Shown in pieces: positions 1 through 64,000 of a stretch of 64,000 bases of DNA; position 1 is the first letter of the stretch, and the number at the start of each line of letters is the position of its first letter. Source of the stretch: Microtetraspora sp. NBRC 16547 (lineage in GTDB: Bacteria > Actinomycetota > Actinomycetes > Streptosporangiales > Streptosporangiaceae); contig NZ_BSSE01000001.1 of assembly GCF_030268965.1 (NCBI RefSeq), positions 321,796-385,795 of the forward strand. The letters are read 5' to 3'. Below the pieces are notes generated by a model, which had not been told where the DNA came from, ran no database searches, and worked only from the letters and a program-made list of their open reading frames with translations. The position numbers and the translations under genes were made by a program.

Positions 1-13
1 TCAGGAGCAAACA

Positions 14-988
14 GTGCAGCTGCTGGTCACGGGTGGCGCGGGATACATCGGCAGCGTCGTGGCGGCGCAACTCGTCGAGGCGGGACACGACGTCACCGTG
101 CTCGACGACCTTTCGACCGGCCACGCCGACGCGGTCCCGGACGGCGCGCGATTCGTCGAAGGCTCCATCACCGAAGCCGGCGGCCTGCTGAAGGCGGGGT
201 TCGACGGCGTGCTGCACTTCGCCGCCAAGTCCCTCGTCGGCGAGTCGGTCGAGCGGCCCGGGCTGTACTGGTCGCACAACCTCGGCGGCACCCTCGCCCT
301 CCTCGACGCGATGCGGCAGGCGGGCGTCGGCCGGATCGTCTTCTCCTCGACCGCGGCGACGTACGGAGAGCCGGAGAGCACGCCGATCCTGGAGACGGCG
401 CCGACCCGGCCGACCAACCCCTACGGCGCGTCGAAGCTCGCCGTCGACACCGCGCTGACCGCCTACGCCGGCCTGTACGGCCTGGCCGCGGTCAGCCTGC
501 GCTACTTCAACGTCGCGGGCGCGTACGGCCGGTTCCGCGAGCGCCACGCGGTCGAGACCCACCTGATCCCGAACGTCCTCAAGGTGGCGCTCGGCGAGCG
601 GGAGTCGGTGAGCGTGTTCGGCACCGACTACCCGACCGCGGACGGGACCTGCGTCCGCGACTACGTACACGTCGGCGACCTGGCCCGCGCCCACCTGCTC
701 GCCCTGGACGCGTGCGCGGCCGGCACGCACACGGTCTACAACCTGGGCAACGGCGCCGGATTCTCGGTGCGGGAGGTCATCGACGTGTGCCGCGAGGTCA
801 CCGGCCACGAGATCCCCACCGTCTTCGGCCCAAGGCGGGCGGGCGACCCCACCGTGCTGGTCGCGTCCTCCGAGAAGATCCAGCGCGAGCTCGGCTGGAA
901 GCCCGACCACACGTCTCTGCACGCCATCGTGCGCGATGCCTGGACCGCCCTCCGGTCGGAAAACCCGGACTCGGCCGGTGAACTGTGA
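14..988 (+). CDS. galE: UDP-glucose 4-epimerase
   Basis: Cytoplasmic NAD-dependent epimerase interconverting UDP-glucose and UDP-galactose (Leloir pathway, sugar-nucleotide supply). The 324-aa protein is a full-length extended short-chain dehydrogenase: the N-terminal NAD motif GGAGYIGS is at about residues 7-14, the catalytic SST at 111-113, and the YxxxK pair is Y137/K141 in NPYGASK. The GTG start at 14 is preceded by AGGAG at 3-7, so the gene is complete although it lies at the window edge. A short membrane-protein frame begins 13 nt after the stop on the same strand. Similar SDR enzymes act on other UDP-hexoses, so exact substrate is inferred from overall GalE resemblance. Confidence 0.93.
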
Positions 989-995
989 TGGGATC

Positions 996-2258
996 TCACA
1001 TGTGAGGGTGGACGGGCTTTCTCCGCTGGTCATACGGGCCGCGCTGGTGGCTCTGGTCCTGCTGGGCAGCCTGGCGGCTGCCGCCGGGGTGCTGTTCGCC
1101 ACCGGCGGTCCCCCGGCGGGCGTAACGCCCGAGCACTTGGCCACGACCGCGGTCCCGATCTGCCCGACCCACTGAATCGGCTGAACCGGCCGAACCGGAC
1201 GAACTCACAGAACCGGCCGACCTCGCGGAACCGCCGGGACCGATCGAACTGGCAGAACCGGAGGAACCGGCAGAACCGGAGCGGACGGAAGCGGCCGGAC
1301 CCGTCCGGCCCGCGACACCCGCGACACCCGCGACACCCGCGACACCCGCGACACCCGTGACATCCTTCGGGCCGGCGGGAAGCCCGTAGCCCGCGGTCCC
1401 GGCGCCGGCCGTCCCCTCCGGGCCGGTCGCCACGGCGACCCGCATGACCGCCGCGTTGTTGGCCGGTCGCCGGTCCCCCACCTCGCGCGCGTAGACCGTG
1501 GCCCGGGCGGCGATCGCCTTGGCGGCCTGCCGCGGCACCCGGAACACCAGATCGACCAGGCTCCTGCTCCCCGCCCTGATCGGCCCGAGCGCGCAGCCGA
1601 CGAACCCCGCCGCGCCCTGGCAGCGCGCACCCGCCGCGGAAAGGAGGCGGGCCTGCGCGGGCTCGAAGAACACGTACGCGTCCCGGACCGCTTCGGGCCC
1701 CAGGTTGCGCACGGTGGCCTTCATGGTGAACCGCCCGCCGGGGACGACCGTGCTCGCCGTGGGCGCGAGCCGGACCGCCAGGTCGGCCCCGGCCCCGACC
1801 GGGGTGAGCGCCTCCGCGGTGTTGTCCTCCGGATGAGGATCCGCGATCTCGGATGACAGGTCCGCCTGAGCGCGGAGGACGCCCTGCGCGGCGGGCCGCA
1901 CCAGGCCGGTGATCGTCACCCCTCCGGTGCCGCTCGCGAGCACCTCCCCGGGCGAGCGGCAGACGACCTCGTTGGCGCCGCGTCCGGGCCCGCACTCCGC
2001 CACGTTGACGTTGATGATCTTGAAGTCTCTCGGGAGCCGGATGGTGAGCACGGTGAGCACCGCGTCGCCCGGGCCGTTGTTGTGCACCCGCACGTTGTAG
2101 ACCAGCGGCTGGCCGGGCTGGGCGACTCTTGGGGACGCGGAGATCTCGACGCCGATATCCGCTCCGCCCCACTGGTCGGACGCGAGCGCGGCGCGTGGCG
2201 CTCCAGCGGCGATCAGGCAGGCGAAACCTGCGATACCCGTGATGACCCGACGACCCAT
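996..2258 (-). CDS. Secreted DUF11/CARDB-type repeat protein with low-complexity C-terminus
   Basis: Secreted or surface protein of unknown role, probably structural or adhesive. ATG 2258 is chosen over an upstream in-frame ATG at 2288 because GGGGGAG lies 7 nt before it and it directly begins a Sec signal (MGRR, hydrophobic core, cleavage after ALAS). Two Ig-like DUF11 repeats follow at about residues 20-125 and 130-240, each with the family's VHNNGP/VRNLGP-type motif. After residue 280 the chain becomes tandem GVA, then Ser/Gly-rich, then basic and Gln-rich. No LPXTG motif or terminal membrane helix is present, which is unusual for this family. The last 180 nt overlap the 57-aa gene on the other strand, so the true C-terminus is uncertain. 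Confidence 0.72.
   Translation of the reverse strand: MGRRVITGIAGFACLIAAGAPRAALASDQWGGADIGVEISASPRVAQPGQPLVYNVRVHNNGPGDAVLTVLTIRLPRDFKIINVNVAECGPGRGANEVVCRSPGEVLASGTGGVTITGLVRPAAQGVLRAQADLSSEIADPHPEDNTAEALTPVGAGADLAVRLAPTASTVVPGGRFTMKATVRNLGPEAVRDAYVFFEPAQARLLSAAGARCQGAAGFVGCALGPIRAGSRSLVDLVFRVPRQAAKAIAARATVYAREVGDRRPANNAAVMRVAVATGPEGTAGAGTAGYGLPAGPKDVTGVAGVAGVAGVAGVAGRTGPAASVRSGSAGSSGSASSIGPGGSARSAGSVSSSGSAGSADSVGRADRDRGRGQVLGRYARRGTAGGEQHPGGSRQAAQQDQSHQRGPYDQRRKPVHPHM
1002..1175 (+). CDS. Putative 57-aa single-pass membrane protein downstream of galE
   Basis: Not recognised as any family. The frame starts at GTG 1002 with GGGA at 990-993 as a possible ribosome site, 13 nt after galE. It encodes a short basic/polar N-terminus, one hydrophobic stretch at about residues 10-31 (Leu/Ala/Val-rich), and a short Pro/Thr-rich tail with a single Cys near the end. 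Third-position GC is very high, as in real genes here, and higher than that of the opposing frame. It lies fully antisense to the 3' end of the DUF11 gene, whose C-terminus there looks atypical. Either the two genes truly overlap or the DUF11 frame is disturbed. It could be an accident of composition. Confidence 0.45.
   Translation: MRVDGLSPLVIRAALVALVLLGSLAAAAGVLFATGGPPAGVTPEHLATTAVPICPTH
1312..1356. repeat. 9-bp tandem repeat, five copies
   Basis: GCGACACCC is repeated five times without interruption inside the DUF11 gene and encodes Gly-Val-Ala on the minus strand. Copy-number changes would keep the frame. More diverged Ser/Gly repeats follow at about 1170-1300. Confidence 0.9.
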
Positions 2259-2352
2259 TCGTGCTCCCCCGAAACGTTTAGAGATCAATTCAATGGGGTG
2301 GCACCGACGCGCGGCTCCCCGACACGCCGTCCCGACCGGAGGTCGCCCGCAT

Positions 2353-3804
2353 CTATCCCGCCTGCGCGAGCACCGTCTCCTCGCCCTCGCGTACGGCCTC
2401 GCCGGGCGTGAGCCTGCGGTCGGGCATCAGGGCGAGCGCGACGAGGGCGACGATCGCTCCGGCGACGCCGAGCCACGGGATGACGGTCGCGCTCGCGGCG
2501 GCGTGCGCGGCGGGCAGCCCGGAGAGCGGCGCCTCGCGGGCGACCACCGAGCCGTACGCGGTGCCGGCGACCGCGAGGGCGACCGATCCCCCGATCTGGC
2601 GGAAGAAGGTCAGGTTGGCGCTGGCGGTGCCGATGAACCGCGGGGGCACGGCCCGCTGGATGGCCACGGTGAGCCCGGACAGCATCGGGCCCATGCCGAG
2701 GCCGATGAGCGCCATCCAGCCCATGAGCGCGGGCGTCGCCGAGTCCACGGCCAGGTTCGCACAGAGCAGGGTCCCCGCGACGAGGAAGAACGGCGCGATC
2801 ACCAGCCACGGCTTGTACCGGCCGCTGCGGGAGATGAGCGCCCCGGTGACGGCGCTGCCCGCGACCATGGCCAGCATCAGCGGATAGATGCGCAGGCCGG
2901 ACGCGGTCGCGGTCTGCCCCTGCGCCTCCTGGAAGTAGCGCGGCAGGAAGACCACCCCGGCGTACATGCAGAACGCGGTGGCGAACGAGGCGACGTTGAC
3001 CAGCGTGTACGTCCGATTGGCGAACAGGTGCAACGGCACGATCGGCTGTGCCGCCCGCCGTTCGACCAGGACGAACACGGCGGTCAGGACGGCGGCCGCG
3101 GCGATGGGGCCGACGACCGGGCCGCTCGTCCAGGAGTTGCCGTCCACGCCCTTCTCGGTCAGGCCGACGAGCAGCGCGCTGATGGCGGCGGTGAACACCG
3201 CGATGCCGAGGTAGTCGGGCCGCGCCCCACCCGCGTCGCCGGGACGGTGCGGCAGCCGGAACCAGATGATCGCGAGCAGCACGATCCCGATGGGGACGTT
3301 GACGTAGAAGGCCCAGCGCCAGCTCGCGTGGTCGGTGAACAGGCCGCCGAGGAACGGCCCCGCGATGTAACTCAGCGCCATCACGCCGCCGAGCGCCCCC
3401 TGCACCCGGCCGCTTCGCTCCGGCGGGAAGAGATCGACAACCAGTGCGAGGGAGAGCGGCAGCAGCGCGCCCGCGCCGAGGCCCTGGAGTCCGCGGAACG
3501 CGATCAACTGGTCCATGTCCTGCGCGACCCCGCTCAGGGCGGAGCCCGCGAGGAAGATCGTCACGCCGACAAGCATCAGAGGCTTCCTGCCGTACGCGTC
3601 GGAGAGCCGGCCGTACAGCGGGACGGTGACGGTGGATGTGAGCAGGTACGCGGTCACGACCCAGGTGTAGAGCCGGGCGCCGCCCAGCTCGGCGGTGATC
3701 CGGGGCAGCGCGGTGCCGACGATCGTCTGGTCGAGCATCGCGAGGAACATGCCACCGAGCACGGCGAACAGGAGCAGCCCGTTCTTGCTTGTGTCTGTCT
3801 TCAC
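2353..3804 (-). CDS. MFS drug exporter, DHA2 (EmrB/QacA) family
   Basis: Proton-coupled multidrug efflux pump of the 14-helix DHA2 group. The 483-aa product shows the N-terminal helix with MLDQTIVGTALP, the loop 2-3 motif A (GRLSDAYGRKP), and strings of hydrophobic helices to the end. GTG 3804 is preferred; an ATG at 3834 is also in frame, but neither has a good Shine-Dalgarno. Divergent from the padR gene at 3860 with a PadR operator in between, so PadR probably represses it and is relieved by a pump substrate. The substrate cannot be read from sequence. Confidence 0.9.
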   Translation of the reverse strand: MKTDTSKNGLLLFAVLGGMFLAMLDQTIVGTALPRITAELGGARLYTWVVTAYLLTSTVTVPLYGRLSDAYGRKPLMLVGVTIFLAGSALSGVAQDMDQLIAFRGLQGLGAGALLPLSLALVVDLFPPERSGRVQGALGGVMALSYIAGPFLGGLFTDHASWRWAFYVNVPIGIVLLAIIWFRLPHRPGDAGGARPDYLGIAVFTAAISALLVGLTEKGVDGNSWTSGPVVGPIAAAAVLTAVFVLVERRAAQPIVPLHLFANRTYTLVNVASFATAFCMYAGVVFLPRYFQEAQGQTATASGLRIYPLMLAMVAGSAVTGALISRSGRYKPWLVIAPFFLVAGTLLCANLAVDSATPALMGWMALIGLGMGPMLSGLTVAIQRAVPPRFIGTASANLTFFRQIGGSVALAVAGTAYGSVVAREAPLSGLPAAHAAASATVIPWLGVAGAIVALVALALMPDRRLTPGEAVREGEETVLAQAG

Positions 3805-3814
3805 GTGTTGAAAG

Positions 3815-3838
3815 TGACATGTAAGTTTTGACATGTCA
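3815..3838. promoter_or_regulatory. PadR operator palindrome
   Basis: TGACATGT, eight bases, ACATGTCA form a perfect 8-bp inverted repeat. Its core ATGT-N8-ACAT is the established PadR-family box. It sits between the divergent exporter and padR genes and overlaps the TTGACA-like hexamers of both directions, so a bound dimer would block both promoters. Confidence 0.85.
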
Positions 3839-3853
3839 ACTCGCAGATATAGT
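3828..3853 (+). promoter_or_regulatory. Probable padR promoter, leaderless transcript
   Basis: TTGACA at 3828-3833 and TATAGT at 3848-3853, with a short 14-nt spacer. Transcription about 7 nt after the -10 would start at the A of ATG 3860, which has no Shine-Dalgarno. The short spacer lowers confidence. Confidence 0.45.
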
Positions 3854-3859
3854 TGGCGC

Positions 3860-4429
3860 ATGTCCCTGCGCATCGCGCTCCTCGGCCTGCTGTCGGCCTC
3901 CGGCCCGGCCAGCGGGTACGACCTGACCAAGAAGTTCGAGACGTCGCTCGCCCACGTGTGGCAGGCCGGGCACAGCCAGATCTATCCCGAGCTGGCCAAG
4001 ATGGCGGCAGAAGGGCTGATCACGGTCGAGGCCGAGGGCTCCCGCGGCCGGAAGATCTACACGATCACGCCCGAGGGGCGGGACGAACTGCACCGCTGGC
4101 TCATGGGGTACACCCCCTCGCCTTCCCCGCGCAGCGAGATCGCGCTTCAGGCGTATCTGACCCCGCTGCTGGAGCCGAGGGAGGCCGTCGCCGTACTGGA
4201 ACGCATGGGAGCGAGCTTCGCGGCCAGACTCCGCGAGCTGCAGAAACTGGGCGATCCCAGCAAGAAGTCCGGGTACGGCGGGTACGCGCTGGATCTCGGC
4301 ATCCGGCAGGCCCGGATGGCCATGGAGTGGGCCTCCGACACCATCGCCCACCTCAGCGCCTCAGGCACCGGCACGGACCGCGCGGAAGGCGCAGCGGACG
4401 CGGAAGGCGCGGCGGACTCCGAAGGTTAG
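3860..4429 (+). CDS. PadR-family transcriptional repressor
   Basis: Winged-helix repressor of 189 aa. The N-terminal half carries the family signature (MSLRIALLGLL, then SGYDLTKKFE, then HSQIYPELAKM, then the wing YTITPEGRDEL), followed by a C-terminal helical dimerisation domain (Vir_C-like) to about residue 170 and an acidic/Ala tail. ATG 3860 matches the usual family start; an in-frame ATG at 3833 lies inside the operator and is less likely. It presumably represses itself and the divergent DHA2 exporter. The stop overlaps that of the convergent kinase gene by 4 bp. Confidence 0.9.
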   Translation: MSLRIALLGLLSASGPASGYDLTKKFETSLAHVWQAGHSQIYPELAKMAAEGLITVEAEGSRGRKIYTITPEGRDELHRWLMGYTPSPSPRSEIALQAYLTPLLEPREAVAVLERMGASFAARLRELQKLGDPSKKSGYGGYALDLGIRQARMAMEWASDTIAHLSASGTGTDRAEGAADAEGAADSEG

Positions 4430-6612
4430 GCGCAGGTGAGCGGCGCGGGCAGACCGACCTCGGGGTCGAAGTCGACGTTCCCGAAGTGCCGCTTGAGCAG
4501 GTCCTTCATGGTGCCGTCGGCGTACATGCCGGAGATCGCCGCCTGGACGGCCTCGCATGTGCGGGCGTCACCCTTCGGCACGCCCACGGAGTAGCGCAGG
4601 TCGGTCAGCTTGAGACCGAGCACGGCGAGCCGGAGGTTCGGCACCCGGTTCGCGAACCCGGCGAGGATGAGATCGTCACCGGGGACCGCGTCCACCCTGC
4701 CCTGGACGAGCATGTCCATGCACTCCGCGTAGTTGCCGGCGGCCACCGGCTCCACACTCACCTTGTCCTGGATCAGCGCGACCGACTCGGCGCCCGCCGG
4801 GGCGCACATGCGCCGCCCCTCCAGGTCGCTGAGCCGCCGGATCTGCGAGCCCTTCACCACCAGCATGTCGGTGTGCGCGACGTAGTACGGCCCGGCGAAG
4901 CCGACGGCGTCCTTATGGTTCTCGTCGTAGGCGTAGGTGGCGACGACGAGATCGACGTCGCCGTCGGACAGCGCCCTGGCCCGCTCTGCCCTGCCGATCC
5001 TCCGGAAGGTGATGCCGCCGGCGGGGACCCCCAGCTTGCCCGCGATGTAGGTCGCCACGTCCACGTCGAACCCGGCGAAGGAGCCGCCGCTCAAGCCGAG
5101 ACCGACGCCGGGGAGATCGCCCTTCACGCCGATGGTGAGCCGCCGCGCCCCCAGCGCCTTGTCCACGACCGCGGGGTAGGCGGGAGCGGCCGACCCGGGC
5201 GCCTGCCCCTGCACGCCCGCCCTGCTCGTCGTTGTCGTGCCCGGTGTGCCCTGGTCGCCTCCCAGGCGTACGGCGGCCAGCGCCCCCACCCCGACCACGG
5301 CGGCGACCACGGCCATGACGGCGGTGATCACGCGGGCCCTGCGCCGCCGCCCCGGCCCGCTCTTCGGCGGCTCGGTCACGCCCGCGCTCCGCGACGCCTC
5401 CGTCGAGCCCGCGCCCTGAGACCCCGCACCCTGAGACCCGGCGCCCTGAGACCCGGCGCCCTGAGACCCCGCACCCAGGGACCCGGCGCCCTGAGACCCC
5501 GCACCCAGGGATCCGGAGCCCTGTGACGCCGCCGGCCCGGCGTCCCGCGCTTGGACGTCCCACGCCTGAACACCCAGCGCTTGCCTACCTTGCGCCTGGA
5601 CGCCCTGCGCTTGGACACCCTGTGCTTGGACGTCCCCTGCTTGAACACTCTGCGCCTGAGCGCCCTGCGCTTGGACGCTCTGTGGCGCCGTCTCCCGCGT
5701 CGTCTGTCCCTGGGGCAGGCGCATGTCCCGGGTGACCTCGGCGGGCTCCGGGCTGGCCGCGTGGGCCCCCTCGGACAACACCATCGTGGACGCGTCCCCC
5801 GACTCCGAACGGCCGAGCAGGCGCAACAGGATCCGGTCGGCGGTCGGCCGGGCGGCCGGAGCCTTGCTCAGGCAGGAGCGCACCACGCCACGCAGCGGCT
5901 CCGGCAGCATGCTCACGTCGATGTCGTGGTTGAGCACGCGGTTCAGCACGACCGCGATCGAGTCGCCGCCGAACGCCGCCGTGCCCGTCGCCGCGTACGC
6001 GATGGTCGCCGCCCAGGCGAACACGTCCGACGGCGGCCCCACCTTGTCCCCGGAGATCTGCTCCGGCGCCATGTAGGCCGGCGTGCCGATCGCCCGGCTG
6101 GTGATCGTGCCGGTCGAGTCGATGATCCGGGCGATGCCGAAGTCGACCACGCGCGGCCCGTCCGGAGCGAGCAGCACGTTGTCCGGCTTGAAGTCCCGGT
6201 GCACGATCCCCGCGTGGTGGATCGCCGTCAGCGCCGTCGCCGTGCCGACGGCGAGCCGCTCCAGCGCGGGTCCGATGATCGGCCCGCTCTCCTCCACCGC
6301 CTCGCGCAGAGACCGCCCGTCGATGTACTCGCTCGCGATGTACGGCGTGTCGCCTTCGAGATCGGCCGCGATCACCCTGGCGGTGCAGAAGCTCGCGACC
6401 CGCTGGGCGGCCCGGAGTTCCCGACCGAACCTGGACCGGGCCATCGCGTCACCGCTGAACTTGACGTGCAACAGCTTGATCGCCGCGCGCTCCCCGGCTT
6501 CGTTGCGCCCGAGGTACACCACGCCCTGACCGCCCTCACCGATGCGGCCGGACAGCACGAACGGCCCGAGCCGGAGCGGGTCCCCCGGTCCGAGCGGCGC
6601 GACGTTCGGCAT
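4426..6612 (-). CDS. Membrane Ser/Thr protein kinase with extracellular solute-binding (SBP_bac_3) sensor domain
   Basis: A one-protein receptor kinase. With ATG 6612 (GGGGG upstream; a TTG at 6624 is alternative) the order is: PASTA-less PknB-type kinase (residues ~15-270) with glycine loop GEGGQG, Lys 46 in AAIK, HRDFKPDN at ~138-145 and DFG at 157-159; a long Gln/Ala/Val then Ser/Gly/Ala repeat linker (~310-405); RRRRAR stop-transfer and one membrane helix (~427-449); and an outer polar-amino-acid-type binding domain (~485-728) with the GFDVDVA motif and two Cys that could form a disulfide. The fold of the outer domain implies that an amino acid or similar small ligand controls kinase activity. 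The ligand is unknown and no ABC transporter is adjacent. Confidence 0.9.
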   Translation of the reverse strand: MPNVAPLGPGDPLRLGPFVLSGRIGEGGQGVVYLGRNEAGERAAIKLLHVKFSGDAMARSRFGRELRAAQRVASFCTARVIAADLEGDTPYIASEYIDGRSLREAVEESGPIIGPALERLAVGTATALTAIHHAGIVHRDFKPDNVLLAPDGPRVVDFGIARIIDSTGTITSRAIGTPAYMAPEQISGDKVGPPSDVFAWAATIAYAATGTAAFGGDSIAVVLNRVLNHDIDVSMLPEPLRGVVRSCLSKAPAARPTADRILLRLLGRSESGDASTMVLSEGAHAASPEPAEVTRDMRLPQGQTTRETAPQSVQAQGAQAQSVQAGDVQAQGVQAQGVQAQGRQALGVQAWDVQARDAGPAASQGSGSLGAGSQGAGSLGAGSQGAGSQGAGSQGAGSQGAGSTEASRSAGVTEPPKSGPGRRRRARVITAVMAVVAAVVGVGALAAVRLGGDQGTPGTTTTSRAGVQGQAPGSAAPAYPAVVDKALGARRLTIGVKGDLPGVGLGLSGGSFAGFDVDVATYIAGKLGVPAGGITFRRIGRAERARALSDGDVDLVVATYAYDENHKDAVGFAGPYYVAHTDMLVVKGSQIRRLSDLEGRRMCAPAGAESVALIQDKVSVEPVAAGNYAECMDMLVQGRVDAVPGDDLILAGFANRVPNLRLAVLGLKLTDLRYSVGVPKGDARTCEAVQAAISGMYADGTMKDLLKRHFGNVDFDPEVGLPAPLTCA

Positions 6613-6730
6613 CCACGCCCCCAAGTTTCGGCAAAGTGTCGACGACCATCAGAACTTTACGGCTCCGATGACCGTTTCCCAGCCTCCCGATACCGGGCCG
6701 TGACCCGCGTACGGCTCAGCCCGAGCCGGC

Positions 6731-6778
6731 AGTGAGCCCGGCAGTGATCCCGGCCGTGAGCCCGGCAGTGAGCCCGGC
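6731..6778. repeat. 12-bp tandem repeat, four copies
   Basis: Four near-identical 12-mers of the form (A/C)GTGAGCCCGGC lie between the icd terminator and the kinase gene start. No gene is visible here. Confidence 0.75.
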
Positions 6779-6796
6779 CGTACGCAGGCACGGAAA

Positions 6797-6827
6797 AGGG
6801 CCGCCCGCCACGAAGGCGAGCGGCCCT
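6797..6827 (-). terminator. Rho-independent terminator of icd
   Basis: Arms AGGGCCGC (6797-6804) and GCGGCCCT (6820-6827) plus an inner CGCC/GGCG stem form a strong hairpin; on the minus strand it is followed by TTTT. It lies 17 nt after the icd stop. Confidence 0.82.
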
Positions 6828-6843
6828 GACCGGACGGGCTGGA

Positions 6844-8061
6844 TCAGCCGGCCATCTTCTTCTTCAGGTTCTCGTCCAGAGCCGCGAGGAAGTCCTGCGT
6901 GGTCAGCCACTCGGCGTCGCCGCCGACCAGGAGCGCCAGGTCCTTGGTCATCTGGCCGCCCTCGACGGTCTCGACGCAGACCTGCTCCAGCTTCGCGGCG
7001 AAGTCGATCACCTCGGGCTGGTTGTCGAGCTTGCCGCGGTGCTGCAGGCCGCGGGTCCACGCGAAGATCGACGCGATCGGGTTGGTGGACGTCGGCTTGC
7101 CCTGCTGGTGCTGGCGGAAGTGCCGGGTCACCGTGCCGTGCGCGGCCTCGGCCTCGACGGTCCGGCCATCCGGGGTCATCAGCACGCTGGTCATCAGGCC
7201 GAGCGAGCCGAAGCCCTGCGCGACCGTGTCCGACTGGACGTCGCCGTCGTAGTTCTTGCACGCCCAGACGTAGCCGCCCTCCCACTTCAGCGCGGAAGCG
7301 ACCATGTCGTCGATCAGGCGGTGCTCGTAGGTGATGCCGGCGGCGTCGAAATCCGCCTTGAACTCGGTCTCGTAGACCTCGGCGAAGATGTCCTTGAACC
7401 GGCCGTCGTACGCCTTGAGGATCGTGTTCTTCGTCGACAGGTAGACCGGGTAGTTCCGGGCCAGGCCGTACCGCATGGAGGCACGGGCGAAGTCACGGAT
7501 CGACTCGTCCAGGTTGTACATCGCCATCGCGACGCCGGCGCCCGGGAAGTCGTAGACGTTCAGCTCGACCGGCTCGCTGCCGTCCTTCGGGGTGAAGGTC
7601 AGGGTCAGCGTGCCCTCGCCCGGCACCTTGATGTCGGTCGCGCGGTACTGGTCGCCGAACGCGTGACGGCCGACCACGATCGGCTTGTTCCAGCCGGGAA
7701 CGAGCCGCGGCACGTTCGACATGATGATCGGCTCGCGGAAGATGACGCCGCCGAGGATGTTCCGGATCGTCCCGTTCGGGGACTTCCACATCTTCTTCAG
7801 GCCGAACTCCTCGACCCGCGCCTCGTCCGGCGTGATCGTCGCACACTTGACGCCGACGCCGTACTGCTTGATGGCGTTCGCGGCGTCGATCGTGACCTGG
7901 TCGTCGGTGGCGTCGCGGTGCTCGATGCCGAGGTCGTAGTACTTCAGGTCGACGTCGAGGTAGGGAAGGATCAGCTGGTCCTTGATGAACTGCCAGATGA
8001 TCCGGGTCATCTCGTCGCCGTCAAGCTCGACGACCGGACCCGCTACCTTGATCTTGGGCAT
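6844..8061 (-). CDS. icd: NADP-dependent isocitrate dehydrogenase (eukaryotic-type, homodimeric)
   Basis: TCA-cycle enzyme that oxidatively decarboxylates isocitrate to 2-oxoglutarate with NADP. The 405-aa length and sequence ([12 protein letters not shown] start, KSPNGTIRN substrate-binding motif, [18 protein letters not shown]) place it in the dimeric type II family shared with eukaryotes, not the 740-aa monomeric form found in many actinobacteria. ATG 8061 is the standard start. Downstream is a clear terminator; upstream is the DUF3017 gene. Confidence 0.96.
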
Positions 8062-8136
8062 GCGTGTGGTTCCCCTTCTGAACTAACACTGGCCAGACAG
8101 TCCGTTTTGAGGCTCACTGGCCGTTGAGGCTATCGG

Positions 8137-8155
8137 ACGGGCGTGATACGCCCGT
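8137..8155 (-). terminator. Short hairpin after the DUF3017 gene
   Basis: ACGGGCG and CGCCCGT form a 7-bp stem with loop TGATA, 2 nt beyond the DUF3017 stop. There is no T-run, so it may be a weak terminator or a leader structure for icd. Confidence 0.4.
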
Positions 8156-8157
8156 TA

Positions 8158-8439
8158 CTAGGTGCTGTGCATGCGCAGCAACAGGTTCAACGAGCCCGCC
8201 ACCAGGGCGGAGCCGAGCACCAGGAACACGATCGCGTCCACCCGGCGGGTGCGGACACCGAGCAGTCCGGCCCGGCCGTCCGGGACGATCAGCCGTAACG
8301 CCGCCCCCGCGATCAGCGCGAACCCGATGACCGCGCCGCCCACCCAGACGGCGAAGCCGTAGGCGATCATGCCCAGCCCGGCGACCGCACCCGCCGCAAC
8401 CAGCAGGTACGGCCCCCAGGGCTTACCGCTCACATTCAC
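8158..8439 (-). CDS. DUF3017 small membrane protein
   Basis: A 93-aa protein with three hydrophobic segments (about residues 10-27, 29-50 and 68-88) and a basic loop containing VPDGRAGLLGVRTRR. This matches the actinobacterial DUF3017 family, which usually sits beside folD, icd or malate dehydrogenase. Function is unknown. Here it is upstream of icd and separated from folD by several genes. Start ATG 8439. Confidence 0.75.
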   Translation of the reverse strand: MNVSGKPWGPYLLVAAGAVAGLGMIAYGFAVWVGGAVIGFALIAGAALRLIVPDGRAGLLGVRTRRVDAIVFLVLGSALVAGSLNLLLRMHST

Positions 8440-8502
8440 AACCAGCGCCTATGGTGACTGTCACTCCTCGTTCCGGTGCGACATCCGTCGATATCCGCCC
8501 AC

Positions 8503-8679
8503 CGCTCACCGCTCGGGCTCACGGTCGCTACGCTCCCTGCGCCGCTCACCGCACGGGCTCACGGTCGCATTCGCGTGCTCGCTCGCTACGCTCCCTGCGC
8601 CGCTCACCGCTCGGGCTCACGGTCGCATTCGCGTGCTCGCTCGCTACGCTCCCTGCGCCGCTCACCGCTCGTCGATCGG
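8503..8679. repeat. 58-bp tandem repeat at the gltA 3' end
   Basis: Copies begin at 8503 (18 bp deleted), 8543, 8601 and 8659 (partial), each opening with CGCTCACCGC. The spacing of the last three is exactly 58 bp and copies are almost identical. The final partial copy contains the citrate synthase stop codon. There are no unique spacers, so it is not a CRISPR array. Confidence 0.92.
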
Positions 8680-9783
8680 CGTCCACTTCTGGTCGCGCTC
8701 TCCGATGTACTCGCTGTCCGGGCGGATCAGGCGATTGTCGGCGTGCTGCTCGATCACGTGCGCGGTCCACCCGGACATCCGGCTGACCGAGAACACCGGG
8801 GTGAACAGGTCCGTCGGGATGCCGAGGTAGTGGTAGACCGTCGCGGCGTAGAAGTCCACGTTCGGATACAGGCCCTTCTCCGCGAAGACGACCTCCTCCA
8901 TCTCCTTGGACATCCGGTAGAACGTGTCGTCGCCCGACGCCTCGCCCAACTCCCGCGACATCTTCCGCAGGTGCGTCGCCCGCGGATCCTCGGTCTTGTA
9001 GACCCGGTGCCCGAAGCCCATGATCTTCTCGCCCGCCGCGAGCCTGTCCCGCACCGCCTGCGCGACCCCCGCGGGGTCGATCGCTTCCAGCGTACGCATG
9101 ACCTGCTCGTTCGCGCCTCCGTGCAACGGGCCCTTCAGCGTGCCGATGGCCGCGACGATGGCCGAGTGCATGTCGGACAGAGTCGCGGCGCAGACGCGGG
9201 CGGCGAACGTGGAGGCGTTCATCGTGTGGTCGGCGTGCAGCACCAGGCACGTGTCGAAGATCTCGACCTCGCGCTGCGACGGCATCCTCCCGGTGATCTG
9301 CAGCAGGAAGTTCGCCGCGATGCTCAGCTCGGGATCCGGATCGGGAATCGAGGCGCCGGTGCGCGCGGCATGATAACGGGCGACCAGGATGGGCTGCTGC
9401 GCCGTGAGCCGCGCCGCCTTGCGCAGGTTGGCGTCCGCGGCGTTGGAATCCTTGTCCGGGTCGTCGGCGCCGGCGAGGGAGACGAGACTGCGCAGCGCCT
9501 CCATGGGCGCCTGTTTCCCGGCGATCTCCGGGATGTTGCTCTCGACCAGCCCCCCGAGGCCACGTCCTCGGACCAGCTCCGCCCTGTACGCGGCCAACTG
9601 ACCGCGCGTCGGCAACGAGCCGTGCTGGAGGAGATGCGCGATCTCTTCGAAGGTGGTGCGGCCGGCCAGATCGTGGATGTCGTAGCCGCGATAGAAAAGC
9701 CGGCCGGCTTTCCCGTCGATGTCGCTGAGCGCTGTGGACGCGGCGACGACATCGGCGAGGCCTTTGGTGGGCTTGTCCGCCAT
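8662..9783 (-). CDS. gltA: Citrate synthase
   Basis: Condenses oxaloacetate and acetyl-CoA to citrate. The 373-aa sequence has the family motifs PLHGGANEQ and GFGHRVYK (active-site histidines) and a conserved acidic residue further on (VDFYAATVYH). This short dimeric form is typical of Gram-positives; methylcitrate synthases are close relatives, so 2-methylcitrate activity cannot be excluded. Start ATG 9783. The stop codon lies in the tandem-repeat tract, suggesting the 3' end has been remodelled. Confidence 0.92.
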   Translation of the reverse strand: MADKPTKGLADVVAASTALSDIDGKAGRLFYRGYDIHDLAGRTTFEEIAHLLQHGSLPTRGQLAAYRAELVRGRGLGGLVESNIPEIAGKQAPMEALRSLVSLAGADDPDKDSNAADANLRKAARLTAQQPILVARYHAARTGASIPDPDPELSIAANFLLQITGRMPSQREVEIFDTCLVLHADHTMNASTFAARVCAATLSDMHSAIVAAIGTLKGPLHGGANEQVMRTLEAIDPAGVAQAVRDRLAAGEKIMGFGHRVYKTEDPRATHLRKMSRELGEASGDDTFYRMSKEMEEVVFAEKGLYPNVDFYAATVYHYLGIPTDLFTPVFSVSRMSGWTAHVIEQHADNRLIRPDSEYIGERDQKWTPIDER

Positions 9784-9871
9784 GAGTGTTTCCTCCGCTT
9801 ATCTTCGCCCGAAGTCTACCCGCGAGCAGGCAAAGCGCCTCCTAGAGGTCCAGACCAATTTCAAGCGAGAT

Positions 9872-9891
9872 TCTCCTTGCCGCAAAGGAGA
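9872..9891. promoter_or_regulatory. Inverted repeat between gltA and the FHA gene
   Basis: TCTCCTT, loop GCCGCA, AAGGAGA form a perfect 7-bp inverted repeat in the divergent intergenic space. It could be an operator or a leader hairpin. Confidence 0.35.
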
Positions 9892-9964
9892 TTCCCGATC
9901 CCCACGTCTGGGTAAGCCGGATCTGTAGCGAAAGTAACGGCGGGCTACCTGGGGAGGAACTGCC

Positions 9965-10612
9965 GTGGAGGGGCCGTTCATTCGGATCGAGGACAGCGGT
10001 GAGGTCATAGCGCTGCGCCCCGAGATCACAACGATCGGTCGGGGCAGGGGCGTCGACGTCCGGCTGACGGATCCGAGCGTGTCTCGGCTGCACGCCGAAT
10101 TCGTCCGGCGCGGGCCCTACCTGTACGTCGTTGATCTGGGCCTGTCCCGCAACGGCACGCGGGTGAACGGCAGGCCGATCGCCCGGAGGGTCCTCGACGA
10201 CGGCGACGTGGTCTCCTTCGGCGCCGCCAGGGCTCGGGTCGGCGGCATCCCCCGCGAGGACTTCACCCCCGAGGTCGAGCTGCGCCGGGCCGCGGCGCCC
10301 GAGCTGACCCGCCGCGAGGTCGACGTGCTGACCTCGCTGTGCCGGCCCGCGCTGTCGGACGAGGCGTTCGTCGCCCCGGCGACCGCGCGGGAGATCGCGG
10401 ACGACCTCGTCGTGACGGAGGCCGCGGTCAAGCAGCACCTGCTGCGGCTCTACCAGAAGTTCCGCATCCCCGAGGGGACCAACCGGCGCACCCGGCTCGC
10501 CAACGAGGTCGTGGCGCTCGGCCTGGTGCGGCCGACCCCGGTGATCCCCACGCAGCGGGCCACCAACGCGGGGCAGCACACCCCCACGACGTCGAGCCGC
10601 CGCGCCAGCTGA
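9965..10612 (+). CDS. FHA domain protein with C-terminal LuxR-like helix-turn-helix
   Basis: A 215-aa cytoplasmic protein. Residues ~15-90 are a forkhead-associated domain (IGRGRGVDVRL, SVSRLHAEF, NGTRVNG), which binds phosphothreonine. Residues ~105-195 resemble a GerE/LuxR helix-turn-helix (LTRREVDVL, then AVKQHLLRLYQKF). GTG 9965 has GGAGG 5-9 nt upstream. The architecture implies a transcription factor controlled by Ser/Thr phosphorylation; the membrane kinase at 4426-6612 is one possible partner, but that is only inference. A Ser/Thr-rich tail follows. Confidence 0.85.
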   Translation: MEGPFIRIEDSGEVIALRPEITTIGRGRGVDVRLTDPSVSRLHAEFVRRGPYLYVVDLGLSRNGTRVNGRPIARRVLDDGDVVSFGAARARVGGIPREDFTPEVELRRAAAPELTRREVDVLTSLCRPALSDEAFVAPATAREIADDLVVTEAAVKQHLLRLYQKFRIPEGTNRRTRLANEVVALGLVRPTPVIPTQRATNAGQHTPTTSSRRAS

Positions 10613-10624
10613 CCGGCCACGCTC

Positions 10625-10640
10625 ACACGCCGGTGCGTGT
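10625..10640. terminator. Possible bidirectional terminator
   Basis: ACACGC, loop CGGT, GCGTGT lies between the converging FHA and LPG-synthase-like genes and is followed by TTCTC on the plus strand. The stem is short. Confidence 0.4.
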
Positions 10641-10642
10641 TC

Positions 10643-12481
10643 TCAGCCGTCAGCATGCGTCCCCGTGCCGGGCACCGCCTGGCCGGTGGCCGCCTCCTGT
10701 GGCCGGGGCGTGCGCCACTTCGGCCATGCTCGCTGGGCCCGCTGGCCCTTCCGGAACGGCAGACCGGGTAGGTCCATGGTGAAGAACGCCTCCGCCTGGA
10801 GCGCGGAGACCCCGATGCGCGGCAGGTCCCGCGTGTGCGGATACACCAGGAACCTCGGTTCCCAGAACGGCCGGAACTTGGCGTTGAACTTGTACAGCGA
10901 CTCGATCTGGAACCAGCGGGAGAGGAACACGAGGAGACCGCGCCACGCGCGGAGCACCGGGCCGGCGCCGAGGCGCTCACCTCTGGCCAGCGCCGAACGG
11001 AACATGGCGAAGTTCAGCGACACCCTGGTCACGCCCAGCTCCGGCGCCGCCTGCAGCGCCTTCACGATGAGCAGCTCGTTGAGCCCGGGGTCGGCCTGGC
11101 GGTCCCGGCGCATCAGATCGAGGGACATGCCGTCCCGGCCCCACGGCACGAAGTGCAGGATCGCGCGGATGTCCCCGCCGGGCGGGTCGGTCCTCTCCTC
11201 GCTCTCCTTGTGCGCCGTCACCACGATGCAGTCGTCGTCCGCCGGGCCGCCGAACCGGCCGAGTGCCATGGAGAAGCCGCGCTCAGTCTCGGTGCCGCGC
11301 CAGAAGTCCGCGGCGTCGCGGATCTGCGCCTTCTCCACCTCGGTGAGGTCTCCCACCCGCCGGACCAGACAGGTGTAGCCGAGTCGCTCGACGCGGTTGA
11401 CCATCTGCCGGACGTTGCGCATGGCCCGGCCTTCCAGTGTGAAGTCGGCGACCTCGACGATGGCCTCGTCGCCCAGCTCCAGGGCGTCCAGGCCGCCGCT
11501 CCTGGTCCACACCTCACCCCCGAGCTCGCTGCACCCGATGACCGACGGAACCCAGGCATGCCGCCTGGCCTCCTCCAGGAAGCAGCTGATCGCGCCCGGC
11601 CATGCCTCGACGTCGCCGATCGGGTCGCCACTGGCCAGCATCACCCCCGCCACGACGCGGTAGGCGATCGCGGCCTTACCGCTTCGGGAGAAGATCACGC
11701 TCTTGTCGCGTCGCAACGCGAAGTAACCCAGCGAGTCCTGCCTGCCGTATCGGTCGAGCAGGGCGCGCAGCCGCTCCTCGTCCGCGCCGCTGAGCGCGGC
11801 GACGGGTCGCTCCGGCCGGAGCGCGAGGTAGATCGTCGTGATCGCGGTGAGCGCGCCGAGCCCGGCGAGTGAGTAGTACACCAGGTCGGAGACGCGGTCG
11901 GAGGAGTACTGCAGGGGCCCTTCCATGCCGAGCAGGCCGAGGACCACGTGCTCCATCTGGTCGCTCAGCGTGGGCCGGCCGATGACCGTACGGGTTTGCA
12001 AGGCGACGAAAATCCAGCCGATGGCGAGGTCGAAGGCTCCGAGAACGAGGAAGTTCCACAGCGCCCGCCACCGCGACCGCGGATCCGAGAGCGCGTAGAA
12101 CTCGCGCCGGTTGACCAGCAGCACCGCGCAGAAAATCAGGCTCACGGTCGCGGCGATCGGATGACGCGAGCGCAGGCCCTCGATGGCCGCGCCGACCAGC
12201 AGGAGCAGCACCACAGCCCGCCAGGCGCGCTTTTTGCGCCGCCGGAGGGCATGCGCCACCATGATCATCATGATGCCGACGAGCAGCGTCGCCGCCTGGG
12301 CCAGCGTGGTGACGCTTCCCGGAAGGACACTGGCCATCTCGTTGAACCGGCTCGCCCGGACATGCGGCACGATCGCCTTGACGATGTTCAGGATGCCGAT
12401 CACCAGCGCGGCGTACCCCGCCGCCGCGGGCACCCACGGCCGCGAGACCCCGCCGCGCAGAAGGCTCATCCGAGTGCTCAC
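10643..12481 (-). CDS. Phosphatidylglycerol lysyltransferase-like membrane protein (DUF2156)
   Basis: A 612-aa protein with about six N-terminal membrane helices (to ~residue 240) and a C-terminal DUF2156/LPG_synthase catalytic domain. This is the MprF layout, in which aminoacyl-tRNA is used to aminoacylate phosphatidylglycerol, lowering membrane negative charge and raising resistance to cationic peptides. It lacks the fused lysyl-tRNA synthetase of mycobacterial LysX. GTG 12481 has no Shine-Dalgarno; TATCGT 8 nt upstream suggests a leaderless transcript. The transferred amino acid cannot be read from the sequence. Confidence 0.85.
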   Translation of the reverse strand: MSTRMSLLRGGVSRPWVPAAAGYAALVIGILNIVKAIVPHVRASRFNEMASVLPGSVTTLAQAATLLVGIMMIMVAHALRRRKKRAWRAVVLLLLVGAAIEGLRSRHPIAATVSLIFCAVLLVNRREFYALSDPRSRWRALWNFLVLGAFDLAIGWIFVALQTRTVIGRPTLSDQMEHVVLGLLGMEGPLQYSSDRVSDLVYYSLAGLGALTAITTIYLALRPERPVAALSGADEERLRALLDRYGRQDSLGYFALRRDKSVIFSRSGKAAIAYRVVAGVMLASGDPIGDVEAWPGAISCFLEEARRHAWVPSVIGCSELGGEVWTRSGGLDALELGDEAIVEVADFTLEGRAMRNVRQMVNRVERLGYTCLVRRVGDLTEVEKAQIRDAADFWRGTETERGFSMALGRFGGPADDDCIVVTAHKESEERTDPPGGDIRAILHFVPWGRDGMSLDLMRRDRQADPGLNELLIVKALQAAPELGVTRVSLNFAMFRSALARGERLGAGPVLRAWRGLLVFLSRWFQIESLYKFNAKFRPFWEPRFLVYPHTRDLPRIGVSALQAEAFFTMDLPGLPFRKGQRAQRAWPKWRTPRPQEAATGQAVPGTGTHADG

Positions 12482-12682
12482 GGGAGGACACGATAAGTCG
12501 GCAATCGAGGTACGGCAGGGCTAACTCCATCCTTACCCGTCGTGAGTACCTTTGGCGATGATGGCCGCACGCCCACGGACTGTCGGGCACCATGACAACT
12601 TGAGATAGCGCAGGTCACGCCGGAGGATTTTCCCACCTTTCGGCCGCATATCACCCGCATCCGGGACGGCAGGGGGGACCGT

Positions 12683-13807
12683 TTGGAACTGACATCGATC
12701 ACGCTCCAGATGCTGGTCGCGGCACTCGCCGTCGGCGCACTGGTCGCGACGGTGTGGCTGTGGCCACGGTTGAGCGGCCCGAGCTGGCGCTCGGTCGCCG
12801 GCCGGATCGGCGTCCTGATCGGTGACCAGCTCCTCATGCTGGCCGCACTCGGGCTGGCGCTCAACTCGTACTTCGCGTTCTACTCCTCCTGGAGCGACCT
12901 GCTCGGCACGGACACCTCGACGGCGCCCATCGTCCCCGCCACCGCGGAGGGCGCGAGCCTCGTCCAGATCACCGGCAGCACGCCGGTGCTGGTGCCGCAC
13001 CCCGGCGCGGGCCACTCGGGCGGGCGCCTGGAGCAGGTGGTCATCTCAGGCCCGCGGACCGGACTGAGCGCTCCGGCGTACGTCTACCTGCCACCGCAGT
13101 ACTTCCAGAAGAAGTTCACCACCGCCCGCTTCCCGGTGATCGTCGCCCTGACCGGATATCCGGGCGACGCCAAGAACCTGGTCACGCGGATGAACCTGCC
13201 GGAGCGCGCCGCGACCCTGATCAGCTCGCACCAGATGCGCCCGACGATCATGGTGCTCATGCGGCCCACCGTCGCGCCGCCGCGTGACACCGAGTGTGTG
13301 GACGTCCCCGGAGGGCCCCAGGCGGAGACCTTCCTCAGCGAGGATCTGCGGCATGCCATCGCCGCCACCTTCAGGGTCGGCACGGACGCCCAGAGCTGGG
13401 GCGTACTCGGGGGGTCGACCGGCGGCTACTGCGCGCTGAAGCTGACCATGCGGCACCCGACGGTGTTCTCCGCCGCGGTTTCCCTGTCGGGCTACTATCA
13501 CGCCCTGGTCGACGTCACCACGGGCGATCTGTTCGGCGGGAACACCCGGCTGCGGGACGAGCACGACCTGATGTGGCGCCTCGCCCACCTGCCCGCCCCG
13601 CCGGTCTCGGTGCTCGTGACGAGCAGCAAGCAGGGCGAGTCGAACTACAAGGCGACCAAGGCCTTCGTCGCCGCGGTGAAACCGCCGATGCAGGCGTCGT
13701 CACTCATCCTGCCGAGCGGCGGCCACAACTTCGCCACCTGGAACCGGGAGCTGCCTCAGGCCCTGCCCTGGCTCGCGCAGCAACTGCACGACCCAGGGCA
13801 GGCCTGA
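12683..13807 (+). CDS. Membrane-anchored alpha/beta-hydrolase esterase (PF00756, antigen 85-like fold)
   Basis: A 374-aa protein with two N-terminal hydrophobic segments (about 5-25 and 42-62) and an extracytoplasmic esterase domain. The nucleophile elbow GGSTGG and the late GGHNFATW His motif fit the S-formylglutathione hydrolase/antigen 85 esterase family. TTG 12683 is the start, with AGGGGGG upstream. Related proteins act on lipids or mycolates, but no mycolate genes are visible, so substrate is unknown. It converges on folD with a 6-nt gap. Confidence 0.85.
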   Translation: MELTSITLQMLVAALAVGALVATVWLWPRLSGPSWRSVAGRIGVLIGDQLLMLAALGLALNSYFAFYSSWSDLLGTDTSTAPIVPATAEGASLVQITGSTPVLVPHPGAGHSGGRLEQVVISGPRTGLSAPAYVYLPPQYFQKKFTTARFPVIVALTGYPGDAKNLVTRMNLPERAATLISSHQMRPTIMVLMRPTVAPPRDTECVDVPGGPQAETFLSEDLRHAIAATFRVGTDAQSWGVLGGSTGGYCALKLTMRHPTVFSAAVSLSGYYHALVDVTTGDLFGGNTRLRDEHDLMWRLAHLPAPPVSVLVTSSKQGESNYKATKAFVAAVKPPMQASSLILPSGGHNFATWNRELPQALPWLAQQLHDPGQA

Positions 13808-13813
13808 ACCGGC

Positions 13814-14665
13814 TCAGCGGGCCGCGCGCTCGGCCGCCTCGACCACGTTGGTGAGCAGCATCGCGCGGGTCATCGGGCCGACGCCGCCCGGGTTGGGCGC
13901 GACGAACCCGGCGACGTCCCGCACATCGAGCGCGACATCGCCGGCGATCTTGCCGTCCACCCGGGAGACGCCCACGTCCAGCACCGCCGCGCCGGGCTTG
14001 ACCATGTCCGCCGTGATCAGGTTCGGCACGCCGGCCGCGGCCACGATCACGTCCGCCTTGCGGGTGTGCCAGGCGAGGTCCTGCGTGCCGGTGTGGCAGG
14101 TGGTCACCGTGGCGTTCTCCGAGCGGCGGGTCATGAGCAGGCCGAGCGAGCGGCCGACCGTGATGCCGCGCCCGACCACGACGACCTCCGCGCCCTTGAG
14201 CGGCACGCCGTACGCCTGCAGCAGGTGCACGATGCCACGCGGCGTGCACGGCAGCGGGGCGTCGACCATGTGGACGAGACGGCCGAGGTTGACCGGGTGC
14301 AGGCCGTCGGCGTCCTTGGCCGGGTCCATCCGCTCCAGCAGCGCCATCGTGTCGAGGTGGCGCGGCAGGGGCAGCTGCACGATGTAGCCGGTGCACTCCG
14401 CGGACGCGTTGAGCTCGTCGATCGCGGCCTCGACCTCGGCCTGGGTCGCCGTCTCGGGAAGGTCCACGCGGATCGAGGCGATGCCGACCTCGGCGCAGTC
14501 CCGGTGCTTGCCCGCGACATAGATCTGGCTGCCGGGGTCGTCGCCGACGAGGATCGTGCCCAGCCCGGGCCTGATCCCCTTGGCGGCCAGCGCCGACACG
14601 CGCTCGGTGAGATCGGCCTTGATCTTCGCGGCGGTCGCCTTGCCGTCCAGAATCTGCGCGCTCAT
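13814..14665 (-). CDS. folD: Bifunctional methylenetetrahydrofolate dehydrogenase/cyclohydrolase
   Basis: Interconverts 5,10-methylene- and 10-formyl-tetrahydrofolate, supplying formyl groups to PurN and PurH encoded just upstream. The 283-aa sequence has the catalytic YVAGK lysine motif, GYIVQLPLP, and the NADP-loop [11 protein letters not shown] 14665 follows TTAGGAG. It is the last gene of the purN-purH-folD set, 59 nt after purH. Confidence 0.96.
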
Positions 14666-14675
14666 TGGTCTCCTA

Positions 14676-14725
14676 ACCGTGCCGATTTACCGTGCCGATT
14701 TGCCGTCTTGATCGACCGTGCCGAT
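14676..14725. repeat. 13-bp tandem repeat at the purH 3' end
   Basis: ACCGTGCCGATTT occurs at 14676-14688 and 14689-14701, with a third partial copy ACCGTGCCGAT at 14715-14725 touching the purH stop codon. It fills most of the purH-folD gap. Confidence 0.85.
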
Positions 14726-16266
14726 CAGTGGAAGAAGTGCCGGGTACCGGTGAAGTAGAGGCTGATCCCGGCCGCCTCCGCGGCGGCGATGACCTCCTCG
14801 TCCCGGATCGAGCCGCCCGGCTCGACGATCGCCTTCACCCCCGCCTCCGCCAGCACCTGGAGGCCGTCGGCGAACGGGAAGAACGCGTCGGACGCGCCGA
14901 CCGATCCCGCCGCGCGCTCACCGGCGCGGGACACCGCGAGGCGGGCCGAGTCGACCCGGTTGACCTGGCCCATGCCGACGCCCACAGTGGCCCCGTCCGC
15001 GGCCAGCAGGATCGCGTTGGACTTCACCGAACGGCACGCCTTCCAGGCGAAGGCGAGGTCCGCCAGCACCTCATCCGGTACGGCTGTGCCGGCCTTGAGC
15101 TCCCACGTCGCCGGGTCGTCGCCGGGCGCGTCCACCCGGTCCACGGCCTGCACGAGCAGGCCGCCGTCGATCCGGCGGAACTCCGTCGCGTTGTCCGGGC
15201 CGGACGGGCAGGCCAGCAGCCGGATGTTCTTCTTCCCCTTGAGGATGTCGAGCGCCTCGGGAGCGAACGACGGCGCGACCACGACCTCGGTGAAGATCGG
15301 GGCGATCTGCTCGGCGAGCTCCCGCGTGACCTCGCCGTTCACCGCGATCACGCCCCCGTACGCCGAGACGGGGTCGCACGCGTGGGCCTTGCGGTGGGCC
15401 TCGGCGACGTCGGCGCCGATCGCGACACCGCAGGGGTTGGCGTGCTTGATGATCGCCACGCAGGGCTCGGCGAAGTCCCACGCGGCGCGCCACGCCGCAT
15501 CGGCGTCCACGTAGTTGTTGTAGGACATCTCCTTGCCGTGCAGCTGCTCGGCGTTCGCCAGGCCGGCCTCCTGGCCAGAGTAGAGCGCGGCCCCCTGGTG
15601 CGGGTTCTCGCCGTAGCGCAGCGGCGTCTGGAGCTTCCAGGCGGCGCCCATGAAGGACGGCCACTCGCCCTCGGGGGCGTACACGCCCGCGAACCAGGAG
15701 GCCACCGCGACGTCGTAGGCGGCCGTGTGGGCGTACGCCGTGGCGGCGAGCCGCCGCCGCTCGGTGACCGTGAAGCCGCCCTCGGCCACCGCCGCGAGCA
15801 CGCTGTCGTAGGCGCGGGGGTCGACGACGACCGCGACCGTGCCGTGGTTCTTGGCCGCGGCGCGGATCATGGCCGGGCCGCCGATGTCGATCTGCTCGAC
15901 GCAGTCGGCGTCGGACGCGCCGGAGGCGACCGTCTCGGCGAACGGGTAGAGGTTGACCACCGCGAGCTGGAACGGCTCGATCTCCAGCTCGTCGAGCTGC
16001 TTGACGTGCGACGGGTTCGCGCCGTCGGCGAGCAGCCCCGCGTGGACCCTCGGGTGCAGCGTCTTGACCCGGCCGTCCAGGCACTCGGGGAAGCCGGTCA
16101 GCGACTCGACCTTCGTCACGGGCACACCGTAGGACGCGATGGCGGCGGCGGTGCCGCCCGTTGAGACGATCTCGACGCCCGCCGCCTCAAGCCCCCGGGC
16201 CAGCTCTTCGAGCCCGGACTTGTCGTATACCGCGATCAGCGCGCGCCGGATGGCGATGCGGGTCAC
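14725..16266 (-). CDS. purH: Bifunctional AICAR transformylase/IMP cyclohydrolase
   Basis: Catalyses the last two steps of IMP synthesis. The 513-aa protein has the N-terminal MGS-like cyclohydrolase domain ([10 protein letters not shown]) and the C-terminal transformylase domain with [15 protein letters not shown] and [10 protein letters not shown]. Length is normal. It is preceded by purN (66-nt gap) and followed by folD, which provides its formyl donor. Start ATG 16266. Confidence 0.97.
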
Positions 16267-16332
16267 TTCGTGATCCTCTCTGTTCCGTTTTCGCCCAGCT
16301 CATCCGCTGGGTCGTCGTGCCCGGGAACCGGG

Positions 16333-16965
16333 TCAGGCACTCCCCAGGCGTACCCGCCGGCCGGAGACCGTCCAGCCTTCGCGTGCCATGCGCCCGACGA
16401 TCTCGACGAGCAGCCTGCGCTCAACGGTCTTGATCCGCTCGTGCAGCGTCTCCTCGTCGTCACCCTCGCGCACGGCCACCGCCTCCTGCGCGATCACCGG
16501 CCCGGTGTCGACCCCGGAGTCGACCAGGTGGACCGTGCAGCCGGTGACCCGGACGCCGTACGCCAGGGCGTCCCGAACGGCGTGGGCACCGGGGAAGGCG
16601 GGCAGCAGCGCCGGATGCGTGTTGACCACCGGGAAGGAGCCGAGGACGCGATGGCCGAGGATCTTCATGAAGCCGGCGGACACCACGAGGTCCGGATTGT
16701 ACGCGGCGATCTTCCCGGCGAGCGCCTCGTCCCACTCGTCACGCGTGGCATGGTCGGCCACCCGCTCGACGAAAACGGGGATCCCGGCGCGCTCGGCCCG
16801 GGCCAGTCCCTCGATGCCGTCGCGGTCCGCGCCGACCGCGACGATCGCAGCGCCGAACGACGAGGCCGACACGGCGTCGAGAAGGGCTTGTAGGTTGGTC
16901 CCGGATCCGGAGACGAGAACCACGAGCCGGGCGGCCTCTGCTGGATGATGAGGTCCGGATGGCAC
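16333..16965 (-). CDS. purN: Phosphoribosylglycinamide formyltransferase
   Basis: Transfers formyl from 10-formyl-THF to GAR in purine synthesis. The 210-aa protein shows VLVSGSGTNLQALLDAV at the N-terminus and the catalytic Asn/His in NTHPALLPAFPG with the later Asp in DSGVDTGPVI. First gene of the purN-purH-folD unit. A GAGGGCG/CGCCCTC hairpin (16996-17018) lies in its leader. An alternative later start is possible, since the first ~12 residues are not conserved in type. Confidence 0.95.
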   Translation of the reverse strand: MPSGPHHPAEAARLVVLVSGSGTNLQALLDAVSASSFGAAIVAVGADRDGIEGLARAERAGIPVFVERVADHATRDEWDEALAGKIAAYNPDLVVSAGFMKILGHRVLGSFPVVNTHPALLPAFPGAHAVRDALAYGVRVTGCTVHLVDSGVDTGPVIAQEAVAVREGDDEETLHERIKTVERRLLVEIVGRMAREGWTVSGRRVRLGSA

Positions 16966-16995
16966 CGGGCGGACTCCTTCGGGAAGGCTGGTGAG

Positions 16996-17018
16996 GAGGG
17001 CGCAGGCAGCACGCCCTC
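16996..17018 (-). promoter_or_regulatory. Hairpin in the purN leader
   Basis: Arms GAGGGCG and CGCCCTC separated by 9 nt, about 30 nt before the purN start; GATAAC further upstream on the minus strand could be a -10. It resembles no known purine riboswitch. Confidence 0.35.
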
Positions 17019-17113
17019 GCCGGTAGAAAGGTTATCGGGCTCCGGCCACCGGATTCGAAGGCGGCCCGGCGAAAGCCAGGACGTCGCGCAAGGGAAAAGC
17101 GCGGAAAGCAAAG

Positions 17114-17527
17114 GTGGAGATCGTGACGGCACCACTGCAGACGCCGGCCTCCGAGCTGGGAGGACGCCGGGCGTTGTTGCTCGCCCTCTCGGCGCTGATC
17201 TTCACGTTCATGCTGCCCGCCGCCGGGCTGGCGCTGTCGCTGTTCGGCCTCGTGGTCGCGTTCCGTGACGTCAAGACGCTGAGCCGGACGCGCCGTCCCG
17301 TGGGCGCGGCGGCCGCGGCGCTCGTCGTGTCGGCCGTCTCGTTCATGTTCGGCGGCCTCCTGCTGGCCACCCAGCTCTTCTTCTCCACCGAGCTCAACGC
17401 GTACGTGGAGTGCGGGAAGGGCGCCGGGACCGTCACGGCGGCGCACGACTGCGTGAACGAGTTCAAGAGCGCCGTGGAGCGGCGGCTCGGCGTCGCCTGG
17501 CCGGCGGACCTGCCGTTCCCCAACTAG
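17114..17527 (+). CDS. Small membrane protein, DUF4190-like
   Basis: A 137-aa protein with two or three membrane helices (about residues 20-48 and 62-86) and a short extracytoplasmic tail with two Cys (VECGKG and HDCVNE). The pattern resembles DUF4190 proteins common in actinobacteria, function unknown. GTG 17114 is used; GTG 17123 is equally possible. It is divergent from purN and convergent with the PerM-like gene. Confidence 0.7.
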   Translation: MEIVTAPLQTPASELGGRRALLLALSALIFTFMLPAAGLALSLFGLVVAFRDVKTLSRTRRPVGAAAAALVVSAVSFMFGGLLLATQLFFSTELNAYVECGKGAGTVTAAHDCVNEFKSAVERRLGVAWPADLPFPN

Positions 17528-17580
17528 ACCAGGGTGTACTGAGCAGGCGGGTTGGTGACGCGGAGCCGCACTCGGGGTCG

Positions 17581-19188
17581 TCAGGAGTCGCGCTCCCAGG
17601 CGTACGGGTCGAGATAGATCACATGGCCGCCGCGGTCGTCGGTCTCGTCCACGATGTCGCTGCGCGGCGGCCGTACGGGCTCCGAGCGGGCGGCCCGCAT
17701 CGCGGCGAACGTCTCGGCGGCGGCCGCCGCGTGCTCGTCCGTCCAGTCGTCCTTGATCACCGGGATGGGCTGGGTGTCGGCCTCGGTCGCGTCCAGCCAG
17801 TGCCCAGGAAGCGCCCGGGAGCCCTTCTCCGTCAGGCGGACCCGGCCCGCGGCCTTGGCGATCACGGCGCCCGCCTTGCGCACCGGCTCGGGGGTGGCCG
17901 GTCGGCGCGAGATCAGACACCAGTTGGCGATGCCGGCGGAGATGCCCGCGGCCACGCCGACCTCCAGCGCCACCGACAGCGCCACCTCCCACGGTGACGG
18001 CCCGACGGCGGACAGGCGGGCGCCGCCGAGCGGACCGCCCGAGAGCGCGGCGAGCAGCCCCGCCATCGCGCCCGAGGTCAGACCGCAGCCGAACCCCCAG
18101 AGCGGAGCGGCCTCGATGGTCGGCGTCGGGGCGACGCGGGCCATGACGACCCCGGCGACCGCCCCGGCCAGGAACGGCAGCGCGATCACTCCCATGATCC
18201 ATGAAGGGGCGACGCCCGACTCCGGCAGTGCGCCGAGCAGCGGCACGGTGGGGATCGCGCTCAGCTTCACTCCCGTCGGCGCGACGAGGGTGCCCGTGCC
18301 GATGGCGAACCCCGGCCCCGCGATGTACGACAGGCCCCAGATCGCGGCGTTGACGAGGTAGAGCGCCTGAACCAGTACCAGCAGCAGCCCGCCGACGAAC
18401 CCGGGGCTGAGCATCTCGGACAGCCGCCGGATCTCCGGGAACTTCACCGCGATCGCCCCGAGGACCAGCAGCAGCCCGGCCACGAGCATGATGGACAAAG
18501 CGACGGCCGTGCCGACGACGACCGAACGGGTGCGGTCCGGGAGCAGTCGCAGCATCGACTTCCACGGCCCGATCGTGCGGGCGGTGGCCAGCGATCCCGC
18601 CAGGAAGGCCAACACGAGGTGGCTGGCCAGCGCCTCTCCGAGGAACGGCTGGGTGAGCTCGTTCTGGGCGACGAGGGCGATCATCCCGGCGAGCAGCGCG
18701 TACGGCGCGGCCAGCGAGATCCCGGCCTGGGCGACGAGCACGAGCTGCGCCCGGCGCCTGGCGTTCTCGACGTCGCGCGGCGTCCCCTTGGGCAGCCGGG
18801 CCGGCATGCGCAGCCGGAGGTCGGCGTCACGGGCCATCCACAGGCCCGCGCGGTACAGCAGGGCACCCGGCAGGATGGTCAGCCCGAGCGGCAGCAGCCC
18901 GACCCGTCCCCCGGGGATCGCGAACCCGGCGTGGTGGGCGGCCAGCCAGAGCTGGCACGCGGCGCGGAAGACACCGGGCAGTCCCTGGCCGAACGCGCCG
19001 CGAGGAGCGGCGGCCCAGCCGATGAGGGTGAGGGTGGTCAGCACCGCGAGGCCGACGCCGAGCGTGCCCGCTCCGGCGAGCATGCCCGACACGGGGAGCG
19101 GCCTGCGGGTCTCGTCGTCGTCGCCTTTGGGGAAGCGGCTGAGGACGGCACGGGGGGCTGTCCGTAGCTGGTCGAGAAAGGCCGTCAC
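17581..19188 (-). CDS. DUF6350 family membrane protein (PerM-like)
   Basis: A 535-aa polytopic membrane protein with about ten hydrophobic segments and a ~100-aa acidic/basic cytoplasmic tail. Sequence and position between purN and sucD match the actinobacterial DUF6350 family, related to mycobacterial PerM, which stabilises divisome protein FtsB. GTG 19188 has TGGGG just upstream. The frame stays open to 19407, but that part covers the sucD terminator hairpin and is not protein-like. The precise function in this organism is inference. Confidence 0.75.
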   Translation of the reverse strand: MTAFLDQLRTAPRAVLSRFPKGDDDETRRPLPVSGMLAGAGTLGVGLAVLTTLTLIGWAAAPRGAFGQGLPGVFRAACQLWLAAHHAGFAIPGGRVGLLPLGLTILPGALLYRAGLWMARDADLRLRMPARLPKGTPRDVENARRRAQLVLVAQAGISLAAPYALLAGMIALVAQNELTQPFLGEALASHLVLAFLAGSLATARTIGPWKSMLRLLPDRTRSVVVGTAVALSIMLVAGLLLVLGAIAVKFPEIRRLSEMLSPGFVGGLLLVLVQALYLVNAAIWGLSYIAGPGFAIGTGTLVAPTGVKLSAIPTVPLLGALPESGVAPSWIMGVIALPFLAGAVAGVVMARVAPTPTIEAAPLWGFGCGLTSGAMAGLLAALSGGPLGGARLSAVGPSPWEVALSVALEVGVAAGISAGIANWCLISRRPATPEPVRKAGAVIAKAAGRVRLTEKGSRALPGHWLDATEADTQPIPVIKDDWTDEHAAAAAETFAAMRAARSEPVRPPRSDIVDETDDRGGHVIYLDPYAWERDS

Positions 19189-19496
19189 GCTACCCCATGG
19201 TCCCAGCCGGTACGGCTTTCGCCACGTCGCCACGCCCAGTCCCGCCCGATTTGCCATGATCATCCCCGGGTGCTCCATGACCCGCCGGAAGCCGGGACGT
19301 GATCGGGTGCCGGGCGCTTGGGCCCTGATCCACGTGGCTACCGGCCCGCTCGGGCGCGAAACGACCGTGACCTCGCACTCACGGTGGAGTGCGAGGTCAC
19401 GGTTCACGAGCCGATGATCGGTCCGCGCGGGACGCGCGGGCGATCAGGCGATCAGGCGATCACGAGATCGAGCGATCTGCCGATCGGCCGGAAGGA
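19189..19496. other. Intergenic region downstream of sucCD
   Basis: 308 bp between the PerM-like start and the sucD stop. It holds the 40-bp perfect hairpin at 19364-19403 and, at about 19439-19462, three tandem GGCGATCA units. No convincing gene is seen. Confidence 0.7.
19364..19403 (-). terminator. Perfect 17-bp hairpin, probable sucCD terminator
   Basis: ACCGTGACCTCGCACTC (19364-19380) and its exact reverse complement (19387-19403) flank the loop ACGGTG. On the minus strand a short GTTTCG follows rather than a long U-tract. It lies 94 nt after sucD. Confidence 0.7.
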
Positions 19497-20372
19497 TCAG
19501 CGGGACTGCATGATCTCGCGCATGAGGCGAGCGGTCTCGCTGGGGGTCTTGCCGACGCGGACGCCGACCTTCTCCAGCGCTTCCTTCTTGGCCTGGGCCG
19601 TACCGGCGGAACCGGACACGATGGCGCCCGCGTGGCCCATGGTCTTGCCCTCGGGAGCGGTGAAGCCCGCGACGTAGGCGACGACCGGCTTGGTGACGTT
19701 CGCCTCGATGTAGGCGGCGGCCCGCTCCTCGGCGTCGCCGCCGATCTCGCCGATCATGACGATCGCGTCGGTGCCGGGGTCCTCCTGGAACGCCTGGAGG
19801 GCGTCGATGTGCGTGGTGCCGATGACGGGGTCGCCACCGATGCCGACGCAGCTGGAGAAGCCGAAGTCACGCAGCTCGTACATGAGCTGGTAGGTCAGCG
19901 TGCCCGACTTCGAGACCAGGCCGATGCGGCCGGGGGTGGTGATGTCGGCCGGGATGATGCCCGCGTTGGACGCGCCGGGCGAGGCGATACCGGGGCAGTT
20001 CGGCCCGATGATGCGGGTCTTGTTGCCCTTGGCGCCGGCGTAGGCCCAGAACTCGGTGGTGTCGTGGACCGGGACGCCCTCGGTGATGACCACGCAGAGC
20101 GGGATCTCGGCGTCGACGGCCTCCTTGACGGCGTCCTTGGTGAACGCCGGCGGCACGAAGACGACCGACACGTCGGCGCCGGTCTGCTCCATGGCCTCCT
20201 TGACCGTGCCGAACACGGGCAGGCCCTCGTGAACGGTGCCGGCCTTGCGGGCGTTGACGCCGCCGACGACCTTGGCACCGGCGGCGAGCATGCGGCGGGT
20301 GTGCTTGGTACCCTCCGCGCCGGTCATGCCCTGCACGATGATCTTGCTGTTCTCGGTCAGCCAGATAGCCAT
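19497..20372 (-). CDS. sucD: Succinyl-CoA ligase, alpha subunit
   Basis: With SucC makes ATP or GTP from succinyl-CoA in the TCA cycle. The 291-aa subunit has the CoA-binding Rossmann region ([10 protein letters not shown]), NCPGIASPG, and the phosphohistidine site in [10 protein letters not shown]. Its ATG overlaps the sucC stop as TAATG, implying translational coupling. Confidence 0.97.
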
Positions 20373-21553
20373 TACGCACCTACCGCAGCAAGCTCGGCGG
20401 CGCGCTTGGCCGCGTCGTCCATGGTGTCCACCAGCTCGACGCGCGGCAGCGCGGCGTCGGCCAGGATCTGCCGCCCCAGAGCGGCGTTGTTGCCGTCCAG
20501 GCGCACCACCAGCGGGTGGGTCACGGCCTCGCCGCGGCTCTCCAGCAGCTGGAACGCGGAGACGATGCCGTTGGCGACCGCGTCACACGCGGTGATGCCG
20601 CCGAAGACGTTCACGAAGACCGACTTCACGGACGGGTCGGAGAGGATGATCTCCAGGCCGTTGGCCATGACCTCGGCCGAGGCGCCTCCGCCGATGTCGA
20701 GGAAGTTGGCCGGCTTCGGCTGGCCGGGGAACGCCTCGCCGGCGTAGGCGACCACGTCGAGCGTGGACATGACCAGCCCCGCGCCGTTGCCGATGATGCC
20801 GACGGTGCCGTCGAGCTTGACGTAATTGAGGTGCTTCTCCTTGGCCCGCGCCTCAAGGGGGTCCTCGGCGGCCTTGTCGACGTACGCCGCGTGCTCCGCC
20901 TGGCGGAAGTTGGCGTTCTCGTCGAGGGTGACCTTGCCGTCGAGTGCCTTCACCTGGCCGTCGGCGGAAAGGATCATGGGGTTGACCTCGACGAGAGTGG
21001 CGTCCTCGTCGACGAAAACGGCCCAGAGCTTCTCGATGAGGGCGGCGGCGCCGTCCAGCGACTGCTCGGGCAGGCCACCGGCCTGCGCGATCGCGCGCGC
21101 CTTGGCGAGATCGATACCCTCGATGGGGTTGACCGGAACCTTGGCCACCTTCTCGGGTGCGGTGTGCGCGACTTCTTCGATGTCCATGCCGCCCGCAGCC
21201 GAGCAGATGGCCAGGAACGTGCGGTTCGCGCGGTCGAGGAGGAAGGAGAAGTAGTACTCCTCGGCGATCTGGCTGGCCTCCTCGATCAGGACCTTGTGGA
21301 CCGTGTGGCCCTTGATGTCCATCCCGAGGATCTGCGTCGCCTTGTCGTGAGCGTCGCCCGCGTCATCCGCCACCTTGACGCCACCGGCCTTGCCGCGGCC
21401 CCCGGTCTTGACCTGGGCCTTGACCACGACACGGCCGGTGAGCTGCTCGGCAGCCGCGCGCGCCTCGTCCACGGTGTGCGCGACGATGCCGCGCGGCACC
21501 GGGATGCCGTACTCCGCGAAGAGCTCCTTCGCCTGATGTTCGAACAGGTCCAC
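20372..21553 (-). CDS. sucC: Succinyl-CoA ligase, beta subunit
   Basis: ATP-grasp subunit that binds nucleotide and succinate. The 393-aa protein begins [12 protein letters not shown] at GTG 21553 (AAGGAC upstream) and contains [16 protein letters not shown] and the C-terminal NIFGGI-type motif (here NVFGGIT). Promoter elements must lie in 21554-21721, where the arms GCCAGGC/GCCTGGC at 21592-21615 may form a leader hairpin. Confidence 0.97.
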
Positions 21554-21721
21554 GAGGGTCCGTCCTTCGGCTGATCTTCTAAATGTCGAGGGCCAGGCCG
21601 GTTGACCTGCCTGGCATTTCCGCGCATGAAGCCTAGCCCTAGCGAGGACGTGAATACGTCATGGGGTCCCGTTAAGCCCTTGCAAAGGACAGATGGATAG
21701 GGCAAAGTTACGCAAAAGATC

Positions 21722-22120
21722 CTAAATCCCTGTGGGGACCGTGGAGCGTACCCAATCGACGATCTGCTCGGTCGTCGCGCCGGGGGTGAAAATCCCGGCC
21801 ACGCCCATCCTCGTGAGCTCGGGGATGTCGGCCTCCGGGATGATCCCTCCGCCGAAAACCACGATGTCCTCGGCGTCCTGCTCCTTGAGGAGCTCCATGA
21901 GCCGGGCGAAGAGGGTCATGTGCGCACCCGACAGGATCGACAGGCCGATCGCCCCCGCGTCCTCCTGGATCGCGGTCTGCACGATCTGCTCAGGCGTCTG
22001 GTGCAGGCCGGTGTAGACGACCTCCATGCCCGCGTCGCGCAGCGCACGCGCGACCACCTTGATGCCACGGTCATGCCCGTCCAGCCCCGGCTTGGCAAGA
22101 ACGATCCGAATCGCACCCAC
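21722..22120 (-). CDS. Stand-alone cobalamin (B12)-binding subunit of an acyl-CoA mutase
   Basis: A 132-aa Rossmann-fold B12 domain with the DGHDRG form of the DxHxxG base-off motif, then SILSGAH and FGGGIIP. It matches the small subunit of isobutyryl-CoA mutase (IcmB) or the free C-terminal domain of methylmalonyl-CoA mutase. GTG 22120 is supported by GGGGAGGT; the frame is open to 22150. No large mutase subunit is in the window, so its partner must be elsewhere. The neighbouring sucCD consumes succinyl-CoA, the product of methylmalonyl-CoA mutase, a plausible functional link. Confidence 0.85.
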
Positions 22121-22500
22121 GTGACCTCCCCGCAACGCGCCCGGTTTCACATCCTCGCCGACTCTGCCCCTCCGTCCAAGAGCCGAGGGCTCGGAACGCG
22201 GGCGGCGCTCTCGTCCGCAGCCGGACGCCGCCGCGGAGCACCACGAGGGTCGCCCGTACGGCTCCCGCGCGGCGACGCCATGAGGGGACGGCGGTCCGGC
22301 CTGGCGACCGCGGACGGCGGTCCGACGCGGCGGCCGGGGAACGGTCCATCGGATCCCCGAAAGTACTGAGGGAATCCACAGGAAATGTGGAATTTCGTGA
22401 CTTTGCCGTAATCATTACCCGGCAGGATGCTCCATGATCACCTTATCTTGATCACCTTCTCCGCGAGAGGGGAAGGCACTCAACGGGAGGAACCCCCCTT
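22121..22500. other. Intergenic region, divergent promoters
   Basis: 380 bp without a convincing gene. It contains TCCACA-GGAAA-TGTGGA (22375-22391), two copies of TGATCACCTT (22435-22444 and 22449-22458) close to the gene at 22501, and a ribosome site GGGAGG just before that gene. These are candidate regulatory sites only. Confidence 0.5.
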
Positions 22501-23400
22501 ATGAGGCGAATTATCGCCACTTTGGCTTCCGTGGGCACCGCCGCACTCCTGGCCCCTGTGATCGCCGCTCCCGCCCAGGCCCAGGCGCAGGCGCGCCCGA
22601 CCGATCCGGTCACGGCGCTCACCAAGCAGTTCCAGGTCAAGCGCGGCGTGCACGCGACATCCGCCGCGAAGATCAACATCGGCGGGAGCGTCGCGTTCAA
22701 GGTCAGGTCGGAGGGAGACCTCCAGTTCGGCCGCTCGGGCGTCGTGGCCTCCGACATCACGACCAAGAACGATTTCGGCGACCTCTTCGAGGAAGACGAG
22801 TCGCTCAAGGGGATCAACAAGCCCACACGGACCATCACGATCAACAAGACCGCCTACGTCTCCGGCGGCATCTACGACGAGCTCATCCCCTCGGGCAAGA
22901 GCTGGCTCCGCGCGCCCGGGAGCTCTCCGACGTCGTTCGGCGGCGGCCAGTTCATCGACGTGTTCGACACGAGCAGCCTGCGCGCCGTGCTCGCGACCAC
23001 CAAGGCCAAGGGCAACGGCGGCACGGTCGACGGGACGCGGACCACCGTCTACCGCGGCGCCATCACGCTCAAGCAGCTCTCCGCGTCGTCCCCGGCGATG
23101 AAGCAGCAGCTCAAGGGCATGGACGCCAAGACCGGCAAGACCGTGCTCAACTGGAAGCTCTGGGTCGGCTCGGACCAGCTGATCCGCCGCGTGACGGCGG
23201 CGGCGACCTTCACGATAAAGAGCAAGAAGATGTCCATCGACATGGACATGACCAGCGACACCAAGTTCACCAAGTGGGGGTCGAAGGTGTCCATCACCGC
23301 TCCCCCGGCGAGCGAGGTCGCCACGGCGTCGGAGATCGAGGGCCCCATGCCCGAGATGCCGACCGTCATCACGCCCGGCATGATGGCGGGGAAGCTGTGA
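22501..23400 (+). CDS. Secreted LppX/LprAFG-like protein
   Basis: A 299-aa exported protein with a clear Sec signal (basic MRR, hydrophobic core, cleavage around APAQAQA). The mature part has the beta-rich pattern of LppX/LprG-type lipid-carrier or surface proteins, but no lipobox Cys, so it is likely secreted rather than acylated. ATG 22501 follows GGGAGG at good spacing. Family assignment rests on overall resemblance; its role is unknown. A strong terminator follows. Confidence 0.7.
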   Translation: MRRIIATLASVGTAALLAPVIAAPAQAQAQARPTDPVTALTKQFQVKRGVHATSAAKINIGGSVAFKVRSEGDLQFGRSGVVASDITTKNDFGDLFEEDESLKGINKPTRTITINKTAYVSGGIYDELIPSGKSWLRAPGSSPTSFGGGQFIDVFDTSSLRAVLATTKAKGNGGTVDGTRTTVYRGAITLKQLSASSPAMKQQLKGMDAKTGKTVLNWKLWVGSDQLIRRVTAAATFTIKSKKMSIDMDMTSDTKFTKWGSKVSITAPPASEVATASEIEGPMPEMPTVITPGMMAGKL

Positions 23401-23402
23401 CC

Positions 23403-23452
23403 GTGAGCACACGGAAGTGAGCCCACGGCAGTACGTGAGCGCACGGCAGTAG
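23403..23452. repeat. Degenerate 14-18-bp tandem repeat after the stop codon
   Basis: Three units starting GTGAGC(A/C/G)CACGG at 23403, 23417 and 23435 begin 2 nt after the secreted-protein stop codon. Confidence 0.8.
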
Positions 23453-23454
23453 AC

Positions 23455-23491
23455 GAGGGCCCCGCGGAACCGCCCGTTCCGCGGGGCCCTC
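23455..23491. terminator. Strong terminator hairpin
   Basis: GAGGGCCCCGCGGAAC and its exact complement form a 16-bp stem with loop CGCCC. It lies between the convergent secreted-protein and pcrA genes and can serve both. No long T-run is present. Confidence 0.8.
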
Positions 23492-23614
23492 TCGCGTCCA
23501 GAACGCCCGTGAGATCCGCATCCGAGTAAGAAGCCCGCCGCTGGAACCGGCACACGGCCGGGCACAGCGGCATGAGGTCACCCGCTGCCGGCGGCTACCG
23601 GTGCGAGACCGGCG

Positions 23615-25873
23615 TCAGAGCTTTTCGACCTTGGCGTAAGCCAGCATCAGGGTCTTCTCGCCCCCGGAGCCGAAGTCGATCTTGACTCGGGTCTTCTCGG
23701 CCTGCCCCTCCACCGCCACGACCGTGCCCAGGCCGAAGCTGTCATGGGTCACCCGGTCGCCGGCGGCCAGGTTCGGGATGGCCCGCCCGCCGCCGCGCGC
23801 GGGCGCGGGAGCCGTACGGGACTCGCGTGAGGCGGCGCCCCAGGCGGTCTTGGACGGATCGCTGCGCCACTCGACGAGGTCGTTCGGCACCTCCGACAGG
23901 AACCGCGACGCCGGGTTGAACGACGGCGCCCCCCACGACGAGCGCACCGCCGCGCGGGACAGGTAGAGCCGGCGCTGCGCCCGGGTGATGCCGACGTAGG
24001 CCAGGCGGCGCTCCTCCTCCAGCTCCTTGGGGTCGCTCATGGAGCGCATGTGCGGGAAGACGCCGTCCTCCATCGCGGTGAGGAACACCACGGGGAACTC
24101 CAGGCCCTTCGCGGTGTGCAGGGTCATCAGCGTGACGACGCCGCCGTGCTCCTCGCCCTCGGGGATCTGGTCGGCGTCGGCGACCAGCGAGACCTGCTCC
24201 AGGAAGTCGACCAGCGTGCCGTCCGGGTTGCTCTCCTCGAACTCCGCGGCCACGGCGATCAGCTCGTTGAGGTTCTCCAGGCGGCTCTCGTCCTGCGGGT
24301 CGCCCGACGTCTCCAGATCGGTGCGGTAGCCGGTGGCGTTGAGCACCTCCTCCGCCAGCTCGGACAGCGGCAGCTCCTTGGCCCGGAGATCGTCGAGCAG
24401 GGCGGTGAACTCCCTGATCGAGTTCAGCGAGCGGGTGGCCAGCCCGTGTGCCTCGTCGGCCCGCCGCAGGCCCTCCCAGAAGCTGATCCGCTCGCGGCTC
24501 GCGAACGCCTCGATCATCGCCTCGGCCCGGTCGCCGATGCCGCGCTTGGGGACGTTCAGCACCCGGCGCAGGGAGACCGTGTCGTACGGGTTGGCCAGGA
24601 CGCGCAGGTAGGCGAGCAGGTCCTTGACCTCCTTGCGCTCGTAGAAGCGCACCCCGCCGACCACCTTGTACGGCAGGCCGGTCCGAATGAAGACCTCCTC
24701 GAAGACGCGCGAGGCGGCGTTGGTCCGGTAGAAGATGGCCACCTGGCCCGGGGTGACGTCCTCCTCGTCGGAGAGCCGGTCCACCTCCTGGGCGACGAAC
24801 ATGGCCTCGTCGTGCTCGTTGTCCGCGACATATCCGATGATCTTGGGACCGGCGCCCTGGTCGGACCAGAGGTTCTTGGGCTTGCGGCTCTCGTTGCGGG
24901 CGATCACCGCGTTCGCGGCGTTGAGGATGGTCTGGGTGGAGCGGTAGTTCTGCTCCAGCAGGATCGTCTTGGCGTCCGGATAGTCCCGCTCGAACTCCAG
25001 GATGTTGCGGATCGAGGCGCCGCGGAAGGCGTAGATCGACTGGTCCGCGTCGCCCACCACGACCAACTCGGCGGGCGCGACCCGCTCCTCGCCCGGCTCC
25101 GACGGGCGGACCAGGTCGCCGTCGGCCGTCCTGAGCTCGGGCCGCCCGACCAGCTCGCGAACGAGGACGTACTGCGCATGGTTGGTGTCCTGGTATTCGT
25201 CGACCATCACGTGGCGGAAGCGCCGCCGGTAGTGCTCGGCCACGTCGGGGAAGAGCTGGAACAGCGTGACCGTGAGCATGATCAGGTCGTCGAAGTCCAT
25301 CGCGCCGGCCTCGGTGAGCCGCGCCTGATAGGTGCGGTACGCCTGGGCGAGCGTGCGCTCCAGATGCGTCTTCGCGTTGTCCGCCGCCGTTTCGTAGTCG
25401 ATCAGCTCGTTCTTGAAGTTGCTGACCTGGGCGGAGAACGCCTTGGGCGGGTAACGCTTCGGATCGAGGTCCAGCTCGCGGCAGACCATCGCCATGAGCC
25501 GCTGCGCGTCGGCCTGGTCATAGATCGAGAAGCTGCTCGTGAAGCCGAGCCGCTTGGCCTCCCGGCGCAGGATGCGCACGCACGCGCTGTGGAAGGTCAT
25601 CACCCACATGGCCTTGGACCGGGGACCGATGAGCCGGTCGACCCGCTCCTTCATCTCCTTGGCGGCCTTGTTGGTGAACGTGATCGCCAGGATCTCGCCC
25701 GGCTGGACCCCCCGCTCGGACAGCAGGTACGCGATGCGATGGGTGAGCACCCGGGTCTTTCCCGAGCCGGCCCCGGCGACGATGAGCAGGGGGCTTCCCT
25801 GGTGGACGACGGCCTCCCGCTGGTGCGGGTTGAGACCGTCGAGCAAAGGATGAGTGATGGCTCGGGTGGACAC
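23615..25873 (-). CDS. pcrA: ATP-dependent DNA helicase UvrD/PcrA
   Basis: Superfamily 1A 3'-5' helicase for nucleotide-excision and mismatch-independent repair and for clearing RecA or stalled complexes. The 752-aa product has motif I GAGSGKT, motif II VDEYQDTNHAQ, motif III ADQSIYAFRGA, motif IV QNYRST, the TLHTAKGLEFP region, and a C-terminal Tudor-like PcrA tail (GDRVTHDSFGLG). GTG 25873 is chosen because the sequence upstream is non-homologous and the frame only by chance extends to 26092; TACGCT 6 nt before it suggests a leaderless transcript. Confidence 0.95.
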   Translation of the reverse strand: MSTRAITHPLLDGLNPHQREAVVHQGSPLLIVAGAGSGKTRVLTHRIAYLLSERGVQPGEILAITFTNKAAKEMKERVDRLIGPRSKAMWVMTFHSACVRILRREAKRLGFTSSFSIYDQADAQRLMAMVCRELDLDPKRYPPKAFSAQVSNFKNELIDYETAADNAKTHLERTLAQAYRTYQARLTEAGAMDFDDLIMLTVTLFQLFPDVAEHYRRRFRHVMVDEYQDTNHAQYVLVRELVGRPELRTADGDLVRPSEPGEERVAPAELVVVGDADQSIYAFRGASIRNILEFERDYPDAKTILLEQNYRSTQTILNAANAVIARNESRKPKNLWSDQGAGPKIIGYVADNEHDEAMFVAQEVDRLSDEEDVTPGQVAIFYRTNAASRVFEEVFIRTGLPYKVVGGVRFYERKEVKDLLAYLRVLANPYDTVSLRRVLNVPKRGIGDRAEAMIEAFASRERISFWEGLRRADEAHGLATRSLNSIREFTALLDDLRAKELPLSELAEEVLNATGYRTDLETSGDPQDESRLENLNELIAVAAEFEESNPDGTLVDFLEQVSLVADADQIPEGEEHGGVVTLMTLHTAKGLEFPVVFLTAMEDGVFPHMRSMSDPKELEEERRLAYVGITRAQRRLYLSRAAVRSSWGAPSFNPASRFLSEVPNDLVEWRSDPSKTAWGAASRESRTAPAPARGGGRAIPNLAAGDRVTHDSFGLGTVVAVEGQAEKTRVKIDFGSGGEKTLMLAYAKVEKL

Positions 25874-25993
25874 GTCCCTAGCGTATGACCGTCCACCGAC
25901 ATCCAGCACCCCGATCACGCGCCGCCTGCGCCTCCCCCTCATGCCCGCCTCCCGTGTGTCGGCGCGGGACCGGCGAGGAGCAGGATCGGACGG

Positions 25994-26731
25994 GTGAACA
26001 CGCTCCTGCCGGTCACTCCCCAGCTCGGTGTCGTGATGGTGCTGCTCGCCCTCGCCGCCGCCGGGGTCGCCGCACTCGGCCGCCTCGGGCACTCGGCGGC
26101 GATCCTGACCGCGTCCGTCCGCGCGGCGGTCCAGCTCGCCGTGGTGTCCACCGCCATCGTGTGGGCGATCACGTACCTGCCCGCCGTGGCGGGGTTCCTC
26201 ATGGTGATGTACCTGGTGGCGAGCGTCACCGCCGGGCGGCGGATCACGAAGAGCGCGGCCGCCTGGTGGGCCGCGCTGCCCGTCGCGGCGGGGACGGCGC
26301 CGGTGCTCGTCCTGATGATCGCCGCCGGCGTGCTTCCGGTGCGGGGGATCGTGCTCGTGCCGATCACCGGGATCCTGCTCGGCGGCTGCCTCACCGCGAC
26401 GTCCCTGGCCGGGCGCAGGGCGCTCGACGAGCTGCGACAGCGGCGCGGCGAGGTGGAGGCCGCGCTCTCCCTCGGTTTCTCCGCCCGCGACGCGGCGATG
26501 GAGATCTGCCGTCCGTCCGCCGCCCAGGCGCTCGTTCCGGCGCTGGACCAGACGAGGACGGTGGGCTTGGTGACCCTGCCCGGCGCGTTCGTCGGCATGA
26601 TGCTCGCGGGCTCAGGGCCCGTCCAGGCGGGAGCCGTCCAACTGGCCGTGCTGATCGCGCTCCTCGCCGCGGAGTCCCTGGCCGTCGTCGTGACGATCGA
26701 GCTCGCCGCTCGCGGCCGGTTCCCGCTCTGA
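25994..26731 (+). CDS. FetB/YbbM (UPF0014) family transporter permease
   Basis: A 245-aa protein with about six or seven membrane helices matching the UPF0014/FetB family, whose E. coli member works with the ATPase FetA in iron export and peroxide resistance. GTG 25994 follows a GAGGAG. No fetA-type ATPase is adjacent, so it works with a distant partner or alone. The last ~20 bp and stop codon are duplicated immediately downstream. Confidence 0.8.
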   Translation: MNTLLPVTPQLGVVMVLLALAAAGVAALGRLGHSAAILTASVRAAVQLAVVSTAIVWAITYLPAVAGFLMVMYLVASVTAGRRITKSAAAWWAALPVAAGTAPVLVLMIAAGVLPVRGIVLVPITGILLGGCLTATSLAGRRALDELRQRRGEVEAALSLGFSARDAAMEICRPSAAQALVPALDQTRTVGLVTLPGAFVGMMLAGSGPVQAGAVQLAVLIALLAAESLAVVVTIELAARGRFPL

Positions 26732-26780
26732 CCGCTTCTGTCCGACCCGCCGCGCGGCCGGTTCCCGCTCTGACCGCTTC
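26711..26780. repeat. 28-bp direct duplication of the fetB 3' end
   Basis: The same 28 bp occurs at 26711-26738 (including the stop codon) and 26753-26780, period 42 bp, identical. It is a recent tandem duplication of a gene end. Confidence 0.9.
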
Positions 26781-26826
26781 CACGTACGTGACGATCCGAC
26801 CCGCCGCACGCTCTGATCGTCCGTTC

Positions 26827-26842
26827 TCCACCCGAGGGTGGA
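26827..26842. terminator. Small hairpin between fetB and CPBP protease genes
   Basis: TCCACC, loop CGAG, GGTGGA, directly beyond the CPBP gene stop. Convergent position suggests a terminator; no T-run. Confidence 0.4.
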
Positions 26843-26844
26843 GA

Positions 26845-27681
26845 TCACCGACTCCACCTGTGCGCCGATCCGGCGGCGGGGCCTGCGCTCCGCACGCGAG
26901 AGGCGGACCGGGCGTCGAGCTTCCGTGCGACCCGCGCGGCGAGATAGCCGAAGGAGTTCGTAGCCAGATGTGTCAGCGAAGGGGCGAGCAACCCTCCGCG
27001 GCGACGCAACTCCTGGAAGGCCGTCCCGGCCAGCGCCGTCGAGAGGACGGTTCCCGCCACCAGGCGGCCCGTCGATCCCGCAGGGGGCGCCTCGGCCCCG
27101 GCACCGTCCTCGGCGCCCGCACCGCCGGCCTGTGTGCTGTCTCCGGCCGTCAGGTGACCGAGTGCCGGGTTGGCCCTGGCCATGTCCATGGCCGGGAGGA
27201 CGTGCCAGAGCCCGAAGCTCACCGCCGCCGCCGCGGCGGCCGTACGGGACGGGAACGGGCGGCCGAACAGCGCGGGAAGGACCCCGCGGAAGGCGACCTC
27301 CTCCAGCAGGACCGTTCCCAGCGGCACCTGCACCATGATCTCTTCCAGGAGCCGGGTACGGGACAGGGCGAGCGCGCGCTCGTCGAGGAACAGCGGGCGG
27401 GTGCGGGGTGACGCGACCCCGGCGGCGTAGCCGATGACCACCCCCGCGGCGAGCGCCCCTCCGAGGCGCGCTCCGCGATCGGCGTGCTGGAAGCCCAGAT
27501 CGGCCCAGGTCAGGCCGTCGCGGCGGGCGATCGCGAGCAGGGCGACGGTGGCCGCGACCGACGTCACAGGTGCCCAGCGCCGAGCGATCCGGTTGTTCGA
27601 CACGTTCGCCACAGCCAGGACGCCCAGCGCGCACACCAGCGGCCCGACTCGGTCGACCCGGGCGTCCCCACGTCCCACCAC
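26845..27681 (-). CDS. CPBP-family intramembrane metalloprotease
   Basis: A 278-aa polytopic protein of the CAAX-protease/bacteriocin-processing (ABI) family. It has the diagnostic EEVAFRG (Glu 127/128, Arg 132) and FGLWH with His 160, the putative zinc ligands. A hydrophilic Gly/Ala insert follows at about 175-205. GTG 27681 with GAGGGGC upstream lies 9 nt after the deacetylase-glycosyltransferase stop, so the two are co-transcribed. Its substrate is unknown; in this setting it may process envelope or lipid-anchored proteins. Confidence 0.85.
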   Translation of the reverse strand: MVGRGDARVDRVGPLVCALGVLAVANVSNNRIARRWAPVTSVAATVALLAIARRDGLTWADLGFQHADRGARLGGALAAGVVIGYAAGVASPRTRPLFLDERALALSRTRLLEEIMVQVPLGTVLLEEVAFRGVLPALFGRPFPSRTAAAAAAVSFGLWHVLPAMDMARANPALGHLTAGDSTQAGGAGAEDGAGAEAPPAGSTGRLVAGTVLSTALAGTAFQELRRRGGLLAPSLTHLATNSFGYLAARVARKLDARSASRVRSAGPAAGSAHRWSR

Positions 27682-27690
27682 GGCGCCCCC

Positions 27691-29916
27691 TCAGCCCTTG
27701 TACGCGCTCTCGACGAATGCCGGTTCCACAGTTTCCTGCACCGTCTCAGGATTCGTCGCCGCGCTGAACGTGCCCTCCCTGCGGATGCTGTGCCAGCGCA
27801 GGCGCGCGCCCAGCACCGCGGTCGCCACGGACTGGATGACCACGAGGTACATCAGCTGGCGATACACGAATTGCTGGAGCGGGAGCACCCACAGGGCCGA
27901 CGCCTTCTCCCCGTCGAGGCGGAGCGCGTACCAGCCGGTCAGCGCCTGGACGGTGACGAAACCCGCCCACACCGCGACCACAGGCAGCGGATCGCCGACC
28001 AGGGTGCTGTAGATCGCCATGATGTCCACGGTGGGAGCGAGCAGTGGCAGCAGGACCTGGAAGGTCATGAGGTAACCGAGGCAGCGGCGACCGAACGGGC
28101 CCGGCTCCACGACGGCGCCGCGATGCTTCCACATCGCCTGCAGGGTGCCGTAGCACCAGCGGTAGCGCTGCCGCCAGAGCTGGCCGAGCGACGAGGGCGC
28201 CTCGGTCCAGGCCAGCGCCCGCTCCTCGTACACCACTCGCCAGCCCGCGCGGCAGATCGCCATGGTCAGGTCGGTGTCCTCGGCCAGGGTGTCGTCGCTC
28301 AGCCCGCCGACGGAGTCGAGCGCGGCGCGACGGAAAGCGCCGATCGCGCCCGGCACCGTGGCCATGCACCCGAGTAGCTCGAAGGCCCGGCGGTCGAGGT
28401 TGAAACCGATGACGTACTCGATGTGCTGCCAGCGGCCGATCATGCCCCTGCGGTTGCCGACCTTGGTGTTGCCGCTGACGGCGCCGACGGACGGGTCCGC
28501 GAGCTGCCTGACCAGCGTGCCGATGGTGGCCGGCTCGAAGACCGTGTCGCCGTCCACCATGATCAGAATGTCGTGCCTGGCCTGGGCGATGCCGACGTTG
28601 AGCGCCGAGGGCTTGCCCCCGTTCTCCTTGCGGATCACCCGCACGCCTGGGAGCCGCAGCGACTCGGTGATCTCGGCCGTGCGGTCGGACGACCCATCGT
28701 CGATCACGAGGATCTCGACCTCGCCCTGGTAGTCAGTGCGCACCAGCGAGAGGACCGTGGCCTCGATGCCGGCCTCCTCGTTGTAGGCCGGGACGATGAC
28801 GGTCACCGGCGGCGGAGCCGCCCAGGACGGGGCAAGGCCGCGGCGCCGCTTGCCCGGCGCCTCCCCGCGGGCCCTCCTGGCCCGTCTGGCATGCGCCCAG
28901 GCGAGCGAGAGGAAGAACAGCAACCGGATGAGGGTCAGCGCCCCCGCCACGGCGAGAATCCAGCTCAACGCGCCGGTGACCGCCGCGGAGGCGCGCTGGG
29001 CCAGACCCAGCACCGTTCCCGTGAACCGCTCGCCCGCGTCCGCGGTGGTGTGAGCGGAGGGCAGCCCCACGGCGTCCGTGAGGGTCTTCGCGGCGTACCC
29101 CTTGCGTGCGAGCGACGTCAGCAGCGCGTCCACCGCCCCCACGGTCTGCTCGCGGTCGCCGCCGGAGTCGTGGAACATGACGACCGCTCCGCCGCCGTTC
29201 CTCGGCGTCGCCGCCCGCATGATCTCCGCGGTGCCCGGCTTGCTCCAGTCCCGCGTGTCGAGATCGGTGAGCGCCACCAGGTAGCCCTCCTGGCCGAGCG
29301 CGCGCATCGTCTCCAGCTGCGCGACGCTCACCCCTTTCGCCGACGACGAGTACGGCATGCGCACGAGCAGGGTGTGGATCCCGGCCGCGCCGGCGAGCGC
29401 CCGCTGGGTCAGCGAGAGCTCCATCCGCGTGCGCCAGAGCGGGGTGGCCGTCAGGTCCGCGTGCGTGTAGGTGTGGTTGCCGATCTCGTGCCCTTCGGCG
29501 ACCATCCGCCGGATCAGCTCGGGCTGCTGCGCGGCCCGCCCGCCGACGACGAAGAAGGTCGCCTTGGCACCGTGCCGCTTCAGGATGTCGAGCAGCTCGG
29601 GGGTCCAGCGCGGGTCGGGGCCGTCGTCGAAGGTGAGCGCCACCGTCTTCGCGGGTACCCGGAGGCTCTGCGGCCGCTGCCCGGCCATGTTGACCACCGG
29701 ACCGCCGCGCCGTACGGCCTCGATGCCCGGGGCGGTGTCCGTGGCGGCCTGGACGGGCGTGTAGCTCTGGCCCAGGCCGTTTTCGGCGAACCCGTTGAGC
29801 ACCAGCGCGCCTGTCATCAGCAGGGCGCCTACCGCGACGAGGAACCAGTGACCGCGTGGGTCGGCCGGGCGTCGCGTCACCCGCGTGCGTACGCGCGCGC
29901 TCGTGCGGCGGCTCAC
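27691..29916 (-). CDS. Bifunctional polysaccharide deacetylase and family 2 glycosyltransferase
   Basis: A 741-aa membrane enzyme. After an N-terminal helix (~23-45) comes an extracellular NodB deacetylase domain (~85-285) with TFDDGPD and HEIGNHTYTH metal ligands. A membrane helix (~310-335) leads to a processive GT2 domain (~370-620) with VIVPAYNEE, VIDDGSSD, MVDGDTVF, EDTDLT and QRYRWCYGT (QxxRW motif), then C-terminal helices. The layout fits synthesis and N-deacetylation of a beta-linked, probably N-acetylglucosamine-type, polysaccharide. Its GTG start overlaps the stop of the upstream anchored protein by 4 bp. Confidence 0.9.
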   Translation of the reverse strand: MSRRTSARVRTRVTRRPADPRGHWFLVAVGALLMTGALVLNGFAENGLGQSYTPVQAATDTAPGIEAVRRGGPVVNMAGQRPQSLRVPAKTVALTFDDGPDPRWTPELLDILKRHGAKATFFVVGGRAAQQPELIRRMVAEGHEIGNHTYTHADLTATPLWRTRMELSLTQRALAGAAGIHTLLVRMPYSSSAKGVSVAQLETMRALGQEGYLVALTDLDTRDWSKPGTAEIMRAATPRNGGGAVVMFHDSGGDREQTVGAVDALLTSLARKGYAAKTLTDAVGLPSAHTTADAGERFTGTVLGLAQRASAAVTGALSWILAVAGALTLIRLLFFLSLAWAHARRARRARGEAPGKRRRGLAPSWAAPPPVTVIVPAYNEEAGIEATVLSLVRTDYQGEVEILVIDDGSSDRTAEITESLRLPGVRVIRKENGGKPSALNVGIAQARHDILIMVDGDTVFEPATIGTLVRQLADPSVGAVSGNTKVGNRRGMIGRWQHIEYVIGFNLDRRAFELLGCMATVPGAIGAFRRAALDSVGGLSDDTLAEDTDLTMAICRAGWRVVYEERALAWTEAPSSLGQLWRQRYRWCYGTLQAMWKHRGAVVEPGPFGRRCLGYLMTFQVLLPLLAPTVDIMAIYSTLVGDPLPVVAVWAGFVTVQALTGWYALRLDGEKASALWVLPLQQFVYRQLMYLVVIQSVATAVLGARLRWHSIRREGTFSAATNPETVQETVEPAFVESAYKG

Positions 29917-30431
29917 TTCGGCTCCTTGGTCTTGCCGACCTGGCCCGGCGGCGTGCCACCGTGGCCGGGGTTCGGCACCTCGCCGGCCGTCGGTTCAGGG
30001 TCGAGTGCCGGGGCCGAGGACGGCTCGGACGTGGGGCCGGCCGAGTCCGTGGAGGGCTCATGCGGCGTGGAGCCGGCCGGGCCGGTGTAGGTGATGCGCG
30101 GCGTGGGGCGGGCCGACCGCGTGAACGACACGCGCGGCGTGGGGCTGGGCAAGGCGGAGGCGGCCGGTGTCGCCCGCCTGGGCGGCGTGGAGCCCGGAGA
30201 AGCCATGGAGGGCGTGGCGGTGGGGCTCCGCTCGGGGCTGGCCGCCCCGGCCGGGGTGCCCGCCTGCCGGCCCGGCCATCCGATCCCGGGCAGCTCGGTT
30301 TCGCTCACCATCCCGCGGACGAGGGTGACGAAGAGCGTCAAGGTGAGGGCGGACGCCCCGATGCCCATCACCGTCAAGATCTTGCGCCGCCGTCCGCTGT
30401 GGTCGACGAAGACGGCTTTATTGGGGTGCAC
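29913..30431 (-). CDS. Membrane-anchored Pro/Thr/Ser-rich protein
   Basis: A 172-aa protein of unknown family. Basic cytoplasmic start, one membrane helix (about residues 19-40), then an extracellular Pro/Ser/Thr-rich stalk with no recognisable domain. GTG 30431 begins the frame; the stop overlaps the deacetylase-glycosyltransferase start by 4 bp, indicating coupled translation and a shared task at the cell surface. The stalk could span the wall or be glycosylated. Confidence 0.75.
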   Translation of the reverse strand: MHPNKAVFVDHSGRRRKILTVMGIGASALTLTLFVTLVRGMVSETELPGIGWPGRQAGTPAGAASPERSPTATPSMASPGSTPPRRATPAASALPSPTPRVSFTRSARPTPRITYTGPAGSTPHEPSTDSAGPTSEPSSAPALDPEPTAGEVPNPGHGGTPPGQVGKTKEPK

Positions 30432-30554
30432 GGCGAAAGATCCTATTGTTTCCTGGTCAACGGTCGCAGATCGATGCGGCCTGCGTGACCGCCGTACGAT
30501 GTGGGCGCCGATATGGCCGCGAAGCCCGACCCGAGTTTCCGTCCCCTCACCTGG

Positions 30555-32015
30555 TCAGCGGTCCCAGAGATGGACCGGCTCGTTGTCATGCATGTGCTCG
30601 ATGTACCGCAGGGTCATCTTGCGCAGCGCCTCGTAGTCCCCTCCGAGCGCCCGCGCGGTCTCCACCTGCCAGGTCGCTCCGTTCTGCGCGGCGAGGCAGC
30701 GCTGCTCGATGATCCCGAGGAGCCGGTCGCGGTACGGCGCGCTGACGCCCCAGAGTTCGAGCCCCTGGTGGGCGAGCGGCAGCAACCGTCGGCAGATGAG
30801 CTCGGCGGCCGGCACCTCTCCGAGCCCCGGCCAGTACAGGCGGGCGTCGAGGCCGTACCGTGCCGCGTTGCGGAAGTTCTCCTCGGCCGCGGCGAAGGAC
30901 ATCCGCGTCCAGACGGGCCGCTCCGCCACGGTCAGCACCCGCATGAGCCCGTAGAAGAAGGCGGCGTTGGCCGTGATGTCCGCGACCGTCGGCCCGGCGG
31001 GCAGCACCCTGTTCTCCACGCGCAGGTGCGGCGTGCCGTCCACGACGGCGTAGACGGGCCGGTTCCAGCGGTAGATCGTGCCGTTGTGCAGGGTCAGCTC
31101 GCCCAGCTGGGGCACGCCTCCCCTGTCGAGCATGTCACGCGGATCCTCCTCGTCGCAGATCGGCAGCAACGCGGGAAAGTAGCGGACGTTCTCCTCGAAC
31201 AGATCGAAGACCGAGGTGATCCACCGCTCGCCGAACCACACCCGGGGCCGTACGCCCTGGGCTTTCAGCTCCTCGGACCGGGTGTCCGTCGCCTGCTCGA
31301 ACAGGCTGATCCGCGTCTCGCGCCAGAGCTCCTTGCCGAAAAGGAACGGCGAGTTGGCCGCGACGGCGACCTGCGGCCCGGCGATGGCCTGCGCCGCGTT
31401 CCAGTGATCCGCGAACGCGGACGGGCTGACCTGCAGGTGGAGCTGCAGGCTGGTACAGGCGGCCTCCAGCGTGATGCTTTCGGCGTACATGTCGAGCCGG
31501 TCGACACCCTCGATCTCGATGTGCAGGTCCTCGCTGCGCGCGGCGAAGATCTGCTCGTTGAGCAGCCGATAGCGGACGTTCGACGACAGGGCCCCCTCGC
31601 CGACGTCGCTCTCCCGCAATGTGGGCAGGATGCCGATGAGCACCAGGTGCCCGCCGACGCTCCTCGCCCGCTCCTCCGCCCGGTTGAGGCGCTCCTGGAT
31701 CGTCTCCTCCAGCCGGAGCGACCCGTCCCGGTGCAGGCCCTGCGGCTGGATGTTCATCTCGATGTTGAACCGGCCCAGCTCGGTGCCCCAGTCGGGCTCG
31801 GCGATGGCGGCGAGCACCTCGGCGTTCTTCATCACCGGCTCTGCCCTGGAGTCGACCAGGTTGAGCTCTATCTCCATGCCCGCGCGCGGCCGGTGCAGCT
31901 CGAACCCCGACTCGCGCAACATCTGTGCGAGGACGTCGAGCGACCGCCGGATCTTGTCGCGGTACCGGCGGCGATCGTCCCGGGTGAACGCCATGGCGGG
32001 TACGTCACGCCCCAC
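30555..32015 (-). CDS. Glutamate-cysteine ligase family (GCS2/EgtA-like) protein
   Basis: A 486-aa ATP-dependent carboxylate-amine ligase-type protein with GMEIELNLVD and the conserved FNIEMNIQP and LPAGPTVAD regions of the GCS2 family. Relatives make gamma-glutamylcysteine (EgtA in ergothioneine synthesis), but this branch is widespread in actinobacteria without egt genes nearby, and none are seen here. GTG 32015 or ATG 31994 may be the start; neither has a strong Shine-Dalgarno. Confidence 0.75.
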   Translation of the reverse strand: MGRDVPAMAFTRDDRRRYRDKIRRSLDVLAQMLRESGFELHRPRAGMEIELNLVDSRAEPVMKNAEVLAAIAEPDWGTELGRFNIEMNIQPQGLHRDGSLRLEETIQERLNRAEERARSVGGHLVLIGILPTLRESDVGEGALSSNVRYRLLNEQIFAARSEDLHIEIEGVDRLDMYAESITLEAACTSLQLHLQVSPSAFADHWNAAQAIAGPQVAVAANSPFLFGKELWRETRISLFEQATDTRSEELKAQGVRPRVWFGERWITSVFDLFEENVRYFPALLPICDEEDPRDMLDRGGVPQLGELTLHNGTIYRWNRPVYAVVDGTPHLRVENRVLPAGPTVADITANAAFFYGLMRVLTVAERPVWTRMSFAAAEENFRNAARYGLDARLYWPGLGEVPAAELICRRLLPLAHQGLELWGVSAPYRDRLLGIIEQRCLAAQNGATWQVETARALGGDYEALRKMTLRYIEHMHDNEPVHLWDR

Positions 32016-32043
32016 AAATCCAGCGTACGCACCCTGGAACGGC

Positions 32044-32682
32044 TCACACCAGTCTGCGGGCGGTGGCCCAGCGGGACAGCTCGTGCCGGTTGGAGAGCTG
32101 GAGCTTGCGCAGCACGCTCGACACGTGCGTCTCCACGGTCTTCACCGAGATGAACAGCTCCTTGGCGATCTCCTTGTACGCGTATCCGCGCGCGATCAGC
32201 CGCAGCACCTCGCGCTCCCGCTGGGTGAGCGAGTCGAGCTCAGGGTCGATGGGCGGAGCCTCGGTCGAGGCGAACGCGTCCAGCACGAACCCGGCGAGCC
32301 GCGGCGAGAAGACCGCGTCGCCGTCCGCCACCCGGACGATCGCGTCGGTGAGCTCCGCGCCGCTGATCGTCTTGGTGACGTAACCGCGGGCGCCGCCCCG
32401 GATGACGCCGATGACGTCCTCCGCCGCGTCGGACACCGACAGCGCGAGGAACCGCACCTGCGAGCCGGATCCCAGGACCCGCCTGAGGACCTCCTGACCG
32501 CCGCCGCCGGGCATGTGCACGTCGAGCAGCACGACATCCGGCTGCAGCTCGGCGATCGACGCGACCGCGCTGTCGACGTCCTCGGCTTCCCCGATCACCT
32601 GGATGGACGGCCCCAGTTCCGCGCGGACGCCGGACCGGAACAACCGATGGTCGTCGACGATCAGTACGCGTACGGTCTTCAT
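32044..32682 (-). CDS. NarL/LuxR-family response regulator (LiaR-like)
   Basis: A 212-aa regulator: receiver domain with DDH acidic pair and phospho-acceptor Asp 54 in LLDVHMP, Lys in YVTKT, and a GerE helix-turn-helix (LTQREREVLRLI, then VSVKTVETH-type recognition helix). ATG 32682 is favoured; the frame extends upstream to 32724 without homology. It lies downstream of the PspC-domain sensor kinase and is its obvious partner in an envelope-stress pathway. Confidence 0.92.
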   Translation of the reverse strand: MKTVRVLIVDDHRLFRSGVRAELGPSIQVIGEAEDVDSAVASIAELQPDVVLLDVHMPGGGGQEVLRRVLGSGSQVRFLALSVSDAAEDVIGVIRGGARGYVTKTISGAELTDAIVRVADGDAVFSPRLAGFVLDAFASTEAPPIDPELDSLTQREREVLRLIARGYAYKEIAKELFISVKTVETHVSSVLRKLQLSNRHELSRWATARRLV

Positions 32683-32758
32683 CAGATCTTCACCATTCCT
32701 CGCTTGTTCCGGGCGGCCGGCCACCGCGCGGGTTCGTTCGCCGCTCCCGGCGGCCTCG

Positions 32759-33955
32759 TCACGACGCCCTCTTCATGGTCAGCATGACCTCCGTCCCGTC
32801 GCCGGGCTCGGTCCTGACCCGCGCGCTGCCGCCGTTGCGCTCCATCCTGCCGATGATCGACTGGCGGATGCCCATGCGGTCGGCGGGGACGGCGTCGAGG
32901 TCGAAGCCCTGGCCCCGGTCCCGGACGAACACGGTGACCTCGTCGGGCTCCACCTCGGCGTACACCGAGATCACCGGAGCCCCAGAATATTTGGCCGCGT
33001 TCACCATCGCCTGCCGGGCCGCCTGCAGCAGCGCCCCCAGCCTCTCGTCCAGGTCGCAGTCGCCCACGCAGACGATCTCGATCGGCACGCCGTGGGCGTC
33101 CTCCTCCTCGGCGGCGACCCTGCGTACGGCGGCGGCCAGCGTGGCGTCGGCGTCCTGCTTGGGCTGGTAGAGCCAGTTGCGTAGATCACGCTCCTGGGCG
33201 CGGGCCAGCCGCGTCACCTCACGCGAGTCGTGCGCGTTGCGCTGGATCAGCGTCAGCGTATGCAGCACGGAGTCGTGGACGTGCGCGGCGACCTCGGCCC
33301 GCTCCTCCTGGCGGATGCGCTCGGTGCGTTCCCGCTGGAGCTCCTTGACCAGGGAGGCCAGCCAGGGGGCGGCGATCATCAACATGCCGCCCACGACGAC
33401 GGCGGTGAACACCAGGCCGGTCTTCGCCTTGGCCAGCTCGCCGCTCGCGGCGAGGAATCCGATGGCGCCGACGACGATCAGCAACGCGCCGACGATGGTC
33501 CTGACCCAGCTCGCGCTGACCTTGCTGACCGCGCCGGACATCCAGCGCTGCCGCCTGCCGGGGTCGGCCTGCTGCCAGAGGATCAGCGCGCCGATGCCGC
33601 CCACGACGATCGGCCACGTGCCGATGCTCCCGTCGGATGCCCCGGTGATCCACCAGAGCCCGGCGATGGCCGTCCACAGCACGCCGTACGCGGCGAACTG
33701 CCCCCAGTCGCGGGCCGGTTCCGGGCCCTTGACCTGCTCTTTCGGCGTGAAGATCCACAGGGCCGCGTAGGCGACGACGCCCAGGCCGTTGACGACGGTG
33801 AGCAGCACGAAACCCAGGCGCAGCACGACGGGATCGAGCCGCAGCTGAGCGGCGGCACCCTGCGCGACCCCGGCGATGACGCGGCCGGAGGCGGGCCGGA
33901 CGAGGCGGGGCTCGGCGGCGGGGGCGGCATTGGAGACAGTAGGCGTTTCAGACAT
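32759..33955 (-). CDS. PspC-domain sensor histidine kinase (LiaS-like)
   Basis: A 398-aa membrane kinase. Residues ~22-75 form a PspC domain (RPASGRVIAGVAQG, one helix, WIFTPKE). Further helices occur at ~95-165 and in a pair at ~180-220. A HisKA_3 region (HVHDSVLHTLTLI, phospho-His) and HATPase with DRGQGFD and MGIRQSI follow. ATG 33955 is used; 33967 and GTG 33973 are in frame. It is divergent from the PspC-LiaF-like gene and upstream of the response regulator. This arrangement indicates detection of membrane or cell-wall damage. Confidence 0.92.
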   Translation of the reverse strand: MSETPTVSNAAPAAEPRLVRPASGRVIAGVAQGAAAQLRLDPVVLRLGFVLLTVVNGLGVVAYAALWIFTPKEQVKGPEPARDWGQFAAYGVLWTAIAGLWWITGASDGSIGTWPIVVGGIGALILWQQADPGRRQRWMSGAVSKVSASWVRTIVGALLIVVGAIGFLAASGELAKAKTGLVFTAVVVGGMLMIAAPWLASLVKELQRERTERIRQEERAEVAAHVHDSVLHTLTLIQRNAHDSREVTRLARAQERDLRNWLYQPKQDADATLAAAVRRVAAEEEDAHGVPIEIVCVGDCDLDERLGALLQAARQAMVNAAKYSGAPVISVYAEVEPDEVTVFVRDRGQGFDLDAVPADRMGIRQSIIGRMERNGGSARVRTEPGDGTEVMLTMKRAS

Positions 33956-33987
33956 CTCGCGCAGCATCGTCACACGACACGCGTCAT

Positions 33988-34017
33988 GGTCGCATCAGGG
34001 CGTGCCCTGATGCGACC
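33988..34017. promoter_or_regulatory. Perfect 30-bp palindrome between divergent Lia-like genes
   Basis: GGTCGCATCAGGGC, two bases GT, then its exact reverse complement. The site lies 32 nt before the kinase start and 71 nt before the PspC gene. A 14-bp perfect arm on each side is far beyond chance and fits an operator controlling both genes, most simply for the linked response regulator. Confidence 0.8.
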
Positions 34018-34088
34018 CCTGAGGGTTCGGGGGCGAGTCAGGGGTTCCCCCGATGGCCGCCGCGCCGGCGAGCCGCGACGATGGGACC

Positions 34089-35933
34089 ATGACCGAAGCA
34101 CCGCCCACCTCCACCGAAGAGCCCGCCCCCACCGACGAGCGGGTGCTGCAGCGATCCGGCGACGGCCGGATGATCACCGGTGTGTGCGCGGGCCTCGGAC
34201 GCTACACCGGCATGGACCCCGTCCTGTTCCGCGTGGGTTTCGGCGTGCTCATCCTCGGATCCGGCATCGGCATCATGCTGTACATCGCGGCCTTCCTGCT
34301 GATGAAGGACACCGAGGGCCGGCCCGGATACGTGGAGCAGTGGACCCGTCGCATCTTCGACACCGAGACGGTGCTGGCGCTGCTGGCCGCGGTCTTCGCG
34401 TTCGGCCTGATCATCAACGTCGCGTCGGGCGGGATCGGCATGGGCACGATCGTCGTCGGCACGCTCCTGGCGATCGCACTGCTCGCCGCCCACGCCCGCG
34501 GGGTAGACCTGATCGCGCTGGCCAAGTCGCTCCCCGAGCGGATCATCGGCCGCCGCGGCATGACCCCGGCCCAGGACAGCGCCTTCCCCTGGCCCGGCAC
34601 CCGCTCCACTCCGTCGAGCCCGCACGGCATGCCGCCGCAGGGGCCGTACGGGGGCGGCCCGTACCCGGGTCCGCACGCCCAGCCGCCGCACACGCCGTAC
34701 GCGCAGGGGCCGTACGGACAGGCACCCTATGGGCAGACCCCCTATGGACAGGCGCCCTATGGACAGGCTCCCCACGGCCAGGCCCCGCAGGCGCCGTACG
34801 AGCAGGCGCCGTACGAGCAGGCGCAGTTCGCCCAGCCACCGCACGGCTCCGCCGCGCCCGGGACGACCGGGACAACCGGAAGTGGACCGGCCGGGCCCGC
34901 CGGGACGCTCCGAAGCGAGACGACCGCCGGCGAAACGGCCGCGACCGATCGCGCAGGGGTCACGATGCCGCTGACGCCACCGGCTCCCCCGGTCTCGCCC
35001 ACGCTGGAAGCGCCGCTTGCTCCCCCGGCTCCCCCGGCTCCCTCAGCGCCGTCGGCGCCCGCCGGAACCTCCGGCGAGGCCAGGAGTTTCACGGCACCCG
35101 ACGACCGCGTGTCCGCCGCGTCGGCCGAGTCCGCCGAGCCCGGTTTCCGGCGGCTGTCCGACCTGGCCAGGGAAGCCCGCCTGAGCACGCACGACTACGC
35201 GTCGGGCGAGCCGTTCGCCCCGCGCGGCCCCTACGCCCGGTACGGCGGCACGCCCTACCCGCCCGTGGAGGACCCGTACTTCCATGACGCGGAGCAACCG
35301 AAGGCCCGGAAACCGGCCAGGCGCCCCAAGTCGTTCATCGGCGGATTGACCATCTGCCTCGCCCTGATCGTTGGAGGGATCATGGTCGCGGTGCAGCAGA
35401 GCACCGGTTCTGTCAGCATGCCGGTGATCGGCGGGGCGGTACTCGTCACGATCGGGACCGGTCTGCTCATCGCGACGTGGTTCGGACGGGGCGCGGGGCT
35501 GGTCGCCGCCGGGGTCATCGTGTCGCTCGCCCTCGTCGCGGGATCGACGTTGAACGGCATCCCCAAGAACGTGGGCAGCTACGCCTGGCATCCGAGCGAC
35601 CTCTCCCAGACGCGCAGCGAGTACACCGTGGGGATCGGCGATGGCAAGCTCGACCTGAGTGACGTCATGCTGGCCCCCGGCTCACGCACCCGTTTCGACG
35701 CGTCGGTGTCGATCGGGCAGATCACGGTCATCGTGCCGCCCACCGCGCGGGTCGAGGTCCACGGGTACGCCCGGGTGGGCGAGGTGAAGATCGACCACAA
35801 GGTGGAGGACGGCATGGACGTGCGGTTCGACAAGGTGCTCGACCCCGAGGTCCCCGGCACGGGTGACGCCCCGACGATCGAGCTGCACGTGCAGGCCGGC
35901 ATCGGCGACGTGGCGGTGCGCCGTGGCGCGTGA
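34089..35933 (+). CDS. PspC-domain/LiaF-like envelope-stress membrane protein
   Basis: A 614-aa protein. N-terminal PspC domain (residues ~20-75: [20 protein letters not shown]), two further helices to ~140, a long cytoplasmic Pro/Gln/Tyr/Ala-rich repeat segment (~165-260, 15-bp PYGQAP-type repeats), a Ser/Ala/Pro linker, about three helices (~415-490), and a C-terminal LiaF/DUF4097-type beta domain ([11 protein letters not shown]). ATG 34089 is chosen. In Bacillus LiaF is the inhibitory partner of LiaRS; here that role is inferred from domain content and position. Confidence 0.88.
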
Positions 35934-36129
35934 CCCTGAGAAGCGGCCCGGTCAGACGCATCGGACCGACTGGCTGGCCCTGCTGTGCGGCCTGCTGTTC
36001 GTCGGAGTCGGCATCCGCTATCTGATCCCGCCCAGCCCCGACCCGGCGCTGATCTTGCTGATCCTCATCGTCGGCCTCGGATTCTCCGCGTTCGTCGCCA
36101 TCCTCGCGAAAGCCGCCCGCAAGCACTGA
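35923..36129 (+). CDS. Small two-helix membrane protein of the Lia-like operon
   Basis: A 68-aa protein with a charged N-terminus and two hydrophobic segments (about 18-36 and 43-62). GTG 35923 overlaps the end of the LiaF-like gene by 11 bp, so the two are likely coupled. No family is recognised with confidence. Confidence 0.7.
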
Positions 36130-36195
36130 GGTGGCCCAGGGCCGTCGCCGAACTCCGTCGAGTGTGGATCGCACCTGACGTGCCGCACATGTCTC

Positions 36196-36224
36196 ACGGA
36201 ACGACCTGCGGTTTCCCATTAGAC
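36196..36224 (+). promoter_or_regulatory. Probable promoter of the CGNR gene
   Basis: ACGGAA (36196) and CCATTAGAC (36216-36224) precede ATG 36232; TTAGAC as -10 would start the transcript close to the ATG. The same two blocks recur before the VOC gene, spaced 10 bp closer. Confidence 0.45.
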
Positions 36225-36231
36225 TGGAACG

Positions 36232-36810
36232 ATGTTGGCCCTGGAGTTCGTCAGCACCATCCACGCCAGTCGTACCGGCCTGACGGACGACCTGGCCGAC
36301 GCCGCGGACCTGACGGCATGGGGGCGGGCACACGCCGACCCGCTCGGACTCGACCCGACCGCGTTCGTCGCCACCGAGGCCCTGCGGGACGAGGTGATCG
36401 AGCTGCGCCAGGCGGTGCGCGCCCTGTTCGCCCGCGCCGTCTCCCCCGGAGCGCCGAGCGACGCGGACGCGCACCGGCTGCCCGGGTTCGCCGAGTCGCT
36501 CGGACTGGTGAACGCGACGGCGATGGCGGTGCCGCTCGCGCTGCGGCTCGACTGGCCCGCCGACGGCCTCCCGCGCCTCACGACCGTTCCCGCGGAGCCG
36601 GTGAGCGAGTCCGCGCGCATCCGCGCCGCCCTCGCCGCCTCCGCCATCGAGTTGCTCGCCGGTCCCGGCCGCGAGCGGCTGCGGACCTGCCACGCGCCAC
36701 GCTGCGTGCTCTACTTCCTCAAGGAGCACGTCCGGCAGGAGTGGTGCTCCGTCGCGTGCGGCAACCGCGCGCGTGCCGCGCGCCACTACCGCCAGCACAA
36801 GGCGCGCTGA
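36232..36810 (+). CDS. ABATE/CGNR zinc-finger regulatory protein
   Basis: A 192-aa protein with an N-terminal ABATE helical domain and a C-terminal CGNR zinc finger: CHAPRC then WCSVACGNRARAARHY, giving four Cys for zinc and the defining CGNR sequence. The family is widespread in actinobacteria and thought to be stress-responsive transcription factors. It probably regulates itself and the VOC gene, with which it shares promoter motifs. No Shine-Dalgarno is evident, fitting a leaderless message. Confidence 0.85.
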   Translation: MLALEFVSTIHASRTGLTDDLADAADLTAWGRAHADPLGLDPTAFVATEALRDEVIELRQAVRALFARAVSPGAPSDADAHRLPGFAESLGLVNATAMAVPLALRLDWPADGLPRLTTVPAEPVSESARIRAALAASAIELLAGPGRERLRTCHAPRCVLYFLKEHVRQEWCSVACGNRARAARHYRQHKAR

Positions 36811-36963
36811 CACACCGCCCCTGACATCCCCGTAGCCCCTCTCCGGCCGCCACGACCACCCGCCATGACGCGTCGCCGATCACGCCGTCGCCATGCTCGA
36901 TCACCGCCGACAACGGGCGAAGAACACCCGCATCCATCGATTGTGTGATGTACGCCACTCCCT

Positions 36964-36995
36964 TATAACGGAATCAATCCACCATTCCCGTTATA
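36964..36995. promoter_or_regulatory. Inverted repeat upstream of the VOC gene
   Basis: TATAACGGAAT, 9 nt, ATTCCCGTTATA: arms match except for one extra C. A third half-site TAACGGAAG follows at 37001. This is a likely operator for the gene at 37040. Confidence 0.6.
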
Positions 36996-37039
36996 TCGTC
37001 TAACGGAAGCCTCCATTAGACATGGTGAGGAGAACCCCC

Positions 37040-37483
37040 ATGACCTTCACGACCGGCCACGTCGGACTCAACGTCTCGAACCTCGACAGGTCCAAGATCT
37101 TCTACACGACCGTGTTCGGCTTCGACGTCGTCGGCGAGTCCAAGGAGGAGGGGTGCCGCTTCGCCTTCCTCGGGTTCGACGGCGCCCCCGTGCTGACCCT
37201 CTGGGAGCAGAGCGAGGGCACGTTCGACGCCGGGACGCCCGGCCTCCACCACCTGGCCTTCCAGGTGCCGGACATCGAGGCGGTTCGCCGGGCCGAGGCC
37301 GTCATACGGGAGACCGGCGCCACCGTCTTCCACGACGGCGTCGTGCCGCACGGCGAGGGCGCGCCCTCGGGTGGCGTGTTCTTCGCGGACCCCGACGGCA
37401 TCCGCCTGGAGATCTACGCCGCCGGCGGCGCCGACGAGCGTCCCGCGCCCACGCCCGGCGCTCCGACCTGCGGCTTCTTCTAG
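37040..37483 (+). CDS. VOC-superfamily (glyoxalase-like) protein
   Basis: A 147-aa single-domain vicinal-oxygen-chelate protein: beta-alpha-beta-beta-beta modules with candidate metal ligands His 8 (TGHVGLNV), His in LHHLAF, and Glu in DGIRLEIY. It could be a lyase, dioxygenase or binding protein; the specific reaction is not readable. ATG 37040 follows GAGGAG with ideal spacing; ATG 37022 is less likely. An operator-like inverted repeat lies upstream and a MITE-like element begins 4 nt after the stop. Confidence 0.85.
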   Translation: MTFTTGHVGLNVSNLDRSKIFYTTVFGFDVVGESKEEGCRFAFLGFDGAPVLTLWEQSEGTFDAGTPGLHHLAFQVPDIEAVRRAEAVIRETGATVFHDGVVPHGEGAPSGGVFFADPDGIRLEIYAAGGADERPAPTPGAPTCGFF

Positions 37484-37486
37484 GGA

Positions 37487-37690
37487 GTGTTGCGTGGATC
37501 TTTGCCGTAGCGAGGATCGGCCAGATGGATGCGTCGCAAGGCGGAGGAGGAGGTCGGAGCGGAGCCTCCGGCCGACATTCCCGGGCCCCGCGGAAAGTCC
37601 GAGCTTGCGAGGAGTTTTCGTGGGTGGGGCGACAACGAAGCGAGGCGCCATCTGGGCGACCGCAGTAGGCCAAAAAGATCCACGAAACAC
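37487..37690. mobile_element. MITE-like element, about 204 bp, non-coding
   Basis: The ends are imperfect inverted repeats: GTGTTGCGTGGATC (37487-37500) against GATCCACGAAACAC (37677-37690), 13 of 14 matching. Similarity continues inwards, including CCAGATGG (37521) and CCATCTGG (37648). No protein-like frame is inside. It has the form of a miniature inverted-repeat transposable element mobilised in trans; no clear target-site duplication was found. Confidence 0.65.
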
Positions 37691-37742
37691 GACCTAATCG
37701 GATCGCACGACATCGAACGGCCCCCGGGGGAAGGAGACGAGG

Positions 37743-38726
37743 ATGCGACACACCGGAGAGGTCGCGGTCCAACTCCGTGCGGGCGTGCGCGCGGAGAACT
37801 GGGGATCGGCGGGCACGAAACCGGAGATCCCCGAGGTGGCGGCCGACTTCCTGGCCGCCCAACGCATGCTCGTCATCGGTACGGCCGGCCCCGGCGGACG
37901 CGTCTGGGCCGGCCCGCTGACCGGGCCCGCCGGGTTCGCCACCGCACGAGGACCGCGCACGGTGGTGATCGACGCGCTGCCCGGCCCGTACGACCCGCTC
38001 GCGGGCGTGTTCGACGGTGACCGGAGCACCTGGCACAGCACCGGACGCGACACCGGAAAGGGCACCGGACCCGCGGCCGGCGCGGACACCGGGCAGGACA
38101 CCGTGCGCGACACCGGGCACGACATCGGCCTGCTGGCCATCGAGCCCCGGACCCGGCGGCGGATGCGGATCAACGGCCGCGCCCGGCGGGAGGGCGACGG
38201 TCTCGTCGTCACCACCGAGCAGGTCTACGCGAACTGCCCCAAATACCTCCAGACCCGTGATGTCGCGGAGGAACCGGCCCACTCAACGGCGGTCACGTAC
38301 AGAACAGGGCTGCTCGCCCCCGAGCACCGGGAGTGGATTGAGAAGGCGGACACCTTCTTCGTCGCCACGCACGCGGACGGGTTCGGCTCGGACGTTTCCC
38401 ACCGGGGCGGCAACCCCGGGTTCGTCCGCGTCGTCGACGAACATCGGCTGGTCTGGCCCGACTACGTCGGCAACTCGATGTACATGACGCTCGGCAACCT
38501 GGAGCTGAACCCGGCCGCCGGCCTGCTGTTCCTCGACTGGACCACCGGCGACGCGCTGCACCTGACCGGCCGGGCCCGGGTCGACTGGGACCCGGGCGAC
38601 GTCCCCGGCGCGCAGCGCCTGGTCGAGTTCGACATCGACGAGGTGGTGCAGGTCGGCGGCGCGAGCCCGCTGCGCTGGACCTTCGGAAATTACTCCCGTT
38701 TCAACCCACAGCTAAGAAGCCGATGA
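37743..38726 (+). CDS. Pyridoxamine 5'-phosphate oxidase-like (split-barrel flavin) protein
   Basis: A 327-aa protein with two PNPOx-like split-barrel halves, likely binding FMN (N-terminal [15 protein letters not shown]-terminal [32 protein letters not shown]). A Thr/Gly/Asp-rich insert with TG-D repeats at about 100-126 separates them. ATG 37743 follows GAAGGAG. The stop overlaps the ferredoxin start (ATGA), and the DUF1348 gene is also overlapped, so the three form an operon. It may be a flavin reductase or oxidase fed by the ferredoxin; substrate is unknown. Confidence 0.82.
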
Positions 38727-38956
38727 TGCGCGTCTACGTCGACAGGGAACGCTGCCAGATACACGCCCAGTGCGTCTTCGCGGCACCCGACGTGTTCGAG
38801 CTCGACGAGAACGACGAGCTGCACTACGTCGCCGAGCCGGACGAATCGCTGTTCCCGGCCGTCGAGGAGGCCGCCCTGCTCTGCCCGGTGCAGGCGATCT
38901 CCATCCGGGACTTACCTGGACCGAGAACGGCGCCACAGGAAGGACATCCACCATGA
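38723..38956 (+). CDS. [3Fe-4S] single-cluster ferredoxin
   Basis: A 77-aa ferredoxin with the Cys pattern C11-x5-C17 ... C54-P, the three-Cys arrangement of actinobacterial 3Fe-4S ferredoxins that usually feed cytochromes P450. No P450 gene is in the window; the flavoprotein upstream is the likely partner. ATG 38723 or 38726 is the start; the PPOX stop overlaps both. The 3' end overlaps the DUF1348 gene by 4 bp. Confidence 0.9.
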
Positions 38957-39405
38957 AACCACCGGTTCCTCCCTTCACCGAGGAGACCGCGCGTCAGAAG
39001 GTGCAGGCCGCCGAGGACGCCTGGAACACCCGCGATCCCAAGATCGTCGCTCAGGCGTACACACCCGACTCGGTCTGGCGCAACCGCGACGAGTTCGTCA
39101 CGGGACGCGAGGAGATCGAGTGGTTCCTCACCCGCAAGTGGGAGCTGGAGCTCGACTACGCGCTCCGCAAGGACCTGTGGGCCTTCACCGGCGACCGCAT
39201 CGCGGTGCGCTTCCAGTACGAGTGCCGCGACGCCGACGGTCAGTGGTGGCGCAGTTACGGCAACGAGCTGTGGGAGTTCGACGCCGACGGGCTGATGCGC
39301 CGCAGGGAGGCGAGCATCAACGACCTGCGCATCGACGAGGGCGAGCGGCGGATATTCGGCCCGCGGCCCGCCGAGGAGCGGGGCCTATCTTTCCCCCTGG
39401 CCTGA
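38953..39405 (+). CDS. DUF1348 / NTF2-like (SnoaL-type) protein
   Basis: A 150-aa cone-fold protein of the DUF1348 group within the NTF2/SnoaL superfamily ([33 protein letters not shown]). Members are often small enzymes or ligand-binding proteins of uncertain role. ATG 38953 overlaps the ferredoxin stop as ATGA, with AAGGA upstream. It ends the PPOX-ferredoxin operon. Confidence 0.85.
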
Positions 39406-39415
39406 CTTTTGGGGG

Positions 39416-39443
39416 TTGACCGACCGAAACAGGGGCGTACGTT
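39416..39443 (+). promoter_or_regulatory. Probable promoter of the cox operon
   Basis: TTGACC (39416-39421), 16-nt spacer, TACGTT (39438-39443), 41 nt before the coxS start. It marks the cox genes as an independent unit. Confidence 0.6.
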
Positions 39444-39483
39444 CGCAACTATCCGGTCTCGCCTCTTGTCCGGGAGGGATTGC

Positions 39484-39975
39484 ATGCCCCGAATCTCCGT
39501 CACCGTCGACGGCATCCGATACGACGAGGAGGTGGAACCGCGCCTTCTCCTCGTCCATCTCCTGAGAGATCGACTGGGGAAGACGGGCACGCCGATCGGC
39601 TGCGACACGAGCAACTGCGGCGCCTGCACGGTGCTCCTCGACGGCAGGAGCGCCAAGAGCTGCTCGGTCCTCGCCGTACAGGCGGACGGGTGCGACATCG
39701 TCACGATCGAGGGCCTGTCCACAGGTGGTACGTGGCATCCCATGCAGCGGGCGTTTCACGAGGAGCACGCGCTCCAGTGCGGCTACTGCACCCCGGGGAT
39801 GATCATGGCGGCGATCGACCTGCTGCACGACGACCCCGACCCCTCCGAGGAGTCCGTTCGCGAGGGGCTGGAGGGCAACCTCTGCCGCTGCACCGGCTAC
39901 TGCACCATCGTCCGCGCCGTACGGCGGGGCGCGCGGGAGATGTCGCAGAAGCAGGAAGGGGCGGCTACGTCATGA
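39484..39975 (+). CDS. coxS: Molybdenum hydroxylase [2Fe-2S] small subunit (CoxS-like)
   Basis: A 163-aa iron-sulfur subunit of the xanthine oxidase/CO dehydrogenase family. The plant-ferredoxin cluster Cys are C40, C45, C48 and C60; the second cluster uses C99, C102, C134 and C136 ([10 protein letters not shown] and LCRCTGYC). ATG 39484 follows GGGAGG. It transfers electrons from the molybdenum site in CoxL to the FAD in CoxM. Its stop overlaps the coxL start. Confidence 0.95.
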
Positions 39976-42401
39976 CCGAGCAGCTCGACGCCGGCGTGGC
40001 GGCCCGGCAGATCAAGGAGAGTGACGTCCTCAGCGGCGCCGGCGACGGCCGGGAGGTCGGCCGGGCCCGGCGGCGCAAAGAGGACGCCCGCCTGGTCACG
40101 GGCCGCACCCAGTGGACCGACAACATCCAGCTCCCCGGCCTGCTCCACGTGGCGTTCCTGCGCAGCCCGATGGCGCACGCGCGGATCACCCGGGTCGACA
40201 CGTCGGTGGCGCGCACCCAGCCCGGCGTCGTGGCGGTCTTCAGCGGCCAGGACTTCGCCGCCGAACAGGGCAGCCTGCCCTGCGCGTGGCCGGTGACCGA
40301 GGACATCGTGCTCCCCGACCACCCGCCGATGGCGGTGACGGAGGTCCGCTACGTCGGCGAGGCGGTGGCCTGCGTGGTCGCCACCGACCGCTACAAGGCC
40401 GCCGACGCGCTGGACGCCATCGAGGTCGACTACGAGCCCCTCGACGCGGTGACCGACATGACCGCGGCGCTCGAAGAGGGCAGTCCCAAGGTCCACGAGG
40501 CCGGCAACAAGGCGTTCACCTGGAAGTTCGCCCAGGGCGACATCGACGCGGCGTTCCGCGACGCGGCCGTGCGCATCGACCGCACCTACGTCCAGCAGCG
40601 GCTGATCCCGTCGGCGATGGAGCCGCGCGCGGTCGTGGCGCAGACGGACGGCGACTCCTTCACCCTGCATTCCTCGACGCAGATCCCGCACATCCTGCGG
40701 GTGATGCTGGCGCTGACCACCGGGATCCCCGAGCACAAGCTGCGCGTCGTCGCCCCCGACGTGGGCGGCGGGTTCGGCTCCAAGCTCCAGGTGACCGCGG
40801 AGGAGGTGCTCTGCCTGCTGATCACCCGCCGCCTCGGCAAGCCGGTCAAGTGGACGGAGTCGCGTTCCGAGGGCAACCTGACCGTCCACCACGGCCGTGA
40901 CCAGCTCCAGCGGATCAGCGTCGCCGCCGACGCCGACGGCCGGATCAGGGGCGTCAAGGTGGACCTGCTGGCCGGCATGGGCGCGTACCTCATGCTGGTC
41001 ACGCCTGGCGTCCCGCTGCTCGGCGCGTTCATGTACTCCGGGATCTACAAGATGGACGCCTACGACTTCACCTGCACGGGCGTCTTCACCACCAAGATGC
41101 CGACCGACGCGTACCGCGGTGCGGGCCGGCCGGAGGCCACGTTCGCGATCGAGCGGATCGTGGACGAGCTCGCGGCCGAGCTCGGCATGGACCCGATCGA
41201 GCTCAGGCGGCGCAACTGGATCCAGCACGCCGAGTTCCCGTACACCACCGTCTGCGGCCTGACGTACGACTCCGGCAACTACGAGGCGGCGACCGACCGG
41301 GCGCTCGCTCTGTTCGGCTACGACAAGCTACGCGCCGAGCAGGCCGACCGGAGGGAGCGCGACGATCCCGTCCAGCTCGGCATCGGCGTATCGACGTACA
41401 CCGAGATGTGCGGCCTCGCGCCGAGCCGCGTCCTCGGCAGCCTCTCGTACGGCGCGGGCGGCTGGGAGCACGCGGGCGTCCGCGTGCTGCCCACCGGCAA
41501 GGTCGAGGTGGTCACCGGCACCAGCCCGCACGGGCAGGGCCACGAGACGGCGTGGAGCCAGATCGTCGCCGACGCCCTGGGCGTGCCGTTCGAGGACGTC
41601 GCGGTGATCCACGGCGACACGTCCTCGTCGCACAAGGGCATGGACACCTACGGCTCCCGCTCGCTCGTCGTGGGCGGCGTCGCCGTCGTCCAGGCGTGCG
41701 AGAAGGTGAAGGAGAAGGCCAGGCAGGTCGCCGCGCACCTGATGGAGGCGTCGCCCGACGACATCGAGTTCACCCGGGGCGAGTTCCGGGTGCGGGGCAC
41801 GGGCACCTCGCGGACGATCCAGGAGATCGCGCTCGCCACGTTCGCGGCGCACGACCTCCCGGACGGCTTCGAGCCGCGCCTGGACGCCGAGGCGACCTTC
41901 GATCCGGACAACTTCTCGTTCCCGCACGGGACGCATCTGTGCGCGGTCGAGGTGGACACTGAGACCGGCGCGACCAAGATCAGATCGTACGTCGCGGTGG
42001 ACGACGTCGGCAGCGTGGTCAACCCGCTCATCGTCGAGGGCCAGGTCCACGGCGGCATCGCGCAGGGCATCGCCCAGGCGCTGTTCGAGGAGGCGGTCCA
42101 CGACGCGGACGGCAACCTGCTGACCACGACCATGGCCGACTACCTGCTGCCGTCGGCGGCCGACCTGCCCGACTACACGACCGACCGCACCGAGACCCCG
42201 GCCACGACCAACCCGCTCGGCGTCAAGGGCGTCGGTGAGGCGGGCACGATCGCCTCGACCCCCGCCGTCGTCAACGCGATCGTCGACGCGCTGCGCCCGC
42301 ACGGCGTGCACGACGTGCCGATGCCCTGCACCCCGGAGCGCGTCTGGCGGGTGCTCGACCAGGCCCGTACGACCGCCCAGAGCACGGACGGAGGTCTGTG
42401 A
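39972..42401 (+). CDS. coxL: Molybdenum hydroxylase large subunit, form II CO dehydrogenase-like (CoxL)
   Basis: An 809-aa molybdopterin subunit. The active-site loop reads AYRGAGR at residues 380-386, the form II signature; true CO-oxidising form I enzymes have AYxCSFR. The glutamate motif GVKGVGEAG near the C-terminus is present. ATG 39972 overlaps the coxS stop. Form II enzymes are often annotated as CODH but many oxidise other substrates such as aldehydes or purines; without biochemical evidence, CO oxidation is uncertain. Confidence 0.93.
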   Translation: MTEQLDAGVAARQIKESDVLSGAGDGREVGRARRRKEDARLVTGRTQWTDNIQLPGLLHVAFLRSPMAHARITRVDTSVARTQPGVVAVFSGQDFAAEQGSLPCAWPVTEDIVLPDHPPMAVTEVRYVGEAVACVVATDRYKAADALDAIEVDYEPLDAVTDMTAALEEGSPKVHEAGNKAFTWKFAQGDIDAAFRDAAVRIDRTYVQQRLIPSAMEPRAVVAQTDGDSFTLHSSTQIPHILRVMLALTTGIPEHKLRVVAPDVGGGFGSKLQVTAEEVLCLLITRRLGKPVKWTESRSEGNLTVHHGRDQLQRISVAADADGRIRGVKVDLLAGMGAYLMLVTPGVPLLGAFMYSGIYKMDAYDFTCTGVFTTKMPTDAYRGAGRPEATFAIERIVDELAAELGMDPIELRRRNWIQHAEFPYTTVCGLTYDSGNYEAATDRALALFGYDKLRAEQADRRERDDPVQLGIGVSTYTEMCGLAPSRVLGSLSYGAGGWEHAGVRVLPTGKVEVVTGTSPHGQGHETAWSQIVADALGVPFEDVAVIHGDTSSSHKGMDTYGSRSLVVGGVAVVQACEKVKEKARQVAAHLMEASPDDIEFTRGEFRVRGTGTSRTIQEIALATFAAHDLPDGFEPRLDAEATFDPDNFSFPHGTHLCAVEVDTETGATKIRSYVAVDDVGSVVNPLIVEGQVHGGIAQGIAQALFEEAVHDADGNLLTTTMADYLLPSAADLPDYTTDRTETPATTNPLGVKGVGEAGTIASTPAVVNAIVDALRPHGVHDVPMPCTPERVWRVLDQARTTAQSTDGGL

Positions 42402-43264
42402 TGATCCCCGCGTCGTTCGATTACGTCCGCCCGTCGTCGCTGGACGAGGCCCTGGAGACGCTCCGCGACCAGGGCGAGGACGCCAAGGTCCTCGCCGGAG
42501 GCCAGTCGTTGCTGCCGCTGCTGCGGCTGCGGCTCGCCTATCCCGGAACGCTCGTCGACGTGGGCCGCGTCAAGGAGTTGCGCGGCGTCGCTGACCGGGG
42601 CGACCACATCCTGATCGGCGCGATGACGACGCACTACGACATCGTCACCTCTCCGATCGTGCGGGAGCACTGCCCCCTGGTCGCCCTCGCGACGGCGACC
42701 GTCGCCGACCCCGCCGTACGGCATCGCGGCACGCTCGGCGGCTCCCTCGCCCACGCCGACCCGGCCGGGGACCTCCCCGCCGTGGCCCGCGCGCTGGACA
42801 TGGAGTTCGTGGTCAGGTCGGCCGATGGGGAGCGTGTGATCCCCGCGGCGGACTTCTTCCTCGACTATCTGGAGACCGCGCTCGACCCCGGGGAGATCCT
42901 CACCGGGATCCGGGTGCCCAAGCTCGGCCCGGGCTGGGGCTTCCACTACGAGAAGTTCCACCGTACGGCCCAGGCGTGGGCGATCGTCGGCGTCGCGGCG
43001 GCGGTCCGCCGGTCGAACGGGACCATCGAGGAGGCGCGGGTCGCGCTGACCAACATGGGGCCGACGCCGGTCCGCGCGACCGCGGTCGAGGAGGCGGTAC
43101 GCGGCGCCGAGCTGGGCGCGGGTGGAGTACTGCGCGCGGCCGCCTCGCGTGCGGACGAGGACACCCATCCCCCGGCCGATCTGCACGCCCGGCCGGACTA
43201 TCGCAGACACCTGGCCCGGGTCCTCACCCACCGCGCGCTCCTCGCCGCGGCGGGCACCACCTGA
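42401..43264 (+). CDS. coxM: Molybdenum hydroxylase FAD subunit (CoxM-like)
   Basis: A 287-aa FAD subunit with AGGQSLLPLLRLRL and RHRGTLGGSLAHADPAGDLP, matching the FAD-binding motifs of xanthine oxidase/CODH medium subunits. ATG 42401 overlaps the coxL stop (TGATG) with GGAGGT upstream; GTG 42398 is possible. It receives electrons from CoxS. Order S-L-M differs from the M-S-L order of Oligotropha. The stop codon region is duplicated just downstream. Confidence 0.93.
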   Translation: MIPASFDYVRPSSLDEALETLRDQGEDAKVLAGGQSLLPLLRLRLAYPGTLVDVGRVKELRGVADRGDHILIGAMTTHYDIVTSPIVREHCPLVALATATVADPAVRHRGTLGGSLAHADPAGDLPAVARALDMEFVVRSADGERVIPAADFFLDYLETALDPGEILTGIRVPKLGPGWGFHYEKFHRTAQAWAIVGVAAAVRRSNGTIEEARVALTNMGPTPVRATAVEEAVRGAELGAGGVLRAAASRADEDTHPPADLHARPDYRRHLARVLTHRALLAAAGTT

Positions 43265-43318
43265 TCCGGCCGCCCGCCCGTCCCGTCAGGGATGGGCGGG
43301 CACCACCTGGTCCGGCCG
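43251..43318. repeat. 22-bp direct duplication of the coxM 3' end
   Basis: CGGGCACCACCTG(A/G)TCCGGCCG occurs at 43251-43272 (containing the stop codon) and 43297-43318, 21 of 22 identical, period 46 bp. Confidence 0.88.
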
Positions 43319-43426
43319 GCCCATCCCGGCTTCACCCGATCCGCCCCGCCCGGTGGCGGCGACGGGGACCCGGGTCGTACTGTCGCAGTTGGAAGACCGG
43401 CGCAGCCGACGGAACGGAGTCGTCCC

Positions 43427-44239
43427 ATGGCAATGCGGTTCGAGCACGAGTTCACGGTGCCGGTCCCGGTGGAGCGGGCATGGCCGGTGCTGCTGGACGT
43501 CGAGCGGGTCGCGCCGTGCCTGCCGGGAGCGACGCTCCAGTCCGTCGAGGGCGACACTTTCACCGGCGGCATGCGGGTCAAGGTGGGCCCCATAACCGTG
43601 ATTTACCAGGGCCATGCGTCGTTCGAGGACGTCGACGAGAAGGCGTGCACGCTGACGCTCAAGGCGTCGGGCAAGGAGGCGCGCGGCTCGGGAACGGCCG
43701 GCGCCACCGTGCACGCCCGGCTGATCCCCGAGGGCGACCACACCAGGGTGCGGGTCGAGACGTCCTTCCACGTCACCGGACGGCCCGCGCAGTTCGGCCG
43801 GGGCGTCATGGCCGAGGTCGGCTCCAAACTGATCGACCGCTTCGCCGGCAATCTCGCCGCCCTCCTGGAAGAGGGAGCGGAAAGGAGAGAGCCCGAGAAG
43901 GCCGTCGGCCCTGAAGAGGCGCGGCTCGAGGAGATCACCGCGCCCCTGCAGCCGGTACCGCCGGCGCCACCCGCGCAGCCCGCCGTGCCCGCACAAGCGG
44001 CGCAGCCCGCCGGACCCACGCCGCACCGACACCTGACCGCGGTGCCGTCTCCGCCGGAACCGGTGGCGGAGAGACGCCCGGAGCGGGGTTCCAAGGCGTC
44101 GCGGACCGCGGACGAGGAGGCCCTGGACCTGCTGCGCATCGCCGGAGTGCCGGTGCTCAAGCGGCTGGCCCCGCTCCTGGGCGCGCTGGCCGGGATCGCC
44201 GTGGTGGTCTATCTGATCCGGCGACGACTCTCCCGCTAA
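43427..44239 (+). CDS. coxG: CoxG-like SRPBCC protein with C-terminal membrane anchor
   Basis: A 270-aa protein with an N-terminal CoxG/SRPBCC domain (about 1-150; FEHEFTVPVPVERAW), a Pro/Ala-rich linker, and a C-terminal membrane helix (about 245-264) followed by basic RRRLSR. In Oligotropha CoxG helps attach CODH to the membrane; this protein fits that role. ATG 43427 has GGAG upstream. It is the fourth gene of the cox set, but no coxD/E/F maturation genes are visible here. Confidence 0.85.
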   Translation: MAMRFEHEFTVPVPVERAWPVLLDVERVAPCLPGATLQSVEGDTFTGGMRVKVGPITVIYQGHASFEDVDEKACTLTLKASGKEARGSGTAGATVHARLIPEGDHTRVRVETSFHVTGRPAQFGRGVMAEVGSKLIDRFAGNLAALLEEGAERREPEKAVGPEEARLEEITAPLQPVPPAPPAQPAVPAQAAQPAGPTPHRHLTAVPSPPEPVAERRPERGSKASRTADEEALDLLRIAGVPVLKRLAPLLGALAGIAVVVYLIRRRLSR

Positions 44240-44336
44240 ACCAGCAAAAATCCCGTCATCTTCTCCCGAACCGGGACAAGCCACCTGAGCGTAGGGGAAC
44301 ACCCCGAGTGTCGAAACCGGCATTCGGGGGGTTCGC

Positions 44337-47087
44337 ATGGCGGTGCGGCCGGACGTGACCATAGTCGTGATCACCTACAACGACGCCGCCCGGCTCCCCA
44401 GGGCGGTCGGCTCGCTCCTCCACCAGTCGCTGCGCAACATCGAGATCATCGTCGTGGACGACGCGAGCACCGACGGCACCGCCCAGGTCGTCCGCGACCT
44501 GCCCCGGGTCCGGTACATCCGCCGGAGATCCAACAGCGGCGGCTGCGGAGCGCCGCGCAACGCCGGGATGAACGCGGCCCGCGCGCCGTACATCATGTTC
44601 CTCGACAGCGACGACGAACTGCCGCGGCACGCCTGCAAGAGCCTGCTGACCGAGATCGAGCGGACCGGCGCCGACTTCGTGACCGGCCAGATCTCGCGGC
44701 TGATCGAGGAGACCGGCAAGACGACGCCCTACTACCCCTCGCTCTTCCGCAGACGGCGGGTCGTCCCGGGGATCGCCGCCGACCCCGCGATGTTCTTCGA
44801 CGGGTTCTCGACCAACAAGCTCTACCGGCTCGGCTTCCTGCGTGAGCACGGCCTGCGGTTCCGCGAGGACGTGCTCTACGAGGACCACATCTTCACGGCC
44901 GCCCTCTACCGCGCCGCGAAGCGGTTCGCGGTCGTGCCGTGGCCGGTCTACCTGTGGCATCGGGCGCCCGGCGATGACGTGTCGATCTCGCTCCGCCTCG
45001 GCGCGATCGACAACGTGCGGCACCGGGTGGTCGCGGCGGAGGCCGCCGACCGGATACTCCGGCGCGGCGGCCTGGCCGGCCTCGTACCGGAGCGACAGCA
45101 CCGGTTCGTCGCCCAGGACCTCCGGGTCTACCTCAACGCGCTGCCGAGGTTCGACGCGGTGTGGGCCAAGGACTTCGCCGCGGTGGTCCGGCCGTACCTC
45201 GCGGCGCTCGAACCCGGCGTGCTGGACCGGGCGGAACCGATGATCAGGGTGTGCGCGCGGCTCATACTCGCCGACCGGATCGAGGACCTGCGTGTGGCGG
45301 CGCGGTCGCTGACCGGGGGCAGGGCGGCTCCCCGCGAGGCGGTCACGCGGGACGGGCGGACCTACTGGGGCGCCGACGCGGACCCCGACCTCGACATCAC
45401 GGCCATGCGGCTCGCCGAGCTGCCGTTCTCCGCGACCCGGATCAGGCACGAGGTCACCCAGGCGTCGCTGACCCGCTCCGTCCTGTCCCTCACGATCCGC
45501 ACCTACGACCCGTTCTCCGTGCTCGACCGCCACCCGACGACGGCCCACCTCGTCGTCGGCGCCCATCGCGTACGACTCTCGCCGCGGGAGCACCCGGAGG
45601 GCGGCTACCTGATCCGGGCCCGCGTGGATCTGACGAAGGCGAATCCCGGCCCCTTCTGGTGGGCCGGCTTCCACGACCCCAAGCTCGTCTTCACCCGCGC
45701 GGACGGGCACAGCACCAGTGACCGCCTGCTCGCCGATCCCTCGCTGCCGCCGCTCACGGCGTCCACGCCGACGCACCGGGTGACCGTACGCCCGGAGGGC
45801 GACAGCGCCCTCCTGCGCACGGTGTGGGAGCGGCGCGGGCCGTTCCGGCAGGTGGTGCCGCGGCTGCTCGCCCTGCGCCGGGCGGTCATCAGGCGCACCA
45901 GTGACCGGAACCTCAAGCTCAGGATCTACAAGCGCCTGATCCGGGTCGTTCCCCGGCGGCGCGACCTCGTGCTGTTCGAGGCCGACTGCGGCAGGGGCTA
46001 CACCGGGCATCCCCGGTACATCCACGAGGAGATCCACCGCAGGAAGCTGCCGCTCAGGTCGGTCTGGTCGGTGTCGGCGAACCGGCGGAACTTCCCCCGC
46101 GACGTGACCAAGGTCCGGCGGATGAGCTGGCGTTATCTGTGGACGATGGCGCGGGCCGGGTGGTGGGTGGACAGCCACGGCATGCCGCTGGGCTTCCCCA
46201 AACCGCCCGGCACCCGCTACCTGCAGACGTGGCACGGTCAGGGCTCCAAGCCGGTCGGGCTCAACTCGCCGGACCTGCGCGGGGACTTCCCCGGCCCGCG
46301 CGAGGAGTGGCGCGCGAACGTGGCCCGCTGGGACGCCCTGGTCGCCCCCAGCGCGGAGTTCGAGCGGATCTTCCTGCCCGCCAACGAGTACGTCGGCCCG
46401 CTGCTGCGGTACGGCTCACCGCGCTGCGACGTGCTGGTGCGCGGGGACGCCACGGCGGCGGCGCGGGCCAGGGAGCGTCTGGAGATCGAGGAGGGCGCCC
46501 GGGTCCTGCTGTACGCGCCGACCTACCGGGACAGCGCGAAGCTCTCCGGCCGGTCGGTCCGGGTGGACCTCGACCGGCTGGCGGCCGAGCTGTTCCCCGA
46601 ATGGGTCCTGGTCCTGCGCACCCACCCGGTGGAGCGGTACGCGGTGCCCGAGCGGCTGCGGCACTTCGTCCGGCCCGCGGGAGGCTATCCCGAGATCAAC
46701 GACCTGATGCTGACCGCGGACGTGCTGCTGACCGACTACTCATCGGTGATGTGCGACTTCGCGGTCACCGGCAAGCCGATCGTGCTGTTCACCGACGACT
46801 GGGAGGAGTACCGCCGGGTCGAGCGCGGCTTCCACCACGACCTGACCGAGATCGCCCCCGGCCCGTGCGTCACCACCACGGAGGAGCTGATCCGCGTGCT
46901 CCGCGACCTCCGCCCGCCGCGACACGCGGCACGAGACGCGGCACGAGACGCGGCACGAGACGCGGAGAGATACGCGGAGAGATACGCGGCCTTCCGCCGC
47001 ATGTGGTGCGCCCGGGAGAAGGGAGAGGCGGCGGCCCGCGTCGTCGACGTGTTCTTCGCCGGGTTCGTCCGGAAGCGGCCGGCCTGA
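44337..47087 (+). CDS. GT2 glycosyltransferase fused to TagF-like glycerophosphotransferase
   Basis: A 916-aa cytoplasmic enzyme with two catalytic parts: N-terminal GT-A glycosyltransferase (about 8-230; VITYNDAARL, VVDDAST, LDSDDEL) and C-terminal CDP-glycerol glycerophosphotransferase (about 560-890; LQTWHGQGSKP with His 633, and TDYSSVMCDFA). It likely extends a wall teichoic acid-type polyol-phosphate polymer and adds a sugar to it. ATG 44337 follows GGGGGG. A basic/Ala repeat lies near the end. First gene of the plus-strand part of the surface-polymer locus; the next gene overlaps by 1 bp. Confidence 0.88.
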   Translation: MAVRPDVTIVVITYNDAARLPRAVGSLLHQSLRNIEIIVVDDASTDGTAQVVRDLPRVRYIRRRSNSGGCGAPRNAGMNAARAPYIMFLDSDDELPRHACKSLLTEIERTGADFVTGQISRLIEETGKTTPYYPSLFRRRRVVPGIAADPAMFFDGFSTNKLYRLGFLREHGLRFREDVLYEDHIFTAALYRAAKRFAVVPWPVYLWHRAPGDDVSISLRLGAIDNVRHRVVAAEAADRILRRGGLAGLVPERQHRFVAQDLRVYLNALPRFDAVWAKDFAAVVRPYLAALEPGVLDRAEPMIRVCARLILADRIEDLRVAARSLTGGRAAPREAVTRDGRTYWGADADPDLDITAMRLAELPFSATRIRHEVTQASLTRSVLSLTIRTYDPFSVLDRHPTTAHLVVGAHRVRLSPREHPEGGYLIRARVDLTKANPGPFWWAGFHDPKLVFTRADGHSTSDRLLADPSLPPLTASTPTHRVTVRPEGDSALLRTVWERRGPFRQVVPRLLALRRAVIRRTSDRNLKLRIYKRLIRVVPRRRDLVLFEADCGRGYTGHPRYIHEEIHRRKLPLRSVWSVSANRRNFPRDVTKVRRMSWRYLWTMARAGWWVDSHGMPLGFPKPPGTRYLQTWHGQGSKPVGLNSPDLRGDFPGPREEWRANVARWDALVAPSAEFERIFLPANEYVGPLLRYGSPRCDVLVRGDATAAARARERLEIEEGARVLLYAPTYRDSAKLSGRSVRVDLDRLAAELFPEWVLVLRTHPVERYAVPERLRHFVRPAGGYPEINDLMLTADVLLTDYSSVMCDFAVTGKPIVLFTDDWEEYRRVERGFHHDLTEIAPGPCVTTTEELIRVLRDLRPPRHAARDAARDAARDAERYAERYAAFRRMWCAREKGEAAARVVDVFFAGFVRKRPA

Positions 47088-48172
47088 TGAGGACCGTTCT
47101 GTTCGCCTGCGTGGACGCCGACACCCTCGGCGGGATCCAGCGCGTTACGCACACCGTCGCGCAGGGCCTCGCCGGACGCGGCTACGAGGTCCACGTGGCC
47201 GGCCTGCACCGGTCCGCCGACCCCGTCCGCTACGTCGAGCACCCCGCGTACGAGCACCACGTCCTCAGCACGGAACCAGCCGGACGGTCCCGGAGCCGGG
47301 CCGAGCGCCGGGCGATCACGCGACTGCTCGCCGACGTCGGCCCCTGCTATGTCGTGATGACCTCACCCGGGGTGGTGACCAGGATGCGGGACCTGCTGAC
47401 GCCGCACCGCGATCTCGGCATCGGGCAGTATCACGGGTCGTTCGACCACGCCGTCGGCTCGTGGCACTTCCGCTCGGTGCGGGCGCACTACGGCGAGCTC
47501 GACCAGGCGGTGTTCCTCAGCGCCGACGACGCCAGGCGGTTCTCCGAGGCGGCCCTGCTGCCCAACGCCTGCCATCTGCCGAACCCGCTCCCCGGCTGGC
47601 CGCCGACGGTGTCGTCCGTCGGCGGCCGGCGGATCCTGGGTGTGGGGCGGCTGTCCGGGGTCAAGCGGTTCGACCGGCTGATCTCGGCGTTCGCCCGGGC
47701 ATGCCGTTCGGGAGGGGACCCGGGCTGGGAGCTGCACCTGATCGGGGACGGGCCGGAAGTGGAGCGGCTCCGGTTACACGCGGCGGCCGAGGGCGTCGCG
47801 AGCACTGTGATCTTCCGGGGGCGGATACCGGCGGCGGGGATGCCGGCCGAGTACCTCAAGGCCTCAGCGGTGGGGCTGTCGAGCGAGCACGAGGGACTGC
47901 CGCTGGTCATCGGGGAGGCGGCGTCGTACGGGGTGCCGTGCGCGGCGTTCGACGTGTCCGGGGGCGTCCGCGCGCTGGTGCTGCCGGAACGGACCGGCCT
48001 GCTCGTCCCCCCGGCGGACGTCCCGGCTCTCGCCGCCGCGCTGTCCCGGCTGATGGGCTCCGCGGACGAGCGGCGGCGGCTGGGTGCCGCCGCCCGCCTG
48101 CACGCGGAGCGGTTCCGGCTGGAACACGTACTCGACCGATGGACGTCGCTGCTGGAGCACGTCAGCCGTTGA
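47087..48172 (+). CDS. GT4-family glycosyltransferase
   Basis: A 361-aa retaining glycosyltransferase (GT-B, family 4): N-terminal domain with GGIQRVTHTVAQGLAGRGYEV and C-terminal nucleotide-sugar site with GVGRLSGVKRFDRLI, LIGDGPE and SSEHEGLPLVIGEAA (EX7E motif). ATG 47087 overlaps the preceding stop (TGATG), so it is translated with the TagF fusion. It ends in 11-bp convergent overlap with a sulfotransferase gene. Confidence 0.92.
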   Translation: MRTVLFACVDADTLGGIQRVTHTVAQGLAGRGYEVHVAGLHRSADPVRYVEHPAYEHHVLSTEPAGRSRSRAERRAITRLLADVGPCYVVMTSPGVVTRMRDLLTPHRDLGIGQYHGSFDHAVGSWHFRSVRAHYGELDQAVFLSADDARRFSEAALLPNACHLPNPLPGWPPTVSSVGGRRILGVGRLSGVKRFDRLISAFARACRSGGDPGWELHLIGDGPEVERLRLHAAAEGVASTVIFRGRIPAAGMPAEYLKASAVGLSSEHEGLPLVIGEAASYGVPCAAFDVSGGVRALVLPERTGLLVPPADVPALAAALSRLMGSADERRRLGAAARLHAERFRLEHVLDRWTSLLEHVSR

Positions 48173-49202
48173 CGAGCTCACGGGGACGCGTCGCGGGGAC
48201 GCCGGCGAGGGTGCGCTGGCCGTCGGTCAGGAGGGCGGCCAGCGGGCCGGGTTCGCGCAGGCGGACCAGCAGGTCGCGGTTGCGCTTGCGCCAGCGCGCG
48301 GCCTTCCGCTTGCCCGCGGCGGCCTTGTACGCCGAGATGTGCTGGCGCTCCGCCTTGGGCGCTCCGCTCAGCTCGTACCCGCACTCCGCCAGCCGCTCGC
48401 CGAGCACGTCCTCGCAAAGCGCGATCTCCCACGGCTCCAGCCGGGCGGACCAGCTGCCCGCGCGCGAGGTGGTGACGTCGCCGTGCGTGTTGCGGTGCCA
48501 GACCTTGTGCGCGGGCACCGCGACGCGGGCCACGTGCCTGGGCTCGCACATCCCCGGGTCGTAGTCCTCGCCGATGAACGCGCACAGCTTCCTGAGCTCC
48601 CGCTCGGGCTCGGCCGTCAGGTCCTCGTACCGGAGCTGGTAGAAGGTGTCCTCGGAGAGCCGGCGGGCGTTACGGCGGCCGAAGTCGATGGCCTCGGCCC
48701 AGTTGGCCACGGCGTGGAAGCTGTCCAGCGTGTACCAGGGCATCTCCTTCAGGGAGGCGACGCAGTCACGGCCGTCCCTGATCAGGTGGATGAACTGGGC
48801 GTCGGGGAACATGCGCATCAGCATGTCCACGTGCTTGAAGTAGCTGGGCCGCTTGTCGCCCCAGCGCGGCTTGCCGAACCGCTCGGCGTAGCTCTTGAAG
48901 ACCGTCCCGATGACCGAGCCGAAGCTGCCCGGCCCCATCATCGCCGTCTGGACGAACTCGGCCTTGTCGAGACCCAGCTCGCGGAACTTGGTGTTCCTGC
49001 CGTTGGCAATCCACTCCGCGAGCCTGCGGCGGTTCTCCGCCTGCCGCATGTCTCCGTACGACTTGCGCGAGAAGTAGGCCGGGACCAGGAACCGTGTCTC
49101 CGGCGGAACCGCGATGCGCGGGTGGGAATGCAGCATGAGCTGCAGCATCGTCGTGCCCGAGCGCGGGCAGCCGACGACGAAGATCGGCCTGTCCGACTGC
49201 AT
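48162..49202 (-). CDS. Sulfotransferase (PAPS-dependent) A
   Basis: A 346-aa cytosolic sulfotransferase of the Sulfotransfer_3 type. The 5'-phosphosulfate loop is FVVGCPRSGTT (about 7-17), and the 3'-phosphate motif lies in IRDGRDCVASLKEMPW. It would move sulfate from PAPS to a hydroxyl of a lipid or glycan. ATG 49202 has GGGGGA upstream; the frame extends to 49211. A close paralogue follows upstream (49244-50290), so the locus encodes a pair. Confidence 0.88.
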   Translation of the reverse strand: MQSDRPIFVVGCPRSGTTMLQLMLHSHPRIAVPPETRFLVPAYFSRKSYGDMRQAENRRRLAEWIANGRNTKFRELGLDKAEFVQTAMMGPGSFGSVIGTVFKSYAERFGKPRWGDKRPSYFKHVDMLMRMFPDAQFIHLIRDGRDCVASLKEMPWYTLDSFHAVANWAEAIDFGRRNARRLSEDTFYQLRYEDLTAEPERELRKLCAFIGEDYDPGMCEPRHVARVAVPAHKVWHRNTHGDVTTSRAGSWSARLEPWEIALCEDVLGERLAECGYELSGAPKAERQHISAYKAAAGKRKAARWRKRNRDLLVRLREPGPLAALLTDGQRTLAGVPATRPRELVNG

Positions 49203-49243
49203 GGAAATCAATCCCCCTGTGTTGGAAACTCAGCGTGCGGCGA

Positions 49244-50290
49244 CTAACGTGCGCCGACGCGGTGCGGCGGCCGATGGCTTGTCCGCTCCGGAAGTCCCGC
49301 GAGCGCGCGCTGTCCCTCGGTCAGCAGCGCCGCCACCGGGCCGGGCTCACGTAGCCGGTCGATCCGCTCGGTGATGCCCTTCCGCCAGTTCCTCCAGCGA
49401 AAGCGCGACTCCACCTTCCGGTAGGCCGCCAGGTGCTCCCGGGCCGGCTGCGGCGCTCCGCTGAGCGTGTAGCCCTGGTCGAGCAGGCGCTCCCCCAGCA
49501 CCGACTCGCACAGCCCGATCTCCCACGGCTCCAGCCGCTCGGCCCAGGTGCCCGACCGTTCCGTGGTCACCTCCGAGCGGGTGTTGACATGCCAGGTCTT
49601 GCGATCCGGCACGACGTCCGCGACCCGGTACGGCTCTCGCATCGCGGGGTGGTACTCCTCGCCGATGAAGGCGCACAGCCGGGTCAGCGCGTGCTCCGGA
49701 TCGGCGGTCAGCTCCTCGTACCGCAGCTCGTGGTAGCTGTCGGGTGCGAACTTCCGCGCCGCCCGCCGCCCGAGGTCGATCGCCTCGGCCCAGCGGTGCG
49801 CCGCGTGGTAGACGTCCTCGCCGAACCACGGCATCTCCTTGAGCGAGGCCACGCAGTCCCGGCCGTCCCTGATCAGGTGGATGATCTGGGCGTCGGGGAA
49901 CATGGCCAGGATCTCGTCGAGATGGCGGATGTACGGCGGCCGCTTGTCGCCCCAGCGGGGCTTGTCGAACCGCTCGGCGAACATTTGGTAGACAAGGCCG
50001 ACGACCGAGCCGAGGCTGCCCGGCCCCTCAATGGCCCGTGTGATGTACGTGTCGCGGTCGACGCCCAGGTCTTCGAACTGGGTGCGGTTCCCGTCGACGA
50101 TCCACTCGGCGAGCTTGCGCCTGTTGGCGGCCTGCCGCATGTCGCCGTACTTGTGGCGCCTGTTGTAGGCGTGGACGACGATGCGGGTCTCCGGCGGCAC
50201 GGCCAGCCGCGGATGGGCGTGCAACATCAGTTGGAGGAGGGTGGTACCCGAGCGCGGGCACCCTACAACGAAGATCGGCCGTTCAGACAA
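49244..50290 (-). CDS. Sulfotransferase (PAPS-dependent) B
   Basis: A 348-aa paralogue of the neighbouring sulfotransferase, sharing FVVGCPRSGTT, the RWGDKRP segment and IRDGRDCVASLKEMPW. TTG 50290 follows GGGAGAAGG and overlaps the upstream CDP-alcohol transferase stop by 8 bp, so the two are coupled. Having two similar enzymes suggests two acceptor positions or two acceptors. No PAPS-synthesis genes are in the window. Confidence 0.88.
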   Translation of the reverse strand: MSERPIFVVGCPRSGTTLLQLMLHAHPRLAVPPETRIVVHAYNRRHKYGDMRQAANRRKLAEWIVDGNRTQFEDLGVDRDTYITRAIEGPGSLGSVVGLVYQMFAERFDKPRWGDKRPPYIRHLDEILAMFPDAQIIHLIRDGRDCVASLKEMPWFGEDVYHAAHRWAEAIDLGRRAARKFAPDSYHELRYEELTADPEHALTRLCAFIGEEYHPAMREPYRVADVVPDRKTWHVNTRSEVTTERSGTWAERLEPWEIGLCESVLGERLLDQGYTLSGAPQPAREHLAAYRKVESRFRWRNWRKGITERIDRLREPGPVAALLTEGQRALAGLPERTSHRPPHRVGAR

Positions 50291-51191
50291 GAACCTTCTC
50301 CCTTTCCCTTACCGACACAGCGCGGGGCACCTCTCTGCTCGCCAGCCAGGCTCGGTAGATGAGGATGCACTCGAACGCCAGCAGCAACGCGCCGACCAGC
50401 GCGGACGTCCACAGCCAGGCCACGGCGCCGAGGACCGGACCGATCACGAAGACCGCGGCGTGGAACTCGATGCCGCTGATCAGGTGCGAGCGGACGCGAT
50501 GCGCCACGAGGAACCTGCGGACGCGGTCGTACCAGGGGAACTGCGCGCGGAAACCTCTCTGCAGGTCGACCAGCTCCCGGCCGTCCTCGTCGCCGGTCCG
50601 CTCGAAGTCGCGCCGCACCTGCTCGGTGCTGCTTCCGGGGGCGGCGCCGAGCAGCTCGTCCATGAAGACGCACTCGGCGCCCGCGCTCTCTCTGGCGGCC
50701 GCCCGCGTGCTGTCCCGGACCCGCTTGAGCTGCGGGCCGTTGATGTAGCGGAACAGGTCGAGAACGACCACCGCGGCGCCGGCCAGTACGTAGACAATGT
50801 CACCGGTCCGCGCGTACAGGGCGGACGCGATGCCGAACGAGCAGCAGAGGACTCTGATGCGGTCGCCTACGTAGTCCAGCCAGAGCCCGAACGGTGTCCC
50901 GGTGCCCTTCAGCCGAGCGATCTTGCCGTCCATGCAGTCGACGGTGAAGCTCACGAAGAACAGAACCGCACCCGCGATCAGCAACTCCTGCGCGAAGCAG
51001 ACGGCCGAGGTGAGGCCGAGCACCATGGACAGGCGGGTCAGCCCGTTCGGCGTGATCGAGGTGTGATTGGCCACCAGCAGCGCGAGCCGGCAGGCGATCG
51101 GATCGACCAGGAAGACGGTCCACCACGAGTCCCTGGGCTTACGCACTGCCAGCACATCGTCCAGCGTGAAGCGTCCCATGCACGCAAGCAT
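50283..51191 (-). CDS. CDP-alcohol phosphatidyltransferase family membrane enzyme
   Basis: A 302-aa integral membrane enzyme with the full CDP-OH_P motif: DGKIAR, eight residues, then GLWLDYVGD. About six helices surround an ~80-residue soluble insert (about 155-230) containing DLQRGFRAQFPWYDR, unusual for phospholipid synthases. It joins a CDP-activated lipid or polyol to an alcohol. Starting ATG 51191 (or 51179). First gene of the minus-strand sulfotransferase unit; divergent from the Stealth gene. Confidence 0.87.
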   Translation of the reverse strand: MLACMGRFTLDDVLAVRKPRDSWWTVFLVDPIACRLALLVANHTSITPNGLTRLSMVLGLTSAVCFAQELLIAGAVLFFVSFTVDCMDGKIARLKGTGTPFGLWLDYVGDRIRVLCCSFGIASALYARTGDIVYVLAGAAVVVLDLFRYINGPQLKRVRDSTRAAARESAGAECVFMDELLGAAPGSSTEQVRRDFERTGDEDGRELVDLQRGFRAQFPWYDRVRRFLVAHRVRSHLISGIEFHAAVFVIGPVLGAVAWLWTSALVGALLLAFECILIYRAWLASREVPRAVSVREREKVLV

Positions 51192-51334
51192 GACTACGGG
51201 GAGTAGCCAGGCACATGCGACTCGGTGCTAGGGAGGTCAACTCGTTGCCAGTTCTTGACTCTCCCACCGACCTCGTCAAAGCGTCCGGCGAGCGCGAGTG
51301 ACATCGGTTACAGTCCTGTATCCGGGGGGAGATC

Positions 51335-52888
51335 ATGCCGGTTGGAACGCTGTATCAACGGCTACGAAAGCGCCTGGTCGCCGGGGGAACCACACCGGAC
51401 ACCGCGCTGATCAGGGAGGACGCGAGCCCGCTACAGGCTCAGCGGGAGACCTTCGGGCTGGTGTGCTCGGCGCTCGCGGGCGCCGGCGTGCCGTACTTCT
51501 GCGTGCGCCCGCCGCGGGGAAGGCCGCCCGCGGTGGCGGTCCCCGAGACCCACCGGTCAGAGGCGCTGTCAGCTCTGGCCCGCTGCGGCCGGCCGCTCCT
51601 CGCCGGGCGGCAGCCGTACGGCAGGCGGGGCGAGCGGTCGGCGGAGGTGGGCGAGATGCGCCCGCTCCGCCGCGCCGGGACGCTGGAGAACGCCCGGGTC
51701 GTGCGGCTCGCGCTCTACTTCACCAGCCCGTCGCACACCCTCACGCTGGGCGCCGAGTACGGCTGCGACCTGGAGTTCTGGTCGCCCGAGGGCGACACGC
51801 TGGTGGCGCCGCGTCCCAATCGGTCGTGCGACGTCGTGCCCCTGCACGGGGAGACGGTCCAGGGCGGCGAGGAGCTGTTCAACAACCTCGTCTCGCCGTC
51901 ACGGAGCATCGGCGGCTATCCCACGCGGCCGGAGTTCACCCGCCGTCTGGTCGACGACATCGACTTCCCGATCGACGCGGTCTACACGTGGGTGGACGGT
52001 TCCGATCCGGCCTGGCGCGCCCGCAGGGACCTGGCGCTGACCGGCGGGCTCAGCGAGCTCGCCACGACCGACGCCCGTTTCGTCAGCAGGGACGAGCTGC
52101 GCTACTCGCTGCGCTCGCTCCTGACGTACGCGCCCTGGGTGAACCGGGTGTGGGTGGTCACCGACGGGCAGCGGCCTCCCTGGCTGAACACCTCGGACCC
52201 GCTCATCTCGGTCGTGGACCACAAGGAGATCTTCAGCGACCCGTCCGTGCTGCCGGTGTTCAACTCGCACGCGATCGAGACGCAGCTGCACCACATCGAC
52301 GGGCTGTCCGAGCAGTTCCTTTACCTGAACGACGACTTCTTCCTTGGGCGGCCGCTGCCGGCGCACACGTTCTTCGAGGGGAACGGGATGCCGCACTTCT
52401 TCCCGAGCATCGTGCACGTGCCGTTCGGCTCTCCGGCGGACGAGGAATCCCCGGTCCACGCGGCCGGCATGAACAACCGGCGGATCCTGGAAGACCTGTC
52501 CGGACGGACGCTCACCCAGAAGATGAAGCACGTCCCCTACGCCCTGCGCCGCTCCCTCATGTACGAGGTCGAGGAACGCTTCGCCGAGGACTTCACGGCG
52601 ACGGCGCGCGGCGCGTTCCGCAAGTCCAGTGATATCTCGGTCGTGTCGTCACTCATTCATTACTACGGCTACCTGACCGGGCGGGCGGCGCCCGGCATGA
52701 TCGAGTACACCTACGTCGATCTGGCGCTGGAGGAGACCCCGGCCAAGCTGCGCCGCATGCTGGCCAAGCGCAAGCACGACGCCTTCTGCCTCAACGACAC
52801 CGCGCCGACCACCGAGGAGCAGGACGCGCTGCTGATGCGCTTCCTGGAGGCGTACTACCCGACGCCGAACTCGTTCGAGCTGTCCTGA
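51335..52888 (+). CDS. Stealth-family hexose-1-phosphoryltransferase
   Basis: A 517-aa protein with the Stealth conserved regions: IDAVYTWVDGSDP (CR1), then SRDELRYSLRSLL through WVVTDGQRPPWLN, then FLYLNDDFFLGRPL. Known members link sugar-1-phosphates into capsules (e.g. NmXcbA). N-terminal ~200 residues are a variable cap domain. ATG 51335 at the head of a short leader. It supports phosphodiester bonds in the polymer. Its 3' end overlaps a GT39-like gene by 34 bp. Confidence 0.92.
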   Translation: MPVGTLYQRLRKRLVAGGTTPDTALIREDASPLQAQRETFGLVCSALAGAGVPYFCVRPPRGRPPAVAVPETHRSEALSALARCGRPLLAGRQPYGRRGERSAEVGEMRPLRRAGTLENARVVRLALYFTSPSHTLTLGAEYGCDLEFWSPEGDTLVAPRPNRSCDVVPLHGETVQGGEELFNNLVSPSRSIGGYPTRPEFTRRLVDDIDFPIDAVYTWVDGSDPAWRARRDLALTGGLSELATTDARFVSRDELRYSLRSLLTYAPWVNRVWVVTDGQRPPWLNTSDPLISVVDHKEIFSDPSVLPVFNSHAIETQLHHIDGLSEQFLYLNDDFFLGRPLPAHTFFEGNGMPHFFPSIVHVPFGSPADEESPVHAAGMNNRRILEDLSGRTLTQKMKHVPYALRRSLMYEVEERFAEDFTATARGAFRKSSDISVVSSLIHYYGYLTGRAAPGMIEYTYVDLALEETPAKLRRMLAKRKHDAFCLNDTAPTTEEQDALLMRFLEAYYPTPNSFELS

Positions 52889-54375
52889 TTCCGGAAGCGG
52901 GCCACCGCGAGTCCGCCGGAGACCCAGTGTCCGGTGCATTCGAAGGACGCGGGGAACAGGTCGTCCCCCCAGCCGGTGGCCTGCATCTTCGTGGCGTAGC
53001 CGACCACCCATAGCGTCCCTACGCCGTCCAGGCGCGCGGCCTGGGCGCGGCGGCCCACATCCTGTCCGGAGAAGCTGCCGTCATGCTCGGGTGACCTGCG
53101 CAGCAGCACGTCGTCCAGGCGGTCGAAGATCCCGGGATAGACGAGGGTGTATTTGCGCGCCAGGCCGGGGGCGAAGGCGACCGCGTCGCCGGGCCGCGCC
53201 GCGCTTTTCAGCACCGCCATGAGGGGGTCGGGGTTGTCCTGCCGCCCGTCCGGCCCCCGGGTCGTGAGGTGACCGGGGACCGCCAGCGCGATCCCGGCCG
53301 CGAGCAGCGGCACCGCGAACCGGCGCGGCAGCGCGGCGAGCCCGGCTCCGGCCAGCAGGGCGGCGGCGGGGACGCAGCACAGCACATAGCGGAAGACGAA
53401 GAGCGGGTGGACCGCCCACGACACGGCCAGCAGCGTGAGCGGGGCCACCAGCAGCCAGGGCAGCGCCAGCCGGGCGATCGCGCCGCACCGGGTGAGCCCG
53501 TACAGCGCGAGCAGGAGGACCAGCGGCGCGATCCCCGGCCATGCCGAGTCCGTGACGCCCACGTCACCGAAGATCCCGATGGCGAGCAGCCGCAGGTCCT
53601 CCGGGGCGGGAGGCCGGATCCAGCCGACCTGTGCGCTCTGCTCCGAGGAGAACCACGCCAGCGGCAGGACGGCCGCCAGCGCCAGTGCCGCCGCCCCGAG
53701 CCAGCGCCCGATCACTCCCCGCGCGTCCGGCAGCGCGGACCGGCGGCGTCCCCGCCACGCCTCCGCGAGGACGTACACGCCGTGCCCGCCGGCGACCAGG
53801 AAGGCGAACAGGTTCAGGTAGGCCAGCCCGGCCAGGGCCGTGCCGTACAGGAGGAAGCAGCGCCAGGAGGGCGCGCGGACCGCGCGCACGAGCAGCAGGG
53901 TCACCCCGACGGTCCCGGCCATCGTGATCCCGTACGGCCGGCCTTCCTGGACGTAGCGGGAGAAGATCGGCATCACCGCCAGAAGCAGCCCGCCGTACAG
54001 GCCGGCGCGGGGGTTGCCCAGGGAGCGGCCGAGGACGGCGAGCCCGCTCGCGGCCAGCACGCCGCCGAGGACCGAGGGCAGGCGCAGGGCGACATCGCCG
54101 GTGCCGAAGAGCCCGACCACGACGTGCATGAGCGCGTAGTAGGCGCTGTGGACCGCGTCCACCCTGGCCAGCAGGTCCAGCATCTCGGACGGCGTACGGG
54201 TGACCGCGCTGATGGTGGCCGCCTCGTCCCGCCAGATCGGCGGGCCGTCCAGGCGCCACAGCCCCACGGCCAGGGCCACCAGGCCGGGCAGGCCGGGGAG
54301 CAGGCGGCCGGCGCCGCCGCGGAGGCGCGGAAGCGGGAGGGGGCGCGCGAGCGCGCCGGTCGGTGACAGGCTCAT
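52855..54375 (-). CDS. Polytopic GT39/GT-C mannosyltransferase-like membrane glycosyltransferase
   Basis: A 506-aa protein with about 10 membrane helices and the GT-C signature near the N-terminus: WRDEAATIS (first-loop Asp-Glu) and HSAYYALMH. It likely uses polyprenyl-phosphate sugars on the outer face of the membrane. ATG 54375 follows AAGGAG. The C-terminal ~110 residues are extracytoplasmic. It overlaps the Stealth gene tail-to-tail by 34 bp and follows the TagF fusion gene by 85 nt. Confidence 0.85.
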   Translation of the reverse strand: MSLSPTGALARPLPLPRLRGGAGRLLPGLPGLVALAVGLWRLDGPPIWRDEAATISAVTRTPSEMLDLLARVDAVHSAYYALMHVVVGLFGTGDVALRLPSVLGGVLAASGLAVLGRSLGNPRAGLYGGLLLAVMPIFSRYVQEGRPYGITMAGTVGVTLLLVRAVRAPSWRCFLLYGTALAGLAYLNLFAFLVAGGHGVYVLAEAWRGRRRSALPDARGVIGRWLGAAALALAAVLPLAWFSSEQSAQVGWIRPPAPEDLRLLAIGIFGDVGVTDSAWPGIAPLVLLLALYGLTRCGAIARLALPWLLVAPLTLLAVSWAVHPLFVFRYVLCCVPAAALLAGAGLAALPRRFAVPLLAAGIALAVPGHLTTRGPDGRQDNPDPLMAVLKSAARPGDAVAFAPGLARKYTLVYPGIFDRLDDVLLRRSPEHDGSFSGQDVGRRAQAARLDGVGTLWVVGYATKMQATGWGDDLFPASFECTGHWVSGGLAVARFRNQDSSNEFGVG

Positions 54376-54460
54376 CACGACTCCTTAAGCAGGAAGACCC
54401 GGAACCTCGGCCGGCGGGGAGCCGTCGTTCGGCCCCCGGCCTTGGGACCGTGGGAGGACA

Positions 54461-57400
54461 TCAGGACAGCATCCGGTCGACGACGCGTTCCGAGGCGTGT
54501 CCGTCGTCGTAGGGGCAGAACCGCACCGCGAAGTCCCGGTAGGCCGCCGCCGCGAGGCCGTGGCGACCTCCGCGCTGCCCGTGCTGCCCGTGCTGCCCGT
54601 ACTGCGCGTACTGCGCGTACTGCGCGTACTGCGCGTACTCCGCAGGTTCCACGGGCTCTGCGGGCTGCACGTGCCGCAGCGCCTCGCCGACCACGTCGGC
54701 GACCTCGTCCGACGTGCGGACGATCGGGCCGGGGGCCTCCTGCTCGAAGTCGAGGTAGAAACCCCGGACCTGGTCGCGGTATCGCTCCAGGTCGTAGGCG
54801 AAGAAGACCATCGGCCTTCCGGTGCAGGCGAAATCGAACATCGCCGACGAGTAGTCGGTGACGAGCACGTCCGTGGCGGCCAGCAGGTCCGCCATGTCGG
54901 GAAATCTGGAGACATCGACAGCGCGCCCGCCGAGCGCTTCTCCGGCGGCCTCCGGGCTCGCCGGGCCTCCGAGCGGTCCCCTGCCGGCATCCAGGAGCGG
55001 CGTGGGCATCGCCATCCGCCCGGCCATCAGGTAGTGGGACCGGACCAGCAGGACGCTGTCCTCGCCGAGCGCCTCGGCGACCCGCCCGGCGTCCAGCGTC
55101 AGGCGGGCGCGCCCCCGGCGCGCGTGCTCGTCGTCGCGCCAGGTCGGCGCGTAGAGGACCACGCGCGTGCCGTCGGGGATACCGAGGTCCCGGCGCACCC
55201 GGCGGCCGTGGCTCGGCCGCAGCAGCACGTCGTTGCGCGGGTAACCCGACTCCAGGACCTCGCCCTCGTACCCGAAGGCCTGGCGCAGGATCGGCGTGGA
55301 GAACGGGTTCGGCGACACGAGCAGGTCCCACATCGCGGCGTAGCGGTCGAGCCCCTCGTAGATGTCGCGGCTGGCCAGCGGCTTTCCCTTGACGTCGCGG
55401 CCCAGGCGCTTGAGCGGGGTGCCGTGCCAGGTCTGCACGAACATCTGGTCCGGCCGGGCGGCGTACCAGGACGGCTGCGTCCGCCGGTTGGCGACGACGA
55501 AGCGGCTGGTCCCGAGCGCCTCCTCGTGCTCGCGGGAGCCGTACAGGACCGTACGGACCCCCTCGGGGACGGCGAACTGACCGTCCCTGGTGACCCAGAT
55601 CAGGTCCAGGCCGAGGTCGCGCCGCTGGAACTCCTCCGAGATCGCCCGGGGGTTGCAGGAGTACTGGCCGCCGCCGTAGCTGTCGAACAGCACCACGTCC
55701 CTGATCCGGGCGCGATGGTGGCGCCGCGTGCCGCGGAGCCTCCGCAGGGCGTACCTGCCGCGCTCGTCCGGGCGCAGCGCCGGCCGGACCAGCAGTCTCA
55801 GCTCCCCGCCGAGACCGGGCAGGAAGGAGATCCGGTGCACCGGCGTCGTATGCGGCTCCGGCGGCGCGGCGAGCAGCTCCGGGCCGAGCACGAGCGGCTC
55901 GTCGCCGAGGAGGACGCGCCATCGCCCGCTGCGCACGGGAAGGCCGTCCGCGGTTGCTCCGATCGTCGCGGCGAAGCGCCGGCCCGACCACGCGACGTGC
56001 CACGCGTGCCGCTCGCCCGAGCCCCAGTCCGCGAGCAGGAGGGCGGCCGGGTTCGTACGGCCGTCGCCCTCCCCGGTCAGGACCAGCTCGTGCGCGTCCG
56101 TCCACCGGACGCTGGTGATCATGGGACCGTCAGCGCCGCCGGACGCGGAACCGGCCGAGCCGGTGGTGAGGACGAGGCCGCCCTCCCGGGTGAGGGACAC
56201 CTGGAGGTGCCCCACCCGGAAGGCGCGCTCCCCCGCGTCCTGGTGCACGGCCGCGCGCTCGGCGCGCGTGACGCCGCGCGTGGACACGCGGGCGTGCAGC
56301 GTCCACGACCCCTCGGTGATCCAGGCCGGATCGACCTCGGCGACGAACCCGGACCTGTCGTGGGAGACGGCGGACTGGCGGGAGTCGGCGGTCACGTCGG
56401 GCCGCTCGGCGCGGTGCGCCTTGAGCGGGACCCGCCGGTCGTCGGATCCGAGCCAGACCTCGGTTTCGCAGAGACCGCTGTCCACGCGGGAGAGGTACGC
56501 GTGCCCGGTGATCCGCAGGAGCCCGCCGGTCGGGCGTACGTCGTCGACCATGGCGTGGACCCGCAGCTCCCGCCCGGCCTCGTAGATCTCGTCGGGGACG
56601 CGGGGATCGCCGCGGAAGGGGTAGTCGAAGTACCAGCGCGGGTCGCGCAGGCCGCGCCGTACGACGCCGTGATCGTCGATCTCCGTGCGCGCGAACCGCT
56701 GGACGACCGCCAGCTCCTTGGCCATGCCGCCGCGTACGAGGTGGATCTGGAGCCGCTGGATCGCGGGCAGCTCGTCGGCCACGGCGGGGTGAAGCGCGTC
56801 GATGGACGTCCGCGCGCTCTCGAACAGCCTCCTCGCGACCCCCGCCCGCGCCGTGGCGAGCATGTCGAGGAGGAGCGGGAACTCCGTCTCGGCGATGTGC
56901 TGGTCGTGCCGCCGCCGCAGCTTGCGCGCGCGTGTGGCCAGGAACGCCGACACCGTCGCGGCCGACGCGAGCGACCGGGCGACGCGCTCGGGGTCACCCC
57001 GGCGGTCGCGCGCCGAACCCGGCCGCGAGCGCCACAGGTAGACGACGTCGCTGAGCACGTCGGTCGCGGCCGACAGGACGTGCGCGAGGATCGCTACCGG
57101 CGCGTCCTGGTACAGCCCCACGGGGAAGGTGAAGCCGTGCGCGTCCCAGAACGACCGGCGGAACACCTTGTTCGTGACGTGCCGGTCCCGGAGCAGGTCG
57201 CGGTTGGCCCTGACGTGGGTGCGCGGCACGGTCGTGCGGAACCCGGGGGCGACGACGCGCGACTTGACCGTCCCGTCCCGCCGCACCCGGGTCACCGCTC
57301 CGCAGGCCAGGTCGGATCCGGTCTCGTCGAGCGTCTCCACCATGGTCCGGTACGCGTCCGCGGGGACCATGTCGTCGCCGTCCGCGAACGCGAGGTAGGC

Positions 57401-57655
57401 GCCGGCGGCGCGGGCGATCCCGGCGTCGCGGGCCGGCCCGGCTCCCCTCTTCGGCCCGCTGATCAGCGTGAACCTGGGGTCGGCGGCGGCGACCGCCCTG
57501 GCGATGGACGGCCCGCCGTCCGTGGATCCGTCGTCCACGAGGATGTACTCGACGTCCGTGAGCGTCTGCGCGCGCAGCGAGGCGAGGCACTGCTCGAAGT
57601 GCTCCTCCACGTCGTGGAACGGAACGATCACCGAGAGTCTGGGAGCCGTACGCAC
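54461..57655 (-). CDS. GT2 glycosyltransferase fused to TagF-like glycerophosphotransferase
   Basis: A 1064-aa enzyme: N-terminal GT2 (about 7-230; VIVPFHDVEEH, LVDDGSTDGG, FADGDDM), a middle beta-rich region, and C-terminal CDP-glycerol glycerophosphotransferase (about 690-1020) with FVQTWHGTPLKRLG (His 744) and TDYSSAMFDFACTGRPM. Typical for teichoic acid or polyol-phosphate capsule assembly. Near the end are tandem Tyr-Ala-Gln/Tyr-Gly-Gln triplets. GTG 57655, no clear Shine-Dalgarno. It lies 67 nt after the next enzyme of the row. Confidence 0.9.
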   Translation of the reverse strand: MRTAPRLSVIVPFHDVEEHFEQCLASLRAQTLTDVEYILVDDGSTDGGPSIARAVAAADPRFTLISGPKRGAGPARDAGIARAAGAYLAFADGDDMVPADAYRTMVETLDETGSDLACGAVTRVRRDGTVKSRVVAPGFRTTVPRTHVRANRDLLRDRHVTNKVFRRSFWDAHGFTFPVGLYQDAPVAILAHVLSAATDVLSDVVYLWRSRPGSARDRRGDPERVARSLASAATVSAFLATRARKLRRRHDQHIAETEFPLLLDMLATARAGVARRLFESARTSIDALHPAVADELPAIQRLQIHLVRGGMAKELAVVQRFARTEIDDHGVVRRGLRDPRWYFDYPFRGDPRVPDEIYEAGRELRVHAMVDDVRPTGGLLRITGHAYLSRVDSGLCETEVWLGSDDRRVPLKAHRAERPDVTADSRQSAVSHDRSGFVAEVDPAWITEGSWTLHARVSTRGVTRAERAAVHQDAGERAFRVGHLQVSLTREGGLVLTTGSAGSASGGADGPMITSVRWTDAHELVLTGEGDGRTNPAALLLADWGSGERHAWHVAWSGRRFAATIGATADGLPVRSGRWRVLLGDEPLVLGPELLAAPPEPHTTPVHRISFLPGLGGELRLLVRPALRPDERGRYALRRLRGTRRHHRARIRDVVLFDSYGGGQYSCNPRAISEEFQRRDLGLDLIWVTRDGQFAVPEGVRTVLYGSREHEEALGTSRFVVANRRTQPSWYAARPDQMFVQTWHGTPLKRLGRDVKGKPLASRDIYEGLDRYAAMWDLLVSPNPFSTPILRQAFGYEGEVLESGYPRNDVLLRPSHGRRVRRDLGIPDGTRVVLYAPTWRDDEHARRGRARLTLDAGRVAEALGEDSVLLVRSHYLMAGRMAMPTPLLDAGRGPLGGPASPEAAGEALGGRAVDVSRFPDMADLLAATDVLVTDYSSAMFDFACTGRPMVFFAYDLERYRDQVRGFYLDFEQEAPGPIVRTSDEVADVVGEALRHVQPAEPVEPAEYAQYAQYAQYAQYGQHGQHGQRGGRHGLAAAAYRDFAVRFCPYDDGHASERVVDRMLS
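54576..54638. repeat. 9-bp tandem repeat, seven copies
   Basis: CTGC(C/G)CGT(A/G) seven times in a row within the 54461-57655 gene; encodes Tyr-Ala-Gln or His/Tyr-Gly-Gln triplets. Unit gain or loss would keep the frame. Confidence 0.9.
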
Positions 57656-57722
57656 GCGGCCAGAATGCCCGTGACCATCCGGCGGGGCCGCGCAGACGTC
57701 GTCCGCCTTACCGTGGCTTGGG

Positions 57723-60700
57723 TCATCCTTGACCTGACTGTGCGGGCTCCTGTGCTCGTTCTTGTTCCTGCTCCTGTGCCCGCTCCGCCGTCGCCCCGAA
57801 GATCTGGTCGACCACCCGGCGGGCGGCCAGGCCGTCGTCCAGCGGGCAGAACTTCGCCACGAAGTCGTGGTACAGCCCGGCGTACTTCGCGGAGACCTCG
57901 CCGACGTGCTCGATCGCCTCGACGACCTCGTCCGTGGTGGTCAGCAGCGGGCCGGGCACCTCCGCCTCGTAGTCGAAGGGGAACCGGTCCGCCCACTCCT
58001 CGACGTCGTACGCGAAGAACAGCATGGGACGGCCGGTCGACGCGAAGTCGAACATGGCCGAGGAGTAGTCCGTGACGAGGACGTCCGCGAGCGGATAGAG
58101 CTCCCGCACGTCGGGATGGGCGGACACGTCGTAGGCGAAGTCGCCGACGGGGTCCCCGGGGGCGACCACCGGAGCCTGGGCGGCGAGCGAGGGATGCCTG
58201 CGCACGAGCACGACGTGGTCGTCCCCCAGGGCCGCCCGCATCCGTTCCAGGTCGAGTCGCGGCTTCTCCCGAGCGGTTCGCCGGGCCGGGGCGTAAAGGA
58301 TCACCTTCCGTCCCTCGGGCAGGCCGAGCCTGCGGGCGGCCTCGGCGGCGGCCACGTCCCGGCCGGGGCTCCTGAGGAAGTCGCCGCGCGGCAGGCCGGT
58401 CTCCAGGATCTCCCCGCCGAAGCCGAGGGCGGCCCGCAGCAGGGGCGTACAGCTCGGGCCGGGCGAGAGCAGGTGGCTCCACCGGCCCGCCTCGTGCTCG
58501 CCGCGGACGGGGACGCAGCCGTGCCGGGTCTGCAGCACCGTCTGACCGGGACGCCGTTCGAACCACGAGGGCAGGTGGTCGTCCACGACGATGTACCGGC
58601 AGCGCGCCAGCGCCTCGTAGTACTCCCGCCCGGCCGTCCGGACCGGCTCGACACCGGCGGGCAGCGCGACCTGTCCGTCCCGGACGTTCCAGAGGAACCC
58701 GAGGTCCGCGCCCCGGTCCCTGAGCTCCTCGTAGACGGCCCGAGGGCTGCCGGAGAACCGCCTCCCGCCGTGGCTGCTGAAGAACACCTCGGGGCGCAGC
58801 GGGCGGTCCCGCATCGCGGGATACACCTCCTGGCGCAGGGTGCGCTGCGCCTTCTTGCCCCGCTCGCTCGCCGCCAGGTCGGCGCCCACCGTCAGCACCG
58901 CGCGTCCTGTGCCGTCGGCGGCGAGCTCGAACCTGCGCCGCGCGGTCTCCAGCACCATCGGGAAGTCCGGTTCGAACTCCACCGGTAGGTCGCGCCCTCC
59001 TGCTCGTACGGCCAGGCCGTACCGGCCCTTGGGCAGGGGCAGCGGGCCGGCCGGGGTGTCCACGCCCTCGGGCGCGAGCAGGCCGCCGAACCGGGTGCCC
59101 GCCCCGTCCATCGGGACCAGCCGCTCGACGGACCGGTCCGAAGAGGTGATCACGAGGGTTCGCGCCCCGTCGTACGGCTCGGCGAACTCGCCCTCGACCA
59201 GGAGTTCGCCCCCGGCCAGCCACTCGGCGTACTCGGCGAAGGCGGCGGCGGCCTGGTCCCTGAGCACGAGCTCGCCGGAAGGTTCGCGCAGCACGACGAT
59301 CTCCCGGTCGGCGCAGCCGAACCGCTGCGGGGCCAGACCGTCGGCGACGGTCACCGGCGTCACCGCCCCGCCCGCCCGGTCCATCGTGGCCCGCCACTCC
59401 ACGGGCTGGTCCAGCAGCCCGGCCTCGGGGCCGTCGAAGCGGAGCCGGCGCGCCGGGCGAAGGTCGGCCAGGTCCACCTCGACCTCGAAGGTCCGGCCGT
59501 CCGTGGTGACGGGCCGGGCCAGCGGGACCCCGCCGGGCTCGCGCGTCAGGCGCAGCACCGGCTGCGGGCCCAGCTCCCCCACCACCTCGCCGTGCAGGAG
59601 GAGGCGACCGTCGCGTACGGCCTGGCCGGTCACGCGGGCCACCTCGGTCTCCACCCGCAGGGCGAGCACGCCCCCCTCGGTCAGCGACGGCGTGACGTAT
59701 CCGCGAGATCCCAGGCTCCGGGCCCCCGCCTGCTCGACGAAGGCGGCGTCGGGGTCGGCCAGCGGCCCGCGCCGCATGAGGCCACGGTGGATCAGATGCA
59801 GCTCGATCCGCCACCGCGTGCCGCCGTCGCTCGCGTCGCCGAGACGCCGGGGGTCGATGACGAGCCGGAACCCGCCCCAGTCGCGCCGCCCGCGCGGCCT
59901 GCCCTGCTTCGTGGAGACGGCCGTACGGATGACGGTGGCGGGGACGCGGACCCGGCGGCCGGTCCGCTCCTGGACGAGGGTCGCGAAGACCTGCTGGTGG
60001 AAGCGCCTGGTCGGCCGGAGGTGGCGGAGCGTCGCCCGCCCCTCGACGGCCAGCCTGCCGTCCTCCCACCGGACCTGGTCGATCCTGGTCACCGGCGACA
60101 GCTCGCCGCGCAGCCGCGAGATCTCGGCCGGGATGTCACGCCGGTTCAGGAGCGGAGTGTCGAGGTAGTGGCCGCGCAGCCGCCGCACCACCTGATCGCC
60201 GGGCCGTACCCGCTTCTCCCAGGCCATGACCTCCAGCAGGTCGGCGAGCCGCCGTTCGCCGACCAGGTGCCACTTGAGCCGCCGGGCGGTGGGCAGTCCG
60301 GCGACGACGGACGGCGCGACGCCCTCCAGGTACGCCCCGGCGAGATCGAGGAACCGGTCCCGGAAGGTGTCCGGCGCCGTGTCCATGATGTCCAGGAAGT
60401 TGACCAGGTCGTGGTCGAGCACCACGTGGTCCCAGGCGGGGATGTGCTCCTCAAGGCCGTGCTCCGCCAGGAAGCGGCGGACCGACGCCACCGCGCTGAA
60501 CCGGTCCTCGACGCCCTTGACGTGGGTCTTCTCCTGGGTGATCGAGGGCCGGTCGCCGTCACGCTCGCGCCACAGGTAGACCGGCGCGGGCAGCACGTCC
60601 ACCGAGCGGGCCAGGAAGTGGCCGGTCAGCGCCACCGAGGTGTCCTCGTACAGCACGCCCTCGGGGAAGCCGAAGCCGTGCGCGTCCCAGAACGAGCGGC

Positions 60701-61187
60701 GCCACAGCTTGTTGGTGACCAGCCGGTCCTTCAGGAGCGCGGGCCGCGCGCTGACGTGGGTCGCGGACGCGGGCTCGGCGAAGACCTCCCGGTGCATCGC
60801 GGACGGCCGGGCCCCGCGCGCGTTGAACCGCCGGACGTTTCCGGTGGCCAGGTCGGAGCCGGTCCTCCGGAGCCCGGCCAGCAGGTACTCCACGGCGTGG
60901 AGCGGCAGCAGGTCGTCGCCATCCAAGAAGCAGACGAACTCGCCGGTCGCGTGCCGCAGTCCGGTGTTGCGCGCCGCGCCCAGCCCCGCGTTGGCCTGCC
61001 GTACCAGCCGGAACCGGGGGTCGCGCTCGGCGAAGCGCCGGGCGACGCCGAGGCCGCCGTCGGTCGAGCCGTCGTCCACCATGACGGCCTCCAGGTCGTG
61101 CCACGTCTGCGCGGCGACCGACTCCAGGCAGGCCGCGAGGTACTGTTCCACGTCGTAGATCGGGATGATGACGCTCACGCGAGGCAC
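57723..61187 (-). CDS. GT2 glycosyltransferase fused to TagF-like domain with altered active-site motif
   Basis: A 1154-aa relative of its downstream neighbour: GT2 domain (about 5-230; IIPIYDVEQYL, VDDGSTDGG, FLDGDDL), long middle region, C-terminal TagF-like domain with TDYSSAMFDFASTGRPM. The usual QTWHGTPLK reads QTRHGCVPVR here: His 889 is kept but Trp and Thr-Pro are replaced. Reaction or acceptor may differ from glycerol-phosphate transfer. GTG 61187 follows AAGGAT. It lies 90 nt after the GT2 gene upstream. Confidence 0.88.
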   Translation of the reverse strand: MPRVSVIIPIYDVEQYLAACLESVAAQTWHDLEAVMVDDGSTDGGLGVARRFAERDPRFRLVRQANAGLGAARNTGLRHATGEFVCFLDGDDLLPLHAVEYLLAGLRRTGSDLATGNVRRFNARGARPSAMHREVFAEPASATHVSARPALLKDRLVTNKLWRRSFWDAHGFGFPEGVLYEDTSVALTGHFLARSVDVLPAPVYLWRERDGDRPSITQEKTHVKGVEDRFSAVASVRRFLAEHGLEEHIPAWDHVVLDHDLVNFLDIMDTAPDTFRDRFLDLAGAYLEGVAPSVVAGLPTARRLKWHLVGERRLADLLEVMAWEKRVRPGDQVVRRLRGHYLDTPLLNRRDIPAEISRLRGELSPVTRIDQVRWEDGRLAVEGRATLRHLRPTRRFHQQVFATLVQERTGRRVRVPATVIRTAVSTKQGRPRGRRDWGGFRLVIDPRRLGDASDGGTRWRIELHLIHRGLMRRGPLADPDAAFVEQAGARSLGSRGYVTPSLTEGGVLALRVETEVARVTGQAVRDGRLLLHGEVVGELGPQPVLRLTREPGGVPLARPVTTDGRTFEVEVDLADLRPARRLRFDGPEAGLLDQPVEWRATMDRAGGAVTPVTVADGLAPQRFGCADREIVVLREPSGELVLRDQAAAAFAEYAEWLAGGELLVEGEFAEPYDGARTLVITSSDRSVERLVPMDGAGTRFGGLLAPEGVDTPAGPLPLPKGRYGLAVRAGGRDLPVEFEPDFPMVLETARRRFELAADGTGRAVLTVGADLAASERGKKAQRTLRQEVYPAMRDRPLRPEVFFSSHGGRRFSGSPRAVYEELRDRGADLGFLWNVRDGQVALPAGVEPVRTAGREYYEALARCRYIVVDDHLPSWFERRPGQTVLQTRHGCVPVRGEHEAGRWSHLLSPGPSCTPLLRAALGFGGEILETGLPRGDFLRSPGRDVAAAEAARRLGLPEGRKVILYAPARRTAREKPRLDLERMRAALGDDHVVLVRRHPSLAAQAPVVAPGDPVGDFAYDVSAHPDVRELYPLADVLVTDYSSAMFDFASTGRPMLFFAYDVEEWADRFPFDYEAEVPGPLLTTTDEVVEAIEHVGEVSAKYAGLYHDFVAKFCPLDDGLAARRVVDQIFGATAERAQEQEQERAQEPAQSGQG

Positions 61188-61277
61188 GGGCGGATCCTTC
61201 GAGGTCGTCGGGAATCGCCGGACGATGACCGGAAATATCGGGATAGGTGTCGGCGGGTGGCTGCCTTCGGCGGCCGC

Positions 61278-62807
61278 TCAGCCGATGCGCGCCCTCCTGC
61301 GCACGACGCTGCCGAGCCGCCGCAAGACGGTCCCCCGGCCGGTCGTCACCGAGAGCCGCACGGCGGCCGTCGCGTTCTCCGCCACCGTCAGCGGGAGCGC
61401 CGTCTCGGAGCCGAACCGGTCGCGGGCGATCAGGCGCAGGACGCTGTCTCCCGGCGGCAGGTCGTCGCCCACGAAGTCGCACGACCAGGCGAAGCGCCCG
61501 GGCTTGGCCCTGGTGACCCGGATCCGCCGCCGCAGGACCGTGTCGCCGAGCTGGAGCAGCAGGTCGGGCCGCTCCTCTCCGGGTACGGCGAGCAGGCCCG
61601 GGGCGTTGACGTGCCCGTCCACCCTGATCAGTGCGCCTTCCCCCGCCACCCCGATCCTGGAGATCACCGCGGAGAGCGGCCGGACCATGAGCAGGTCGCC
61701 GAACCGGTCCAGCTCCGGGACGTCGAGGTAGACGCGCCCGGAAAGGACGCGCAGCGCGGCGGACGACACCGGCCTCCTGATCAGTTCCGGGTCGCCGCGG
61801 TAGGCGCCGACCGCGCGCAGCCCGCCACCGAGGCTGGTCACGAACTCGGCCACCACCTCGGGCGCGATCTCCTTGAGCAGGACCGACATCCGGTGGGCGA
61901 ACCCGGCCAGCTCCTCGTCACCGAGCGCGGAGGCCGCCCTCCGCGTGTAATGGAGCTGCATGTAGCCCGTCCAGCGCACGACGGCCCGGCGCACGGCGGG
62001 CGGCTGATCGGCCAGACCGCCGACGAGCCGCTCGATGACCGCGAGATGCTGCTCGATCCGTTCGGGACGGCCCCGCGAGTCCATGCTCGAGGAACCGTCG
62101 TCCCTGCTGCGGTAGCGGTAACAGAGCCGATCGGTCAGGACCAGGCGCCGTGCCCCGAGCAGCAGCGAGAGCGTGAACAGCACGTCCTCGAACGCCGTTC
62201 CCTCGGAGAACCTCGCCCCCTTGGCGGTCACCAGCTCCCGGCGGAAGATCTTGTTGCACGCGGACGGGTTCCCGACGATGTCCGGGGCCTCGGCCACCGA
62301 GCCGACGACCCGCTCGCCGGCGACCAGCTCGCGCCGCCACGCCGGGCTCGGCCCGGGCGGCATGCCCCGCATGTCGCCGATCACCACGTCCGCGTCGTGC
62401 CGTACGGCCAAGGCGAGCAACGCGTCCAGGCCGCCTTCGGCGTACAGGTCGTCGGAGTCGAGGAAGGCGAGGTAGCGGCCGGAGGCCAGTGCCATCCCGC
62501 GGTTGCGCGCCGCGCCGAGCCCCGCGTTCTCCTGCCGGACGAGGCGGACGGAGGGACGGCTCCCTGCGTACGCCTCGGCGATCGCGCCCGAGCCGTCGGC
62601 CGACCCGTCGTCGACGATGACGACCTCGATCCGGCCGCGGCATTCCTGGGCGTCGAGTGAGGCGAGGGCGTCCGGCAGCCATCTGGCGGTGTCGTGTACC
62701 GGCACGATGACACTGATCTCGGGAACACCGACCGCGGGGAGGCCTACCTCGCGGGCACCGATCCGGGAGTCGCTCATCGGGGAGGCGGTGATCTCGGGGG
62801 CGGTCAC
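61278..62807 (-). CDS. GT2-family glycosyltransferase
   Basis: A 509-aa enzyme with an N-terminal GT-A domain (about 30-260; VIVPVHDTARWL, VDDGSADGSG, FLDSDDL, then a FEDVLF segment where GT2 enzymes carry the catalytic base) and a C-terminal beta-rich region. GTG 62807 overlaps the preceding stop by 4 bp (GTGA) with a G-rich upstream; the frame remains open much further but inside the neighbouring gene. It lacks the TagF domain found in its downstream relatives. Confidence 0.88.
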   Translation of the reverse strand: MTAPEITASPMSDSRIGAREVGLPAVGVPEISVIVPVHDTARWLPDALASLDAQECRGRIEVVIVDDGSADGSGAIAEAYAGSRPSVRLVRQENAGLGAARNRGMALASGRYLAFLDSDDLYAEGGLDALLALAVRHDADVVIGDMRGMPPGPSPAWRRELVAGERVVGSVAEAPDIVGNPSACNKIFRRELVTAKGARFSEGTAFEDVLFTLSLLLGARRLVLTDRLCYRYRSRDDGSSSMDSRGRPERIEQHLAVIERLVGGLADQPPAVRRAVVRWTGYMQLHYTRRAASALGDEELAGFAHRMSVLLKEIAPEVVAEFVTSLGGGLRAVGAYRGDPELIRRPVSSAALRVLSGRVYLDVPELDRFGDLLMVRPLSAVISRIGVAGEGALIRVDGHVNAPGLLAVPGEERPDLLLQLGDTVLRRRIRVTRAKPGRFAWSCDFVGDDLPPGDSVLRLIARDRFGSETALPLTVAENATAAVRLSVTTGRGTVLRRLGSVVRRRARIG

Positions 62808-64000
62808 GACCGCCCCCGCCCCGACGCGGCCCACGGCATCCGAAGCTCGACCGGGCGGGCGACCCGGCGCATCACCGGCCGCGCCACGCGTCGCATCAGG
62901 ATCCGCGTGACGCGGCGGCTCGCGTGCCGCCATCTCCTGCGCGTCGCCTGGCCGCGCGTCGCCTGCCTGCGCCACCGGTTCGCGCGGTCCTGCAGCACCA
63001 GCGACCTCGCCCGGCACTTCTCCAGCTCGGCCTGGAGCCGCTCGGGGCTGACCGTCGTGGCGGACTCGGACCGCACGATGCCCCACTTCTCGCCGACGTC
63101 CCAGAGCGTGCCGAACACTTCATGGATCACGTCGTCGAGGTCCTCGCCGGGCTCGGCCACCAGGCGCGCCCGGCTCAGCGCCGCCGTGCGCTCCAGCCGC
63201 GCGTGAACGACCTCGTCCCGCTCGTCGAGGGCGAGCGAGAGCACGCCCAGGGTGTTCCTGTCGGCGAACGCGACCAGGCGGCCCAGCGCAGCCTGCCCGG
63301 GCACCCACCCCGCCGGGCAGTGAAACCGGAACGGGGTCGGGAAGCAGGACTCGGGCAGGTCCTCGGTGAGCGTGACCCTGGGATCTCCCTCGTACCCCGC
63401 GCCGATCAGCCGCAGATCCAGGTCGGAGTCGTCGAGCGGCGCGCGGCGGCCGTCGCCGAGCCGACTCCACGGCCCGGTTATCCGTACGGACACGTCGGGG
63501 GTCCAGCTCGCCAGCAGGCCGTCGACCGTCGCCCTGACCTCTTCGAGGGACGCGTCCCGCGCGTCCACGACGGCCTCGACGTACGGCACTCGGTAGCCGC
63601 GGCCGGGACTCCTGCGCAGCCAGCGGAAGCTCGGCACGCGCTCGCCGAGGTAGGGCCAGTTGTGCCGCTTCACCTCCGGCTCGCGGCGCATGACGGTGGA
63701 GCCGCCGAGATGCCAGGCGCGCGCGGCGCGGTCCGGGACGAAGACGGCGCCTGCCTGGGCGAGCCGGTAGCCCAGCTCGGTGTCCTCACCCAGCGGCAGC
63801 GACTCGTCCATGCCGCCGACCGCCCGGAGCAGCTCGGCCGGGAGCGACGAGGTGGCGCCGACGTGGACCGAGAAGGCGTCCACCCCGGCGGTCCGCAGAT
63901 CGGAGGTCCGGCTCCAGCGTTTCTCCGTCCACTGCGGCGTGCTGTCCTCCTCGTGGACCAGCTTGGCCACCGCCCCCGCCTCGGCGGCGACCAGGACCTC
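62804..64000 (-). CDS. Glycosyltransferase (GT2-like), 5' end beyond the window
   Basis: Partial: the frame stays open to the right edge, so the N-terminus with the nucleotide-sugar site is missing. The visible ~398 residues contain the C-terminal part of a GT2 fold (SSLPAELLRAVGGMDESL, GEDTELGYRLAQAGA, AWHLGG), a further domain, and an Arg-rich tail with the repeated RRVARPV motif. The stop overlaps the next gene start by 4 bp. Confidence 0.8.
   Translation of the reverse strand, partial: EVLVAAEAGAVAKLVHEEDSTPQWTEKRWSRTSDLRTAGVDAFSVHVGATSSLPAELLRAVGGMDESLPLGEDTELGYRLAQAGAVFVPDRAARAWHLGGSTVMRREPEVKRHNWPYLGERVPSFRWLRRSPGRGYRVPYVEAVVDARDASLEEVRATVDGLLASWTPDVSVRITGPWSRLGDGRRAPLDDSDLDLRLIGAGYEGDPRVTLTEDLPESCFPTPFRFHCPAGWVPGQAALGRLVAFADRNTLGVLSLALDERDEVVHARLERTAALSRARLVAEPGEDLDDVIHEVFGTLWDVGEKWGIVRSESATTVSPERLQAELEKCRARSLVLQDRANRWRRQATRGQATRRRWRHASRRVTRILMRRVARPVMRRVARPVELRMPWAASGRGRS

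Follow-up and report, generated by a model that had tools for sequence, protein, structure and literature searches.

The window analysed here is a stretch of 64,000 nucleotides from Microtetraspora sp. NBRC 16547, in which a gene on the reverse strand (4426..6612) encodes a protein of 728 amino acids that combines, from the N- to the C-terminus, a Pkinase domain, a repetitive linker, an RRRR motif, a hydrophobic segment and an SBP_bac_3 solute-binding domain. According to the open reading frame list, the longest frame opens at an alternative TTG codon at 6624. The ATG at 6612 is nevertheless the likely start codon, since 13 of the 14 relatives examined begin with MP at the same place (consensus MPxIxPLGxGDP), which upholds the coordinates originally predicted. 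Unless stated otherwise, residues are numbered from the TTG codon (translation P0001), and numbering from the ATG is lower by four. The genes for an NADP-dependent isocitrate dehydrogenase (icd, 6844..8061) and a citrate synthase (8662..9783), both assigned with Pfam and NCBIfam, lie upstream on the same strand. Also in the window, a PadR gene (3833-4429, forward strand) and an MFS efflux gene (2353-3927, reverse strand) point away from each other, and these two look like a module apart from the kinase gene.

The Hanks-type Ser/Thr kinase domain (5827..6555, reverse strand) was delimited with Pfam and an alignment of 40 fusion copies, PF00069 matching residues 24-266 above its gathering score (E 7.1e-37). 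All 40 copies retain K50, E69, HRD (142-144), N149 and DFG (161-163), together with the three loop glycines and the PE of APE, the Ala of which is replaced by Ser in three copies. The Lys/Glu pair, HRD, DFG, APE and glycine loop that characterise this type of kinase are thus present, as expected from the intact motifs first noted, and the activation-segment residues T173, T175 and T181 are equally unchanged in 40 of 40. Against five relatives, dN/dS amounts to 0.10-0.14 for the kinase versus 0.35-0.47 for the outer domain, which indicates purifying selection on both, weaker on the sensor, whose ratio is about three to four times that of the kinase. Judged by 17 further kinase places in its genome that are 42-59% identical to it, the window kinase is one of an expanded set. 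A hydropathy scan of these, as far as they were fetched, gave one hydrophobic segment after the kinase in 13 and several in four. The outer parts differ among the same-clade kinases of the genome: Pfam assigned a GH6 (glycosyl hydrolase family 6) outer domain to one of three such proteins and had no match for the outer part of the other two.

The repetitive linker (5408..5678, reverse strand) comprises two arrays of 15-bp repeats, located by TRF at 5408-5532 and 5544-5678; it is predicted to be disordered and is so in the full-chain AlphaFold2 model (residues 293-424 in ATG numbering). Directly behind the RRRR motif, which stands on the kinase side, lies the top hydrophobic 20-mer after the kinase (residues about 433-452; 5269..5328, reverse strand), the putative single membrane helix. 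The one membrane helix originally predicted agrees with the one hydrophobic segment that the hydropathy scan detected in the tail of the window protein and with an isolated, low-confidence helix at 426-449 (ATG numbering) in the full-chain model. A hydrophobic 20-mer, of which only the best per row was sought, separates kinase and SBP in all 40 aligned rows. As the linker is placed between the kinase and the membrane helix, it is probably cytoplasmic; the order originally given, with the outer domain after the linker, is correct, the linker preceding the membrane helix. The full-chain model (mean pLDDT 75.6, pTM 0.47) contains both the kinase and the SBP folds and is weak in places, for example in the activation segment of the kinase.

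The outer SBP_bac_3 domain (4429..5193, reverse strand; residues 478-732) carries four invariant cysteines (607, 635, 690 and 731) and matches PF00497 over residues 496-715 (E 3.4e-19; 69.3 bits versus a gathering score of 26.4), a match found in 40 of 40 fusion members at E 0.001. When modelled alone with AlphaFold2, it reaches a pLDDT of 95.7 and a pTM of 0.92 and adopts the two-lobed "Venus flytrap" fold, which together with the Pfam score places it in the SBP_bac_3 family. The nearest structures by fold, matches within one Z unit being counted as tied, are 5eyf, a glutamate-bound SBP from Enterococcus (Z 26.6), the iGluSnFR glutamate sensor (24.8) and GlnH of M. tuberculosis in complex with aspartate (24.2). 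By sequence, the nearest solved structure is an ancestral arginine/glutamine-binding protein, followed by GlnH and 5eyf. The original prediction had staked the sensor on a ligand pocket in the predicted structure and, as far as tested, the model is consistent with one, its fold being intact and its nearest counterparts being glutamate- and aspartate-binding proteins.

Regarding distribution, kinase and SBP_bac_3 are joined in frame in 75 of 80 Streptosporangiaceae loci (the best 80 of 246 relatives), and in the other five the SBP match begins no more than about 520 bases from the end of a contig. In this same set the fusion is kept in at least eleven genera, and four Microtetraspora species reach 75-79% over the outer domain. 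An SBP match is present in 98 of the 120 genomes of the family. Only high-scoring regions were fetched, 40 in number and from 38 genomes; 39 of them contain the in-frame fusion, and the remaining one, L061, is broken off by a contig end. These counts exclude a chance fusion and answer the search for further kinase-SBP_bac_3 fusions that had been proposed as a check. Two members, L077 and L079, belong to a diverged second paralogue that has no icd in its vicinity. In DNA this rich in GC, a long frame is not evidence by itself; among the matches listed in a search of 246 class genomes, 20 long frames (18 outside the family and two inside) were tested for a kinase domain and none contained one, a sample that leaves room for fusions elsewhere. 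One Pfam search of 25 fusion-bearing draft genomes found PknG in 17 and did not find it in eight.

The origin of the sensor was addressed with a tree of 53 SBP rows, built from the SBP halves only and including 25 of the 40 fusion rows, in which the fusion SBPs form one clade (support 97/89). Its sister (98/93) unites 16 SBPs neighbouring pknG, collected from 12-kb regions around that gene (16 of 19 regions yielded one), and another SBP of the Microtetraspora genome, L006, which is not near pknG. Long-branch warnings concerned some SBPs and the M. tuberculosis GlnH fragment, which is placed as a long branch outside the fusion and pknG-neighbouring clades. Given this position of the fragment and that of L006 inside the sister group, the tree stops short of a descent from the PknG-pathway sensor proper. 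The SBPs of the StpK7 family, a mycobacterial group compared below, are remote from those of the fusions and cluster with a further SBP of the Microtetraspora genome, L003 (100/99), and a topology forcing fusion and StpK7 SBPs together was rejected (AU test, p 1.6e-69). The separate clades and this rejection indicate that kinases of this kind acquired an SBP_bac_3 domain on two or more occasions and that, on the evidence of the tree, the SBP of the Streptosporangiaceae fusion was recruited independently of that of StpK7.

In M. tuberculosis GlnH, according to PMC6069109, Ser164, Arg169 and Asp250 grip the amine and carboxyl groups of the ligand, the side-chain carboxyl is held by Arg147, Trp232 and Thr162, and Arg147 and Thr162 are tied to the Asp/Glu specificity. 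The window protein has Ala, His and Asp at the first three places, so that only Asp250 is kept, and Arg, Tyr and Thr at the second three, with both Arg147 and Thr162 retained. The equivalents, by alignment, are Arg548 for the side-chain carboxylate contact Arg147 (4981..4983), His570 at the place of the alpha-carboxylate contact Arg169 (4915..4917) and Asp650 for the amine contact Asp250 (4675..4677), all on the reverse strand; the first is invariant and the second is not conserved among the fusions. Across 38 fusions (the paralogue rows L077 and L079, included in the 40-row counts, are left out here), the Arg147 position is R in all, Thr162 is T in 37 and A in one, Asp250 is D in 35 and E in three, and Trp232 is Y in 32 and another residue in six. 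The remaining two positions are far more variable, Ser164 being S in 17, A in 15, P in four and T in two, and Arg169 being a gap in 17, R in nine, K in eight and H, G, S and P in one each. The 16 pknG-neighbouring SBPs have R in all at Arg147, T in 14 and S in two at Thr162, D in 14 and N in two at Asp250, Y in all at Trp232, S in 14 and T in two at Ser164, and R in 13, N in two and S in one at Arg169. Their Arg169 loop always has 12 residues, versus nine or ten in 17 of the 38 fusions; 14 of the 38 lack any basic residue in this loop, and the canonical Arg motif, searched for as a pattern, occurs in 14 of these 16 SBPs versus one of the 38 fusions. The possibility that a basic residue at A1 position 107 (YYxAH) compensates was considered and dropped, as His is found there in 14 of the 16 pknG-neighbouring SBPs as well.

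From these alignments, half of the amino-acid site is retained and the alpha-carboxylate clamp around Arg169 is dismantled. The original description of an amino-acid-binding-type domain therefore stands for the fold and fails for the alpha-carboxylate arginine, which is missing or unconstrained. With the clamp dismantled, something other than an ordinary amino acid may be bound: either the ligand has changed, or the alpha-carboxylate is held in another way, or binding has decayed, plain decay being argued against by the near-invariance of the kept half of the pocket.

The motifs, the membrane segment, the conservation and the structure prediction give good support to the receptor-like kinase with an SBP_bac_3 sensor that was originally proposed. 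We consider it somewhat better than an even bet that the protein works as a single-pass receptor Ser/Thr kinase, in which a ligand in the outer flytrap gates the cytoplasmic kinase. The flytrap, a sister of the GlnH type, would bind, on the outer side of the membrane, a small solute with a carboxylate group, and its opening or closing would be relayed via the one membrane helix and the flexible linker, altering the activity of the kinase towards its presumed targets, probably by dimerisation. A metabolite would in this way be coupled directly to phosphorylation, and one polypeptide would do the job of GlnH, GlnX and PknG. Such a ligand would probably have its carboxylate at Arg147/Thr162 and, close to Asp250, a polar group or an amine; compounds other than standard alpha-amino acids would qualify as well. 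The retention of Arg147, Thr162 and Asp250 despite the faster evolution of the outer domain counts for a ligand receptor, whereas the variability of the Trp232 place in six fusions, compared with a constant Tyr next to pknG, counts against it. More specifically, and only tentatively, the protein may be a receptor kinase widespread in Streptosporangiaceae, with a sensor that goes back to a common ancestor with the PknG-pathway SBPs and that, once the clamp was lost, was retargeted to a different carboxylate solute, for instance a non-amino dicarboxylate or a compound resembling GABA. It would then parallel GlnH-GlnX-PknG in a single protein, also in genomes where PknG was not found.

Two other readings of the outer domain have to be weighed against this one. 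The loss or relaxation of Arg169, with a gap in 17 of 38 fusions and no basic loop residue in 14, could mean that ligand binding has been lost altogether and that the domain is a structural or protein-contact module, through which the kinase responds to the cell envelope or to another protein, either a partner or a separate binding protein. Both the near-absence of the canonical Arg motif and the shortened loop, compared with the pknG-neighbouring SBPs, would fit such a module, as would the faster evolution of the domain; but the outer fold is intact in the AlphaFold2 model, and three near-invariant pocket residues amid general drift are hard to explain without a ligand, which makes this reading unlikely. 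Alternatively, the protein could be an ordinary Asp/Glu receptor that has the ligand of GlnH, holds its alpha-carboxylate by the backbone or another residue and acts in parallel to PknG. The glutamate- and aspartate-bound SBPs among the nearest structures by fold, the rank of GlnH and 5eyf right behind the ancestral protein by sequence, the conserved Arg147 and Thr162 with their published link to this specificity (PMC6069109) and the presence in the same genome of pknG with a GlnH-like SBP nearby all agree with it. Two of the three residues that contact the amine and carboxyl groups in GlnH, Ser164 and Arg169, are however replaced by Ala and His and are not conserved among the fusions, and the ordinary receptor is accordingly regarded as possible but doubtful.

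The genomic surroundings bear on a further explanation, in which the kinase would be the operon partner and controller of citrate synthase and isocitrate dehydrogenase. Of the 75 fused loci, 60 have a same-strand icd upstream of the kinase gene and 58 have citrate synthase there, and three of the 15 loci without icd have less than 3 kb of upstream sequence. The gap between icd and kinase, measured from match to match, nevertheless ranges from under 0.2 to 7 kb and is within 450 bp in only 23 of 60 loci, and galE lies on the other side of the kinase gene in 74 of 75; the constancy of galE and the variable distance of icd point to a conserved neighbourhood. Within the window, the gap after icd contains a terminator-like hairpin (6786..6836, reverse strand; -35.4 kcal/mol, z -5.9) followed by UUUU, which is absent from the output of the terminator scanner, and a scan of 6400-7000 found no sigma-70-like promoter. 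A conserved element, GCCGTAAAGTTC (6652..6663, reverse strand), precedes the ATG by about 45 bp, and the octamer CGTAAAGT recurs at this distance in 64 of 67 upstream regions, that of the window included, these being the regions of the 67 genes, out of 81 (80 loci plus the window), whose starts were found by pattern. As the octamer has 73 copies in total in the 2.84 million bases of the 80 loci, counted on both strands, nearly all of its copies there are the upstream element. Allowing one mismatch at most, the window has a single match to the longer form SYCGTAAAGTTY versus 0.15 expected, a count that by itself says little because 14 of 100 shuffles also gave one match. The hairpin and the conserved CGTAAAGTT element suggest that the kinase gene is probably its own transcription unit, transcribed separately from icd. 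On account of the variable distance, the hairpin and the separate upstream element, the operon was rejected as the main reading, and we regard it as quite improbable.

To our knowledge, the activating signals of bacterial Ser/Thr kinases are mostly unknown, and ligand screens are routine for sensor domains of the SBP class. The present receptor candidate, with a well-folded sensor in one chain with an intact-motif kinase that has been kept across genera, lends itself to testing directly whether a metabolite outside the cell can control a bacterial Ser/Thr kinase with no partner protein involved, and how the pocket of a binding protein changes when it no longer serves transport.

Concerning known systems, a kinase and an SBP in one polypeptide have been in print since 2018, with MSMEG_1200 and 260 more in InterPro (PMC6069109); the kinase-SBP architecture is thus already known, and a literature search, with most subscription journals outside its reach, found no study of these Streptosporangiaceae proteins. 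MSMEG_1200 is StpK7 of Mycobacterium smegmatis, and according to a review (PMC13355554) it plays a part in how susceptible the host is to phage TM4. Like the window protein, StpK7 (NF052427; members L232-L234) has kinase, hydrophobic segment and SBP_bac_3 in one chain, but the window protein scores 121.7 bits versus the equivalog cut-off of 900, its SBP belongs to a different clade, and a search of its genome for StpK7 gave no match at 1e-100.

GlnH-GlnX-PknG nutrient sensing relies on three separate proteins (PMC6069109, PMC9769921), whereas here a single chain includes a membrane-bound kinase; the TPR and rubredoxin domains of PknG were both absent from its Pfam matches. Whereas PknG-linked GlnH is a separate protein, the window SBP is fused to its kinase, and the pknG of this genome lies on contig C9 versus C1 for the window. 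Downstream of that pknG, the gene order, which was read in this genome only, comprises a PP2C phosphatase, a VWA protein, a 485-aa frame with no Pfam match and a GlnH-like SBP, the latter being, at about 49%, the SBP of the genome nearest to the window outer domain. The pknG-neighbouring SBPs share with this domain the four cysteines and the Arg147, Thr162 and Asp250 positions, and it differs from GlnH in not retaining the alpha-carboxylate clamp. AfsK (NF053615) is the best NCBIfam match of the window protein (220.4 bits, residues 11-409), far under the cut-off of 1300 and with the difference that the window outer domain is an SBP. The PknB-type PASTA kinases (NF033483) match residues 24-320 only, with 168.9 bits versus a cut-off of 450, and PASTA repeats gave no Pfam match in the window protein. 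Compared with these systems, what is new here is the origin of the sensor as a sister of GlnH, its recruitment independently of StpK7, an amino-acid clamp of which half is dismantled and an upstream element private to the kinase gene.

The upstream region of the kinase gene carries, about 45 bp 5' of the start on the minus strand (window 6652-6663), a CGTAAAGTT-type element that recurs across the Streptosporangiaceae, where it is present in 64 of the 67 regions upstream of this gene, and of which few copies were found elsewhere in the same loci. A divergent pair encoding a PadR regulator and an MFS efflux pump (window 2353-4429) adjoins the kinase gene; PadR was seen at some, not all, of the named relatives' loci. 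Further along the window, the minus-strand gene at 10646-12481 has matches to LPG_synthase_C and a tRNA-synt_2_TM region, its predicted product resembling lysyl-phosphatidylglycerol synthase.

Past the end of the window, the same genome encodes two paralogous kinases (L253 and L255; G000:C1:398825-402004), which are spaced about 2.4 kb apart and are 59% and 56% identical to the window kinase, respectively. A Pfam scan of their long tails gave no match. Another paralogue, a kinase-hydrolase fusion on a different contig (L259:19-2337, G000:C33), carries a single hydrophobic segment and, at its C-terminus, a glycosyl hydrolase family 6 domain (PF01341, 3.5e-51 in the Pfam scan).

In the pknG locus of this genome (L083), pknG is followed by genes for a PP2C phosphatase and a VWA protein, then by a 485-aa frame with no Pfam match and the gene for a GlnH-like solute-binding protein. 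At the position of Arg169, which contacts the ligand alpha-carboxylate in M. tuberculosis GlnH, the binding proteins encoded close to pknG in three genomes (L091, L092 and L093) present Asn or Ser, with an Arg one position later. Judging from these residues, the alpha-carboxylate clamp may be variable in the PknG pathway too.
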